A stretch of 41,228 bases of DNA from Chloroflexota bacterium (GTDB taxonomy: Bacteria > Chloroflexota > Ktedonobacteria > Ktedonobacterales > JADMIN01). The position numbers were made by a program, and so were the translations under genes. The first letter of the stretch is position 1. Each line of letters starts with the position of its first letter. This document shows, one piece after another, positions 1 to 41,228 of the stretch. A model generated the notes under the pieces. It saw only the letters and a program-made list of their open reading frames with translations. It was not told the DNA's origin and did no database searches. Location: assembly GCA_021814145.1 (NCBI GenBank), contig JAKAIY010000014.1:1-41228 (forward strand), written 5' to 3'.

Positions 1-210
1 CTGCGCCTGGAGCGGCTGGTCAATCACGTCCTGATCGCGTTGCTGGCCGTCTCCACGACCATCGCCACAGCCTACATCGTCGCCGCCTACCGTCCCGTCG
101 GCCTCAGCTTCCTCGCGGAGATCCTGTTCTTCTTCGCGCTGCTGCTGACCATCATCTTCGGCGCATATATCATGTTCCTGCTCATCGCCTCGCGCCGGCG
201 CAGGCTCTGA
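1..210 (+). CDS. C-terminal end of a membrane protein, possibly ABC1/AarF (UbiB-like) kinase
   Basis: Reading frame 1 is open from the window edge to a TGA at 208-210 and gives 69 residues. Two hydrophobic segments (about residues 10-30 and 36-60) are separated by a short polar turn, and the protein ends in a basic tail (SRRRRL). A pair of C-terminal transmembrane helices after a conserved R-L start is the usual ending of ABC1/AarF/UbiB-type atypical kinases, which act in quinone or lipid metabolism. The kinase domain lies outside the window, so this assignment is only a resemblance of the tail. A generic two-helix membrane tail is an equally valid description. The gene is truncated by the window and not necessarily in the genome. 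Confidence 0.45.
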   Translation: MRLERLVNHVLIALLAVSTTIATAYIVAAYRPVGLSFLAEILFFFALLLTIIFGAYIMFLLIASRRRRL

Positions 211-242
211 GGCGCGCGGCGCCGCATTCCGCCGGGCGCTGG

Positions 243-1037
243 CTACTGGCGCAGCGAGCGGAGAAAATCCCCGACCGCGGCGTTGAACCTGTCTGGCGCG
301 TCCATATTCACCTGATGGCCCACGCCGGGCAGCAGGACATACCGCGCCGAAGGGATCGCCGCGTGGAACCGCTCGGCCACGGAGACCGGCGAGCGTTTGT
401 CCGCGTCGCCCCAGAGCAGCAGGGTCGGGACACGGATCAGCGGGAGCGTATCGCGCAAGTCCACCTCCACGCTTCCGAGAACCATCCTGCGATATCCAAC
501 CGGGTGGAAGTCCAGCATCATCGCGATGAGCTCCCCGGCGGCGTCAGGGGGCGCGGACGCGGTCAGCAGTCCGGGAATCCATCCCGGCGCCCACTGTTCT
601 GGCGGCAGGTCGGCGTCGCGCAGGAGAGACTCGACGCGCGCCGCGTACTCGTCGGGTGGCAGCGCGCCGATCAGCCCTGGGTAGGTCGCTACCAGGGAGA
701 GCGACGCCGGCAGGTCTGGGTAGTCGCGGTACACCTGCAGGGCGAGCGTCCCACCCCATGACAGGCCGAGGATATGCGGACGCCCGACGTCAATAGCCGC
801 CAGCCATGCGGCGAGGCAAACGGCGTAGTCGTGAAGGGTGAACCCTTCCGGTGGGTCTGAGGATGCGCCACAGCCCGGCGCGTCCCAGGCCAGCGCGGTA
901 AACTCATCCGAAAGCGCGTCAAGCTGGCGCCGCCAGACGCGGCTATCTTCAAGAATCCCATGCAGCAGAACGAGCGGAGGGCCACTGCCCGCCTGCTCGT
1001 AGGCGATCCGCAGATCGCCAACCATTACCTCTCGCAT
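243..1037 (-). CDS. alpha/beta-fold hydrolase
   Basis: A 264-residue cytoplasmic alpha/beta hydrolase. Seen in the sequence: the oxyanion-hole HG motif (LLHGILED) near residue 25, the nucleophile elbow GLSWGG (GxSxG, Ser), a late Asp in LLLWGDADKR, and a catalytic His in GVGHQVNMD near the C-terminus, so the triad is complete. Length is typical. The start chosen is the ATG at 1037, preceded by GGGAGGAG six bases upstream; the frame stays open to 1085, but that extension reads through a hairpin and is not needed. The substrate cannot be told from sequence; homologues include esterases, haloperoxidase-like enzymes and enol-lactone hydrolases. The gene lies just downstream of copy 1 of a long direct repeat, whose palindrome falls directly in front of its ribosome binding site. 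Confidence 0.9.
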   Translation of the reverse strand: MREVMVGDLRIAYEQAGSGPPLVLLHGILEDSRVWRRQLDALSDEFTALAWDAPGCGASSDPPEGFTLHDYAVCLAAWLAAIDVGRPHILGLSWGGTLALQVYRDYPDLPASLSLVATYPGLIGALPPDEYAARVESLLRDADLPPEQWAPGWIPGLLTASAPPDAAGELIAMMLDFHPVGYRRMVLGSVEVDLRDTLPLIRVPTLLLWGDADKRSPVSVAERFHAAIPSARYVLLPGVGHQVNMDAPDRFNAAVGDFLRSLRQ

Positions 1038-1053
1038 GTCGCTCCTCCCGCGC

Positions 1054-1079
1054 CACCGTGGGCATGCGCGCCCACGGTG
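1054..1079 (-). promoter_or_regulatory. palindrome next to the hydrolase ribosome binding site
   Basis: CACCGTGGGC and GCCCACGGTG form a 10-bp perfect stem around a 6-base centre, ending about 4 bases before the hydrolase Shine-Dalgarno sequence on the minus strand. The equivalent place in repeat copy 2 (about 2898-2916) retains a shorter version (CGTGGG/CCCACG). It could be an RNA hairpin controlling translation or a protein-binding operator. The structure is seen directly; the role is inference. Confidence 0.45.
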
Positions 1080-1212
1080 ACACATTGACTATTGGTCAGG
1101 CTGGAGCGCGACGCAATAGGGGCTTATGCCTAGCGGCGCGAGGCGGGCGAGGCGGGCGAGGCGTGTGTCGCGGCAGAGCAGGCAGGCGCCGCGCGGATTG
1201 CTCCCGTGGGTG
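1057..1212 (+). repeat. long direct repeat, copy 1
   Basis: Positions 1057-1191 match 2898-3030 almost base for base (a few substitutions and small indels), and 1191-1212 match 3094-3115. Copy 2 carries about 63 additional bases between these blocks. The repeat includes a palindrome, the element TTGACTATTGGTCA(A/G) and a conserved run containing GGAGCGCGACGCAATAGG. The two copies flank the sensor-type membrane gene. Copy 1 lies upstream of the minus-strand hydrolase, and no plus-strand gene follows it. Confidence 0.85.
1085..1099. promoter_or_regulatory. operator-like inverted repeat, copy 1
   Basis: TTGACTATTGGTCAG is a near-perfect inverted repeat (TTGAC-TATTG-GTCAG), a shape and size typical of binding sites for small dimeric regulators such as TetR or MarR proteins. 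In copy 2 (2924-2938) it is perfect (TTGAC-TATTG-GTCAA). TTGACT could also serve as a -35 hexamer on the plus strand. No regulator gene is adjacent, so its partner is unknown. Confidence 0.4.
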
Positions 1213-1433
1213 GCGGCAGCGCGGACAGGCTTGCGCAGGGAGGCTAGCGCAGGTGCGCGACGACGCGCGAGCGGGAAGCGCGCGGGCAGGCAAAACTGGG
1301 CATCCCGGCAAGAGCGTACATCTGGTCACCGAACTGGATGTGAGGGGCGCGTTACGCATAACGGATCGCGCGGCGCGCTACCGGGTGTGTAGTGTGTCGC
1401 TGGCGTCTCCTCCACCAGATGGCCCCGGCGCGC

Positions 1434-2834
1434 CTACCCGTTATCCTCATGGCGGTCAGCCGGCGCTCTATGGGCGTCACTGATGTGTTCGCCTGCCGCT
1501 TGCTGGTGTGTGGGGATCGTGGCGAGGTGGTCCGGCGCCATCGTGGGAGCGCCTGCGCCATGTTCGCGGGGAGGCGCGAGCCAGATCGAGATCGAAGCCG
1601 GCTGCATTGTTTCCTGCACCACCTCAACCAGATGGGCCCTGAGCTGGTCGAGCTCGACTTGCTGGCGTAGCGTCGTGGCGAAGCGATCCATCGTCCTGGT
1701 GGCGTCGTATTTGGTGCGATAGAACCGCCGGTCAATCGCTTGCTGGACGCGCCGGCGCAATGGCTGGAAGAGCGCCGCGATCAGCAGGGTTGAGATGATA
1801 ATCGCGAGCGTCGAGTCCTGCCTCTGCCCGTTGATTGAGCGCGCAACCTGCTGCAGCAGCGCCACGCTGCCGAAATACATCCCGGCCAGCAAGGCGCTGA
1901 ACACGCCGTAGACTAACGTCCGCCGGATGATGACGTCAATGTCGAAGAGGCGATAGCGCTGGATGGCGATGAAAAAGGTCACTGGCAGCAAGAGGAGCAC
2001 AAGTTGGTAGACCAGAAAGAACAGTGGGGCGTAGAGCGTCTGGCCTAGCGGCGTGAGCCAGGTGATCAGCCAGAAGGCTTGATTGACGAGCAGGGTGAGG
2101 ATCATGCCAAATATGACCCACTTGGTCTGCTGGCGTTGCGCGGGTGTGGAGGCGCGACGGTAGCGGTAGGTCTGGCAGGCGATGGCTACCCCGAAGAAGA
2201 GCGGGTAACCAAAGGCCAGCAGGATGCCCAGCGGAGGCGGAATAAGGCCAAACGTGGGGATCCACACGAGCCAGCCGATCAGCAGCGCCCAGGACCACCG
2301 TGGTACAAAGCGCCCGGTTGGAAACAGCAGAAATGGGCTGTAGAAGATGGCGTTGTACGGTACAAATATCGCGATACCCACCGCCTGCTCGACCAGTGTG
2401 CTGTTCGTAGAGGCGGTAGCGGACGTGGGCGCAAAGTTGGCGACGGGGTAGAGGACAACGAAGAGCGAGATGAGCAACACCATCCAGTCGTCACTTCGCC
2501 GCGCGAACAGCATCAGCGCAAAGACCACCGAACCGATCACCGTCACACACAAGACGCCGAGTGAGACCCAGGCGTAGGCGTCCAGCGTGATTCCGACACG
2601 CAGAAGCGCCTCCACCGCCTGCGGCGTGAGCGCGGCGTTGTCAGTTGGACTCAGGATACCAGCGCGGAAACCGGGGAGCGACGTGACGAACATGACGAGA
2701 ATCCCAGCGAAGAGGATGCCCCAGCTCATACGCGCCACAACGAGCCACGGCCCACTCAAGCGAGTGGCGCTGGGCGCCGCGGAAGCGGTGGTTCCAGGCA
2801 TGTCCGGGCGTGCGAAGTCTCCATTGCCGTTCAC
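1434..2834 (-). CDS. membrane sensor-type protein lacking a kinase domain
   Basis: 466 residues starting at GTG 2834, preceded by GAGAGGGAGA; the frame is open to 2924, but that extension lacks a ribosome binding site. After about 30 polar residues come roughly eight hydrophobic segments up to about residue 330, then the motif RLFDIDVIIRRTLVYG, a last transmembrane pair, and a cytoplasmic stretch with QAIDRRFYRTKYDATRTM and LDQLRAHLVEVVQETMQPASISIWL. This layout is the membrane and linker module found in front of histidine kinases in Chloroflexota and Actinobacteria, often as a stand-alone protein. No H-box, N-box or G-box follows. The last 50 or so residues are polar and low-complexity. It probably senses a membrane signal and hands it to a partner, but no kinase or regulator is adjacent. 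It is flanked by the 130-bp direct repeats. Confidence 0.8.
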   Translation of the reverse strand: MNGNGDFARPDMPGTTASAAPSATRLSGPWLVVARMSWGILFAGILVMFVTSLPGFRAGILSPTDNAALTPQAVEALLRVGITLDAYAWVSLGVLCVTVIGSVVFALMLFARRSDDWMVLLISLFVVLYPVANFAPTSATASTNSTLVEQAVGIAIFVPYNAIFYSPFLLFPTGRFVPRWSWALLIGWLVWIPTFGLIPPPLGILLAFGYPLFFGVAIACQTYRYRRASTPAQRQQTKWVIFGMILTLLVNQAFWLITWLTPLGQTLYAPLFFLVYQLVLLLLPVTFFIAIQRYRLFDIDVIIRRTLVYGVFSALLAGMYFGSVALLQQVARSINGQRQDSTLAIIISTLLIAALFQPLRRRVQQAIDRRFYRTKYDATRTMDRFATTLRQQVELDQLRAHLVEVVQETMQPASISIWLAPPREHGAGAPTMAPDHLATIPTHQQAAGEHISDAHRAPADRHEDNG

Positions 2835-2897
2835 AAGCGTCTCCCTCTCAATGAAATGCCAGGCGCCAGCGGCGCGCGCTGGGCAGATACTCCAAAT

Positions 2898-3115
2898 CGT
2901 GGGAATGCGCCCACGGTGACACATTGACTATTGGTCAAGCTGGAGCGCGACGCAATAGGCGCTTATGCCTAGCGGCGCGAAGCGGGGGAGGTGGGTGAAG
3001 CGGGCGTCGCGGCAGACCAGGCAGGCGCCGTGAATTTCCGGGCCATGCGACGTCATAGCGTTAACGATGGCGTAGACCTCAGCGACGGGCGCAGCGCGGA
3101 CTGCTCCCGTGAGTG
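2898..3115 (+). repeat. long direct repeat, copy 2
   Basis: Second copy of the repeat described at 1057-1212, with a 63-base block (3031-3093) not present in copy 1. It runs up to the ribosome binding site of the propeller lipoprotein gene at 3130 and also covers the upstream region of the divergent membrane sensor gene at 2834. It is therefore the probable divergent promoter region, and copy 1 looks like a duplicate of it. Confidence 0.85.
2924..2938. promoter_or_regulatory. operator-like perfect inverted repeat, copy 2
   Basis: TTGAC-TATTG-GTCAA, a perfect 5-5-5 inverted repeat lying between two divergently transcribed genes (starts at 2834 and 3130). The same element is kept in copy 1 with one substitution in the outer base. 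Conservation within the repeat and the divergent location suggest an operator; the regulator is unknown. Confidence 0.45.
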
Positions 3116-3129
3116 TCAGGAGGCTCAGG

Positions 3130-4431
3130 ATGTCGCGTCATGCTGCGATGGAATCGCTCATGGGAGCGCGCGTGTGGGTGATTACGGCCACACTGGCGCT
3201 TCCGCTGACGCTGCTGGCGGCGTGCGGGCAGGCCCAGCCGGGGCAGTCTACGGCCGCTGGGGCGCCCCCAACGTTTGTGGTTCCCACCGCGCCCTCAGCC
3301 GCGACATGCGACATGGCGACGCAGTGGAACGTTCCCGCCGGAAATGTGGCGCTCGACGACCTGGCGGTGGTCGCGCCGGGTGAGGGCTGGGCGGTTGGCG
3401 CGCTCACCGCTCAACTGGGGGTCGGAGGCTCCGCGCCCACCGGCGTGATCTACCATCTCACGCAGGGCCAGTGGCTCCGGCTGCCACAGACCTATCCTGG
3501 CGCCGGGCTCTCGACCATCGCGATGGACTCGCCCGACGACGGCTGGGCCGCGTCCACCTCCGCGATCACCGGGCAGGGCGACCACGCGCTGGTATTGCAT
3601 TATACGGGCGGCCAGTGGCGGCAGGTGGACATCCCGGCGCTGGACAAGGTTCTCAAAGGCCCACCAGGAACCTTTGGCGGATCCATTCAGTGGATTTCCA
3701 TCCAGATGTTCGGGCCAGACGCCGGCTGGATGTTCGCCTGGACCAACATCCCGCGCGATCTCCACAACCCCGCGAGCCGGGCGGAAGTCGTTGTCCTGCG
3801 CTACGAGCATGGCGCCTGGACACAGATTCCAGCGCCCAGTGTGGATCCTACGACTGAGCTGTTTTCCCTCTCGGCGGTATCAGGCTCCGAGGCCTGGATC
3901 GTGGGCACGGACTATGGCCCTTCCACCCTGACAACGCTCTTCGCGCACTACGTCAATGGAGCCTGGAGCGTCTGGCCCACGACATTTTCAGGCGTGACGG
4001 AGCGACTCACGATGATCTCGCCATCCGACGGCTGGGCGTTCGGCAGCGACGCGAACGGGGAAAGCGCGCCCCTGCATTTCGATGGCGCGTCGTGGGCGCC
4101 CGTAGCCACGCCGGCGGACTGGGCGAGCCAGCGGCTCGTCCTGCTGCCATACGTCTATCCGGTGGCGCCCGGCAAGACCTGGTTTTCAGTCATCTCCAGG
4201 GGCGGCGCGGCGCTGATCGCGCAATACGCCAACGGGCAGTGGCGGCAAGTCGCCTGGCCGTATGCCGACAGCGCTCCCTCGCGTCTCATCCCGGACAGCT
4301 CAGGCGATCTGTGGGGCGTAGGCGACATCGGCCATCAGCGAGGCTGCCCGCCAATGCTTACGACCCTGATCCAGCAGGGCGTGTTGCTCCATTATCACCA
4401 GGGGCGCTGGAGCAGGGTGGTCCTGCTGTAG
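3130..4431 (+). CDS. secreted lipoprotein with beta-propeller-like repeats
   Basis: 433 residues starting at ATG 3130, with AGGAGG six bases upstream. The N-terminus has basic residues, a hydrophobic core and a lipobox (LTLLAAC) at about residue 31, so it should be lipid-anchored on the outer face of the membrane. The mature part holds about six blade-like repeats of roughly 50-60 residues, each ending in an aspartate/glycine-tryptophan turn (GEGWAVG, DDGWAAS, DAGWMFA, EAWIVG, SDGWAFG, GDLWGVG). This resembles the BNR or photosystem-II-stability-factor (YCF48) type of propeller. Such lipoproteins are numerous in Chloroflexota; their ligand is unknown. Direct repeat copy 2 lies immediately upstream and probably carries its promoter. 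It ends convergently with the portal-like gene. Confidence 0.85.
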   Translation: MSRHAAMESLMGARVWVITATLALPLTLLAACGQAQPGQSTAAGAPPTFVVPTAPSAATCDMATQWNVPAGNVALDDLAVVAPGEGWAVGALTAQLGVGGSAPTGVIYHLTQGQWLRLPQTYPGAGLSTIAMDSPDDGWAASTSAITGQGDHALVLHYTGGQWRQVDIPALDKVLKGPPGTFGGSIQWISIQMFGPDAGWMFAWTNIPRDLHNPASRAEVVVLRYEHGAWTQIPAPSVDPTTELFSLSAVSGSEAWIVGTDYGPSTLTTLFAHYVNGAWSVWPTTFSGVTERLTMISPSDGWAFGSDANGESAPLHFDGASWAPVATPADWASQRLVLLPYVYPVAPGKTWFSVISRGGAALIAQYANGQWRQVAWPYADSAPSRLIPDSSGDLWGVGDIGHQRGCPPMLTTLIQQGVLLHYHQGRWSRVVLL

Positions 4432-4466
4432 CCGGGGCGACGCTGGGAATCGCGCGCCGGACGCCT

Positions 4467-5798
4467 TCACGGCGCGGTTTGCCCTTGCCCGCCAGATGGC
4501 GCGAGGTGGAGCATGCGCGCGGCCTCGGCTGGCGACACCACTCCCAGCGGAATCAGCCTCGCGAAAGCCTCGGCGCGGATAGCGAAGTCGTCCGGCTCCT
4601 CGAAGCCAGCGAAGGTGACGGTGAAGCGGTCGTCGAGCCACTGGCGGACCTTGCGCGTGAGATAGCCCGCCACCAGCCCGGCGAGGGGCGCGACGGCGCG
4701 GCGGTAGACAACGTTCTCCTGCGTCTGGCCCACGCTGCGGTTGCTGTCACTGGTGAAGCCCAGCTCGTCCATCGTCAGGCCGAAGGCGGCGACGGTGATG
4801 TTGAGCAGGAAGCGGTCGAACTCGATCAGCGGATCGTCGCCAGCCAGCGCCTGCCAGGTCGCGCCGGGCGGCAGCGCGCGGGCGCGGGCGCGCATCTGGT
4901 CGTTCCCGGCCAGCAGCCCGTTGAAGGCGCGCTCGAACAGCTCCAGTTGCTCCGGGGTCCAGGTGAGCGTGGCGGGCGGCTGGATGACGCCGAGCGGCGT
5001 GACGCCATCGGTGAAGCGGGCGAGGTCGAAGCTCTGCTTGCGCAGGGCCTGGTTGACACGCAGGATGATGCGCTCGACCCGCGAGAGGCCGTAGGGGCTT
5101 TCGGCGCGCGCTGTCTCGCGGAGGTAGTCCAGCTCGTCACGCGTGTACCAGCCAGCGGGCGCGCCATACAGGAACTGCTGGTAGGCGGGCGCGGGCGGCA
5201 GCGGCGGACGCCCCGCGCCATCCAGCAGCGGCTTGATCGTATCGCCCGCGACCACCTCCAGCGCGTAGAGCGCGCCGCTGCGGGTCGGGCGATTGTAGAT
5301 GGCGACGGCGTCAATCTCCAGCAGGTCGCGGACAAGGGCGACCAGCCACGAGCGGAGGTCCTGCGCGCGATCAGGCGCTTCGAGGAAAGCTTCGACGCGG
5401 CGGGCGGGCTCGCGCCAGCGCGGCGCGGCGGCGTCCTCACCCGCCGCCAGCAGCTCAGCGCGCGGCAACACACGCGGCTCCAGCCGTCCCAGCAGATCAA
5501 AGTAGACCCGCTCGCAGAGCTGAACGCCGTCATAGAGCGCCGCCAGCCCGCGCAACTGGGCGAAGCTGGTCTGCTCGGTCGCGCGTGGAAGCTGGGCGAT
5601 ATTGTAGCCCGGCGGGAAAGCCCACTGGCGCGGCGAGCCACCCGGCCCGCCCAGTCCCGGCGTCGGGCGAACTGGCTGGCCAGGCGAGAACATCCCGCCG
5701 CCCAGCGCGTCCGCCGCTGACTCCCCCACAGGCGCCGCCTCACGCCGCGCCCGCCGCGCTTCACTGGCCGTCTCCGCCGTCCGCTGCTTCCGCCGCAT
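4467..5798 (-). CDS. phage portal-like protein (HK97-type), solitary
   Basis: 443 residues starting at ATG 5798, preceded by GGTGAAAGGGG. After an Arg-rich and Gly/Pro-rich N-terminus (1-65), the core shows features of HK97/SPP1-type portal proteins: a segment with AIYNRPTRSG and GDTIKPLLDG near 180-215, LIEFDRFLLNITVAAFGLTMDELGF around 335-360, a Q-x-E-N-V-V-Y-R-R-A-V-A-P-L helix, and a C-terminal WLDDRFTVTFAGFEEPDD. Portals form the dodecameric DNA channel in phage heads. No terminase, protease, capsid or tail gene is visible on either side, so this is either a prophage relic kept in frame or a domesticated protein. The frame is intact and the base composition is like that of its neighbours, which suggests long residence. 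The family call rests on motif resemblance only. Confidence 0.7.
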   Translation of the reverse strand: MRRKQRTAETASEARRARREAAPVGESAADALGGGMFSPGQPVRPTPGLGGPGGSPRQWAFPPGYNIAQLPRATEQTSFAQLRGLAALYDGVQLCERVYFDLLGRLEPRVLPRAELLAAGEDAAAPRWREPARRVEAFLEAPDRAQDLRSWLVALVRDLLEIDAVAIYNRPTRSGALYALEVVAGDTIKPLLDGAGRPPLPPAPAYQQFLYGAPAGWYTRDELDYLRETARAESPYGLSRVERIILRVNQALRKQSFDLARFTDGVTPLGVIQPPATLTWTPEQLELFERAFNGLLAGNDQMRARARALPPGATWQALAGDDPLIEFDRFLLNITVAAFGLTMDELGFTSDSNRSVGQTQENVVYRRAVAPLAGLVAGYLTRKVRQWLDDRFTVTFAGFEEPDDFAIRAEAFARLIPLGVVSPAEAARMLHLAPSGGQGQTAP

Positions 5799-6206
5799 CT
5801 CGCGCGCCCCTTTCACCCTCCAGCGGCGCTGACTCCCGCGCCGCACGCCAGCGAGTGTAGCGCACGGCGGAACGGGGCCGCTACGGACGCGCTGGGGCAG
5901 GCGCGGACAGGCGCGGACAGGAAGCGCGATTGTACGCGGCTGTGGGCGCTGGATGTCGAAACGCCATCACCCGTGACGCGCGCAATGCGAGATGAATTTG
6001 AGCGTTCTATCGTGAGCAAACTGTGATAACCCCTCGCCTGCCATGTTGGGAGCGCGGGGAGGAAGGTGTTGCCGAGGGAAGTGTGCGCGACGAAGCCGGG
6101 CTGGGCGGCCTGGGCGTGCGCGTGCGAGACCAGTGGCAGCCAGGGCGGCAGGAGCGTGGCGGCGCTTGAAGCGGAGCAATCGGAGACAGATGACGACGCG
6201 GGTGAA
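5799..6206. other. intergenic region, nothing recognised
   Basis: No convincing coding frame on either strand. It contains a short tandem duplication (GGCGCGGACA twice, about 5900-5920) and leads into the transposase remnant on the plus strand. Weak frames here have no ribosome binding site and no recognisable protein motif. Confidence 0.5.
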
Positions 6207-6439
6207 CAGGTCGTCGAGCGGATCTTGGAAGCGGATGCGGCGCGCGGCCCCTGGGCGATGGAGAACCGCTTGCGCGATGCCTGTAATGTCACCAGCGGGG
6301 AGGACGCCAGCGCCATTCGCGGCGGCTCGGCCCCCGAAGTGACGGCCGGCGTGCGCTGCGCAACATCGCCGCGGCGCGCCAGCGCGACGCCTGGTTTCCT
6401 GGCAAGGTCCGCTACCTTCTGGGCTTCTCCCTCACCTGA
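6207..6439 (+). pseudogene. ISAs1-family transposase, C-terminal remnant with frameshift
   Basis: One frame reads ARGPWAMENRLRDACNVTSG followed by EDASAIRGGSAPEV, which corresponds to the C-terminal block of ISAs1/H-repeat transposases (H-W-x-I-E-N-R-L-H-W...D-V-T-F-x-E-D-A-S-x-x-R-x-G-x-A-P). At about 6350 the match moves to another frame, ALRNIAAARQRDAW and KVRYLLGFSLT, ending at TGA 6437-6439, the position where such proteins normally end. The N-terminal two thirds are missing or decayed upstream. So this is a dead insertion sequence fragment: a frameshift plus 5' loss. No inverted repeats were recognised. Confidence 0.65.
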
Positions 6440-7123
6440 CTATTGAAAGCCTCCTGTTGAGGCTCGCGAGCGCTTGACATCCCCGCAGTTTACCGCTACT
6501 TATTGCCAAGTTATTAACAATCGCTATTCTACAATTACCCGCACCGAATTTGGTACAACTCTTGCGAGGCAAGGACACTGCCACAATGATGGCTACATCG
6601 TTAGCGGAAATGCGCATAGCGCGCTGTGTGCAACGGAGCCAACGCTATCAATGTGACATGCTTCATTGGAGGTCGAGGCAAGCGGGCCGCACGCGCGACC
6701 CACTGACTGTACGGACAACTCTGGAAACTCTCCGTCTGATGACTGGACCCGATACAGAGGCCGTGACACGAGGCGCTGTGCGGATCACGCTGTTTGCGGC
6801 TCAGCATGCCTGGCAGCACGTGACAATGGGGCAAGGACGATGAGGGAAGACGGCCGCATCTGGGCGGTTAGCCTGATGTGTCTTCTGGGAAGTGCGTGGC
6901 GCGGTGAGTGGCGGGTATATCCGCCAAGGCAATGGATTGAGTCAGAGGGTGAGTGATTGCCCTCGTCGCAAAGCAGTCAGCTAGGCGTGTCGCGCCGCCT
7001 TGGCGCTCGCGCCGGACTATGCGCGTGGCATGGTCGCACGCCAGTGATGACAAGGCGACAGACATCGTCACAAGCAGGATTATGTGAGTCGCACGGTCTC
7101 ATTAGGAATGGAGGAGACACGCT
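6440..7123. other. intergenic region with an AT-rich island
   Basis: About 680 bases with no supported gene. Positions 6470-6560 are clearly more AT-rich than the surroundings and begin with a TTGACA hexamer at 6473-6478, followed 17-18 bases on by a weak TA-rich box (TACTTATT); this may be a promoter or a remnant of imported DNA. Several short frames follow (for example 6841-6956), but none has a recognisable motif. The ribosome binding site GGAGGAGA of the next gene closes the region. Confidence 0.4.
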
Positions 7124-9001
7124 GTGAGATCCGGAGCATTCAGACGCGGATGGTCTGCGCTGGCCATCATCTCTTTGTTCGCGCTCATCATAGCTGGAGC
7201 GGCGCTCGCGGTCACCATCAACAAAGCGCACGCGGCGCCAGTGACCGGCGCCGCCTTCACCACGGTCAACGAGACCGTTGACGGAAGTGGCCACTGCCTG
7301 AACGGAAACCCCTCCGTCAACTGCAACATCTACGATGGCAAGGATTATGTGTGGCTGAATGGCGGGCCGGTCGCGGCGAGCCTCGGGGATGGCAAATATT
7401 TCTTCGCTGTGCTGGATCCGGGTTCGCAGGCCAACCCAAATGACGGCGCGACCGGCAACCTGAGCGACACCACCGCCACGAGCTCCACCGATCTGGGCTC
7501 AGGAGACCTCTACACCAACCGCACGTTCACGATCTCGGGCGGGACGATCAGCTACTCAGGCTCGCACGACTTCAATAGCAACAAGATCCGGCTCATGCCG
7601 TACGATGATACGTCAAACCCCGGCGGCGTCTATATTCTGGCGATCTGCTCGCTGGCGAACGGTTATCCTGTCACGCCCAGCGCCTGTAAGTACGACGCGT
7701 TCAAGGTCCAGACAGGTGAGGTTCAGCAGGGTTTGCCGCTGGACATCACCAAGGACGCTAATGGGGCCTACACGAACACGTACACCTGGAGCATTCAAAA
7801 GGACGTAGACAAGACGCTCGTCAAGCAGGTCGGCGGGAACGCGACGTTCAACTACACTGTGACAGTGACCCACGATGGCGGGACGATCAGTGATGTGAAG
7901 GTCAGCGGGACCATCCAGGTTTACAACTCGAACACCGACAGCAGTAACAACACGGTCGGAGTCGCGATAACTGGTGTGACGGATACGCTGTCCAATGGCG
8001 TAGTCTGCGCCGTCACGAATGGCGGGAGCCAGACGCTCACCCAGTTCACGACAGACTTCCCGTACACCTGCGACCTCTCGGCCCTGCCGCAAGGCCAGCT
8101 TGACAACACTGCCACAGTGACCTGGCCGCAGCAAACCCTCAGCGGAGGCGCCTCGCTGGCCGCTGGCTCGGCGGATTTCACGTTCTCCAATATCGTCTTC
8201 ACGCCGACCCTGGTGGACAACTGCGTGACGGTGACGGACACCTTCAACGGAACGATGACAACGCTCGGCGCGCCATGTGTGGGTGACGCGAATCCAACAG
8301 TCTACACCTATTCACACACTGTTCCGGTCCCGCAGTATGACTGTGTAACCTACGACAACACGGCGACCTTCACCACCAACACCACTGGGACCACAGGGTC
8401 CGCGAGCCAGTCGGTCACTGTGTGTGGCCCAGCGCGCACCGGCGCGCTGACGATGGGCTTCTGGCAGAATAAGAACGGCCAGGGGATCATCAAAGCGACG
8501 GGGAGCACTGCTGGTGTCTGCAACCTGACGACCTGGCTACGGCTGTACACGCCCTACCAGGATCTCAGCGGCACGACCTGCGCCGATGCGGCGACCTATG
8601 TCTATAACGTCATCAAGGCCGCCAATGCGGGTGGCGCGACGATGAACGCGATGCTCAAGGCGCAGATGCTGGCGACGGCGCTGGATGTGTACTACAGCGA
8701 TCCTGCGCTCGGCGGGAACCAGATCAATGCGCCCGCGCCAATCAGCGGTGTCAAGATAGATCTGACGATGATCTGCGCGCCGATCCAGAGCTCGGGCGGC
8801 ACGGTGACGTGTGGCGGCTACGAGAATGTCAGCGCGGCCTTCGGCGGCGCGTCCAGCATGACCGTGTCGGACATGTTGGCGTACGCCGCAAGCCAGTCAA
8901 ACGTCGGTGGCTCGTTCTGGTATGGTCAGGTCAAGGCGACGCAGGGCCTGGCGAAGGATGCGTTCGACGCGATCAACAACCAGGTAGCGTTCAGCGCATA
9001 A
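7124..9001 (+). CDS. large secreted protein with DUF11-like beta domains
   Basis: 625 residues starting at GTG 7124, with GGAGGAGA upstream. There is a clear signal peptide (RRGW, hydrophobic core about 11-32, cleavage near AHA-A at 37-38). The mature protein is rich in Thr, Ser, Asn and Gly. Residues of about 200-440 look like repeated extracellular beta-sandwiches (TVTHDGGTISDVKVSGTI; DFTFSNIVFTPTLVDNCVTV), with paired cysteines suggesting disulfides. The C-terminal 180 residues (from TGALTMGFWQNKNGQ) are a helical domain with four more cysteines, a type seen after DUF11 repeats in actinobacterial and chloroflexal surface proteins. No LPXTG motif or C-terminal transmembrane anchor is present, so the protein is probably released or wall-associated. 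Function unknown; a role in cell surface or spore coat is only a guess. A strong terminator follows. Confidence 0.85.
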   Translation: MRSGAFRRGWSALAIISLFALIIAGAALAVTINKAHAAPVTGAAFTTVNETVDGSGHCLNGNPSVNCNIYDGKDYVWLNGGPVAASLGDGKYFFAVLDPGSQANPNDGATGNLSDTTATSSTDLGSGDLYTNRTFTISGGTISYSGSHDFNSNKIRLMPYDDTSNPGGVYILAICSLANGYPVTPSACKYDAFKVQTGEVQQGLPLDITKDANGAYTNTYTWSIQKDVDKTLVKQVGGNATFNYTVTVTHDGGTISDVKVSGTIQVYNSNTDSSNNTVGVAITGVTDTLSNGVVCAVTNGGSQTLTQFTTDFPYTCDLSALPQGQLDNTATVTWPQQTLSGGASLAAGSADFTFSNIVFTPTLVDNCVTVTDTFNGTMTTLGAPCVGDANPTVYTYSHTVPVPQYDCVTYDNTATFTTNTTGTTGSASQSVTVCGPARTGALTMGFWQNKNGQGIIKATGSTAGVCNLTTWLRLYTPYQDLSGTTCADAATYVYNVIKAANAGGATMNAMLKAQMLATALDVYYSDPALGGNQINAPAPISGVKIDLTMICAPIQSSGGTVTCGGYENVSAAFGGASSMTVSDMLAYAASQSNVGGSFWYGQVKATQGLAKDAFDAINNQVAFSA

Positions 9002-9032
9002 CAGTCCGGCGCGCTCATAGCGCCCAATAGCA

Positions 9033-9085
9033 AGCCCGCGCGGCAGGCCTCTGAACGTTGAAGCTTGCCGCGTGGGCTCATTTTG
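9033..9085 (+). terminator. rho-independent terminator after the secreted protein gene
   Basis: AGCCCGCGCGGCA (9033-9045) pairs with TGCCGCGTGGGCT (9066-9078), one mismatch in 13, and is followed by CATTTTG. It starts 32 bases after the stop codon at 9001. Confidence 0.8.
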
Positions 9086-9410
9086 TATGAGCGTCTCTCC
9101 CCTCCCTGCAAGAAGCGCGGCCCTGCGGCCGCCTTGATAGAAGGCGTTGACGCCCCGACAGGGTGGCGCCAACGTCGCCGCTATGAAGCAAGCTGATGAA
9201 ACAGGCTCCGCGCGAGGGTGTCCATGTCTCTGAGAAGTCGCGCGCGTGGCGCCATCGGGCGCCACAATATGCTGGCATGCCCATCTGAAGCGAAGTAGTC
9301 AGGCGAGCGAACTGGAACTTTGCGCCCCGCGTCTCCGTCGAAGAACAAGGAAAGGAAGTGAGACGCGATGCGACGACTCCTCATGCCCCGTCGCCCGCTG
9401 GCGCGCGGCG
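9086..9410. other. intergenic region, nothing recognised
   Basis: About 320 bases between the terminator and the next small frame. Frames here have no family motif and no good ribosome binding site. The frame of the following small protein is open from 9246, but the extra residues are low-complexity and basic. Confidence 0.35.
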
Positions 9411-9641
9411 ATGACGGAGAAGCCGGACGGAGCGCTTGCCGATAGCTATATCGCCCGCTGGCAGGGGGTCGGGTGTTCCTATGGGACCATCACCTTCGCG
9501 ATGTACACCTTCACCTGGCATGGAGCGCCGGTCGAGGTCGTCTCACCCGCGCCAGGCTGCGCCGGGGGCGGGTATCAGGTGTCGAGCGGCGGGATACCGG
9601 ACTGGAACGTCTATCTCATTAATCCGCTGCCACAGCCATAA
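9411..9641 (+). CDS. small hypothetical protein, possibly a gene fragment
   Basis: 76 residues from ATG 9411 to TAA 9641. The C-terminal part (YGTITFAMYTFTWHGAPVEV and IPDWNVYLIN) has the alternating pattern of a beta-sheet protein and looks like real coding sequence rather than a shadow. The upstream part lacks a clear ribosome binding site and the frame extends to 9246. It may be the surviving C-terminus of a longer secreted protein. Its last 23 bases overlap the end of the convergent gene on the other strand. No family was recognised. Confidence 0.4.
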   Translation: MTEKPDGALADSYIARWQGVGCSYGTITFAMYTFTWHGAPVEVVSPAPGCAGGGYQVSSGGIPDWNVYLINPLPQP

Positions 9642-11793
9642 GCGCGAGCCTGGAATGTCCCTCGTCCGCCTTGCCCCAGACGACGTGGACGCCATGCGAC
9701 GCGCCCAGCGCGCTCCCCGTATCAAACGCCCGCGCCTGGATCAGGCCCACCGCCCCAACCGCCAGCAGGAGCGCCACCGCGACGCCACGCCGCAGCGCGC
9801 CCAATCTCTCCTCAGAGTCCCAGAGGGTCGCGAACGCGGCGCCCACCAGCGGCAGACCGAACAGCAAGCCAAACACGATATGCCGCTCCGCGTCCACCGT
9901 GCTGTTCGCCAGCGCGAGCGCCACCGGCCACACCAGCATCCCGGCGACCAGTGTCACCGCCAGCCGCCCCCGCTCGCGCGCCGCGATCCACCCGGCGATG
10001 ACCATCACCCACGCCAGGGCGCCAATCGCCAGAATCCGCATGCCGGCGGCGCTCACGGAAACGCTCAGCGACAGGCCCGCGCGTGACCGGCCCGGAAGGA
10101 GCGCGAGCGCGCTCTCAGGCGCCGGGAAGACGCGGCTCGTGACAATCGCCGCGACGATCATGCCCGTGATGAGTAATCCCGTAGCGGTGGAGCGCCCGCG
10201 CAGCGCCAGCGCCACCCCAAGCAGCGGTATGAGACAGAGAGCCGCGGAAAACTGGGCGATCACGGCCACGGCGCCCGCGCACGCCGCGACGATCAGCCAT
10301 TCACGCTGGCGGGCAGCTGACGCCTGGGTGATCGCCCAGAAGCTCACCGCCACGCCCACCAGCGCCAGCTGGTCGGGGACCGCGAGGTGGGCGAAATAGA
10401 TCACTGGCCCGCTGAGCGCGAAGATGATCGCGGTGAAGATGCCCGCCACCGGGCCGAAGAGGTTTTTCGCCGCGCCCGCGCTCGCCAGCCCCGCGAGCGT
10501 CGTGCAGATGATGGCGATCACCCGGACGCCGATCAGGCCGCCGATCAGATAGCTCGCGCTCGTCATGGCGGGCCAGAGCGATACGCCCGTGAGATGGCTG
10601 AGCGCATTGTACGTGGACGACAGGGCGCCTCCCCGCAGAACCCGCGCGCCCTGCGTGATGGCGTCGGTCTCATCCGGCAGGGGGCTCGCCTGCCAGAAGA
10701 ACGTGAGCAGCGCTATCTGCGCGAGCGCGAAGAGCGCCATGATCGCGACGATGGGCTGCGAAACCAGCGCCAGCGCGCGGTGGCGCAACGGCGTGGGCTG
10801 GCCCATCCCCACCCGCAGCGCCTCCACCATCCCCAGCGTGTCATCGCTCGCATTCTCACGCGCGCGCTCGCCAGGCATGCTGGGCGTGTCAGGCGTGATA
10901 GGCTCAGGCAGTTCCATGCCGGGCGAAGATGGCGCCGATCTGAACAGCGACAGCGCCTCGAAGGCCTCCTCCTGCAGCGCCTCTTCGTCCTCGACTGATG
11001 GCGAGGACAGGAACGGCGCGCCCGTCCGCAGGAGCGAATAGTCAGGCCCCATTCCAGGAGTGTTCCTGCGCGCCAGCCGCGCCGTCTCCGCGTCCAGCGC
11101 ATTCTGGCCGTGCGCCAGCCGCGCCGTCTCCGCGTCCAGCGCCTCCGTCCCCCACTCCGGTTGCGCCGCCGTCTCCCGCCCCGGCGGCCTGGGAGTCAGG
11201 TGGGTGGTCGTCTCATCATCCAGCGCCGGGGACCTGGGCCGCAGCCGCGTCGTCTCCACCTCCAGCGCCGGGGGTCTGGGCCGCAGCCGCGTCGTCTCTG
11301 TCTCCAGCGCCGAGAGCCCGGAAGCCAGCCGCGTTGTCTCCGCCTCCGTCATGTGATGTGTGGGAGGAAGCTGGGTGGTCTCGGCCTCCGAGACGGGATG
11401 CGCGGGAGAAAGCAGCGTCGTTTCGGCGTCTGGGAGCGCCGGAAGCTGAATATGCGGGCGCTCCCTCGTCACCGGCATCTGGTCCGTGTCAGCGTTCAGC
11501 ATCGCGCTGAGCCCGCCACGCTCCACATGAGCGGAAGAGGCGGGCGCGTCCGGCTGGGCGTCCGCGCCGCCGGGCCTGTCATCCGCGACGGGCGGCTTCG
11601 AAGCGGGAACCGGCGGGAGGGGCGGGAAGATGGGCGAAAGCGTGTCACTATCCGCGCCGCCGGGCGCTCTCGCGCTGGCGGCTGGCGTCGGGGAACCGGG
11701 CGTGGGCGCCTCTGGAGACGGCTCATCCTGTGAGGCGGGCCATTCTGAGGAAAAGCGTGTGTCCGCTGGCTGGTCTTCCGGTGTCTCGCCCAT
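9619..11793 (-). CDS. GT-C-like membrane protein with N-terminal Glu-Thr-Thr repeat region
   Basis: 724 residues from ATG 11793. Residues 1-120 are Pro/Ala/Asp-rich and disordered. Residues 122-240 contain nine copies of a 14-residue repeat centred on [DEV]-E-T-[TA]-x-L (Glu at 124, 138, 152, 166, 180, 194, about 207, 222, 236). Residues 245-335 are acidic and polar. From about 341 there are 10-12 transmembrane helices. The loop after the first helix carries PDETDAITQGARVLRGG, like the acidic loop of GT-C enzymes (PMT/ArnT type) that transfer sugars from lipid carriers. The other half of a normal GT-C protein, the soluble C-terminal domain, is absent. The N-terminus probably faces the cytoplasm. 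ETT-type motifs are known kinase targets and FHA-binding sites in actinobacterial proteins such as GarA, so a phospho-regulated scaffold is possible (inference). Confidence 0.75.
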   Translation of the reverse strand: MGETPEDQPADTRFSSEWPASQDEPSPEAPTPGSPTPAASARAPGGADSDTLSPIFPPLPPVPASKPPVADDRPGGADAQPDAPASSAHVERGGLSAMLNADTDQMPVTRERPHIQLPALPDAETTLLSPAHPVSEAETTQLPPTHHMTEAETTRLASGLSALETETTRLRPRPPALEVETTRLRPRSPALDDETTTHLTPRPPGRETAAQPEWGTEALDAETARLAHGQNALDAETARLARRNTPGMGPDYSLLRTGAPFLSSPSVEDEEALQEEAFEALSLFRSAPSSPGMELPEPITPDTPSMPGERARENASDDTLGMVEALRVGMGQPTPLRHRALALVSQPIVAIMALFALAQIALLTFFWQASPLPDETDAITQGARVLRGGALSSTYNALSHLTGVSLWPAMTSASYLIGGLIGVRVIAIICTTLAGLASAGAAKNLFGPVAGIFTAIIFALSGPVIYFAHLAVPDQLALVGVAVSFWAITQASAARQREWLIVAACAGAVAVIAQFSAALCLIPLLGVALALRGRSTATGLLITGMIVAAIVTSRVFPAPESALALLPGRSRAGLSLSVSVSAAGMRILAIGALAWVMVIAGWIAARERGRLAVTLVAGMLVWPVALALANSTVDAERHIVFGLLFGLPLVGAAFATLWDSEERLGALRRGVAVALLLAVGAVGLIQARAFDTGSALGASHGVHVVWGKADEGHSRLALMAVAAD
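11064..11440 (-). repeat. 42-bp in-frame minisatellite coding the Glu-Thr-Thr repeats
   Basis: Eight to nine tandem units of 42 bp (14 codons) inside the GT-C-like gene. The plus strand shows the recurring core GCCGCG(T/C)CGTCTCC followed by the TCCAGCGC block; neighbouring units near 11070-11150 and 11230-11300 are nearly identical, while outer units have drifted. The exact codon period means that gain or loss of units keeps the frame. Confidence 0.8.
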
Positions 11794-12147
11794 GTGTGGC
11801 CACCACCCCTGTGTTCTCGCTCAAGAAAGCGCGCCTACAACACCCGGTTAACGGAGATTAACGAGAATTCGACATAAATGATGCGTGCGGCGCGCGTCAT
11901 CCCCCCAAATTGAGCGGGCCATCGTGACGGGGAAGGCTGTTCAGGGCGCGCCAGGCGCGTGAATGGGAAAATCCACCGGAAATATTCAAGCTATACAGCA
12001 ATTATAGCAGATTCACTTGAATGCGTGGCGCGCCCGCATGAATCTGTGACTGGGAGCCGCGCTCCTTACACTAGATGCCAGCGGCGACCCGATCACCGTG
12101 TCGTTACTGTTTTCTATGGAACAAATATGCTATAGAAAGGTGAGGAA
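11794..12147. promoter_or_regulatory. AT-rich intergenic region with two inverted repeats
   Basis: Between divergent genes. One structure is ATTCAAG-CTATA (11984-11995), loop CAGCAAT, TATAG (12003-12007) and CTTGAAT (12016-12022): an outer and an inner stem with an 8-base bulge on one side. The second is TTTCTAT (12111-12117) and ATAGAAA (12132-12138), 14 bases apart, directly in front of a small reading frame with a good ribosome binding site. Both are unusual for this GC-rich window and are plausible operators or leader structures. No consensus promoter could be fixed with confidence. Confidence 0.4.
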
Positions 12148-12222
12148 ATGGCGTTGAGCGCCACCAGCCACGCGCTTTTTCTCTGGACGCCCAGGAAGCG
12201 GCGCCAGAAGCGCTACAGTTGA
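12148..12222 (+). CDS. possible 24-residue leader peptide upstream of the histidine kinase
   Basis: ATG 12148 to TGA 12222, preceded by AAAGGTGAGGA, the best Shine-Dalgarno in the intergenic region. It codes 24 residues that become strongly basic (PRKRRQKRYS at the end). It stops 81 bases before the kinase start. It could be a regulatory upstream frame or chance. The inverted repeat TTTCTAT/ATAGAAA lies immediately upstream. Confidence 0.3.
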   Translation: MALSATSHALFLWTPRKRRQKRYS

Positions 12223-12303
12223 CACTGGCGCGCTCCATTGTACGCGAAGCGTCTCACCCCGTGTTCCGGCAGTGCAGGCGCGCCTGGGGGAGGGGGGCGA
12301 CCG

Positions 12304-13854
12304 ATGTCCGCGCGAGACTCATGGCTGCGCAAATCAGGCTTCGCGATTGGGGTGGGCGCTCTGGCGCTCGTCCTGCTCGTCAGCGCCCTCGCCACCTACG
12401 CCGCTGGCGCCGCCGCGCTGCGCCAGCGAAGCCAGGTTGACGCCACCCGCGCCTCACTCACGGCCGTCGTGAGCCTCCGCGCCGCGGTGGCGGAGGCGGA
12501 AGCTGGCGCGGATGACTACGTCCTCTCAGGCGGCGTAACGGGCGTGACCCTGTACCAGTCCGCGCGGACGCAGGTCAGCGACGACGCGAGTCAAATCACC
12601 GCGCCCCCGGGCGTGGAGGCGCGTGTTAACGCGGATGTCGCGCAGGTCAGGCGGCTTGCGCCCGTGTTCCTGGCTGATCTGCAAAGCGTCATGGCTCTGG
12701 AGCGGGCCGGGCGAACAGCGGAGGCGACGCGGCAGCTAGGCGCTGGACCCGTGGAGCGGGACGCGCGCTCGCTGCTCAGCGCCATCACACAGATCCAGGC
12801 TATCGAGAATAGCCTGTTGCTCGGCCAGGTCACCTCCGCTGAGGAGGCGCAGCGCCTCGTCACGATCATCGCCGTGATCTCCGCGCTCCTGGATATCGGC
12901 TCGCTCGTCGCGCTCGTGTTCGTGCTCAGGCGCACATCACTGTTGCGCGAGCAGTACGCTGGGGAGCGCGCCCGCGCCGAGGAACAGACGCGCATCATGG
13001 CGCTGGAGGAGACAAACCGCCGGATGAAGGATTTTCTGGGCATCGCCAGCCACGAGCTGCGGACGCCGCTCACCTCCCTCAAGATCGGCCTGCGACTCAC
13101 CGAGCGGGAGATCCGGCGGCTCTCTGAGGAGGCGCGCGCGCGTGGGACGGACGCCGGCCTGGAGGCCGCGTGGGCGCCGCTGGATCGCGCGATCGCCGCG
13201 ACAGCCCAGCTGGAACGGCTGGCGGCGGACCTCGTAGACGCCGCGCGCATCGAGGCGGGGACGCTGGGGCTGCGTCAGACAGCCCTCGACCTTGAGCCGC
13301 TCCTCGCGGACTGCGTCGAGGAGCAGCGCCTCTATCATCCCGGACGGGTCATCACCCTCTCCGCGCCAGACAGAGCGATCATCGCCCTGGCTGATGACGA
13401 CCGCATCCGGCAAGTCGTCACCAATTACCTGACCAACGCCATCAAGTTCTCCGACGAGAAGCGTCCCGTCAAGGTCCGGCTGAGCGCGGACGCGCGGGAG
13501 GCGATGGTCCGCGTGCGGGATGAGGGGCCGGGGATTTCACCCGAGGAGGTGGGCCACATCTGGGACCAGTTCTACCGCGCGCCGGGAATCATGCACAGGA
13601 CTGGCTCAAGCGAGGGCTTCGGCCTGGGGCTGTATATCTGCAAGAGCATCATCGAGCAGCATGGCGGCAAGGTCGGCGTGGAGAGCGTAGTGGGGCAAGG
13701 CTCCACGTTCTGGTTCACGCTCCCGCTCGCCGTCATTCCAGAGGCCCAGCCGGCGTCTCCAGAAGCCCAGCCGGCGTCTTCAGCCGGATTAGGTGGCCTG
13801 GGCGGCGGAGACATGGTTCGCCAGCGCGCCGATCCGCCCGCGGAGTCGCCCTGA
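12304..13854 (+). CDS. sensor histidine kinase with CHASE3-like input domain, orphan
   Basis: 516 residues from ATG 12304, preceded by a GGGGGAGGGG run; the frame opens further upstream at TTG 12238, but without a ribosome binding site. Order: transmembrane helix 12-34; extracytoplasmic helical domain about 35-180 of the CHASE3 type (acidic AEAEAGADDYVLSG); second helix 186-209; coiled linker; HisKA with phospho-acceptor His250 in SHELRTPLTSL; HATPase_c with N-box NYLTNAIKFS (374-383), G1 DEGPGIS (406-412), F-box FYR and G2 GFGLGLYI (438-445). All catalytic residues are present. The C-terminal tail has a short duplicated EAQPAS motif. There is no response regulator on either side, so its partner is encoded elsewhere. 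It ends convergently with the oxidoreductase gene. Confidence 0.92.
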   Translation: MSARDSWLRKSGFAIGVGALALVLLVSALATYAAGAAALRQRSQVDATRASLTAVVSLRAAVAEAEAGADDYVLSGGVTGVTLYQSARTQVSDDASQITAPPGVEARVNADVAQVRRLAPVFLADLQSVMALERAGRTAEATRQLGAGPVERDARSLLSAITQIQAIENSLLLGQVTSAEEAQRLVTIIAVISALLDIGSLVALVFVLRRTSLLREQYAGERARAEEQTRIMALEETNRRMKDFLGIASHELRTPLTSLKIGLRLTEREIRRLSEEARARGTDAGLEAAWAPLDRAIAATAQLERLAADLVDAARIEAGTLGLRQTALDLEPLLADCVEEQRLYHPGRVITLSAPDRAIIALADDDRIRQVVTNYLTNAIKFSDEKRPVKVRLSADAREAMVRVRDEGPGISPEEVGHIWDQFYRAPGIMHRTGSSEGFGLGLYICKSIIEQHGGKVGVESVVGQGSTFWFTLPLAVIPEAQPASPEAQPASSAGLGGLGGGDMVRQRADPPAESP

Positions 13855-13878
13855 CGCCAGTCTGTCGGGGCGCCGCGC

Positions 13879-15117
13879 TCAGCGCACCTCGAACAGCGAC
13901 TCCCGCTCGCTCACCGTGCGATACGCGGCCCCGGCCCGGATCAGCTCGACCACCTTCTTGCGTCCCTTGGGGCTGCCCAGAAACACGGCGCCAACGAGTT
14001 TGTTCTCGCGGAAGAAGAAGCGGCGGTAGTCGGTCATGCTCCGCTCGCCAGGCGCCGCCCGCTGGATCGCCTCCACCGCCGGGTCGGTCACCTCGAAGAG
14101 GCCCATCGCGACGATATTGGTATCGAAGATTGGGCTGCTGCGGGTCGGCACGTCCAGGTACGCCTCGCGCCCGCCCGCCATGTTGATAGCGGCCACCCGA
14201 CCATGCGAGAGCGCGTTGTCCCAGGTCCCCAGCGTGCGATGCGCGCCGAGGATCGGGTCATAGAACTCGGCCACATCGCCCGCCGCGAAGACACCGGGAA
14301 CATTCGTCTCCAGGTACTCGTCGGTGATGACGCCCTTGTCGCGCGCGACCGGCGTCTCCCGCAGGAAGGCGTGATTCAGCGTCAGCCCGACGCCCAGCCC
14401 GATCAGGCCGCCCTCATACTCGCGCCCGCTCGTCCCGATCACGCCGCGCGGCGCGCCGTCGCGCACGATGACCTCGCGAATCTCCTCGCCATGCTCCACG
14501 CTGACGCCGTGGCGCGCGACAATCTCATCCACCAGCCTGCCACCCTCCGCGTCCAGCGTGCGCCGCAGCCAGAAGGGGCCGCGCATCAGCCAGGTGACAT
14601 GGACGCCGCGCTTGCTCAGCCCCTCGGTCAGGTCATACGCCATGTAGCTGCCGCCGGTCGTGATGGCCGCCTTGCTCTCCAGCGCGCGCCCGATGATCCG
14701 CTTCGTGTCATCCAGCGTCATGAACGTGTAGATGTGCGGCGTCCCCTCGATTCCCGGCGCGTCCAGCCGGTTTGGCCAGCCGCCGCTCGCCACCAGCAGC
14801 GCGTCATACGCCAGCGGGCCGCCGTGGTCCAGATACACGACCTTCTCGTGGGTGTTCACATGCGTCACATAGGTCTCGCGCAGGAGCGTGATGCGCTGGC
14901 TCTCGTGCCAGGCGAGATCGCGCATCATGACCTTTTGCTCTGGCAGAACGCCGTCGAGCAGCCGCTTCAGTGAGACGCGGTTATAGAGCGGGTACGGCTC
15001 GTTCGTAATGAGCCAGATCTCGCACGAGAGGTCGTTTTTCCGCAGCTCTTGCGCGCAGGTCGTGCCCGCGATGCCGTTGCCGATGATGACGTATCGTTTA
15101 CCTGTATGCGCGGTCAC
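13879..15117 (-). CDS. FAD-dependent pyridine nucleotide-disulfide oxidoreductase family protein
   Basis: 412 residues from GTG 15117, with AGAGGAGAT upstream. The N-terminal FAD site GNGIAGTTCAQEL (13-25), the LVASGGWPN motif (108-116) and the second FAD motif VFAAGDVAEF (277-285) identify the NirB / rubredoxin reductase / NAD(P)H:acceptor oxidoreductase family. The central NAD(P)H site is abnormal: TTGGSYMAYDLTEGL (153-167) where relatives have GGGxxGxExA, so the third glycine and the acidic residue are displaced. Length and the C-terminal domain (SSPIFDTNIVAMG, RRFFFRENKLVGAVFLG) are normal. It may use another donor or accept electrons from a protein. There is no obvious redox partner next to it. 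The 600-base upstream region contains its promoter. Confidence 0.88.
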   Translation of the reverse strand: MTAHTGKRYVIIGNGIAGTTCAQELRKNDLSCEIWLITNEPYPLYNRVSLKRLLDGVLPEQKVMMRDLAWHESQRITLLRETYVTHVNTHEKVVYLDHGGPLAYDALLVASGGWPNRLDAPGIEGTPHIYTFMTLDDTKRIIGRALESKAAITTGGSYMAYDLTEGLSKRGVHVTWLMRGPFWLRRTLDAEGGRLVDEIVARHGVSVEHGEEIREVIVRDGAPRGVIGTSGREYEGGLIGLGVGLTLNHAFLRETPVARDKGVITDEYLETNVPGVFAAGDVAEFYDPILGAHRTLGTWDNALSHGRVAAINMAGGREAYLDVPTRSSPIFDTNIVAMGLFEVTDPAVEAIQRAAPGERSMTDYRRFFFRENKLVGAVFLGSPKGRKKVVELIRAGAAYRTVSERESLFEVR

Positions 15118-15716
15118 CTGTATCTCCTCTACTGTCTGTCGTGGCGTTTCTCGCCCTGGCGGATCCCTGCCTTACGTAACCAGGCGCCGCGCGCCATCAG
15201 GCGAGCGGCGCTCGCGGGAGCGCGTTCCTTGCTCAAAAGCTCCCCAAGCGAGTGTACCTTTCCCGCCCACCCGCCACGCTCACAGTCCGCTCACAGTCCG
15301 CTTGTGGCGCGCCCGCGCCCGCGAGATGGCTGTGAGACGCGCGCCCCACTCCCTGCGCGCTGGAACCGGCGGCCAGCGAGCCGCCGCGGCGTCCCCACCC
15401 GCTCAGGCCATTCGCTGGCAATCACAGATTTGTCTCAATATCCTGAAGACGCGCGGCGCGGAGCCAGCGCCGGGAGCGCCGTCGCCACCGAGGGCGCGCG
15501 AGCATGGTATTCGCGGGCGGGCGCAGGCAGGCGTGGGACGCTGGGGGCGCTGGAAGCTGGCCCATGTCAGGCCGCCGCTTCGCGCGGAAAAAAAGGGCGC
15601 GCGGCTGGGGCGCGGGCGGCTGTGTATAGTATACTTTGGCGCGCGACAGCGCCAGGCGATCACGCCCGCGCCGCGCGCATGCGTGATTCATCACATGGTA
15701 GAAAGCTGGCGTAGCG
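15118..15716. other. divergent intergenic region between oxidoreductase and hemH
   Basis: About 600 bases without a supported gene. It contains an 11-bp tandem repeat CTCACAGTCCG twice (15279-15300), a GC-rich inverted repeat near 15180-15210 (GCGCCGC/GCGGCGC) in the leader of the oxidoreductase gene, and a TA-rich box near 15624-15635 upstream of hemH. The rest is GC-rich with no motif that I recognise. Confidence 0.4.
15624..15635 (+). promoter_or_regulatory. putative -10 box / palindrome upstream of hemH
   Basis: GTATAGTATAC is a perfect 11-bp palindrome and contains TATAGT and TATACT, each one mismatch from the -10 consensus. There is no good -35 hexamer 16-18 bases upstream. The hemH start lies 82 bases downstream. 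Either a weak promoter or an operator. Confidence 0.35.
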
Positions 15717-16694
15717 ATGTCTTCAGAAACGCGGGGGCCGGTTGGCGTCCTGCTGATGGCCTATGGTTCCCCGAACAGCCTCGATGAGGTGCTGCCCTAC
15801 TATACGGACGTGCGCGGCGGTCATGCCCCGTCGGCTGAGCAGCTCGCGGTCGTCTACGACCACTATGCCCGAATCGGTGGCCCCACCGGGCTGCTGGCGA
15901 TCTCCGAGGCGCAGGTGGCCGCGCTCCAGGCCCGCCTGGACGCCACCGCGCCCGGCGCCTATCGCGTCTATCTTGGCATGCGCCACTGGCGCCCGTATAT
16001 CGCCGGCGCCGTCCGCCAGATGGCCGCCGATGGCGTGCGCGAGGCGGTGGCGATCGCTCTGGCCCCGCACGATTCCCGCATCAGCGTCGGCGGCTACATC
16101 GCCAGCGTCGAAAAGGCGCTTGACGCGCTGGCGCAGGAGGCCGGCGGGACGCCGCCGGTCCACTTCTCGTTCGTGCGCTCCTGGCATAATGAGCCGCACT
16201 TCATCCAGCTGCTCGCGGAGCGGGTGAGCGAGGCGCTTGAGCGCGCGTTCACACCGGAGGAGCGCGACGCGGTCTACGTGATCTTCTCCGCCCACAGCCT
16301 GCCCGAGCGCATCAAGACCTGGGATGACCCCTATCCCACCGAGCTGCGCGCGACGGTGGCGAGCGTGACCCAGCGGCTGGGGCTGGGCGAGGCGCGGTGG
16401 ACCTTCGCCTATCAGAGCGCGGGCCGCACATCCGAGCCGTGGCTGGGGCCATCCGTTCAGGAAGTCATCCCACAGCTGGCGGCGCGTGGCGTGCGCGCGG
16501 CGCTTGTCTGTCCGGTCGGGTTCGTCGCGGACAACCTGGAGATCCTCTACGACATTGATATCGAGCTTCGCGACCTGGCGACACGGGATGGTCTTCATCT
16601 GGAGCGCATCGCCATGCCCAACGCTGACCCGCTCCTGATCGAGGCGCTCGCTCATATCGCGCAGCGGGCCGCAGGCGTGGAAGAGCCAGCCTGA
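15717..16694 (+). CDS. hemH: ferrochelatase (coproporphyrin or protoporphyrin)
   Basis: 325 residues. It inserts Fe2+ into a porphyrin near the end of haem synthesis. Seen: N-terminal VLLMAYGSPNSLDEV, GLRYW-equivalent YLGMRHWRPYI (85-95), the metal-binding histidine in FSAHSLPERI (His193), YQSAGRTSEPWLGP (232-245) and the acidic site FVADNLEILYDID (Glu275). All key residues of the family are kept. The HSLPE signature and the overall length of about 310-325 are like the Gram-positive enzymes, many of which act on coproporphyrin III (CpfC), so that substrate is likely but not proved. The ATG at 15717 has only a weak ribosome binding site. No other haem genes are nearby. Confidence 0.93.
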   Translation: MSSETRGPVGVLLMAYGSPNSLDEVLPYYTDVRGGHAPSAEQLAVVYDHYARIGGPTGLLAISEAQVAALQARLDATAPGAYRVYLGMRHWRPYIAGAVRQMAADGVREAVAIALAPHDSRISVGGYIASVEKALDALAQEAGGTPPVHFSFVRSWHNEPHFIQLLAERVSEALERAFTPEERDAVYVIFSAHSLPERIKTWDDPYPTELRATVASVTQRLGLGEARWTFAYQSAGRTSEPWLGPSVQEVIPQLAARGVRAALVCPVGFVADNLEILYDIDIELRDLATRDGLHLERIAMPNADPLLIEALAHIAQRAAGVEEPA

Positions 16695-16855
16695 CCCGCC
16701 CGCGCTGTGACCGCGCTGTGTGGGTGGCCGCCGGGAGGGCGATGTCTTCGTGACGCCCCTGGCGTAGGGTGAGGAGTGTGGGAAGGGCTATTCGCGCCGT
16801 GGAGGACACAAGCGCCTCTCCAGCGCGCCCAGCGACGGGGAAAGAGAGGAACGCC

Positions 16856-17161
16856 ATGGCCAAGCAGGGGCAGCACAAACACGACAAGCATGACCACCGG
16901 CTCATGCCCAAGGCGGGGCGGACCAATCCGACCAAGAGCACGCCTATCACGACGGGTCCGCTCAAAAAGCAGAAGCGCTACGCCAAGCAGGCCGCTGAGC
17001 ATAAGGATACCGCGCGCCAGGCGCAGAACGCGCACGCCTACTGGGAGCCCAATACAACCAACTATATGACCCATGAGGCAGATTCGCGGGCGCGGATGCT
17101 GGACCGGCGGAAGCGAAGCGGCAGTGACTCGAACACCGATTCCGGGACGCGCGGCTATTAG
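16856..17161 (+). CDS. small basic hypothetical protein
   Basis: 101 residues from ATG 16856, preceded by AGAGAGGA. It is very hydrophilic, with His/Lys-rich N-terminus (KQGQHKHDKHDHRLM), many Lys, Arg, Thr and Asn, and few hydrophobic residues; there is no signal peptide or membrane segment. It is probably disordered and may bind nucleic acid or metal; that is only inference. No family was recognised. It is followed by a 16-bp perfect hairpin, which supports it being a transcribed unit. It lies 162 bases after hemH and could be co-transcribed with it. Confidence 0.65.
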   Translation: MAKQGQHKHDKHDHRLMPKAGRTNPTKSTPITTGPLKKQKRYAKQAAEHKDTARQAQNAHAYWEPNTTNYMTHEADSRARMLDRRKRSGSDSNTDSGTRGY

Positions 17162-17204
17162 CCCATCCTCTTCGGTGTTCCAGCCAGCGCGGCATGCGTG
17201 GGCA

Positions 17205-17244
17205 GCGAAGCGGCGCCAGATGGTGGAGTCTGGCGCCGCTTCGC
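17205..17244 (+). terminator. 16-bp perfect hairpin without U-tract
   Basis: GCGAAGCGGCGCCAGA (17205-17220) and TCTGGCGCCGCTTCGC (17229-17244) pair perfectly around the 8-base loop TGGTGGAG, 44 bases after the stop of the small basic protein gene. There is no run of T. A third partial copy of one arm (GGCGCTTCGCC) follows near 17262. Probably a bidirectional terminator or mRNA 3'-end stabiliser. Confidence 0.55.
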
Positions 17245-17596
17245 CGTCCACCGCTTGAGGCGGCGCTTCGCCAGGTAGCGCATAGCCGTGACGCGACGTT
17301 GACGCCTTGTCCTGTGGCTGTGCGCGCTCTGTGCCATGCGCCGCGTATGCTTGGCGGTTGTCGCCAATGAGATGGACACAGCTCCGGCGACGCGACGCGC
17401 ATTGCCCTCTCAGCTTCAAGGAAGGCCGGGGGGACAGCGCGGGGTGTATGTTTGTCCGGGTAGATAGCGCGCGCTGGCAGGCAAGAGGAGGTTTGTGGGC
17501 AGGGGCGGCGGATATGTCGCGGCGTATGGTGGCTCGCCAGGCGCGCGCCCGAAACAGCGCGCCGCCTTCCAGGCGGATAACCTAAGGAGGAGCTTC
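17245..17596. other. intergenic region, nothing recognised beyond hairpin remnant
   Basis: About 350 bases before the secreted propeller gene. No supported frame. The frame of the next gene is open back to 17495, but the strong ribosome binding site at 17583-17591 and the signal peptide place the start at 17597. Confidence 0.4.
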
Positions 17597-18634
17597 ATGC
17601 GTCCACATCACCTGACCGCGTCTGTTGTCGCGCTGCTCACCGCGGTCGTTCTGACAATCAGTGGCGTCGCCCCGGCGTGGGCCGCCTCCCAGCATCCTAC
17701 AGGCGCTACGGCGCGCGCGACGCCTGCCGTTCTCAACATCAACAAGGTCACACTGCCTGAAACCAGCATTGACGGCCCGGCGCTCAGCAGCCTTTTCGCG
17801 TCAAATAGCGCGTACCAATCCGTGATCGCCTGGACTGGGACCGACGCCGCCCATCACCTCAACGTCGAAACCAGCGCCAACGGTCTCGACTTCGGAAACA
17901 AGCTCACGCTCAACGAGACCTCGCCGTACCGCCCGGATGTCACCCAAGCGGCTGGTGGCCTTATTGTGGTGGCCTGGACCGGCTCGGATGCGAACCACTC
18001 GCTCAACGTGCTCTATGATGTTTATGGCGCAAAGCCAGTGAAGCTAACGCTGTATCACGAGAACAGCATCGCCGCTCCGGCCATCTTCCAGATGGGCGCT
18101 TACCTGTTCCTGGCGTGGACCGGAACCGACGCCAACCACTCGCTCAACATGCTGTCGATCACCTATTCGGCGTCTAGCCTAGTCCCTGGAAAGAAGACCG
18201 TGCTGCCCCAGTTTAGCAGCGACGCCGGACCGCGCCTGGTGAGATCGGGGTCATCCCACATGGTATTGCTGTGGACCACACGCAATCTCCGGCTCAACCT
18301 CTCTACCACACCCGACGGCGTTACGTTCTCTAACACGCTGGGCGCTGGGCTGCCAGAGACGAGCGCGTTCGCCCCAGGCGCCGACTTCTTCGCGCCCTAT
18401 GTCAGCCCGACAGGCCTGGACTGGATTGGCTGGACCGGAACCGACGCCGCCCATCACCTGAACCTGCAATGGGGCCACTTGCTGGGCTTCACGAATCCAA
18501 TTGAAACCAAGACCACCCTTGGCGAGACGGCGCTGGGTGGCCCCGCGCTGGCCTACAACGCTGGCGAACTGGTCGCCTGGACTGGCACTGATAGCGCCCA
18601 TCACCTGAACGTCGCCAGGTTCGCGCTCTCCTGA
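17597..18634 (+). CDS. secreted six-repeat WTGTD protein, probable beta-propeller
   Basis: 345 residues from ATG 17597 with AAGGAGGAG upstream. Signal peptide 1-29 (hydrophobic core, cleavage after AWA). The mature protein is six repeats of about 49 residues. Each has a K-x-T-L-x-E-T-S...P-A-[LI] strand followed by [IVL]-A-W-T-G-[TS]-D-[AS]-x-H-[HS]-L-N. The tryptophans are at 79, 127, 174, 226, 279 and 328; repeat 4 is degenerate (LLWTTRNLRLNLS). Six similar blades with conserved W, D and H suggest a sugar-binding or structural propeller, as in PLL-type or tectonin-like lectins; the ligand is unknown. It is secreted and not anchored. It stands alone, ending toward the lut operon. Confidence 0.85.
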   Translation: MRPHHLTASVVALLTAVVLTISGVAPAWAASQHPTGATARATPAVLNINKVTLPETSIDGPALSSLFASNSAYQSVIAWTGTDAAHHLNVETSANGLDFGNKLTLNETSPYRPDVTQAAGGLIVVAWTGSDANHSLNVLYDVYGAKPVKLTLYHENSIAAPAIFQMGAYLFLAWTGTDANHSLNMLSITYSASSLVPGKKTVLPQFSSDAGPRLVRSGSSHMVLLWTTRNLRLNLSTTPDGVTFSNTLGAGLPETSAFAPGADFFAPYVSPTGLDWIGWTGTDAAHHLNLQWGHLLGFTNPIETKTTLGETALGGPALAYNAGELVAWTGTDSAHHLNVARFALS

Positions 18635-18696
18635 CCCCCATTCCGGGACAGTGGATGCGCGACCGCGTATGCGGGGAGAGGCCCCACGGCGGTTTT

Positions 18697-18718
18697 GCTG
18701 GCTGGCCCATCAGCCAGC
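18697..18718 (-). terminator. hairpin spanning the lutC stop codon
   Basis: GCTGGCTG (18697-18704) and CAGCCAGC (18711-18718) pair perfectly around GCCCAT. The lutC stop lies inside it (18710-18712). No U-tract on the minus strand. It may terminate the lut operon or the convergent secreted protein transcript; weakly supported. Confidence 0.35.
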
Positions 18719-19348
18719 CCCGTCAACGAGCAGGACGTGCAGCGTGCGGGGGCCATGCACCCCCTCGACGCGCGCAAGCTCGATGTCACTGGTCGCGGAG
18801 GGGCCGGAGATGAGCGTGATCGGACGGGCAGGCTGGCTCGCCAGGCGCGCGATGACCTCTGGGACAATGCCCACCACCTGCTCGACGCGCACGACGCAGA
18901 GATGCCGGTCGGGAACGAGCGTCAGGGCGCGCCGGCCCTGGCGGGCGCCGCCGTCCAGCACGATCGTTCCCGTCTGCGCGACAGCGTAGGCGCAGCCCGT
19001 CAGCACGCCGTCGCTGCCGTCCAGTGTCTCGTTCGTCAGCGGCGGGTCGTCGCGCAGCGCCTCGACGCCCGCCGGGACCCACTCCGCAGGCGTATCGGTG
19101 GGAACGACCAGACGCCGGACGCCATACCGCGCGCAGACCGCCGCGATCGCGGACGGCAGCGCCGCCGGCGCGACACGCTCGACGCTCGCCTTATAGTCGT
19201 GGAGCCGGTCTATCAGCTCGGCGACGAGCGCGTCCCGCTCGCGCCCGTCGCGCTGACGGTAGGCGCGCGGGACGGGCGACGCCTCCGGCGCGGTGGCCAG
19301 CGCCGCGCGGATGCGGGCGAGGATCTCGTTTTTCGCGGACTCCGCCAT
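18710..19348 (-). CDS. lutC: LutC, lactate utilization protein C
   Basis: 212 residues from ATG 19348; the start overlaps the lutB stop by one base (TGATG), with GGAGGG upstream inside lutB. It belongs to the LUD family and is one of three subunits of the L-lactate oxidising complex LutABC that converts L-lactate to pyruvate in the cytoplasm. Seen: N-terminal helical region (AKNEILARIRAAL), central VVPTDTPAEW, and the hallmark GCAYAVAQTGTIVLDGG near 135-150, followed by RALTLVPDRHLCVV. Length is normal. Operon order on the minus strand is lutA, lutB, lutC. The extra N-terminal residues encoded up to 19444 are shadow reading through lutB. Confidence 0.93.
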   Translation of the reverse strand: MAESAKNEILARIRAALATAPEASPVPRAYRQRDGRERDALVAELIDRLHDYKASVERVAPAALPSAIAAVCARYGVRRLVVPTDTPAEWVPAGVEALRDDPPLTNETLDGSDGVLTGCAYAVAQTGTIVLDGGARQGRRALTLVPDRHLCVVRVEQVVGIVPEVIARLASQPARPITLISGPSATSDIELARVEGVHGPRTLHVLLVDGAG

Positions 19349-20784
19349 CAGCGGCCCTCCTTCTGGCGCTCGCGCTCGCGCTCGCGCCACCACGCGCGGA
19401 ACGTCTGCCGGGGCAGCGGCTGGAGGTCGCGCGCCTGCGACCACCCCGCTAGCGGAGCCGGCAGCCGGTCTATCACGCCGCCATGCATGAAGAGCCGCTG
19501 CCCGCCGCGTCCCAGCCGCTGCGCCCGCTCATAGCGCGGTGGGCTGGCGAAGATAGCCGCGAGCCGCCGCATCACCACCGCCTCAGGGTCCAGCGGCCCC
19601 GCGCGCTTCGTCACCTCGCCGCGCAGATGCAGCAACACCTCCGGGATGTTGATCCTGACCGGGCAGACCTCGTAGCACGCGCCGCACAGGCTCGACGCGT
19701 AGGGCAGCGTCTTCGCTTGCTCCACTCCCCGCAGCTGGGGCGTCAGGATCGCGCCGATGGGACCGGGATAGACCGAGCCATAAGCGTGACCGCCCGTGCG
19801 CGCGTAGACCGGGCAGATATTCAGGCAGGCGCTGCAACGGATGCAGCGCAGCGCCTGCCGCCCCACCTCGTCGGCGAGGACGTGTGTGCGCCCGTTGTCG
19901 AGCAGGACAAGGTGGAAAGCCTGCGGCCCGTCACCCGGCGTCACCCCCGTCCACAGACTGGTGTAGGGATTCATCCGCTCGCCCGTCGAGCTGCGCGGCA
20001 GGAGCTGGAGGAACACCGCGAAGTCCTGGAAGGTCGGGATAAGCTTCTCGATCCCCATCACGGTAATCAGCGTCTGGGGCAGCGTCAGGCACATGCGCCC
20101 GTTGCCCTCGCTCTCCACCACCGCCACCGTCCCGGTCTCCGCCACAGCGAAATTCGCTCCGCTGATCGCCACCCGCGCCGTCAGAAACTGCTCGCGCAGA
20201 TAGCGCCGGGCGGCGGCGGTAAGCTGGGGCGGCTCATCGGTCAGCTCCTGCCCCCGGGCGATGGTGCGGCGGAAGAGGTCGCGAATCTCGCTGCGGTTCT
20301 TGTGAATCGCGGGGACGAGGATGTGGGAGGATGTTTCACCCGCGAGCTGGATGATGAGCTCGGCCAGGTCGGTTTCGATGGCGGTGATTCCCACGCGCCG
20401 CAGCGCCGTGTTCAGGCCGATCTCATCGGTCGTCAGGGACTTCACCTTGACGACGCGCTCGGCCCCGGTGGCCTGGACCAGCCCGGTGATAATGGCGTTG
20501 GCCTCAGCGGCGTCGCGCGCCCAGTGGACGACCCCGCCCGCGCGCGTGACTGACTCTTCGAGCTGGAGCAGGTAGCGGTCGAGATGGCGCGCGACGTCCG
20601 CCTTGATCGCCGCGCCCGCCTCCCGCAGCGCCTCCCAGTCGGGCAGCTCGCCCACAACGCCCGCGCGCTTGGCGCGGATCGTGGATGTGGCCTTGCCCAG
20701 ATTGCGGCGCAACTGGGTATCGGCCAGCGCGGTCTTCGCCGCCTGCGGGAAGACCCGCGCGGAACGCGCCATGCCAGTCGTCAT
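19348..20784 (-). CDS. lutB: LutB, iron-sulfur subunit of lactate utilization complex
   Basis: 478 residues from ATG 20784, three bases after the lutA stop. The N-terminal LUD domain (about 70-300) has FAVAETGTVAVVESEGNGR (212-230), and the C-terminal part holds two cysteine clusters for 4Fe-4S centres: CIRCSACLNICPVY (Cys314, 317, 320, 324) and CGACYEVCPV (Cys367, 370, 374). The last cysteine of the second cluster is taken from another position, as is usual in the family. It passes electrons from lactate oxidation. Length agrees with B. subtilis LutB (about 476). The C-terminus is unusually Arg/Glu-rich. The flanking lutA and lutC confirm the assignment. Confidence 0.95.
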   Translation of the reverse strand: MTTGMARSARVFPQAAKTALADTQLRRNLGKATSTIRAKRAGVVGELPDWEALREAGAAIKADVARHLDRYLLQLEESVTRAGGVVHWARDAAEANAIITGLVQATGAERVVKVKSLTTDEIGLNTALRRVGITAIETDLAELIIQLAGETSSHILVPAIHKNRSEIRDLFRRTIARGQELTDEPPQLTAAARRYLREQFLTARVAISGANFAVAETGTVAVVESEGNGRMCLTLPQTLITVMGIEKLIPTFQDFAVFLQLLPRSSTGERMNPYTSLWTGVTPGDGPQAFHLVLLDNGRTHVLADEVGRQALRCIRCSACLNICPVYARTGGHAYGSVYPGPIGAILTPQLRGVEQAKTLPYASSLCGACYEVCPVRINIPEVLLHLRGEVTKRAGPLDPEAVVMRRLAAIFASPPRYERAQRLGRGGQRLFMHGGVIDRLPAPLAGWSQARDLQPLPRQTFRAWWRERERERQKEGR

Positions 20785-20787
20785 CGC

Positions 20788-21522
20788 TCACGCCTCCTCG
20801 ACACTGGCCAGAATCTCCGCCAGATGCATCGTGCGCACGCCCGCGCGCAGCCGGTGGAGGCCGCCGCCGATGTGCATCAGGCACGAGGTGTCGGCGGCGC
20901 AGAGGACCTCGGCGCCGGTATCCAGCACGCTGCGCATCTTGTCGCCCAGCATCGCCACCGAGGTGTCGGCGTTCTTCACGGCGAACGTGCCGCCGAAACC
21001 GCAGCATTCCGTCGCGTTGGGCAGCTCGACCAGCTCGATGCCCTTCACCGCGCGCAGCAGCCGCTGGGGAATGTCGCCCACCTGGAGCGTGCGCAGGCTG
21101 TGGCAGGTAGGGTGGTACGTCACCCGGTGCGGGAAGTAGGCCCTGACATCCACGACGCCCGCGCGCTTGACCAGAAACTCGCCCAGTTCATCCACGCGCG
21201 GGATGAGGTCGCGCACCGCCGCGATCAGGCGCGCGTCTCCGCTGAGGGCCGCCACTTTCGGGTAGAGCTCGCGAACCATGCCCACGCACGAGGCTGACGG
21301 CGCGACTACCACCTCCGCGTCGCCAAAGACTTCGACGAAGTGACGCGCCAGCGGGATGGCCTCACGCTGGTAGCCAGTATTGTAATGCATCTGCCCGCAG
21401 CAGGTCTGCGCCTCGGGGAACTCGACAGTATGGCCGAGCCGCTCCAGCAGGCGCGTCGTGGCGACGCCAACCTGGGGAAACAGCGTGTCGTTGAAGCACG
21501 TGATGAAGAGTGAAACGCGCAT
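20788..21522 (-). CDS. lutA: LutA, cysteine-rich subunit of lactate utilization complex
   Basis: 244 residues from ATG 21522; the frame stays open far upstream, but MRVSLFITCFND is the conserved N-terminus of the family. Two CCG domains are visible: TCCGQMHYNTG (CCG at 41-43) and TECCGFGGTFAVKNADTS, with single cysteines in the preceding ITCFND and YHPTCHSLR segments. These cysteines bind non-classical iron-sulfur clusters in glycolate-oxidase-GlpC-type proteins. First gene of the operon. The ribosome binding site is moderate (GAGAGGCAGG or TTGGAAG). No lactate permease (lutP) or GntR regulator (lutR) is next to it. The 110 bases upstream contain a possible -10 box (TATGGT on the minus strand near 21612). 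Confidence 0.95.
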   Translation of the reverse strand: MRVSLFITCFNDTLFPQVGVATTRLLERLGHTVEFPEAQTCCGQMHYNTGYQREAIPLARHFVEVFGDAEVVVAPSASCVGMVRELYPKVAALSGDARLIAAVRDLIPRVDELGEFLVKRAGVVDVRAYFPHRVTYHPTCHSLRTLQVGDIPQRLLRAVKGIELVELPNATECCGFGGTFAVKNADTSVAMLGDKMRSVLDTGAEVLCAADTSCLMHIGGGLHRLRAGVRTMHLAEILASVEEA

Positions 21523-21632
21523 GGCTTCCAACCTGCCTCTCAAGAGCGCGCCACCATCCGCGCGGCGAAGCGTCCCGCCGCTGGTTTCCAACAACAAGGT
21601 ACCATAGTCCGGCGCCCTATGCGTCCTGCCGC

Positions 21633-22181
21633 TCAGGCCGCCAGCTCGCGGCGCATGATCGCGTACACCTGCCTGCCCTCCACGAACGCGAAGCCGGGGT
21701 GCAGGTACGTCCAGCCGTGGTGTTCGTAGAGCCGGCGGGCGGTCGCGTTCTCCACCTCCGTAGAGAGCAGCGCGCGGGAGCAGGGCTGCGACGCTAGCAG
21801 CGCCTCCATCAGCGCGCTTCCGATCCCGCGCCCGCGCTCCTCTGGCGCCACCGCCAAGTCTACCAGACACCAGGCGTCGCGCAGCGCCGGGTGCTCAGGC
21901 CCAACATGTTCCGCGACCTGGTCATGCCACCAGTTCCCCGGCAGCGAGCGCACGCCGAAGCCAAAACCGACCAGCCGGCCATCGCGCACGGCGACCAGCC
22001 CGCGATAGTCCAGCATCCTGGAGTAGCGCGCGATAAACGCCGCGATGTCGTCCGCGTCATCGGGCCAGATGGCGCAGTACAGCCGCACCGCGTCATCGAA
22101 CCACGGCTCGCCTGGCCGCAGCGGCGCGAAGGTCACGCCTGGCGGGGGCGTCCCGCCGTTCTTTCCGCTCACTCGCTTCAC
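21633..22181 (-). CDS. GNAT-family N-acetyltransferase
   Basis: 182 residues from GTG 22181, with AAAGGA about eight bases upstream. Acetyl-CoA-dependent transferase fold: motif A is LVDLAVAPEERGRGIGSALM (107-126; Q/RxxGxG/A loop RGRGIG), motif B has STEVENATARRLYEHHGW (139-156). The N-terminal part (FDDAVRLYCAIWPDDADD) is typical of amino-group acetyltransferases acting on small molecules. The substrate is not predictable. It lies 110 bases upstream of lutA in the same direction and could be co-transcribed, but nothing in lactate oxidation requires it. Confidence 0.88.
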   Translation of the reverse strand: MKRVSGKNGGTPPPGVTFAPLRPGEPWFDDAVRLYCAIWPDDADDIAAFIARYSRMLDYRGLVAVRDGRLVGFGFGVRSLPGNWWHDQVAEHVGPEHPALRDAWCLVDLAVAPEERGRGIGSALMEALLASQPCSRALLSTEVENATARRLYEHHGWTYLHPGFAFVEGRQVYAIMRRELAA

Positions 22182-22982
22182 TCACTCAATCCTTTCTCCG
22201 CGCGGGCGCTGCCGGCTGCATCCTCCGGTGAGTCCAGTATACGCGAGATGGCGCCCATGAGGCGAAGCCCCGCTCGCTGGCAGGGTCGTCGCGGCCATCC
22301 ATTCCGCAGCGCCGGAAAGCCGGCGGAAGGCGATAGAATCCGGGTCCCGGAGGGTCTGCCACTGCTGAGCTGGAAAGTAACCCTTATGGGCCACTTCGCT
22401 CTTGCCAGAACGCCAGCATGTGTGTTACCCTACGCCAACAAGGCCGAGCTGTTGTCATAACACAAACGAGCGGTGTCAATGAGAGCCGGCCAGAGAGCGC
22501 GCTTCCCGCGCCTGTGAGCGGGAAGTCGCAGGGCTGACAGCCTGACGAAAGGGGGCATGTCCATATGGACGGTGGCCTCCTCGCGGTTCGCGCGACGGGG
22601 TGAGCGTTATTTTCTCCACCGTCTCCTGAACACCATACCAAACGATGCCGGGAGAGCCGGGAGAGCCGCGGTCGCTCATCATCCTCATCACCGATGAGCC
22701 TGAAAAAGCCCGCTAGCGTCAGCGATCATCACGCCAGGGGCCTAGCGTTGCGATATTCCCGGTGTTTCAGAACATACCCGCGCCATCATCCGTATAGTCC
22801 ATTAATCTATCTCGCATTCCCGCGCTTCGCGCTCGCCCTGGACGCGAGCGGTGGCGCCTCGTCAAGTCGCGCGCTCAACACCATGTCCGCCTGACGTCAG
22901 GCGCGACGGGCGCGCCCGTCCGTGTAGCGCTCTTTGCATCACAAAAAACGCTATCCGGCGCCTCGCTTGCTGTATCATCCAT

Positions 22983-23034
22983 GCCTTGGGGTGAAAACGC
23001 CTCAGGGCAAGCGGATTATGCGACCGCTTGTCCT
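22983..23034 (+). ncRNA. pair of mutually exclusive hairpins upstream of prkA
   Basis: Hairpin I: GCCTTGGGG (22983-22991) with CCTCAGGGC (23000-23008), loop TGAAAACG. Hairpin II: AGGGCAAGCGG (23004-23014) with CCGCTTGTCCT (23024-23034), loop ATTATGCGA, with one G-U pair. Both use 23004-23008, so they cannot form together. This is the arrangement expected of a switching leader RNA. It lies about 580 bases before the prkA start. Structure is seen; switching is inference. Confidence 0.35.
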
Positions 23035-23513
23035 GATGGGAGCGCGCCGGCGCAGGCTTCCGCGGCCACGTCCGTCATGACCGTCCGGGCGCCTGTGAGC
23101 GAGAACATTCAAACAGACAAATCCGAGACCGTGGAGAGTGATCGAGCGCTCTCCCGGCGCCTGTACCGTAGATGAGCGTACCTCTGGCCACTCGCGTATG
23201 AGCTATCCGCGCGCCTCTCGCGTGGAGCACGCCAGCCAGGCCTGTGACGCCTGCCGGTTTGGCGCCTGTCGCATCCTCGGACTTATTCCGCCTGGCCGCT
23301 CATGACGACCGGTCATCGGTCACCGGGCAGTTTGCCGCCCATGCTGACCGAATTTATGGCGAAAACGACAAAGACGTCGTGCCAAGCGAACCGGCCTCCT
23401 GGCGTTCGCCGCCCCGATCACGAGCGCGAGATACGCTGTTCTCGCGATCAAGCTAGCGGTGATATCAGGAGGGTGGTCAGGCACGATGGCTGGGCCGGCG
23501 AAAAAGCGCCGCG

Positions 23514-23576
23514 CCCCGTAGCGACGCCCGCTCCGCTACGGGGAAAGCCGTAAGAGATACGCGAGCATGTCTTACG
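23514..23576 (+). promoter_or_regulatory. two hairpins just upstream of the prkA start
   Basis: CCCCGTAGCG (23514-23523) pairs perfectly with CGCTACGGGG (23534-23543), loop of 10; then CGTAAGA (23549-23555) pairs with TCTTACG (23570-23576), loop of 14. There is no U-tract, so translational control or mRNA stability is more likely than termination. The ribosome binding site AGGAGG follows at 23597. Confidence 0.5.
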
Positions 23577-23611
23577 CGCCCTCAACTGGCGTGAACAGGA
23601 GGACAGGCAGT

Positions 23612-26878
<3,267 letters not shown>

Positions 26879-26972
26879 CGGCCACGTCATCGCCGCTCAC
26901 TCCCGCCTGTTCCCGCCGCCACCACGCGGGCCGGGCCGGGCGGGAGGAGCGGCGGCTAAGGGGGCGCGCACT

Positions 26973-28136
26973 ATGGATGAGCGCTATCGCTCGACCATCT
27001 CTCAGCATGACTGGTCATTACACCGCAAAGGAGCGATTGACCAGGAGCGCCACAAGCGCAAGATCCGCGAGGCGATCAAGAAACGCCTGCCCGAAGTCGT
27101 CAGCGAGGAGAGCATCATTCTCTCTGACGGCAAAAAAGTGTTTAAGGTGCCGATCCGCTCGCTCGAAGAGTACCGCTTCCGCTTTGACCCCAACCGGCAG
27201 CAGCACGCCGGCGAGGGCGATGGCGACAGTCAGGTCGGAGACGTGATCGCCGCCGACCCACGCCCCGGCAAGGGCCAGCGCGGCGAGGCTGGCGACGAGC
27301 CGGGCGTGGACTATTATGAGGCGGAGATCACACTCGACGAGCTGGCGGCGATGATCTTCGAAGACCTCGGCCTGCCCTTCCTCGAGGAGAAAAAACAGGC
27401 CGAGATGGAGGCCGAGAGCGTCCGCTTCACCGATGTCCGCAAGACCGGCCCGCTGGCGAACCTGGACAAGAAGCGCACCATCATGGAGAACCTCCGCCGC
27501 AACGCCATCAAGGGCGATCCGCACTTTGGCGGCATCAGGTCCGAGGACCTGCGCTTCAAGACCTGGGAGACAACCGTCCGCCACGAGTCTAACGCGGTCG
27601 TGATCGCCATGATGGACGTCAGCGGAAGCATGGGCGAGTTCGAGAAGTACATCGCCCGCAGCTTCTACTTCTGGATGGTCCGCTTCCTGCGCACCAAGTA
27701 CGCCAACGTCAAGATCGTCTTCATCAGCCACCACACCGAGGCCAAGGAGGTGACGGAAGAGGAGTTCTTCACGCATGGCGAGAGCGGCGGCACACAGGTT
27801 AGCTCAGCCTACGAGCTGGCGCTGAAGATCATCGAGGAGCGTTACCCGGCGGACGACTGGAACATCTATCCCTTCCACTTCTCCGACGGCGACAACCTTC
27901 CCTGGGACAATGAGCGCTGTGTGGAGCTGGTGCGCAACATGCTGGGGATGTGCAACATCTTCGGCTATGGCGAGATCCGCGAGGGGCATTACCGCTCGCC
28001 CAGCACGCTGATGTCCGCTTACAGCAAGATCCAGGACCGCAAGTTCATCTCGGTCACCATCTCGGACAAGACGGAGGTCTACCCCGCCCTGCGGAAGTTC
28101 TTCGCCACGCCCGAACAGGCCCCCGCGACGCCCTGA
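26973..28136 (+). CDS. yhbH: YhbH/YeaH family (DUF444) VWA protein
   Basis: 387 residues from ATG 26973, preceded by AAGGGGG. Second gene of the prkA operon (94 bases after prkA). N-terminal segment with DWSLHRKGAIDQERHKRKI, a low-complexity Gly/Asp linker (80-115), then a von Willebrand A domain with a complete metal site: MMDVSGSMG (Asp215, Ser217, Ser219), GGTQVSSAY for the Thr and FSDGDN for the Asp. Matches B. subtilis YhbH and E. coli YeaH in order and length. The family always accompanies PrkA and SpoVR and probably works with PrkA as a stress or sporulation complex; the biochemical role is not settled. Confidence 0.94.
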   Translation: MDERYRSTISQHDWSLHRKGAIDQERHKRKIREAIKKRLPEVVSEESIILSDGKKVFKVPIRSLEEYRFRFDPNRQQHAGEGDGDSQVGDVIAADPRPGKGQRGEAGDEPGVDYYEAEITLDELAAMIFEDLGLPFLEEKKQAEMEAESVRFTDVRKTGPLANLDKKRTIMENLRRNAIKGDPHFGGIRSEDLRFKTWETTVRHESNAVVIAMMDVSGSMGEFEKYIARSFYFWMVRFLRTKYANVKIVFISHHTEAKEVTEEEFFTHGESGGTQVSSAYELALKIIEERYPADDWNIYPFHFSDGDNLPWDNERCVELVRNMLGMCNIFGYGEIREGHYRSPSTLMSAYSKIQDRKFISVTISDKTEVYPALRKFFATPEQAPATP

Positions 28137-28162
28137 CGCGCCCCCGGAGGAGACTCGCTATC

Positions 28163-29644
28163 ATGTCCGATTCCACCACACCCGACAAGGCCTATCTCGC
28201 CCGGCTAGAGCGCGCCATGGACGAGATCTGGGGCATCGCGCGGCGCTTTGACCTGGACCCGTACCCGGTCAACTTCGAGCTGGTCCCCGCGACGATCATG
28301 TATGAGTTCGGCGCCTACGGACTGCCGGGCCGCTTCAGCCACTGGTCGCGCGGCAAGGCCTACTACCGCATGAAGACCGAGTATGACTATGGCCTGAGCA
28401 AGATCTACGAGCTGGTGGTCAACACCAACCCCTCGTACGCCTTCCTCATGGAGCAGAACGACGTCCTGCAGAACATGGTCGTCGTCGCGCACGTCCTCGG
28501 CCACACCGACTTCTTCAAGAACAACGTCTACTTCCACTCCACGCCGCCCAATATGATTGACAAGGTCAGCGTCAGCGCCGACCGCATCCGCAAGTACGAG
28601 TTCGACCACGGCGAGGAGGAGGTCGAGCGGTTCCTCGACGCCGTGCTATCAATCGAGGAGCACATTGACCCGCACATCACGCTGAAGCGGCCAGCCGGCG
28701 GCGGGGAAACGCAGGTAGCCGGGCGGCCAGGCGAAGAGCGCCAGCGCGCCAGCGAGTATGACGATCTCTGGAGCCTGAGCGAGCGCGAGAAGCGCCGCCA
28801 GGAGGAGGATGAGGAGCGCGAGCGCGCGCGCCACAAGCGCCGCCGCTTCCCCGCCGAGCCGGAGAAGGACCTGCTGAAGTTCCTCGCCGAGTATGCCCCC
28901 AACCTGCAGCCCTGGCAGCGCGACATCCTGCTCATTGTCCGCGAGGAGATGCTCTACTTCGTCCCGCAGATGCGCACCAAGGTGCTCAACGAGGGCTGGG
29001 CGTCTTACTGGCATTCGAAGATTATCCACGAAATGGACCTCACCGACGCCGAGTACACCGCGTTCGCCCAGATGCACTCAGGGGTGCTGGCTCCATCGCG
29101 CATGCGCGTCAACCCATACCACCTCGGCTACCATCTGCTGGCGGACATCGAGCGGCGCTGGGACAACCCGACCGAGGAGGAGCGCGAGCGCCTGGGCCGC
29201 CAGCCGGGCCAGGGCCGCGCCCAGATCTTCGCCGTCCGCGAGATGGAGAGCGACGCTTCGGCGCTGCGCAACTATCTGACGAAAGAGCTCGTCGAGCGGC
29301 TCGATCTCTACCTCTACCGCAAGGTCGAGGATGAATGGGTGATCGTCGAGAAGAACTGGGAGAAGGTGCGCGACGGTCTCGCGGCCAGCATGACGAACTA
29401 CGGCATCCCCTATATCGCCATCTGGGACGCCGACTACAAAGGCAACACCGAGCTGATGCTGCGCCATTACGCCGAAGAGGGGCAGGAGCTGGATATTCCC
29501 TACGCCGAGAAGACGCTCGAACACCTCTACCGCATCTGGTCGCGCCCGGTGCATATCGAGACCGTGCGGGAGGGCAAGCCGCTGCGCCTGAGCTACAACG
29601 GCGAGCGCCATCTGCGTGTCTCGCCGGATGACGACGATGACTGA
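28163..29644 (+). CDS. spoVR: SpoVR family protein
   Basis: 493 residues from ATG 28163, with GGAGGAG upstream and 26 bases after yhbH. Signature features: FDLDPYPVNFELVPATIMYE, GLPGRFSHWSRGKAY, NPSYAFLMEQND, and NEGWASYWHSKIIHEM with LAPSRMRVNPYHLGYHL; E-x-D-A-S-x-L-R-N-Y-L follows. SpoVR is needed for normal spore cortex in B. subtilis, and its homologue YcgB belongs to the E. coli stationary-phase regulon. The middle (about residues 210-240) is charged and low-complexity. The C-terminus is Asp-rich. Present as third member of the prkA-yhbH-spoVR module, the usual trio. Confidence 0.95.
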   Translation: MSDSTTPDKAYLARLERAMDEIWGIARRFDLDPYPVNFELVPATIMYEFGAYGLPGRFSHWSRGKAYYRMKTEYDYGLSKIYELVVNTNPSYAFLMEQNDVLQNMVVVAHVLGHTDFFKNNVYFHSTPPNMIDKVSVSADRIRKYEFDHGEEEVERFLDAVLSIEEHIDPHITLKRPAGGGETQVAGRPGEERQRASEYDDLWSLSEREKRRQEEDEERERARHKRRRFPAEPEKDLLKFLAEYAPNLQPWQRDILLIVREEMLYFVPQMRTKVLNEGWASYWHSKIIHEMDLTDAEYTAFAQMHSGVLAPSRMRVNPYHLGYHLLADIERRWDNPTEEERERLGRQPGQGRAQIFAVREMESDASALRNYLTKELVERLDLYLYRKVEDEWVIVEKNWEKVRDGLAASMTNYGIPYIAIWDADYKGNTELMLRHYAEEGQELDIPYAEKTLEHLYRIWSRPVHIETVREGKPLRLSYNGERHLRVSPDDDDD

Positions 29645-29692
29645 CGGGGAGAAGGCCGCGCTGGCAAGCGGCCAGTGAAGGAGGCGTGTATC

Positions 29693-30169
29693 ATGGGCCG
29701 GTTCGTGATCGGACTGATCGTGGGCGCGATGGGAGCCGCCGCGATCTACACCCTGAACCTGAACCAGTACACGCTGCTGGCGCCGCTCATGGGGATGGCC
29801 GGCGGCATGCTGGTTGGCGCGCTGCTGGGCTGGCGCAATCCGCGCCCTGGCGGCGCGCTGGTCTCCGGCCTGCTGATCGGCGGCCTGGCGGGGTTTCTGA
29901 TGGGCATTGGCCAGTTCATCGGCGTGTCGCGCATAGTCCACTTCGCGAACATCCCCGTCTGGATGCGCGACATCTCGCAATATAGCGCCCGGTATGGATG
30001 GCTGACCAGAGGGATGGGCGGGCTGCTGATTCTCCTCACGGCGGGCGTCGCGGGCGCGTTCGCCGGGCTGCTTTCCGCCTGGACCGGCCTCGGCCCGCAC
30101 GCCCGCCACCCCTCCCGCGCCGCCGCGCCCGCCGAGGGCGCCAGCCTGCTGCCAGAGACAGCCGAATAG
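29693..30169 (+). CDS. small integral membrane protein, possible fourth member of the prkA operon
   Basis: 158 residues from ATG 29693, with AAGGAGG upstream and 48 bases after spoVR, same strand. Four hydrophobic helices (about 3-22, 30-50, 59-80, 105-130), Gly/Ala-rich with small-residue packing; a short polar loop VHFANIPVWMRDISQYSARYG separates helices 3 and 4. The tail is basic then acidic, probably cytoplasmic. No family recognised. Close spacing and orientation suggest co-transcription with prkA-yhbH-spoVR, which is inference. It ends 54 bases before the convergent tRNA gene. Confidence 0.75.
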   Translation: MGRFVIGLIVGAMGAAAIYTLNLNQYTLLAPLMGMAGGMLVGALLGWRNPRPGGALVSGLLIGGLAGFLMGIGQFIGVSRIVHFANIPVWMRDISQYSARYGWLTRGMGGLLILLTAGVAGAFAGLLSAWTGLGPHARHPSRAAAPAEGASLLPETAE

Positions 30170-30223
30170 GTGTCGCCGCCCAAGCCGGAATCCACATCAT
30201 ACGCGGTAGCGCGCGACGAACGC

Positions 30224-30298
30224 TGGTGGCCCCACTGGGAATCGAACCCAGATGCCCGGTTTAGAAGACCGGTGCTCTATCCATTGAGCTATGGAGCC
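30224..30298 (-). tRNA. tRNA-Arg (anticodon UCU)
   Basis: Reading the minus strand: acceptor GGCTCCA pairs with TGGGGCC (one G-U), D-arm AGCTCAATGGATAGAGC, anticodon stem CCGGT/ACCGG around the loop CTTCTAA with anticodon TCT, T-arm with GGTTCGATTCC, discriminator A and an encoded CCA end. It reads AGA codons, which are rare in this GC-rich DNA. Confidence 0.97.
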
Positions 30299-30542
30299 GG
30301 GAAAGAGATGGGGAAGGCGCCACCATCATTGTAGGCACGCGACGAGACCGGGCGCAACAGCCCCCTGGACGTGACTTCACCGCGCGGGTATGCGGCGCGC
30401 GGCGATGGGATGGAGCGCCACGCGCGGCCATCCTCACGCATCCTCTGATGGGTATCAGCCGGGAATCTGGTTCCCGGATCATCCGGGATTTCGCGCCGCC
30501 GCAGGCCCTCCTCGCCACCGCTTCCGCTGGTAGACAGGCGCG
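30299..30542. other. intergenic region, nothing recognised
   Basis: About 240 bases between the 5' end of the tRNA gene and the truncated hydrolase gene. No supported frame, repeat or attachment-site copy was seen. Confidence 0.4.
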
Positions 30543-30740
30543 CTACGCGGGCATGCGCTCCCACATCTCGCCTTCCCTGAGCATGACCAGCGACGCCGCG
30601 TAAGGCGTTCGCTCCAGCGCGGCGGCGAAGACTGAGACTGGCCCGACGTAGTGGCTGAACGTCGTGTGATGAATGGGGATCACCGCGCCCAGGCGCGGAG
30701 GCGGCAGGTCCGGCGCGCCAGCCAGGCGACGCCCCGGCAT
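30543..30740 (-). pseudogene. C-terminal fragment of a metallo-beta-lactamase-fold hydrolase
   Basis: The minus-strand frame ends in GAVIPIHHTTFSHYVGPVSVF, AAALERTPYAASLVMLREGE and MWERMPA. This resembles the last 50 residues of UlaG-like metal-dependent hydrolases, where the metal-binding His lies in a VIPIHy-x-TF motif followed by a vL-x-GE strand. The N-terminal 150-200 residues are missing: the homology stops near 30700, just beside the stop codon of the adjacent membrane protein gene at 30744. The missing part was not found anywhere in the next 4 kb. A truncated, probably dead gene. Confidence 0.6.
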
Positions 30741-30743
30741 TGC

Positions 30744-32564
30744 TCAGCGCGCGGAGGTCGCGGCGGGTGTGGGGATAGGAACCGGCGTGATGACGCGCCA
30801 GAGGGGTGTCTGGATCAGGATGAGCGTGAGGACGCCCAGCAGCGCCAGCGCGAGGTAGATGCGCCAGGTCCGGCGGTAGTAGCGCTCGAAGTACGCGCTG
30901 GCCTGCGCGGCGGGCGCGCGGAGCTTGCGGCGCTCCTCCCCGGTCAGCTCACTCATCGCCTCCAGGGTCGAGTCCAGCGCCCCGCGCTCCAGGGTGTAGC
31001 GCTCATGGCGGGCGCGGAGCAGATACCACATGATAAAGGCGACATACACGGTGTAGAGCAGGGCGGCGAGGGTCGCGACGGCACGCGACGCGGTCGGCTC
31101 GATCAGGCCGGCGATGACGACCCCGGCGATCAGGCCGGCGGTCTTGAAGAGGTTGTCCACCACATCGCTGGTGAGATCGCTGACGGCTTTGCGCGTGGCG
31201 TCGGCGTAGCCGTTGATGGCATCCCGCGCGGCGTCGCGGAGCTGGAAGTAGCGCTCGGCGGCTCTGCGCAGGTAGAGCGCCAGATTGGCGCGCGCGGCGC
31301 CCAGGGCTGGCCCCGCCGCCGCGCGGACGCCATCCAGCGTGGCTTCCGCCGCGATGGGGAGCTCGCCGCCCAGCGCTTCGCGCGCGATCGCCAGCCGGTC
31401 GGGCGAGGCGTCGCGGTAGGCCCAGTCCGCCAGGGCGATCAGCGCGTCCGGCTCCTCGTCCTGGCCAGGGCCGGCGTCCGTCGCGGGCGGGACAGGCGCG
31501 GCGGATGGCGCGGCGAGGTCAAGCCGCAGGGTGGCGGGGCGCGTTCCAGCGAAGCGCAGCATGGCCACGCGGCCATCTGACGTGAGGTCACTGGCCAGAG
31601 CGCAGGCGGCGATGGCGACACGCAGGCCAGCCAGCCGCTCCGCGACCGCCTCCAGGCCGGGCATGCGGACCGTGACGCGCAGGTGGTCGGGCATGAAAGG
31701 CAGATCGAGGCCGCTCCACGCGCTCTCGTCATCGCGCAGCTTGCGCGCGCGCGCGACCCGCCGGGTGAAGCGCCGCCAGGCCTGCGGAGTGAGCGTGCGC
31801 CATTCGGTAGGGGCGGGGCCAGCCGCGCCAATCACCTCCAGCGCGACGCCAGCCAGGTAGCCAGTCCCCTCACAGAGGGCGACCAGCGCGCGCCGCTCGT
31901 CGCCGCCAGGGCCGCGCTCGCGCCAGAGCGACCCCGCGCGCGGCGCGAGCAGCCGCCACAGCGCGGCCTCAGCATAGAAGACCACGCAGGCTACCGGCGC
32001 CTCCGGCGCCACAGCCTTCGCCGCGCGCGCCGCCAGTAGCCGCTGGGCCTGGGCCAGCGCGGCGGTCTTGCCGATGCGCAGCCGCACATCCACTGAGACG
32101 CTATCGCCCTGGGTAGCCGCCACATCCTCCGCCGCCGCGCGGAAGTCCGCCAGCGCGCGCAGGGGATCGCGGCCCGCGCGCAGCTCAGCGGTGACTGGAT
32201 CAAGCGACGGGTCGAGGCCTGAGAGCGACAGGTCGAGCTCCAGGTCATCGCCAAAGAGCGCGAACGCCTGGCGCAGCGCCGCGTCTTCAACTCCAGCGAT
32301 CTCAGCGACCGTGCGGTTGATGTTGCCTTCCACCCGGTCGAAGACCTCAGCGGCGGCCAGCGCGTCCTGGCTGAAGCCGAAGGCCAGGCCAAGCGCGCGC
32401 GCCATCTCGCCCATCCCGCGCAGCGCCGCCAGCGCCGCCTCCTCCGGCGTTTCCGCGACCCCGGCTGGCGCGGGCCGTTCCGCTGGCGCGGGCGGCGCTT
32501 CATGAGCGTCAGGCTGGGCGAGTGGGCGTCTCGCCGGACGCTGGGGCTGCCGTGCGCCGCTCAC
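30744..32564 (-). CDS. three-helix membrane protein coupled to an NA37 protein
   Basis: 606 residues starting at GTG 32564, overlapping the stop of the upstream NA37 gene by four bases (GTGA), so the two are translationally coupled. Layout: disordered Pro/Arg/Ala N-terminus (1-40); large soluble alpha/beta region 45-350 (FDRVEGNINRTVAEIAGVED, LRIGKTAALAQAQRLL); Pro linker 350-370; helical segment 375-470; transmembrane helices about 475-493, 497-516 and 567-585; C-terminal tail outside or in the envelope. No enzymatic motif was recognised: IGKTAAL at 164-170 resembles a fragment of a P-loop but lacks the leading glycines. The partner is a predicted nucleoid-binding protein, so the pair may link DNA state to the membrane. 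Family unknown. Confidence 0.8.
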   Translation of the reverse strand: MSGARQPQRPARRPLAQPDAHEAPPAPAERPAPAGVAETPEEAALAALRGMGEMARALGLAFGFSQDALAAAEVFDRVEGNINRTVAEIAGVEDAALRQAFALFGDDLELDLSLSGLDPSLDPVTAELRAGRDPLRALADFRAAAEDVAATQGDSVSVDVRLRIGKTAALAQAQRLLAARAAKAVAPEAPVACVVFYAEAALWRLLAPRAGSLWRERGPGGDERRALVALCEGTGYLAGVALEVIGAAGPAPTEWRTLTPQAWRRFTRRVARARKLRDDESAWSGLDLPFMPDHLRVTVRMPGLEAVAERLAGLRVAIAACALASDLTSDGRVAMLRFAGTRPATLRLDLAAPSAAPVPPATDAGPGQDEEPDALIALADWAYRDASPDRLAIAREALGGELPIAAEATLDGVRAAAGPALGAARANLALYLRRAAERYFQLRDAARDAINGYADATRKAVSDLTSDVVDNLFKTAGLIAGVVIAGLIEPTASRAVATLAALLYTVYVAFIMWYLLRARHERYTLERGALDSTLEAMSELTGEERRKLRAPAAQASAYFERYYRRTWRIYLALALLGVLTLILIQTPLWRVITPVPIPTPAATSAR

Positions 32565-33757
32565 TCGTTCACCTCACGGAAGATGAGCGACGAGAGGGTC
32601 AGCCGCGTCTTGCCCTCGGCGTCGCGCTCATCCATGACCTGGACGAGCGCGTCGAAGTGAGCCACGCTGACGCTCAGCCGCGCGCCGCCATCCAGCTCGA
32701 TGGTCACTTTGTCCAGATACTTTTTCGCGGCGGCGCGATCAACGGGGAAGAAGGGATGGTCGCTCATCGTCCCATCCATGCCATCCTGGTCGAAGAGCGC
32801 GCTGGTCAGCCGCGCTACCAAGCTCTCCGCCTCGACGGGTCTGCCGGGCAAGGCGCGCCCAGCGAACGTGCGCAAGTCCACGCGCTCGCCCGCCAGCGCC
32901 TCGCGCCGGGCGGCGTAGAAGTCCCGCAGCTCGCGCGGAGTGAACGCGCTGGCATGGCCCTGGAGCCAGGCGCCCGTCTCGGAGAGGAACAGGCGGGTCT
33001 GCCGCCGGGCCGAGGCGGCCAGCGTCGCGGCGAGAAAGTCGCGGTAGAAGAACGCGGCCACGCCATCCGATTTGGGGCCAGCCTGGTTGTCGAGCAGGCG
33101 TATGGTGAACTGGCGCGCGCCATCGTGAGCGGAGCCGCTAGCGGAGATGAGGGCGCATTTCTGCAGGCTCCGGGCCTCAGGCAGGAGGTTCGTAGCGTGC
33201 TCAATCGTGACATGGACACGCCCGCTCATCCGCCGGAAGGCGCGCGCCAGCCGCTGCTGGTCGGGGTCCATCTTGAGCAGCGCGACGTGGCGCTCGTCGC
33301 TGGCGCCGGTGACGTAGGCGATGACGACGAAATCGCCGGGAACGATCTGGCCGGCGCGTCGCTTCATGAAATCGTAGAGGCGCTGGGCCAGCGCGCGTGA
33401 AGCGGCGACAAAGCGCGCGGAATCACCGAGCAGCTCCAGGAGGCGCTCTGGTATCTCGCCATCATCCTCGCGGATGCGCGCGCGCCAGTCGGCCCGCTCG
33501 CTGGCGGAGAGGACGTGGCTGGTGAAGAAGCGCTCGCTATCCGCGTCCAGAATCACCTCATCATCCACCAGCTCGCAGCGGCCCGCGCGATGGTCCAGAT
33601 GGTGGAGGATAAGCCGTTCGATGCGAATCGCGGGCGCGGCGCCCTGTCCGTCTCGCGGGCTAGCTGGCGCGCTTCCGTTCTGTTCCGCGCCCCGTATCAC
33701 CACGCTCTGCGCCACGCTTGCGCCGGACTGGCGCTCACTGATCCGCCCTCGCGTCAT
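32561..33757 (-). CDS. NA37 / YejK-type nucleoid-associated protein
   Basis: 398 residues from ATG 33757, preceded by GGGAGAA. After a 40-residue disordered N-terminus, RIERLILHHLDHRAG (45-59) matches the start of the 37-kDa nucleoid-associated family (PF04245; E. coli YejK/NdpA). Further features are LDADSERFFTSHV, GDFVVIAYVTGASDERHVALLKMD (141-164) and, near the C-terminus, FFPVDRAAAKKY (336-347), where E. coli YejK has FPVDR followed by a helix. The family binds nucleoid DNA; its molecular role is poorly known. The next gene starts within its stop codon. Chromosomal YejK homologues usually stand alone, so the tight pairing with a membrane protein is uncommon and suggests a dedicated module. 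Confidence 0.8.
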   Translation of the reverse strand: MTRGRISERQSGASVAQSVVIRGAEQNGSAPASPRDGQGAAPAIRIERLILHHLDHRAGRCELVDDEVILDADSERFFTSHVLSASERADWRARIREDDGEIPERLLELLGDSARFVAASRALAQRLYDFMKRRAGQIVPGDFVVIAYVTGASDERHVALLKMDPDQQRLARAFRRMSGRVHVTIEHATNLLPEARSLQKCALISASGSAHDGARQFTIRLLDNQAGPKSDGVAAFFYRDFLAATLAASARRQTRLFLSETGAWLQGHASAFTPRELRDFYAARREALAGERVDLRTFAGRALPGRPVEAESLVARLTSALFDQDGMDGTMSDHPFFPVDRAAAKKYLDKVTIELDGGARLSVSVAHFDALVQVMDERDAEGKTRLTLSSLIFREVNE

Positions 33758-34148
33758 GCTCCATTCTCCCTTGCTCTCCCGGATGGCTCACCCTGAATGC
33801 TATTCCTTTTCAGTGTACAGCAAGCGGAAGGAGGGGAAAAGCGGCGCCGCCAACCGGGGCAGGCGTGGCGCCAGCCGCCACCTGGCCGGCCAGCGCCACG
33901 TGGGCGCGGAGAAGCTCATATATGCATTCTCGCTATCTGCCAACAACACGCTCAGGCGCGCCGCCATCGCTACTCATAATGACGCACATCTTGTCATCCA
34001 ATTTGCCCGCAGGCGTTTTTCAACACTTTTGTACACTTATACAGATCGTGGAAAAAAGCGCGCGTGTCGCATTCCCAATGCTGAGGCGCCGGTGGGTCAC
34101 AAGCTGGAGCCGCTGGCGGACATGCGCGAGACAATCAGGAGGACCGCT
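33758..34148. other. divergent intergenic region
   Basis: About 390 bases between the NA37 gene (minus) and a small plus-strand gene. A more AT-rich stretch at 33985-34050 includes a TATACA box (34038-34043) preceded by T-rich sequence, a possible promoter for the small gene; no -35 element is convincing. No N-terminal part of the truncated hydrolase was found here. Confidence 0.35.
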
Positions 34149-34451
34149 ATGCGACCCACCGCGAAAACCTGGCCGGGATGGATGGAAACCCTGCGTGATG
34201 ACGGCGCGACATACCGTCTCACCTGGGATGAGTGGCGCTCCCATCTGCGCGGGACCCTTGAGCGTGGCGCGGCGCGCGGTGGCGCCCCACCGCCTGGGCG
34301 GCGCGAGATCGCCGCGCGCGCCTTCCTGCTGTGGTTCGACGACGCCTCCAGCGACCGCCGTGACCCGCCATTTGACGACCGCGAGCAGGCTGTGCGCCGT
34401 TTCATGCGCGACTTTGAACACGTCGCCACTACCCTTGACCAGTTCAGCTGA
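34149..34451 (+). CDS. small hypothetical protein
   Basis: 100 residues from ATG 34149, with AGGAGG six bases upstream, an ideal ribosome binding site. Composition is that of a soluble protein with aromatic residues well spread (WPGWMETLRDDGATYRLTWD; AARAFLLWFDDASSD; FMRDFEHVATTLDQF), mostly helical by appearance. No signal peptide or membrane segment. A GC-rich 10-bp hairpin follows 11 bases after the stop, consistent with a single-gene transcript. No family recognised. Divergent from the NA37 pair, so it may or may not belong to it. Confidence 0.65.
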   Translation: MRPTAKTWPGWMETLRDDGATYRLTWDEWRSHLRGTLERGAARGGAPPPGRREIAARAFLLWFDDASSDRRDPPFDDREQAVRRFMRDFEHVATTLDQFS

Positions 34452-34462
34452 GCGGAGCTGGC

Positions 34463-34487
34463 GCGGCTGCGCCTGCTGCGCAGCCGC
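34463..34487 (+). terminator. 10-bp perfect hairpin without U-tract
   Basis: GCGGCTGCGC (34463-34472) and GCGCAGCCGC (34478-34487) pair perfectly around CTGCT, directly after the stop codon at 34451. No T-run follows. Same style as the hairpin at 17205-17244. Confidence 0.5.
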
Positions 34488-34895
34488 CACCGCGCGAACT
34501 GGAGCGCGGAGTGACCCATTTCCCCAGCTCTCAAGCGGCCAGGAGATCCTAGCCGCGCCGGACGCCCGCGTTCAGGATCGTCTCCTGGCGCGGGTGTTCA
34601 CATAGAGGCGAGAGCGCGCGTTTCCCGCTTGCGCTAGGCGCATGGATCGCTGGCGCGCCCTCATTGGGCTGGAACGCGCGCCGCTCGCTCCCCGATTGGC
34701 GCCAGCCGTGCGGCATGTGCGATGGTGGTGGGAGAGGCGCCGGTGGATGGGCGCCCGTGATGCGCGTCCGCCAGCGAAGGCTTCCGGCTTGCGTCATCAT
34801 CCCTCGATTGATTCGCGGCCGCCACCCCTCGCTCGCATACCAGAAGCGCGCTGGCGCGCTGGGTATACCATCTGATATGGAAGGGTTGCGCGCCT
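34488..34895. other. intergenic region, nothing recognised
   Basis: About 400 bases with no supported gene. The last 40 bases contain a TATACC box (about 34863-34868) and the weak ribosome binding site GGAAGGG of the next gene. Confidence 0.35.
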
Positions 34896-36971
34896 ATGGA
34901 CTCCTTTGAACACCACAGCGCGGCGCACCAGACCCGGCAGGCCGCCGTGGATGAGCGCGCGCCGCTGACCCTGTGGGGCCAGGTCTCGTTGAGCGCGCTC
35001 TGGCTGGGGATCAACGCCATTTCCGCCGCGTTGCTGCCAATCGTTTTGCCGCTTCAGATTCTGCTGTTCGTCGCGCCAGGAGCGGTCGGGAACGCGCAAC
35101 AGGCGGTGTTTCTGGGCTGGCTCTCCGCGCTGGGAGCGGTGATCGCGTTGCTGGCCCCGCCGCTCATCGGGACGCTCTCTGACCGGACCACATCGCCTTT
35201 TGGCCGCCGGCGCCCCTACATCCTGCTCGGCGTGGTGATCTCGGTCGTGGGAGCGTGGGCGCTGGCCCGGCCCGCCGACCTGAGCGCGCTGGTCATCGCG
35301 TTCCTCGTCCTGCAGCTAGGCTTCAACATCGCGGTGGGGGCGTATCAGGGGCTGCTGCCCGACATCACGCCAGAGAGCCAGCGCGGGGCCGCCTCAGGCT
35401 ATCTGGGTCTGATGACCATTCTGGGCAATGTCGGCAGCCTGGCGCTGGCGGGCGTCCTGCTGGCGAACGTGACGCTCACCGAGGGCGTCACCGACAGCGG
35501 GCGCGCGGCGATCATCAACGGCTCCGCCATCTTCTATGCCACGACCGCCGCCGTGATGGTCGTCACGACGTTCATCACGCTTGTCTGGACACATGAAACG
35601 CCGCTGAGCGCGGTGGAAGCGGCGGCGCTGCGCCCGGCGCCGCCGCGCGGCGCGAGCCGGCTGGAGCGCGGGCTGCAATCGCTGCGCGCGCTCTGGCTGG
35701 AGCCGTGGAAGAGCCACAACTTCACCTGGGTGTTCCTGACGCGGGCGTTCGTGATGATGGGGCTGACGCTCTTCCTGACCTTCATCGAATACTATTTCGC
35801 CAATGTCCTGGGCGTCTCCAGCTTTGTCAGCGCGACGGCGGTGGTGGCGGGGCTGGCGCTGCTGGGCGCGGTAGTCAGCGCGCTGACGCTGGGCATCCTC
35901 TCCGACCGGATGATGAACCGGACGCTGCTGGTGGGCGTCTCTAGCGGGCTGATGGCGCTGCCAGCGCTGGTGTTCGTCATCGCGCCCGCACAGCTCCCAC
36001 TGTGGCCGCTGGGCATCGTGTTTGGGCTGGGATACGGCGCGTACACCAGCGTGGACTGGGCGCTCGCGGTGGATGTGCTGCCCGTGCGGACCAGCGCCGG
36101 CAAGGACCTGGGCATCTGGAGCGCCGCCTCAACCCTGCCCGCCATCCTCGCGCCCGCGCTGGGTGGCGGTGTGATCGCGCTGGTGAACGCGGTGTGGGGA
36201 CAAACGGCGCCGGGCTATCAGGCGGTCTTCGCGCTGGCGGCGGTTTTCCTGGTGCTGGGCGCGATCTGCGTCTCGTTCATCCGTGGCGAGCCAGGCGCGA
36301 CCTCCACGCCTTCCGCGCCTCCGGCGGCCACAACCGAACGCCGCCGGCCAGGGCTAGGGTGGCGGCTCGCGGGCGGCTCGCGCGGTGGACGGCCGCGCGG
36401 GTTCCTGCGCTTCTGGCCAGTCTGGGAATGGGTGACACGAACGACCAAGCCGGTGTCGCCAATTCCCAACGCGCCGCAGGGCCTGATCGGCGTCCACCTT
36501 GAGCGTTATCATGGCCGGCCCATCACCCTGCCTGATGGAACCCGGATTACGCGCGGGACGTGGATCGGCGCGCTGCACCTCAACAACCGGAAGGTAAGCG
36601 AGCTCGCGCGCGAGACAAGCTCCTGGCGGATCGCCCGCATGATCGCCGGGGACCTGGCCGCGCTGGCGCGCTGGGCGGAAGGGCCGGGCGAGATCGCGCG
36701 CGCGCAGGCTTTCATGGGCGTCACGCTGCTGGGACGCGCCGGCCCCCGGCTGGGCTTTACGCTGCGCGAGCGCCCCAGGACGATTCACGCGCGGCTGGAG
36801 CGGTTCTTCATGGAGGGCTTGCTGGCGATGTACAACCCGGAGGGCGTGCGCCGGCTAAAGCGTGGCGCGACCTACACCACCTATCCGGTGGAGATCTGGA
36901 TGTCGCGCGGAGAGTTGCTGCGCCGCTATGGCTCGGTCCTCACACGGACTCCTGAGAAGAGCGGGGCGTGA
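34896..36971 (+). CDS. MFS transporter fused to a YkoP-like C-terminal domain
   Basis: 691 residues from ATG 34896. Residues 25-470 are a 12-helix major facilitator transporter of the GPH/sucrose-symporter type, with the loop 2-3 motif GTLSDRTTSPFGRRRPYIL (about 92-110) and GILSDRMMNRTLL in the equivalent C-half loop. A Pro/Arg-rich linker (about 470-515) follows, then a soluble domain of about 170 residues: GLIGVHLERYHGRPITLPDG, RGTWIGALHLNNRKVSEL, GRAGPRLGFTLRERP, FFMEGLLAMYNPEGVRRL and YPVEIWMSRGELLRRYG. This resembles the YkoP-like domain of Bacillus, otherwise separate or joined to polysaccharide deacetylases. The domain should lie in the cytoplasm. The substrate is unknown; a lipid- or polysaccharide-linked substrate is only suggested by the domain's other contexts. 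Confidence 0.8.
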   Translation: MDSFEHHSAAHQTRQAAVDERAPLTLWGQVSLSALWLGINAISAALLPIVLPLQILLFVAPGAVGNAQQAVFLGWLSALGAVIALLAPPLIGTLSDRTTSPFGRRRPYILLGVVISVVGAWALARPADLSALVIAFLVLQLGFNIAVGAYQGLLPDITPESQRGAASGYLGLMTILGNVGSLALAGVLLANVTLTEGVTDSGRAAIINGSAIFYATTAAVMVVTTFITLVWTHETPLSAVEAAALRPAPPRGASRLERGLQSLRALWLEPWKSHNFTWVFLTRAFVMMGLTLFLTFIEYYFANVLGVSSFVSATAVVAGLALLGAVVSALTLGILSDRMMNRTLLVGVSSGLMALPALVFVIAPAQLPLWPLGIVFGLGYGAYTSVDWALAVDVLPVRTSAGKDLGIWSAASTLPAILAPALGGGVIALVNAVWGQTAPGYQAVFALAAVFLVLGAICVSFIRGEPGATSTPSAPPAATTERRRPGLGWRLAGGSRGGRPRGFLRFWPVWEWVTRTTKPVSPIPNAPQGLIGVHLERYHGRPITLPDGTRITRGTWIGALHLNNRKVSELARETSSWRIARMIAGDLAALARWAEGPGEIARAQAFMGVTLLGRAGPRLGFTLRERPRTIHARLERFFMEGLLAMYNPEGVRRLKRGATYTTYPVEIWMSRGELLRRYGSVLTRTPEKSGA

Positions 36972-37013
36972 GCCGGGGCAGGCTGGCCTGGCGGCGACAG
37001 GGCGGGCAGGCTG

Positions 37014-37844
37014 TCACGACCGCTCGACGATCAGCAGATCGCGCGCCGGGTCGTAGCCGGTGACGGTGGGGACGGCCTGGGAGGCGTCGAGATCAGCGCA
37101 CCAGGCGATGTCGGCGCCGAGACCCACGACCAGCACGTCCTGGGCGGGCCTGGTGGCCAGCAGCCGCCCGTAGAGCCAGCGCGTGGCGCCCAGGCTCGCC
37201 CGCTCCGGCGCGTCGAGCGCGCCCAGCGCGACGGCCGCGGCGTCATCCAGCGCCACCGCCGTCTCCTCGCGCCCGGCGACATCACGGAGCGTCGCGATCA
37301 GCCAGGCGGCGCAGAGCGAGTCATCCTCAGAGGGCTGGCTATCGCGCCCGGAGCAGACGATCAGGACTTCCGCGCCAGCGCCGCCACCAGCCGCCGCCAG
37401 CCGCCGCGCCGCCGCCAGCGCCGCCTGGCTGACCGCCGTGGCGTTGCGCAGCGACCCCGCGAAGATCGCGCCGCCGCCGCGGCTGGCGTGCAGCGCGCGG
37501 GCGCCGTTGGTGGTGGAGAACAGGACCGCGCGCCCGGCGACCTCCAGATGGCCCCATTCCTCCGGCGAGTTGCCGTGGTCGAAGTCCGGCGGCGCCACCG
37601 CGGCCACCTCGCCCGCGACCAGCGCGCCCGCCAGCGCCGCCCGCGCCGCCCGCGCCGCGTTGACATCACGCGCCACGTAGACGCGCCGGACACCGCGCTC
37701 GCACATGACCGCCAGCGTGGTTGTCGCGCGGATCACATCCACGACCACGTATACCGTGCGCGCGCGGCGCGCGGGCTCCTGGGGAATCTGATCCAGATAG
37801 TGGGCGACGCTGAGGGTGATGGCTGGCCCGTTCGCGCTCGTCAT
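37014..37844 (-). CDS. comB: 2-phosphosulfolactate phosphatase family protein (ComB)
   Basis: 276 residues from ATG 37844, with GGAG upstream. Seen: YVVVDVIRATTTLAVM (31-46; the Mg-binding Asp and the RATTT motif), GEVAAVAPPDFDHGNSPEE, LFSTTNGARAL (STTNG phosphate-binding loop), CSGRDSQPSEDDSLCAAW. These are the hallmark segments of ComB, which dephosphorylates 2-phospho-3-sulfolactate on the way to coenzyme M in archaea; in bacteria the enzyme gives sulfolactate, found in Bacillus spores. Length is slightly above the usual 240. No other coenzyme M or sulfolactate genes are near. It converges with the MFS gene (42-base gap). Confidence 0.9.
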   Translation of the reverse strand: MTSANGPAITLSVAHYLDQIPQEPARRARTVYVVVDVIRATTTLAVMCERGVRRVYVARDVNAARAARAALAGALVAGEVAAVAPPDFDHGNSPEEWGHLEVAGRAVLFSTTNGARALHASRGGGAIFAGSLRNATAVSQAALAAARRLAAAGGGAGAEVLIVCSGRDSQPSEDDSLCAAWLIATLRDVAGREETAVALDDAAAVALGALDAPERASLGATRWLYGRLLATRPAQDVLVVGLGADIAWCADLDASQAVPTVTGYDPARDLLIVERS

Positions 37845-38069
37845 GCGGCGGACCGCTCCTTTCGTTCAAGGTTCATAGTAGCACCATGCCAATATTCTCG
37901 CGAGCGGTCGCCGCTTCCTTGTGGCGCGAGGCAGGTATGTCTGGTAGAATGCTAGCGGGAGAGCGCCAGAGCGTGGACTTCACGTGAGGGCGCCGCCCCG
38001 GTGGAAACCCGCGTGGTCAGGCAGCGTGGCCTGGTCCGCGGGCAGAAAGCCTCAATGAGGAGGTTCGGC

Positions 38070-38285
38070 ATGAAGCTACGTGGATTGCGTCAGGCGCGGC
38101 AGCGCAGCGGGCTCAGTATCGGCCAGCTCGCCGAGTTGACAGGTCTCCGTCGGGAGACCATTACCCATCTGGAGCACGGCCGCGAAGAGCCCCAGCCATA
38201 CGCGCTGGGCCGCCTCGCGCAGGCGCTGGGCGCCAGTGTGGCGGAGCTGGCGGGTATGGGCCAGAGTATGGCGCAACCAGCATGA
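38070..38285 (+). CDS. XRE-family helix-turn-helix regulator
   Basis: 71 residues from ATG 38070, with GAGGAGG seven bases upstream; the frame is open back to 38001. A single lambda-repressor-type HTH domain: [20 protein letters not shown] then [19 protein letters not shown] and [17 protein letters not shown]. No further domain, so it is a minimal DNA-binding protein, similar to regulators of mobile elements or small metabolic genes. It lies just upstream of the IS5 element, and any genes it once controlled downstream may have been separated by that insertion. Confidence 0.85.
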
Positions 38286-38374
38286 AGGGTTCGGCCTGAG
38301 CGCTCGCGCTCTTGCCCCGAAACCCCTCGCGATTCACTCCTGGGCCCTCCCAGCGGTGGATCGCCCCTGCATCA

Positions 38375-39250
38375 TTAGAGACTGTTATGAACTCGACATC
38401 GGGGTGGGTATAGAATGGAGCATGACTACATCACGCCACCCTTACCCCTCCGATGTCAGTGACGATGAATGGGCGCTGGTTGCGCCGTATCTGGCCCTGG
38501 TCAACGAACACGCCTTGCAGCGTAAATATGACCTGCGCGAGGTCTACAACGCGCTGCGCTGGTTGGTGCGGACCGGGGCGCAGTGGCGGATGCTGCCGCA
38601 TGACTTTCCGCGCTGGGAGGCCGTCTACCAACAGACGCAACGCTGGCTGCGGGCGGGCTGTTTCGAAGCGATCGCCCACGACCTGCGCATGGTTCTGCGC
38701 CTGGCGGCTGGGCGCACGGGGCAGCCGTCGGCGGTGATCCTGGACGCGCGCACGGTGCAGTCGACGCCGGAGAGTGGCGCGGCGGCGGGCTACGATGGGC
38801 ATAAGCGCCGCAAGGGACGCAAGGTCCATGTCGCGGTCGATACGCTGGGCCACCTGCTGGCGACGGTGATCACGCCCGCCAGCGAGCAGGAGCGCGCCCA
38901 GGTCGCGGAACTGGCGGCGCAGGTGCAGACGGTGACGGGGCAAACGGTCGAACTGGCGTGGGTGGATCAAGGCTACACCGGCGAGGAACCCGCCGCGGCC
39001 GCTGCGGCGCAAGGCATCCAGTTGGAGGTCGTCAAGTTGCCCGACGCCCACGGCCCCAAGCATGGCTTCGTGTTGCTGCCGCGCCGCTGGGTCGTCGAGC
39101 GCAGTTTCGCCTGGCTGGCGCGCTTTCGCCGCCTGGCGCGCGACTACGAACGTCTGCCCGAAACCGTGGCGGGGCTGACGTTTCTGGCCTTCACCTGCTT
39201 GCTGTTGCATCAGTTGATCCACTTACCCTGAAGTTCATAACAGGCTTTAG
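38375..39250 (+). mobile_element. IS5-family insertion sequence with 4-bp target duplication
   Basis: The element spans 38379-39246 (868 bp). Terminal inverted repeats are AGACTGTTATGAACT (left, 38379-38393) and the complement of AGTTCATAACAGGCT (right, 39232-39246), with one mismatch in 15. TTAG is duplicated directly outside each end (38375-38378 and 39247-39250), fitting the YTAR target of the IS5 family. It carries a single intact transposase gene. The element looks complete and recent. Confidence 0.93.
38422..39231 (+). CDS. IS5-family transposase
   Basis: 269 residues from ATG 38422, weak ribosome binding site GAATGGAG. N-terminal DUF4096-type domain ([38 protein letters not shown]), then a DDE catalytic domain: first Asp in [11 protein letters not shown], second in [12 protein letters not shown], Glu in [24 protein letters not shown]. 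All three catalytic residues are present and there is no frameshift, so the protein should be active. Single reading frame, unlike the two-frame members of the family. The stop codon abuts the right inverted repeat. Confidence 0.95.
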
Positions 39251-39288
39251 CCGGCGTTCCGTCGTATCAAGGTTTCGAGGAGCAAACT

Positions 39289-40455
39289 ATGGTTACGAGC
39301 GATCAGCGCAGTTCGGGCCAGCCACAAATAAGTGTCGTGATACCAGCCCACAACGCTGAGCGCTACATTGGCTCCGCGATTGAGAGTGTGCTGAACCAGA
39401 CAGTCGCCAATGTTGAGCTTATCGTGGTGAATGATGGGTCAACTGATGCGACGGAAAGCCGAATTCAGGAATTTAGTGACCCGCGAGTTCGCTGCATCAC
39501 TCAGATTAACCAGGGGCCCTCCGCGGCGCGAAACGCGGGATTGACGCATTGTACAGGCAAGTATGTGGCATTTCTGGATGCTGATGATATTTGGCTTCCA
39601 CAGCGACTTCAGCGGCAACTCGACACAATAGCGCGAGAGGGCGTGCAAGCGGTCTTCTCATGGATCGGGGTGATAGATGAGAATGGAACTCCCGTCGAAG
39701 ATTCCCCTTTGTTAGAGTGGTTCAATCGCGAATGCCCTACGCAAGCCGAAATGATTCGCAACTTCTTCTTTATGGGCAATTTCCTGTGCGCCTCGGCCGG
39801 CCTCATTGAGACGGAACTTCTCAATTCTGTGGGAGGTTTTTGCCTTACCGCGATTCAGGCGCAAGACTTTCACATGTGGATCAAACTTGCCAAGAAGACG
39901 CGTATCGCTGTTCTCCCTGAACCTCTGGTGCGCTATCGTGTGCTAAGGGATTCATCCATTACTCATGACTCCGCCAATGCTGCCCGGATAAGGTTCGAAA
40001 ACCAACAGAATTACAGAACGCTATTTATGGAAATCCCAGAACAACTGTTTCGTGACGCTTTTCCCTCCCGCAAGCGGAAGGCGAGCCATTCGTCAACTGA
40101 GCACCTTGGTCTGGAAAAGGCCTTCCTTTATCTGGAGCACTCTGAAAGCTACATTAGATACATTGGGCTCGAGATGCTATATACGCTGATGCAAGACCCG
40201 CAAGTCGTTGACGTGGCGCAAAGCGTCTATAATTTCACTCTTCCCGATGTATTCGCGCTCACGCGGGATTCGGCGGCGACAGATATTGTCACGGGCTACG
40301 AGGAAGAGTTGAAGCAGCTAAAAGCGTGGGCCGCAAGCCTGCAGGAGGCTGTGCATTATTGGCGGCATATTGCCGAACAACAACAGGAAACGCATCCTGA
40401 GAAAATCGTGCGCAAACTGCGATCTTTGGCCAAACGCGCCGCAATGTTTCATTAG
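39289..40455 (+). CDS. family 2 glycosyltransferase
   Basis: 388 residues from ATG 39289, with GAGGAG six bases upstream. GT-A fold: ISVVIPAHNAERYIGSAIES (14-33), IVVNDGSTDATESRI (nucleotide-binding DG), GPSAARNAGL, and the DxD motif FLDADDIWLPQRLQ; QAQDFHMWIKLAKKTRIAVL and EPLVRYRV provide the acceptor side. Inverting sugar transferase for polysaccharide or glycan synthesis, cytoplasmic face. Residues 345-388 look like a coiled coil with a basic end, perhaps for membrane or partner association. Base composition is clearly less GC-rich than all neighbours, and codon choice includes AAT, ATA and AGA-type codons, a sign of acquisition from elsewhere. It lies directly behind the IS5 element, which may supply or block its promoter. 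No other polysaccharide gene is adjacent. Confidence 0.9.
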   Translation: MVTSDQRSSGQPQISVVIPAHNAERYIGSAIESVLNQTVANVELIVVNDGSTDATESRIQEFSDPRVRCITQINQGPSAARNAGLTHCTGKYVAFLDADDIWLPQRLQRQLDTIAREGVQAVFSWIGVIDENGTPVEDSPLLEWFNRECPTQAEMIRNFFFMGNFLCASAGLIETELLNSVGGFCLTAIQAQDFHMWIKLAKKTRIAVLPEPLVRYRVLRDSSITHDSANAARIRFENQQNYRTLFMEIPEQLFRDAFPSRKRKASHSSTEHLGLEKAFLYLEHSESYIRYIGLEMLYTLMQDPQVVDVAQSVYNFTLPDVFALTRDSAATDIVTGYEEELKQLKAWAASLQEAVHYWRHIAEQQQETHPEKIVRKLRSLAKRAAMFH

Positions 40456-40527
40456 CGGCTCAACCGGCTTAAACTTTGCATGCCCCGAGTCCCGATGCCA
40501 GAAGCGCTGGCGGGCGGGCCGCGCGTG

Positions 40528-40536
40528 TGTTATGAT
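40528..40536 (+). promoter_or_regulatory. extended -10 promoter of the SAM riboswitch / mtnA transcript
   Basis: TG-T-TATGAT (40528-40536) is an extended -10 element, one mismatch from TATAAT; no good -35 hexamer is present. A start near 40543 would place the riboswitch about 38 bases into the transcript, as expected. Confidence 0.45.
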
Positions 40537-40580
40537 TTTGCCGGCATCTGAATAGCGCGACGGATGGCGCTCAATCATCC

Positions 40581-40742
40581 GGCTCATCCAGACGGGTAGA
40601 GGGAACGGCCCTACGACACCCAGCAACCAGCGCGCGGCATGCCCCGGCGAGCGATCGCGGGGCGCCCGCGTGACCAGGTGCTAACTCCGGCAGGGCGGCG
40701 GCTCGCGTTGATCGCGTGAGGCGTCCGCGCTGAGAGATGAGC
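40581..40742 (+). ncRNA. SAM-I (S-box) riboswitch aptamer upstream of mtnA
   Basis: P1 forms between GCTCATC (40582-40588) and GATGAGC (40736-40742). Core elements are in the right order: GAGGGAACGGCCC (40599-40611), a GA-containing turn, CCCAGCAACC (40619-40627 region), a long GC-rich P3 hairpin (about 40630-40672), AGGTGCTAACTCCGGCAG (40676-40693) and a P4 hairpin of GCTCGCG with CGCGTGAG (about 40700-40721). These match the conserved S-box signature that binds S-adenosylmethionine. Downstream mtnA is a methionine-salvage gene, the usual target. SAM binding is expected to switch transcription off through the terminator at 40798. Confidence 0.93.
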
Positions 40743-40797
40743 GCATCAGCGGCAGGCCTGGCGCGCCATGCGCGTCCGGGCGCCTCACACACGATGT

Positions 40798-40846
40798 GGC
40801 TTCTCTCCCCAAGGGCTGGATATGAGCCGGGGCGAGAGGCCTTTTT
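40798..40846 (+). terminator. riboswitch-controlled attenuator terminator
   Basis: GGCTTCTCTCCCC (40798-40810) pairs with GGGGCGAGAGGCC (40829-40841 region), one mismatch, with a small inner GGCT/AGCC stem, and is followed by TTTTT. The P1 3' strand carries GAGAGA (40732-40737), complementary to TCTCTC (40802-40807) in the 5' arm of the terminator, giving a possible antiterminator when SAM is absent. Confidence 0.88.
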
Positions 40847-40960
40847 CATGCGCTGTGGAACAGCGGGCTTTCAGGCCCAACCGTTCGCGCGCCGGCTATT
40901 GATGGCCGCCGGTGTCGCGCCAGTAATGGCCGCGCCTATTAGTGCGAGAGATACGGGACC

Positions 40961-41228
40961 GTGAGCGAGACAATGCCGAGTGACGCCGGAGCCGCCAGCA
41001 GCCGCGCCCCCATGCCCGCCCTGTGGTGGGATGAGGAGGCGGCGCGGCTGGCGATGGTAGACCAGACGCGGCTGCCAGGCGACCTCGTCATTCTTTACCC
41101 CACGACGGCGGAAGAGATCGCCGGGGCTATCCGCGCGATGCGTGTGCGCGGCGCCCCTGCCATTGGAGTCGCCGCCGCATATGGGCTGGCGTTCGGCGCG
41201 CGTGAGTCGCTTGCTGGCGTTGAAGCGC
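40961..41228 (+). CDS. mtnA: methylthioribose-1-phosphate isomerase, N-terminal part
   Basis: The frame runs off the window. After a short variable N-terminus, ALWWDEEAARLAMVDQTRLPG, LVILYPTTAEEIAGAIRAMR and VRGAPAIGVAAAYGLAFGA are the N-terminal hallmarks of MtnA (aIF2B-like isomerase), which converts 5-methylthioribose-1-phosphate to the ribulose form in methionine salvage. The start is uncertain: GTG 40961 or ATG 40973, neither with a strong ribosome binding site (ATG 41012 is less likely). The SAM-I riboswitch and attenuator upstream agree with the call. Truncated only by the window end. Confidence 0.92.
   Translation, partial: MSETMPSDAGAASSRAPMPALWWDEEAARLAMVDQTRLPGDLVILYPTTAEEIAGAIRAMRVRGAPAIGVAAAYGLAFGARESLAGVEA

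Follow-up and report, generated by a model that had tools for sequence, protein, structure and literature searches.

The window (the whole 41,228-nt stretch of DNA analysed here) carries on its minus strand a pair of overlapping genes, which we call NA37 and MEM after their products. Their ORFs lie where an earlier reading, made without database searches (the sequence-only reading), had placed them. The features of the locus are as follows:

32561..33757, minus strand: NA37, the first gene of the pair, encoding a 398-aa NA37/YejK-like protein (PF04245, AlphaFold2/Foldseek)
30744..32564, minus strand: MEM, the second gene of the pair, encoding a 606-aa membrane protein (no family; AlphaFold2, hydropathy)
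32561..32564, minus strand: GTGA stop/start overlap of NA37 and MEM (sequence)
32569..32575, minus strand: likely Shine–Dalgarno sequence of MEM, GAGGTGA, within the final codons of NA37 (judged from its sequence and position)
30224..30298, minus strand: neighbouring tRNA-Arg(TCT) gene, downstream of the pair and on the same strand (ARAGORN)

The junction reads ...cgtgaggtgaacgaGTGagc, with the TGA stop codon of NA37 overlapping the GTG start codon of the downstream MEM; the GTGA overlap claimed by the sequence-only reading is therefore real. A motif resembling GGAGGTGA occupies the equivalent position in most orthologous NA37/MEM junctions. The nearby tRNA gene that had also been proposed proved to be tRNA-Arg(TCT), 446 nt from the pair, but the truncated gene said to adjoin the pair did not materialize, as there is no recognizable gene fragment next to it. 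GC3 values of the two genes (0.84 and 0.86) fall within the range of their neighbours (0.80–0.90). An ORF of ~109 aa upstream of NA37 has no relative among the retrieved loci.

Elsewhere in the window, a PrkA kinase gene (23567–26878, plus strand, 1103 aa) contains an intein between its AAA domain and its C-terminal domain (Intein_splicing above cut-off; LAGLIDADG_3, E value 1.5e-16) and is followed by DUF444/YeaH and then SpoVR genes, while an ORF at 34896–36971 (plus strand) encodes an MFS transporter fused to a YkoP domain.

Sequence and predicted structure of the two proteins

The assignment of the first gene to NA37/YejK, a resemblance already noted from the letters of the DNA, is solid on both profile and model. 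The protein scores well above the curated cut-off of the Pfam family PF04245 (E value 3.2e-17; 63.4 bits, cut-off 24.6), and a Foldseek search of its AlphaFold2 model (mean pLDDT 77.6) against the PDB returned E. coli YejK (9be2) as the sole significant match (E value 1.9e-9, probability 1.00), with a TM-score of just 0.42–0.48 and an uncertain domain orientation. Residues 1–41 are variable and modelled at low confidence. Orthologues within the Ktedonobacterales family to which the window belongs share 42–61 % identity. YejK is a nucleoid-associated protein, and the YejK/NA37 family has so far been regarded mainly as a minor nucleoid protein. By virtue of its family, the NA37 of the window would be expected to bind DNA.

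MEM comprises a soluble alpha/beta part (about residues 40–400), long helices and three transmembrane helices at the C-terminus, predicted as follows:

31095..31151, minus strand: transmembrane segment 1, residues 472–490 (Kyte–Doolittle 1.61)
31026..31082, minus strand: transmembrane segment 2, residues 495–513 (Kyte–Doolittle 1.96), followed by a K/R-rich stretch, indicative of the cytoplasmic side
30804..30860, minus strand: transmembrane segment 3, residues 569–587 (Kyte–Doolittle 2.09), preceded by a K/R-rich stretch

Applying the positive-inside rule to the K/R-rich stretches between segments 2 and 3 would place the soluble part of MEM in the cytoplasm. No significant match to MEM was found in Pfam (including the RelA_SpoT domain), in PADLOC or among PDB sequences, nor could an effector domain or catalytic motif be recognized. 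Hydropathy, model and searches thus agree with the original description of a familyless protein with a large soluble part and three C-terminal helices. The structure prediction that had been called for yielded a model (mean pLDDT 77.7) with very long C-terminal helices, for which fold searches returned nothing at E≤0.001 in the PDB or among viral models. Two candidate relationships were tried using hhalign: a relationship to NA37 itself was rejected (probability 0.2 %), and the DUF4231 protein of a Klebsiella plasmid scored the same (0.2 %), the latter being a weak test based on a single sequence.

Distribution of the pair and of its partners

The window comes from an uncultured member of the Ktedonobacterales (Chloroflexota), its named relatives being MAGs of that order. 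Both proteins are present in 8/11 genomes of the window's family. In a ninth, MEM lies on a contig that begins inside the gene, and completeness is 58 % and 79 % for the remaining two. At each of the eight family loci (8/8), the genes are adjacent, keep their order and overlap by 4 nt. The usual flank of the pair consists of a divergent gene for a ~130-aa protein and, further off, a gene for a Dna2-like nuclease-helicase, relatives of which are found across the order. This family-conserved neighbour is absent beside NA37 in the window; the two flank genes instead stand together, without the pair, on a different contig in this assembly (G000:C215; L075, 2023–6087), a rearrangement in the window's species. 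The helicase gene is also far from the pair in G005 and on a separate contig in G009. The surroundings have therefore undergone repeated rearrangement around a pair that itself stayed intact. Being near-universal in the family and lying beside family-conserved genes, the pair is inherited there and not recently inserted.

This result bears directly on the claim that the tRNA gene and the truncated gene mark an insertion into the chromosome. A co-oriented tRNA gene does follow the pair in 7/8 family loci, being Arg(TCT) in four and Ala(CGC) in three, and its identity varies by sub-lineage (loci L012, L020–L024 and the window; L025 has none), as might be expected if the pair were a foreign element recently inserted at a tRNA gene. 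Against this, the pair lies 5′ of the tRNA gene, no duplicated tRNA end was found in the window, no integrase was identified near the pair, GC3 is native and orthologues occur throughout the family, mostly with the same neighbours. With the truncated gene gone as well, the insertion argument falls, and we regard a recent foreign origin as extremely improbable.

NA37 is scarce in the phylum: PF04245 was detected in 9/400 genomes, seven of which belong to the window's family. Such genome counts are lower bounds, since the first MEM profile missed G146 and the PF04245 search evidently missed G618; the phylum-wide picture is drawn from samples, and many loci come from metagenome assemblies. By these counts, the other members of the order and nearly all of the phylum lack the pair, but it recurs in four distant Chloroflexota genomes:

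G146 (L083): NA37 8565–9644, MEM 9623–11299; only ordinary neighbours
G408 (L089): NA37 107–1174, MEM 1171–2832; followed by an XPB/DUF790 helicase gene
G827 (L092), minus strand: NA37 8268–9338, MEM 6625–8262; tyrosine integrase gene (PF00589, E value 5e-28) on one side, AbiEi_2/AbiEii-like gene pair on the other
G618 (L103), minus strand: NA37 9474–10451, MEM 7742–9481; SIR2 (E value 3e-53) and HerA (E value 3e-140) genes about 2.7 kb downstream

In total, MEM homologues were found at 11 further intact loci and at one lost in part at a contig end. NA37 directly precedes MEM in 12/12 loci with complete genes, spanning five Chloroflexota families; the overlap is 4 nt in nine of the 12, 22 nt in L083 (counted from the ATG at 9623) and 8 nt in L103, while L092 has a 5-nt gap. 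An order repeated at every intact locus, in nine of them with the same overlap, is not attributable to chance. Coarse trees of NA37 and MEM, limited by long branches, recover matching groups (G146 with G408, G827 with G618, and the window's family). Outside this family, MEM is sporadic (3/288 genomes of another class; 1/24 in the family of G827). Beyond the Chloroflexota, coverage consisted of one scan with the family MEM profile together with plasmid and phage records; no MEM homologue was found in phages or plasmids. Viral contigs contained no relatives of NA37 or MEM, and an Ochrobactrum NA37 scan also found nothing.

The expectation that the two genes would co-occur as a pair in other genomes is thus borne out by their adjacency at every intact locus. 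The further idea that they would lie near known defence genes holds for G827 (AbiE-like genes and an integrase) and G618 (SIR2-HerA) but not for the other two accessory loci, and four loci are too few for statistics. Evidence against a functional pair had been envisaged in two forms. Independence of the genes applies to one side only: no intact MEM locus lacks an adjacent NA37 gene (12/12), whereas NA37 does occur without MEM. A fixed core-genome position is found within one family only, the pair being sporadic elsewhere in the phylum.

Where NA37 occurs without MEM, it mostly has a RelA/SpoT partner or resides in a phage. In the Chloroflexota genome G264 (L084), NA37 overlaps a RelA_SpoT-domain gene (E value 2e-11) by 4 nt. 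Units of NA37 and RelA/SpoT genes were also found on the Klebsiella conjugative plasmid NZ_CP092398, preceded there by a DUF4231 membrane gene, on the Ochrobactrum plasmid NZ_CP022602 and on the Streptomyces plasmid NZ_CP130719, where a 34-nt gap separates NA37 from its RelA_SpoT partner (E value 8e-15). In Neisseria gonorrhoeae NZ_CP119142 (L096, 6001–8047), the gene after NA37 is RelA/SpoT-like, its frame being split into two pieces. Neither MEM nor a RelA/SpoT partner is annotated alongside the NA37 genes of Clostridia phages and plasmids, and the Klebsiella pair had no near match among E. coli genomes. Because related NA37 genes pair with a RelA/SpoT enzyme instead of MEM, NA37 appears, in this small sample, to be the constant component and the downstream partner an exchangeable one.

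Two of these loci merit separate mention. The consecutive DUF4231, NA37 and RelA/SpoT genes of the Klebsiella plasmid (L093, 6096–8659) constitute a candidate three-gene conflict operon, and the N. gonorrhoeae locus has a transposase-like gene upstream and a repressor-like gene near NA37.

Possible functions and comparison with known systems

The pair is probably an undescribed two-part system for defence or stress. More specifically, we put the probability that it serves as a two-gene conflict module, directed against phages or a related stress, at about one half, a reading from sequence that draws on the accessory distribution of the pair, the defence or mobility genes near 2/4 accessory loci (G827 and G618) and the exchange of partners. 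It is also in keeping with published work: in the accessible part of the DefensePredictor report, the YejK nucleoid-associated domain is among the domains newly validated in E. coli phage defence (PMC13092281), so that a YejK-domain system is defensive in that host. The reading is weakened by the state of the pair in the window's family, where it is near-universal, GC-ameliorated and beside conserved genes, unlike a typical defence island, as well as by the ordinary neighbours of L083 in G146, the proximity to defence genes at only two of the four loci and the want of an effector domain in MEM. Of the two-gene defence or stress module first proposed, the co-inherited overlapping unit and the proximity of some copies to defence or mobility genes have therefore survived, while the support sought from insertion has not.

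Were the pair a conflict module, translation of MEM would be coupled to that of NA37, so that the two proteins are produced jointly and assemble into a complex, and the presumably cytoplasmic part of MEM could meet DNA-bound NA37 at the membrane. Phage entry or a disturbance of the nucleoid might then serve as the trigger, with NA37 either signalling to MEM or holding incoming DNA at the membrane; the effect, exerted through the MEM helices, could be membrane damage and growth arrest or a block of incoming DNA. In the window's family, such a module would have turned into a fixed, inherited locus. As a tentative extension, to which we give somewhat less than even odds, NA37 could be the constant DNA-binding part of a whole class of conflict systems, each of two genes, in which the downstream partner is exchangeable. 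In several phyla this partner would be a RelA/SpoT nucleotide synthetase; the alternative, met with in Chloroflexota, would be a three-helix membrane protein so far without a name, and the MEM version would be a core locus in one Ktedonobacterales family. A role for NA37 as a sensor, or as a DNA-binding adaptor, of exchangeable effectors is suggested by its pairing with either a membrane protein or, in other lineages, an enzyme resembling alarmone synthetases. If true, defence systems would gain a new modular class, whose small clonable loci permit a direct test, and a conflict module would be seen to have become fixed as a locus across a whole bacterial family.

The main rival is a housekeeping nucleoid–membrane tether of the Ktedonobacterales family without a phage role, in which NA37 would bind the chromosome and MEM anchor it for chromosome organization, segregation or stress. 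Presence in 8–9/11 family genomes (the others being 58 % and 79 % complete), a conserved neighbourhood with a ~130-aa protein and a Dna2-like helicase, relatives of which occur order-wide, GC3 like that of the neighbours and the nucleoid association of YejK would all fit such a role; yet a housekeeping function sits poorly with a pair that other members of the order and almost the whole phylum lack and that appears sporadically in distant genomes, near integrase, AbiE and SIR2-HerA genes, and with the plasmid-borne units in which related NA37 genes have a RelA/SpoT partner. On balance, we consider a tether rather unlikely. Less probable still, with only an outside chance, is a toxin–antitoxin-like unit in which MEM alone would be toxic to the membrane and NA37 would restrain it and repress the operon. 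Two overlapping genes with a candidate regulator first, a three-helix membrane protein, sporadic occurrence outside the window's family and the position of NA37 ahead of RelA/SpoT genes, whose fold includes toxic synthetases, are all reminiscent of such units. MEM proteins (~550–640 aa), though, are far bigger than the known membrane toxins of these systems, and no loss-prone behaviour was seen in the window's family.

Among known systems, the pair resembles in layout Kiwa, a two-gene system of a membrane protein and a DNA-binding partner, to which the sequence-only reading had likened it without claiming sequence identity. Assembly of Kiwa is activated at phage attachment sites. The membrane is where KwaA and KwaB act on DNA entering the cell, and Kiwa helps to hold such DNA (PMC12904381), a role that MEM might share as an alternative to harming the membrane. 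The pair is alike in joining a multi-pass membrane protein to a partner whose DNA binding is expected from its family, but there the likeness ends: no sequence or profile relation to KwaA or KwaB was found, none of 12 NA37 and 11 MEM proteins matched any Kiwa model in PADLOC, NA37 is not DUF4868 by Pfam, and Foldseek gives YejK, with no Kiwa protein among the matches listed. The original caution over sequence identity was therefore apt, and membership of the Kiwa family is highly implausible.

With the NA37/YejK (NdpA) family, PF04245, the first gene shares a sequence above the curated cut-off and a predicted fold like that of E. coli YejK. It differs from the chromosomal yejK of E. coli in its overlap with the gene of a membrane protein, with which it forms a unit, and in being sporadic in the phylum. 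As far as the accessible part of the DefensePredictor report describes it, the YejK system places a YejK/NA37 domain in a phage-blocking unit (PMC13092281), and the likeness to the pair is one of domain only. The NA37 and RelA/SpoT pairs of Klebsiella, Ochrobactrum, Streptomyces and G264 match the pair in arrangement, with NA37 first and the partner directly downstream, overlapping by 4 nt in all but Streptomyces; they differ in the partner, which is a RelA_SpoT-domain protein there and a three-helix membrane protein in the window.
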